NCBI GenBank assembly: GCA_030622125.1
Contig: JAUXGM010000087.1
Span: 1 to 8,755 of the forward strand
DNA length: 8,755 nt
Direction of reading: 5' to 3'
Origin: a bacterium
GTDB lineage: Bacteria; AUK180
In this document: positions 1-8,755 of the stretch, one piece after another
Numbering within the stretch: position 1 is the first letter of the stretch
How the letters are laid out: each line of letters begins with the position of its first letter
Notes under the pieces: generated by a model
Database searches by the model: none
The model's input: only the letters and a program-made list of their open reading frames with translations
What the model was told of the DNA's origin: nothing
Made by a program: the position numbers and the translations under genes

Positions 1-16
1 AAAAAGATTTAATGAA

Positions 17-38
17 AAGTGATTTAATAAAATCACTT
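17..38. repeat. Perfect 9-bp hairpin, AT-rich, 4-nt loop
   Basis: AAGTGATTT at 17-25 pairs perfectly with AAATCACTT at 30-38 around the loop AATA. No T-run follows on the + strand. On the - strand it is followed by TTCATTAAATCTTTTT, a poor U-tract. It may be the end of a transcription unit lying outside the window, or an operator. The structure is certain but its function is not. Confidence 0.45.
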
Positions 39-90
39 AAACTGAAAATTTAAAGATAGATTCTAAAGATTTTTCTGATTTTAATAATTT

Positions 91-117
91 TAATCTGTCT
101 AATCTGTCTAATCTGTG
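91..117. repeat. Tandem repeat, three copies of a 9-mer
   Basis: TAATCTGTC occurs at 91-99 and 100-108 and is followed by TAATCTGTG at 109-117, head to tail. It lies in non-coding DNA well upstream of the symporter promoter. Copy number could vary by slippage. No regulatory role is evident. Confidence 0.7.
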
Positions 118-181
118 GTTAATATTATTATAATGAAAGGTGAAAAGATATTGCAATAATTTCAAAATAATTTTGAAAAGT

Positions 182-220
182 TTAACATTTTTATTTAGTA
201 AAATTCGTTAACATTTTTAT
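182..220. repeat. 13-bp direct repeat upstream of the symporter promoter
   Basis: TTAACATTTTTAT occurs exactly at 182-194 and again at 208-220, with starts 26 bp apart. The second copy is within GTTAACATTTTTATATTGTAAC (207-228), whose ends are nearly inverted (GTTAAC/GTAAC). The pair lies about 30-65 bp upstream of the -35 region, where an activator or repressor could bind. In such AT-rich DNA chance is also possible. Confidence 0.4.
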
Positions 221-248
221 ATTGTAACAATACCGATCTTCTTATTAT

Positions 249-276
249 TTGAATATTTTTAAAAAAATGGTATAAT
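249..276 (+). promoter_or_regulatory. Sigma-70-type promoter for the symporter gene
   Basis: The -10 is TATAAT (271-276), preceded by TG at 268-269, which makes it an extended -10. The -35 candidate TTGAAT (249-254) is 16 bp upstream. Transcription would start near 283, only about 12 nt before the ATG at 295, so the Shine-Dalgarno AAGGAGG (284-290) would lie at the very 5' end of the mRNA. Confidence 0.6.
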
Positions 277-294
277 CAAAAAAAAGGAGGTTCT

Positions 295-1737
295 ATGGCC
301 GGTAATATTATAACAATTGAATTTATTCTTTATTTGGCATTTATACTTGGTGTTGGACTTTATTTTGCAAGAAAGAAGATGACTCAAGAGGGATTTTTAC
401 TCGGTGAAAAAAAGATACCGGGTTGGGCTTTAGCATTATCGGAAAGAGCTACGGGAGAATCAGCCTGGCTTGTTTTAGGTTTGACGGGTTTTGCATTTAC
501 AGCAGGATTATCATCTGTTTGGATCGCTGTTGGTTGTGTTAGCGGAATTGTTGTTTCTTGGTTATGGTTAGCAGACAAGTTTAGAAAAGAAAGAGACAAA
601 TATAATGCTTTGACATTACCCGACTATTTCGCTGCAAAATACAAAGATAAAGCCAAGTTCATTCGTTTATTTTCGAGTATTATTATAATATTTTTCTTTA
701 TTTTATATGTTGCCGCACAATTTAACGGTGCCGGTAAAACTCTGAATGTTACTTTTGGAATATCCAAAACAACCGGTGTGATTATTTCCGCTATTATTGT
801 TATCGCTTATTCAATGGCAGGTGGTTTTTTTTCCGTCGTATGGACAGATGTAATTCAGAGTATTCTAATGATCATTACATTGGTCGTTACACCAATTATA
901 GGATTATTCTACCTTTCTTCACATGACATTTCAATAATGCATGCCTTAACTAATGCAGGTGTTGGACTGGGCATGGATCACTGGACCGGTACCGCCACAG
1001 GTTTTGCAGCCGGAGTTTTAATATTTTCAAATTTTGCATGGTTCTTTGGATATTTAGGCGGACAACCCCAACTTGATGCAAGATGGATGGCAATGAAGAG
1101 CAAAAAAGATATCAAGACAGGCAAAATAGTGGCAATAACCTGGACTATTTTTGCATATATTGGTGCTATACTGATTGGATTGGAGGCTTTTGCAATTTTA
1201 GGTAAAACTGCTGATGCAGAACAGGTACTTCCTCTGATGCTAATGAAACTGTTTCCTCCGGCAATTGCGGGAATATTACTTGCGGGAGCAGTCGCTGCTA
1301 TGATGTCAACGGCTGATTCACAGATACTTGTGGCAACATCTTCGGTAAGTGAAGATATTATTCATAAAGGAATGAAAAAAGATATAAACAATAAAAAAAT
1401 GGTAGCAATATCAAGACTTACTGTTCTTTTCGTAGGTCTTTTTGCCTTTATATTAGCATTGGTATTTACATCGGAAAAAAGTTTAATATACACAATTGTT
1501 CATTGGGCATGGGCTGGAATAGGTTGTTCCTTTGCACCTGCTGTTATACTTTCCTTTTTCTGGAAGAAATTTTCCTCTTCAGGGGTTGTTGCTTCTTTGG
1601 TTACAGGATTTTTTATAACTATTATCTGGAAAATATCAGGACTTGATAAGATATTGACAGCTCGTGCAGCAAGTTTTATTATTGCTTTTACCGCCGCAGT
1701 GATTTTTACTTATATTTTCCCAAAAAAAATAAAATAA
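295..1737 (+). CDS. Sodium:solute symporter (SSS family), PutP-like
   Basis: This is a 480-residue polytopic inner-membrane protein, the usual size for the solute:sodium symporter family, with about 13 hydrophobic segments. By recall it resembles E. coli PutP (Na+/proline symporter) throughout: a TLPDYF segment at 107-112, VVWTD at 181-185 (matching the functionally important Asp187 of PutP), GQP with a nearby Arg-Trp-Met-Ala at 256-266, and the family signature AGILLAGAVAAMMST at 325-339. Ser338 and Thr339 match the Na2-site Ser340/Thr341 of PutP. The conserved sodium-linked Asp55 of PutP falls at Gly54 here, inside SERATGESAW (49-58), with a Glu next to it. That makes the substrate uncertain, and proline is only a guess. 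The start is fixed by AAGGAGG (284-290), 4 nt before the ATG. The gene is monocistronic, driven by its own promoter and convergent with the redox operon. No clear terminator follows it. Confidence 0.9.
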   Translation: MAGNIITIEFILYLAFILGVGLYFARKKMTQEGFLLGEKKIPGWALALSERATGESAWLVLGLTGFAFTAGLSSVWIAVGCVSGIVVSWLWLADKFRKERDKYNALTLPDYFAAKYKDKAKFIRLFSSIIIIFFFILYVAAQFNGAGKTLNVTFGISKTTGVIISAIIVIAYSMAGGFFSVVWTDVIQSILMIITLVVTPIIGLFYLSSHDISIMHALTNAGVGLGMDHWTGTATGFAAGVLIFSNFAWFFGYLGGQPQLDARWMAMKSKKDIKTGKIVAITWTIFAYIGAILIGLEAFAILGKTADAEQVLPLMLMKLFPPAIAGILLAGAVAAMMSTADSQILVATSSVSEDIIHKGMKKDINNKKMVAISRLTVLFVGLFAFILALVFTSEKSLIYTIVHWAWAGIGCSFAPAVILSFFWKKFSSSGVVASLVTGFFITIIWKISGLDKILTARAASFIIAFTAAVIFTYIFPKKIK

Positions 1738-1813
1738 AAGAGCTTTAACCAGAAACAAGTGGGTAAAAATTTGTAACAAAATAAAATATCATTTTAAATT
1801 TTACATTAACAAT

Positions 1814-1966
1814 GTTATTCTGAACTTCGTCTTCGCTGTCATTCTGATGACCTTGCCGATTACTCAAATTCCGATTTGGCGGAAAGAATTCCCTAAATAT
1901 TCAAAATAAAATGTCTTATCGTATGAACATACTGGGATACTTCACATTCGTTCAGTATGACGAGAA
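1814..1966. repeat. Decayed inverted-repeat element (GTCATTCTGA type)
   Basis: GTTATTCTGA (1814-1823) and GTCATTCTGA (1838-1847) are imperfect direct copies. An inverted copy, TCAGTATGAC (1952-1961, reverse complement GTCATACTGA), ends the segment. Between them lies a small hairpin, TTCCG/CGGAA at 1869-1884 with a 6-nt loop. The right side, GGGATACTTCACATTCGTTCAG, looks like a mutated form of a common dispersed palindromic repeat reading GGGATTCTTCACTTCGTTCAGAATGAC. I recall this type from many bacterial genomes but could not search for it. It lies between convergent units, where such elements often collect. Confidence 0.45.
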
Positions 1967-2116
1967 TATATTTTTATTCTTGTTACTTCTTATTTCTCAT
2001 TTATATTTTGATGTTATGATGGTATTATCACGAACTACACAGTATATATATTTATTTTTAAAACTTTTAGTTCATAAACCGGTATAATTTACCCACACGA
2101 ATCAAACTTGAGCCAT

Positions 2117-2293
2117 TTATTTTTTGTCATAATTATTTTGTGAATTATAAATTTCCAAAGAATACTTTTTAATAATTTTCATAACTTCATCTCTCCATTC
2201 CTTGATAGTCATTTTGTGCATAATTTCATCAGTCATATCACAAAGCGTTAACTCTATCCATTCTTTTGTAATTTTTTTTGATTGTTTTTTCAT
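2117..2293 (-). CDS. Possible small protein, 58 residues, unknown
   Basis: This reading frame runs from ATG at 2293 to TAA at 2117. It encodes a basic, probably helical peptide starting MKKQSKKITKEW, with two Trp residues and an amphipathic stretch IKEWRDEVMKIIKKY at 30-44. Composition looks protein-like for this genome, but there is no Shine-Dalgarno directly upstream. Its ATG overlaps the TGA of the tiny frame at 2290-2391 (ATGA), so it could be translated by coupling. I recognise no family. It may also be the remnant of a decayed gene. Confidence 0.3.
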   Translation of the reverse strand: MKKQSKKITKEWIELTLCDMTDEIMHKMTIKEWRDEVMKIIKKYSLEIYNSQNNYDKK

Positions 2294-2391
2294 AAATTAC
2301 AGTTTAATTTTAAAAAATTATTTTTAAGCAAGTCACAGCTTTTTTTAAGAAAGTAAGAAAATAATTCAAGAGATTTTATTTGTGGATACAA
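2290..2391 (-). CDS. Possible tiny reading frame with strong Shine-Dalgarno, 33 residues
   Basis: A TTG at 2391 is preceded, at 7 nt, by AAAGGAG (minus strand, 2399-2405). The frame ends with a TGA that overlaps the ATG of the 58-residue frame. The peptide is rich in Leu, Phe and Lys (for example LELFSYFLKK). An upstream frame in another phase (GTG 2494 or ATG 2473 to TGA at 2366) overlaps it. Together they could be a frameshifted old gene rather than separate genes. Confidence is low because such short frames arise by chance. Confidence 0.15.
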   Translation of the reverse strand: MYPQIKSLELFSYFLKKSCDLLKNNFLKLNCNL

Positions 2392-2501
2392 ATTTCTTCT
2401 CCTTTGAAATTTCACTACTTTTGTGATTCAATAATTTCTGAAGGTTCTTAAACCTAATCTGCTCATTAAACATCCTAATTCTATACTTTTTCACTTATTT
2501 T

Positions 2502-2530
2502 ATTATACTACCTTTTATCTAAAAAATCAA
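2502..2530 (-). promoter_or_regulatory. Promoter-like sequence just downstream of the redox operon
   Basis: Read on the minus strand, TTGATT (2530-2525) is followed after 17 bp by TATAAT (2507-2502). It begins about 15 bp beyond the stop of the 1054-residue gene and would drive leftward transcription over the tiny frames at 2117-2494. In such AT-rich DNA a chance match is plausible. Confidence 0.3.
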
Positions 2531-2544
2531 TTTTTTTTAAAGTT

Positions 2545-5500
2545 TTAGAAAATTCCCAAATTTTCAAGTTTCAATTTTTCTTCATCAAGAAATCTCTGTG
2601 TACCGACATAAACTTTACCGGGATTCAATTTATAATTTGAAGTAATTTCCAAAATATCCTTTGTGTCTTCAACATTTCCCAACAGTGAAAAATCATTTTT
2701 CACCCATTTATTAAGATCACTCGGTTTTAGGATTATTTTTTTCAGATCAGCTGAAAAAATAGAACCCGTCTTAAATTGTATCGGTACATTTTGAACAAAA
2801 TGGTCTTCACCAATTTCTCTCATCAATCCGATATTAATAATTTTCAAATTATTACTTATCTTTACATTTTTCGGAATAGAACCCCCGAATGTTACAAGAA
2901 TATCAAATCCCATCATATCGGTAAAATCCCATTGTGTTATCCCCTTTTTGAGAAATACATAATCTCTACCATTTTCATTGGCATTGGTTTTTAATATAAT
3001 GTATTTATTGCTTTTAAGTATTTTTGCACGCTGTTCATTAATATCTTTTTCCTGTATAATAACAACATCATTTTCGTTCAGTTCAGGTAATTCTTGATAT
3101 ATTTCATCAAATATAAGCGATTCGCATGGAGTGCTCCCTACATAAATAAATTTAGAGCCATTTCGGGTTGCCTGTGTCGTCCAGTATCTTAAACTGCCGT
3201 GTATCTTTTCTATGTTTGTATTTACAAGAAATATCCGATTTGAGGAGATTATATCATCAAATTTCGCCGATGAAAAGCCGATAATTCTATCCTTTTCAAA
3301 GGTACCGATCTGATCGGTAATCTTTTTAAAATAATTGATTACGGAAAAATATTCTTCATTGGTAAAACCGCTTCCGATTGCAACTGCTATTTTCTTATTC
3401 TTGTTTTTAACCTCAATATATTCCCTTAGGGTATTTACATTATTTGAAAAATCCGTATAAAAATGTCTTAAATAGGAAGTGCCGTATTTTCCAAATGCGC
3501 ATAACAATCCATGATTGATCTCGGATTCGGCATTTCCCCTAACGGTTTTAAATTCATCTTCATTATAACCCAATTTTACTTCACATCCAAGATCACAATT
3601 ACCGCAAACAGAATCATAGTATGTAATGTCATGCGGACCGGGTTGAATTGTATCCGAAATGGAAACGATTGCACCAACAGGGCAAATTTCAGCACATTGC
3701 CCACACGAAATACATTCGGGTGAATCTAAAAATGATTTTTCCAATTGAGGAGATATCTCGGTTGGAAAACCTCTGTTTACATATCCGAGAGCACTTGCAC
3801 CTACAAGTTCTTCACAAACCCTTACACATTTTCCGCAAAGTATACATTTATTAATATTAAATTGAATATAAGGATGACTTTTATCCTCTTCCTTTTCAAT
3901 AAACTTACCGAAGAATCTGCTTTTATTTACCTGATACATTGTGGAATACTCTTTCAATTTACACTCTTTAATATCCTGACAACCGCATTGCCTACATCTT
4001 TTTGCTTCCGTGATCGCCTCTTCTTCAGAAAGAGTAAATTCAAAATCTTCAAAATTGTTTTTTCTTTCAATAGCAGATAATTTTTTTATTTTGATGGGAT
4101 GTTCTTTTTCAACATCTTCAAAATCCTTTTCGGTTATCTCTTTAAAATCCTTTTTTTGTATAAAAAATTCAAAAGGAACATCTCTTATCTCACCTTCTTC
4201 AAGATAATGTGCTATCGTTTCAGCTGCTTCACGACCATGAGCAACCGATTCAACAACCGTTGATGGTCCTAATACGCAATCTCCTCCGGAAAAGACACCG
4301 GGAACATTTGTTGAAAAAACATTTTCCTTTACTTCAACCCTGCCTCTTTTGTTATATTTTAATCCCATTGTATTCAATATGGATATGTCAATCTTTTGAC
4401 CGATTGCAGTAATAACCGTGTCAAATTCAACAAAATGTTCTGTCTCAGGCATTGCAATAGGTCTTCTTCTTCCCGATTGATCGGGTTCGCCCAATTTCAT
4501 ATTTATCAAATTCAAACCTTTGACAATATTATTATCATCTACAACTACCTTTGTCGGATTTTTCAAAAAATTAAATTGAACACCTTCTTCCTCTGCTTCT
4601 ACGATTTCTTCAACATTTGCAGGCATTGCTTCTTTATCTCTTCTGTAAATTATATGAACTTCTTTTGCACCTAATCTAATCAATGTTCTGGAAACATCCA
4701 TTGCCGTATTACCGCCGCCGACAACGGCACATTTTTCACCGAATTTGGGGATTTCTCCAAGAGAAACTTTTCTTAAAAATTCCACACTTTGATACGAACC
4801 TTTTGCAGTTTCGCCCGGAATTCCCATGGGCATATCTTTTTGAGCACCGATTCCGATAAAAAATGACTTATATCCATCTGCTTTTAATCCATCAAAAGTA
4901 ATGTCTTTGCCGAATTCGGCATTTGTTTTTATTTCAACGCCCATTTTTTCTAATATGCCGATCTCCTTATCCAACAGATCCTTTGGTAATCTATATGTGG
5001 GAATACCATACCTTAACATTCCACCGGGTTTGGGAAGTTTTTCGAATATAGTAATTTGATAACCTTTAATTCTCAAATAATAAGCTGCCGATAGACCTGC
5101 GGGACCTGAGCCTATTATAGCAACTTTAACATTCTTTTCTTTTTTAATCTTAGGAATATAAGGATTATCAGAGTTAATATCCATTTCCGCAACAAATCTT
5201 TTTAAAGGATTTATCAATATATGTTCTTCCGTATAATTTCTATAACATTCCTTACTACAAAATTGCGGGCATATCCTACCGATACTTACAGGCAAAGAAA
5301 TATTTTCCTTTATCAATTTCAGTGCTTTTCTATACTCCCCATTTGCAATATGGGCAATATAACCTTGAATATCTACATTGGCAGGACAAGCTCTGTTACA
5401 TGGAGCATAGCAATCGGCATAATGATTTGAAAGCATGAGTTCAAGAGCCATTGTCCGTGATTCTTGAATGTCTTTTGAATTTTCTATGATCTCCATTCCT

Positions 5501-5709
5501 TCTCCAACAAGAGTAGAACAGGCAGGCATAAATGCTTTTGCTCCCTTTACCTCAACAAGGCATGCCCTACATGAAGCATAATGTTCCAATCTCGCTTCTT
5601 CACATAGCGTTGGAATAAATATTCCGTTATCTTTTGCTACTTCAAGGATTGTTTTTCCGTTTTCAACTTCTAATTCCTTATTATTGAATTTTATTTTTAC
5701 CTTATTCAT
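2545..5709 (-). CDS. Multidomain FeS/FAD oxidoreductase: NuoG-like N-terminus, GltD/NfnL-like core, ferredoxin domain, degenerate molybdopterin-type C-terminus
   Basis: This 1054-residue soluble protein is the last gene of the operon. Domains in order: a plant-type [2Fe-2S] domain (C36, C47, C50, C64); a motif H96-x3-C100-x3-C104-x3-C108 leading into a GltD-type N-terminal FeS domain with C147, C151, C155; an FAD Rossmann fold (GSGPAG, 200-205) and a GGMLRYGIP stretch (229-237); an NAD(P) fold (GGGNTA, 331-336) with Arg356-Arg357 as in NADPH-binding GltD proteins; the second FAD motif GVFSGGD (471-477); a C572/C575/C577/C583 cluster; two [4Fe-4S] sites (C622, C625, C628, C632 and C666, C669, C672, C676); and a molybdopterin-oxidoreductase-type [4Fe-4S] site (C702, C705, C709, C737) followed by only about 315 residues. 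No H-cluster motif is present and no active-site Cys or Sec is recognisable. With the NuoE/NuoF-like partners I infer NADH/NADPH/ferredoxin electron transfer, perhaps bifurcating. The start is supported by AAAGGAG 6 nt upstream. Confidence 0.85.
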   Translation of the reverse strand: MNKVKIKFNNKELEVENGKTILEVAKDNGIFIPTLCEEARLEHYASCRACLVEVKGAKAFMPACSTLVGEGMEIIENSKDIQESRTMALELMLSNHYADCYAPCNRACPANVDIQGYIAHIANGEYRKALKLIKENISLPVSIGRICPQFCSKECYRNYTEEHILINPLKRFVAEMDINSDNPYIPKIKKEKNVKVAIIGSGPAGLSAAYYLRIKGYQITIFEKLPKPGGMLRYGIPTYRLPKDLLDKEIGILEKMGVEIKTNAEFGKDITFDGLKADGYKSFFIGIGAQKDMPMGIPGETAKGSYQSVEFLRKVSLGEIPKFGEKCAVVGGGNTAMDVSRTLIRLGAKEVHIIYRRDKEAMPANVEEIVEAEEEGVQFNFLKNPTKVVVDDNNIVKGLNLINMKLGEPDQSGRRRPIAMPETEHFVEFDTVITAIGQKIDISILNTMGLKYNKRGRVEVKENVFSTNVPGVFSGGDCVLGPSTVVESVAHGREAAETIAHYLEEGEIRDVPFEFFIQKKDFKEITEKDFEDVEKEHPIKIKKLSAIERKNNFEDFEFTLSEEEAITEAKRCRQCGCQDIKECKLKEYSTMYQVNKSRFFGKFIEKEEDKSHPYIQFNINKCILCGKCVRVCEELVGASALGYVNRGFPTEISPQLEKSFLDSPECISCGQCAEICPVGAIVSISDTIQPGPHDITYYDSVCGNCDLGCEVKLGYNEDEFKTVRGNAESEINHGLLCAFGKYGTSYLRHFYTDFSNNVNTLREYIEVKNKNKKIAVAIGSGFTNEEYFSVINYFKKITDQIGTFEKDRIIGFSSAKFDDIISSNRIFLVNTNIEKIHGSLRYWTTQATRNGSKFIYVGSTPCESLIFDEIYQELPELNENDVVIIQEKDINEQRAKILKSNKYIILKTNANENGRDYVFLKKGITQWDFTDMMGFDILVTFGGSIPKNVKISNNLKIINIGLMREIGEDHFVQNVPIQFKTGSIFSADLKKIILKPSDLNKWVKNDFSLLGNVEDTKDILEITSNYKLNPGKVYVGTQRFLDEEKLKLENLGIF

Positions 5710-5712
5710 TAT

Positions 5713-7482
5713 TTACTCCTTTATCACTGCATCAAATCTACATGCCGTATAACATTTTCCACATTTTATACAGATACTTTGATCAATAATATGAGTTTTT
5801 TTGACCTCCCCGGAGATAGCATCAACCGGGCAATTTCTTGCACATAGTGTACAACCGGTACATTTGTCGGGATCAATTCTGAATTCAATCAGAGCTTTAC
5901 AAACACCGGCTGGACATTTTTTATTCTTAATGTGAGCAATATATTCATCTCTAAAATATTTTAAACTTGTTAAGACAGGATTAGGTGCTGTTTGACCGAG
6001 TCCACACAATGAACCGTTCTTTACCTGATAAGCAAGGGCTTCAAGTTCATCTAAATCTTTCATTTCACCCTTACCCTTAGTTATTCTATCAAGTATTTCA
6101 TACATTCTTCTGTTTCCTATACGGCAAAATGTGCATTTACCACAGGATTCCTCAACAACAAAATCAAGGAAAAATTTCGCTACATCCACCATACAGGAAT
6201 CCTCATCCATTACGACCATTCCACCTGAGCCCATAATCGCACCGGTGTTATTCAATGAATCATAATCAACGGGAGTATCAAGTAATGATGCAGGAAGACA
6301 ACCCCCTGAGGGTCCACCGATCTGGACTGCTTTAAATTTTTTATCATTTATTATACCGCCTCCGACATCAAAGATAACCTCTCTTAATGTTATTCCCATA
6401 GGTACTTCTACGGTACCGGAATTTTTTATCTTGCCTGTTAAAGCAAAAACCTTTGTTCCTTTGCTTTTCTCTGTTCCGATACTCGCATATTTATCTCCAC
6501 CATTAACAATGATCCATGGCACATTTGCAAATGTTTCAACATTGTTTATATTTGTGGGCTTTTTCCACAGACCACTATTTGCCGGAAAAGGCGGTTTTAA
6601 TGTAGGCATACCACGATTACCTTCAATTGAACGCATCAATGCCGTCTCTTCACCGCATACAAATGCTCCCGCACCCTTTTTCAAACTTATATCAAAAGAA
6701 AATCCGGAATTAAGAATATTTTCTCCTAAAAATTCCTCTTCCTTAGCTTGTGCAATTGCTTTTTCCAATCGTATTATTGCAAGGGGGTATTCTGCTCTAA
6801 CATATATGTAGCCTTGATTTGCACCAATTGCATATCCGGCAATCGTCATACCTTCAAGGACTGAATGCGGATCACCCTCAAGAACACTTCTATCCATAAA
6901 TGCCCCGGGATCACCTTCATCTGCATTACAGATAATATATTTCATATCACTTTTTGAACCACCGGCAAATTTCCATTTGAGACCTGTCGGAAAACCGGCT
7001 CCGCCTCTGCCCCTCAATCCTGATTTTAAAATCTCTTCAATAACCCAATCTTTACCCTTTTCAAAGGACTTTTTTATCCCTTTATAGCCATTTTTTTCAA
7101 TGTATTCAACGATTGATTCAGGATTGATTATTCCGCTATTTCTCAGGACGATCTTTATCTGTTTTTTATGATAATGGTCATTTTCATATTTTTCGTCTCC
7201 CGGTATATAGACTACCAATTCCTCTGCAATCTCATTGTTTTTTATTTTTTGTGAAAGGAATTTTGACTTTTTGCCGTCTATATCACCATAAATAATGGAA
7301 TGTCCGTCATTATATTCAATTTCAACGAGAGGCTCTCTAAAACACATACCGATACATCCGGTTCTCTCAACAACAATATTGCTGTCGGCAAGATCTTCTT
7401 TTAGATTATCAAAAACAACCTGAGCACCTGCTGCAAGACCACAGGAAGCCATTCCAATCTTTACTCTTTTTATATTAGTCAT
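5713..7482 (-). CDS. nuoF: NuoF/HydB-like NADH-binding FMN iron-sulfur subunit
   Basis: This flavoprotein subunit oxidises or forms NADH. Numbering is from the chosen ATG (589 residues). A thioredoxin-like [2Fe-2S] domain occupies about 1-90 with C14, C43 and C47. The FMN/NADH core shows the glycine-rich GLRGRGGAGFPTGLKW (155-170), NADEGDPGAF (186-195) and GAGAFVCGEETA (270-281). An N3-type [4Fe-4S] site uses C447, C450, C453 and C493. A C-terminal ferredoxin domain adds two [4Fe-4S] clusters (C541/544/547/551 and C571/574/577/581), preceded by CPAGVC (523-528). This arrangement matches HydB of bifurcating [FeFe] hydrogenases and related NAD-dependent complexes rather than plain respiratory NuoF. 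A TTG 6 bp upstream also opens the frame, but AAAGAGG (7489-7495) lies 6 nt before the ATG, so ATG 7482 is preferred. It overlaps the preceding gene by 8 bp. The first cysteine expected in the N-terminal cluster is Ile9 here. Confidence 0.92.
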   Translation of the reverse strand: MTNIKRVKIGMASCGLAAGAQVVFDNLKEDLADSNIVVERTGCIGMCFREPLVEIEYNDGHSIIYGDIDGKKSKFLSQKIKNNEIAEELVVYIPGDEKYENDHYHKKQIKIVLRNSGIINPESIVEYIEKNGYKGIKKSFEKGKDWVIEEILKSGLRGRGGAGFPTGLKWKFAGGSKSDMKYIICNADEGDPGAFMDRSVLEGDPHSVLEGMTIAGYAIGANQGYIYVRAEYPLAIIRLEKAIAQAKEEEFLGENILNSGFSFDISLKKGAGAFVCGEETALMRSIEGNRGMPTLKPPFPANSGLWKKPTNINNVETFANVPWIIVNGGDKYASIGTEKSKGTKVFALTGKIKNSGTVEVPMGITLREVIFDVGGGIINDKKFKAVQIGGPSGGCLPASLLDTPVDYDSLNNTGAIMGSGGMVVMDEDSCMVDVAKFFLDFVVEESCGKCTFCRIGNRRMYEILDRITKGKGEMKDLDELEALAYQVKNGSLCGLGQTAPNPVLTSLKYFRDEYIAHIKNKKCPAGVCKALIEFRIDPDKCTGCTLCARNCPVDAISGEVKKTHIIDQSICIKCGKCYTACRFDAVIKE

Positions 7483-7948
7483 TTTCAACCTCTTTAAATT
7501 TTTTCAACACATTTTTAACCTTTGTGCTGTCAAGTTTTCCATAGACCCTGTCATCTATCATAATAACAGGTGCAAGTGAACAGCAGCCCAGGCAAGCAAC
7601 CTGTTCAAGTGTATAATATCTATCTTCTGTTGTTTCCCCTACTTCAATATTTAGTATCTCTTTGACGGTATCCATAATAGAATCACCATTATTAACAAAA
7701 CATGCCGTTCCATGACATACACGGATAATATGCTTCCCAACCGGTTCTGTTCTAAATTGGGCATAAAATGTAATGACCCCATTGATTCGAGGGACAGGAA
7801 TATGAAATTCTTTGGAAAGTATCTCAATACTTTCCTTCGGGATATATTTATATTTTTCCTGAATCTCCTGCAATGCGGGGATAAGAGCACCTACCTCCTC
7901 CTTATACTTTTTAACAATTGGCTTTATTCCTTCTTCTATTTTATTCAT
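7475..7948 (-). CDS. nuoE: NuoE/HydC-like [2Fe-2S] subunit
   Basis: This 157-residue subunit has the usual length of the 24-kDa (NuoE/HydC) family: an N-terminal helical bundle with LIPALQEIQEKY (22-33), then a thioredoxin-like fold carrying one [2Fe-2S] cluster. Ligands are C78 and C83 (CHGTAC) and C119 and C123 (CLGCC), all present. Typical family segments such as INGVITFYAQF (55-65) are intact. It works with the NuoF-like subunit encoded next, which carries FMN and binds NADH. Its Shine-Dalgarno GGAG (7955-7958) lies within the last two codons of ndk, 6 nt from the ATG, and only 3 bp separate the genes, pointing to coupled translation. Its stop codon overlaps the start of the NuoF-like gene. 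Confidence 0.93.
   Translation of the reverse strand: MNKIEEGIKPIVKKYKEEVGALIPALQEIQEKYKYIPKESIEILSKEFHIPVPRINGVITFYAQFRTEPVGKHIIRVCHGTACFVNNGDSIMDTVKEILNIEVGETTEDRYYTLEQVACLGCCSLAPVIMIDDRVYGKLDSTKVKNVLKKFKEVEND
7489..7495 (-). promoter_or_regulatory. Shine-Dalgarno deciding the NuoF-like start
   Basis: AAAGAGG on the minus strand is 6 nt from ATG 7482, while the in-frame TTG at 7488 would abut it with no spacer. This selects the ATG and shortens the protein by two residues. The site lies inside the last codons of the NuoE-like gene. Confidence 0.7.
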
Positions 7949-7951
7949 ATT

Positions 7952-8374
7952 TTACTCCATTATTAATTCATTTTTTGAAAAAAAGAACGGTATTTCATAA
8001 GAAGCGGATTTTTCCGAATCTGAGCCATGAATAGAATTTTCCCTTATGTTATGACCAAAAGAATGTCTTATTGTCCCCTTCTCAGCCTTTTCCGGATTGG
8101 TAGATCCCATTAGTTTTCTCATTCCGTCTATAATATTTTCACCTTTCCAAACAGAAACAAATATGGGACCGGTCTGCATAAATTTTACCAATCCGTCATA
8201 AAAATCTTTTCCTTTATGAATGTAATAAAATTGTTCTGCTTGCTGACGAGAAAGTCTTATAAACTTTCCTGCAATTAGTTTAAAGTTCTCATTTTCTATC
8301 ATTGATATGATCTTGCCCAACTTATTTTCCCTTATCGCACGCGGTTTGATAATCACTAAGGTTCTTTCGGTCAT
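7952..8374 (-). CDS. ndk: Nucleoside diphosphate kinase
   Basis: This cytosolic enzyme transfers the gamma phosphate from ATP to other nucleoside diphosphates through a phosphohistidine. At 140 residues it has the normal bacterial length. Visible family residues are Lys10 in IIKP, Tyr50, Arg86 and Thr92 around RKLMGSTNP (86-94), Arg103, Asn113 and the phosphorylated His116 in NSIHGSDS (113-120). Where many family members read KPD, this one has KPR (Arg12). An upstream TTG at 8398 also opens the frame but would start in the promoter region. ATG 8374 is preferred because AAGGAG (8381-8386) lies 6 nt before it. It is the first gene of the operon, 3 bp ahead of the NuoE-like gene. A metabolic link to the redox genes is not evident. 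Confidence 0.96.
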   Translation of the reverse strand: MTERTLVIIKPRAIRENKLGKIISMIENENFKLIAGKFIRLSRQQAEQFYYIHKGKDFYDGLVKFMQTGPIFVSVWKGENIIDGMRKLMGSTNPEKAEKGTIRHSFGHNIRENSIHGSDSEKSASYEIPFFFSKNELIME

Positions 8375-8380
8375 AGCAAT

Positions 8381-8386
8381 CTCCTT
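8381..8386 (-). promoter_or_regulatory. Shine-Dalgarno deciding the ndk start
   Basis: AAGGAG on the minus strand, with a 6-nt spacer to ATG 8374, excludes the longer frame from TTG 8398. That longer frame would translate the Shine-Dalgarno itself as part of an eight-residue extension. Confidence 0.8.
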
Positions 8387-8405
8387 TTTAATATTCAAAT
8401 TATTT

Positions 8406-8433
8406 ATTATATCTTTTTAAAATTTAATTTCAA
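8406..8433 (-). promoter_or_regulatory. Sigma-70-type promoter for the ndk-redox operon
   Basis: On the minus strand, TTGAAA (8433-8428) and TATAAT (8411-8406) are 16 bp apart. Transcription would start near 8399, giving a leader of about 25 nt before ATG 8374. It is the only good promoter upstream of ndk, and junctions downstream leave no room for others, so all four genes are probably transcribed from it. Confidence 0.65.
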
Positions 8434-8448
8434 GTAGTTTTTTAAAAA

Positions 8449-8474
8449 TTTTGGTGTTTTGGAGCACACCAAAA
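8449..8474 (-). terminator. Hairpin upstream of the operon promoter, possible terminator
   Basis: TTTTGGTGT (8449-8457) pairs perfectly with ACACCAAAA (8466-8474) around an 8-nt loop. Read on the minus strand the stem is followed by TTTTT, so it could stop leftward transcripts entering from outside the window. It lies just 16 bp upstream of the -35 and could instead be an operator. Confidence 0.35.
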
Positions 8475-8509
8475 AAAAATAGGTCAAAAGCGACGAAGTC
8501 ATTAAAAAA

Positions 8510-8547
8510 GTTCAAGGTTCAAAAGTTCAAAGGTTCAAGGTTAAAAG
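8510..8547. repeat. Tandem GTTCAA repeats, 7-8-bp period
   Basis: GTTCAA recurs at 8510, 8517, 8525 and 8533, with a variant GTTAAA at 8540, separated by one or two A or G bases. The steps are 7, 8, 8 and 7 bp. No coding frame explains the pattern. It begins the repeat-rich right flank. Confidence 0.7.
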
Positions 8548-8567
8548 AGAATACACTGAAAACGAGC

Positions 8568-8597
8568 GGGACATACGTTGCTTGCATCGTGTGTCCC
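8568..8597 (+). repeat. 10-bp GC-rich hairpin with one wobble pair
   Basis: GGGACATACG (8568-8577) pairs with CGTGTGTCCC (8588-8597) across a 10-nt loop. Nine pairs are Watson-Crick and T8574 with G8591 is a U-G wobble in + strand RNA, but an A-C mismatch in - strand RNA. It stands out as GC-rich in this window. There is no T-run after it, so it is not an obvious intrinsic terminator. It could be part of a structured RNA or a mobile palindromic repeat. Confidence 0.5.
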
Positions 8598-8648
8598 AAG
8601 ACAAAGGTGTAATAATCTCATATTTGAAAGGTAAAAAGGGAACACAGT

Positions 8649-8686
8649 GCAACAGAGCAACAGTGTACCAGATAACAATGCAACAG
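8649..8686. repeat. Three GCAACAG repeats
   Basis: GCAACAG occurs at 8649-8655, 8657-8663 and 8680-8686. The first two are 8 bp apart, the third 23 bp later, with the related TACCAGA and TAACAAT between. It resembles the short-period pattern of the nearby GTTCAA repeats. Confidence 0.5.
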
Positions 8687-8755
8687 GCGAAGGAAAGGGA
8701 CGAGCTACACACTATATCAGAATCAAATAGAAATGGAGCAATTTAACGGCACTGC

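Follow-up and report, generated by a model that had tools for sequence, protein, structure and literature searches.

A Predicted Stn-Type Electron-Bifurcating Transhydrogenase in the Genome of an AUK180 Bacterium

Introduction

The window analysed here, a stretch of 8755 nucleotides (contig JAUXGM010000087.1) from a bacterium of the AUK180 lineage, carries on its minus strand (7948..2545) a NuoE-like gene, a HydB-like gene and a gene for a GltD/NuoG hybrid, as was originally predicted and as the open reading frames and Pfam domains confirm. This raises the question of what reaction such a complex would catalyse. A hydrogenase was not expected from the sequence, and indeed the H-cluster domain (PF02906) is absent from the window, the only H-cluster protein of the genome being located on another contig (C69). 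The original prediction considered the complex uncharacterised, which does not hold, as a fusion of this type with these partners is already known as StnABC (PMC7483475, PMC10482914) and as Nfn-Bfu (PMC9304861). StnABC was purified from Sporomusa ovata in 2020, the Nfn-Bfu enzyme of Thermococcus sibiricus was shown to be active in 2022 (PMC9304861), and cryo-EM structures exist for the enzymes of S. ovata (8OH5/8OH9; PMC7483475, PMC10482914), T. sibiricus (9N5U/9N5V) and Caldicellulosiruptor saccharolyticus (9BOV/9BP5). We conclude that the operon very probably encodes an electron-bifurcating transhydrogenase of the Stn type (Stn / Nfn-Bfu / NfnABC), the activity itself being predicted, and the genes are named accordingly.

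Results and Discussion

Gene organization

The features of the locus are as follows:
7475..7948, minus strand: stnA, NuoE/HydC-like subunit, 157 aa (PF01257, E = 6.9e-51), [2Fe-2S] ligands C78, C83, C119, C123
5713..7482, minus strand: stnB, HydB/NuoF-like subunit with FMN/NADH site, open frame from TTG 7488
2545..5709, minus strand: stnC, [2Fe-2S] domain, GltD/NfnB-like FAD/NADPH module, NuoG-like clusters and shortened FdhF-like tail, 1054 aa
7952..8374, minus strand: ndk, encoding nucleoside diphosphate kinase and ending 3 bases before stnA, open frame from TTG 8398
8406..8433, minus strand: promoter-like TTGAAA-16-TATAAT before ndk, 11/12 positions, a consensus match only

The three frames, 7948..7475(-) with 157 aa, 7488..5713(-) with 591 aa and 5709..2545(-) with 1054 aa, are intact and contain no internal stops, and together with the same reading in four same-family relatives this rules out a frameshift or a pseudogene. 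For stnB, ATG 7482 is a more likely start than TTG 7488, judging from the sequence, and from this start the gene overlaps the end of stnA by 8 bases, while ndk and stnA, as well as stnB and stnC, are separated by 3 bases each. The ATG of ndk (8374) is preceded by a ribosome-binding-like AGGAG, and the promoter-like site just 5' of ndk is the best such match on the minus strand; ndk is likely the first gene of the operon, and ndk, stnA, stnB and stnC would be co-transcribed. The same order is present in two same-family relatives (L116 and L118), in a third relative (L117) stnA is preceded by a gene on the opposite strand, and the adjacency of stnB and stnC is kept in the same-family relatives.

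Rfam and tRNA searches of the window gave zero matches, and the repeat search found weak AT-rich pairs only, likely due to chance. Short imperfect TTCAAGG/TTCAAAG repeats lie upstream of ndk (8500-8560), with no Rfam match, and the plus strand carries a sodium:solute symporter at 295-1737, whose closest NCBIfam model is PutP, with a score under the cut-off of that model.

Identity of the complex

When StnC was compared with PDB sequences by phmmer, the best matches were 9bov_A (E = 1.8e-218), 9n5u_A (6.7e-200) and 8oh5_C (4.7e-186), and after these three Stn/NfnABC chains the next matches were NfnB-like chains that cover the GltD part alone. The same three complexes were on top for StnB (E about 1e-251), and the best match of StnA was 9n5u_C of T. 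sibiricus. A single-chain AlphaFold2 model of StnC built with 35 sequences (mean pLDDT 85.6, pTM 0.80) led in Foldseek to entries titled Nfn-ABC of C. saccharolyticus, NfnABC of T. sibiricus and StnABC of S. ovata. Between 911 and 1005 residues were aligned with these chains (Z 48.5-53.1, rmsd 4.3-4.6; Z of 53.1 for 9bov_A, 51.3 for 8oh5_C and 50.5 for 9n5v_A), whereas Pyrococcus furiosus NfnI was matched over the GltD module only (Z 42.5). For S. ovata and C. saccharolyticus the alignments extend to residue 1024, which means that the match is carried through the tail, where the sequence alignment had faded. A tree built with 76 StnC relatives places the StnC of the window between StnC of S. 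ovata and NfnA of T. sibiricus, and the branch joining it to the T. sibiricus enzyme has moderate support (SH-aLRT 82).

The closest match of StnC by both sequence and fold (1005 residues for the latter) is thus C. saccharolyticus NfnABC, known here from PDB titles only, with a large subunit of 1178 aa and a longer tail. The nearest assayed enzyme in the tree is NfnABC of T. sibiricus, which is archaeal and has a large subunit of 963 aa, in which the cysteines for one NuoG-like [4Fe-4S] cluster, retained in the window, are missing. S. ovata StnABC shares with the window the three subunits, the domain order of the large subunit, the FeS ligands, K170 and the FAD arginine, the HydBC-like core, and a genome in which no separate NfnAB is found; it differs in the length of StnC (1172 aa against 1054 aa) at 34% identity in the structural alignment. 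In comparison with HydABC, StnA and StnB are the counterparts of HydC and HydB, but a GltD-NuoG fusion stands in the place of HydA with its H-cluster. With NfnAB the complex has in common the GltD-like FAD/NADPH module and the overall reaction, but it differs in the site of bifurcation, in a lysine instead of a glutamate at the FAD-proximal cluster and in having no NfnA homologue; in the window no NfnA-type subunit (second FAD) accompanies the GltD-like protein, the partners being NuoE- and HydB-like. The expectation of a transhydrogenase-like bifurcating enzyme with an architecture unlike that of Nfn matches Stn.

Domains and residues of StnC

StnC is a fusion of a NuoG-like [2Fe-2S] domain, a GltD/NfnB-like module and a NuoG/FdhF-like part, co-encoded with NuoE-like StnA and HydB-like StnB, and Pfam recognises in it Fer2_4, Fer4_20, Pyr_redox_2, Fer4_Nqo3 and Molybdop_Fe4S4. 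Its parts are the following:
Residues 1-112 (5374..5709, minus strand): NuoG-like [2Fe-2S] domain with C36, C47, C50 and C64, and the motif H96/C100/C104/C108
Residues 99-505 (4195..5415, minus strand): GltD/NfnB-like module with C147/C151/C155/K170, FAD arginine R233 and the NADPH-site pair R356-R357
Residues 572-740 (3490..3996, minus strand): motif C572/C575/C577/C583, dicluster C622-C676 and Mop Fe4S4-type cluster C702, C705, C709, C737
Residues 741-1054 (2545..3489, minus strand): shortened FdhF-like tail, with low model confidence past residue 1019

All four nucleotide-binding motifs originally read from the sequence were found in StnC, namely GSGPAG (200-205), GGGNTA (331-336), RR356-357 and SGGD (474-477). 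Compared with S. ovata StnC (8oh5_C), 26 of 26 cluster cysteines, His96 and Lys170 are identical, R233 corresponds to R239, and the ligands for six [4Fe-4S] clusters and one [2Fe-2S] cluster are kept. K170 is invariant across 35 aligned sequences, in agreement with the strict conservation reported for this lysine at the FAD-proximal cluster, and in S. ovata mutations of K170 and R239 lower or abolish activity (PMC7483475, PMC10482914). Against the Stn identity one could count the moderate branch support, the tail, which is shorter than that of S. ovata, and the isoleucine at the position of S. ovata Cys114. This position is variable, as Ile or Val is found at it in several relatives, and in S. 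ovata Cys114 is auxiliary, that is, helpful but dispensable (PMC7483475, PMC10482914).

The bifurcating core

StnA contains the 2Fe-2S_thioredx domain and all [2Fe-2S] ligands of BfuC. StnB (Complex1_51K, NADH_4Fe-4S and two Fer4 domains) is a HydB-like relative of NuoF with N- and C-terminal cluster extensions; its ligands are C16/C45/C49 at the N-terminus, C449/C452/C455/C495 for B1 and C432/T470/H519/C525/C530 for B2 (or a Zn site), and its ferredoxin-like C-terminal domain (C543-C583) is intact. The ligands of the Bfu core in StnA and StnB are invariant or nearly so across 51-55 aligned rows, including StnB C432, H519, C525 and C530 (55 rows). Of 1558 BfuB sequences, all but 8 have the B2 histidine, here H519, and homologues without bifurcation do not have it, while threonine at the fifth B2 position, here T470, is the commoner variant (PMC9304861).

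Proposed mechanism and alternative readings

In S. ovata, the oxidation of NADPH by StnABC is coupled to the reduction of NAD+ and ferredoxin, and the enzyme also works in reverse; electrons leave the FAD of StnC and pass over C7, C6, C5, C4 and C3 before they reach the StnB FMN (PMC7483475, PMC10482914). The T. sibiricus enzyme reduces ferredoxin with NADPH provided that NAD+ is present (PMC9304861). Because of the identity of the ligands and the position between these two enzymes in the tree, the activities, the electron path and the need for the StnA cluster may be carried over to the window by analogy. Hydride would be exchanged between NADPH and the GltD-like FAD of StnC, and single electrons would travel along the StnC FeS chain to the FMN in StnB. 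This FMN, together with the StnA [2Fe-2S] cluster and a cluster of StnB close by, would split or merge them. One branch would lead to NAD(H) at the FMN and the other, by way of the StnB C-terminal clusters, to ferredoxin, with movement of StnA gating the two. Activity and direction in this organism are extrapolated; the direction from NADH and reduced ferredoxin to NADPH is the most likely one in the cell. A complex in which the FAD lies too far from the clusters, a possible objection to such a scheme, is not what the solved homologue shows; there, the clusters of each protomer are 9-18 Å apart and a path from FAD to FMN is present.

The arrangement originally predicted, with two flavin sites (NADH at the HydB-type FMN and NADPH at the GltD-type FAD), FeS clusters linking them and access for ferredoxin, stands. 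In S. ovata the FAD of StnC was judged to be a non-bifurcating, plain NADPH site and bifurcation was placed at the FMN of StnB with StnA (PMC7483475, PMC10482914). That the GltD-like FAD would itself split electrons, in the manner of NfnAB, was the proposal of the first Stn paper, and the NfnB-like FAD arginine is kept as R233; in the S. ovata structure, however, this arginine is about 6 Å from the N5 of FAD, and the window has the lysine of S. ovata StnC at the FAD-proximal cluster instead of the glutamate of NfnB. Moreover, deletion of the StnA cluster in S. ovata abolishes bifurcation, for which the cluster is needed, and leaves the NADPH:viologen activity, for which it is dispensable (PMC7483475, PMC10482914), so that we regard a bifurcating FAD as very unlikely. 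Even less credible is a non-bifurcating NADPH oxidoreductase uncoupled from ferredoxin, similar to the sulfur reductase Nso: the Nso of Thermococcus litoralis has the same domain layout and is named an NADPH-dependent sulfur/oxygen oxidoreductase, but StnB retains an intact ferredoxin-like domain at its C-terminus as well as the B2 histidine, and according to the Stn authors Nso itself may function as a transhydrogenase.

The tail deserves separate consideration, as it is shortened and diverged, and in residues 741-1054 no match to the Pfam Molybdopterin domain was found. In S. ovata, the electron path bypasses the FdhF-like domain and its clusters C1 and C2, yet functional assembly requires this domain (PMC7483475, PMC10482914), and the role of these two clusters is unsettled. 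It is nevertheless highly improbable that the complex is linked through its tail to an unknown additional partner or substrate, as the model follows its S. ovata and C. saccharolyticus counterparts to residue 1024 and the tail is wholly absent from several relatives encoded behind stnB. A functional Stn variant whose tail has its own role, as in a different oligomer or with an extra electron partner, is also improbable, if slightly less so. The Stn-type transhydrogenase with bifurcation at the FMN of StnB is thus the reading we prefer. Compact relatives of StnC of about 676-708 aa (L032, L039, L051, L063 and further short rows) end past the dicluster, without the Mop Fe4S4 cluster and the FdhF-like tail; in the four named loci the compact stnC directly follows stnB, and downstream no gene on the same strand encodes a separate tail. 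Since deletion of the FdhF-like domain in S. ovata blocks a functional complex, such tail-less proteins are natural tests of the role of the tail.

Genomic setting and distribution

The host genome (2.08 Mb in 192 contigs, 96% complete) contains one stnC, an RnfC above the family cut-off, three POR matches and one [FeFe] hydrogenase; in this draft assembly PntB was not found, and there was no NfnB-like protein besides a PreT-like one. The latter, a GltD-like protein on contig C34, was rejected as NfnB, since, from the sequence, a gene of the dihydropyrimidine dehydrogenase type lies next to it and the pair is read as PreT-PreA. All four same-family relatives carry StnC, with 56-84% identity. 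Given RnfC, POR, the lack of a PntB or NfnB candidate in the assembly and the occurrence of StnC in the same family, it is plausible that Stn is a main link among NADH, ferredoxin and NADPH in the host.

The [FeFe] hydrogenase on contig C69 (L101; L119:5009-8533) follows a gene for a NuoE-NuoF fusion (about 581 aa), which ends without a ferredoxin-like domain at its C-terminus and has no B2 histidine, suggesting a non-bifurcating, NADH-linked enzyme.

The alignment scan of representative genomes with the StnC profile gave at least 591 relatives, some of which lack StnA and StnB as neighbours, while the published distribution list names Firmicutes, Proteobacteria, Synergistetes and Euryarchaeota. 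StnC-like fusions also occur in Vibrio/Photobacterium, Cellulomonas-type actinobacteria and others (L059, L088, L061-L071), with no stnA or stnB neighbours in the fetched stretch.

Conclusions

This kind of enzyme is already known and widespread, and what is modestly new is the host lineage, the shortened FdhF-like tail and the order ndk-stnABC, which is common to some relatives. A small and little-sampled bacterial lineage carries the predicted Stn route to NADPH, apparently without NfnAB or PntAB, and this pattern fits the near mutual exclusion of Stn and Nfn reported in acetogens. The added sequences help to sort the essential from the optional parts of StnC, such as Cys114 and the FdhF-like tail.
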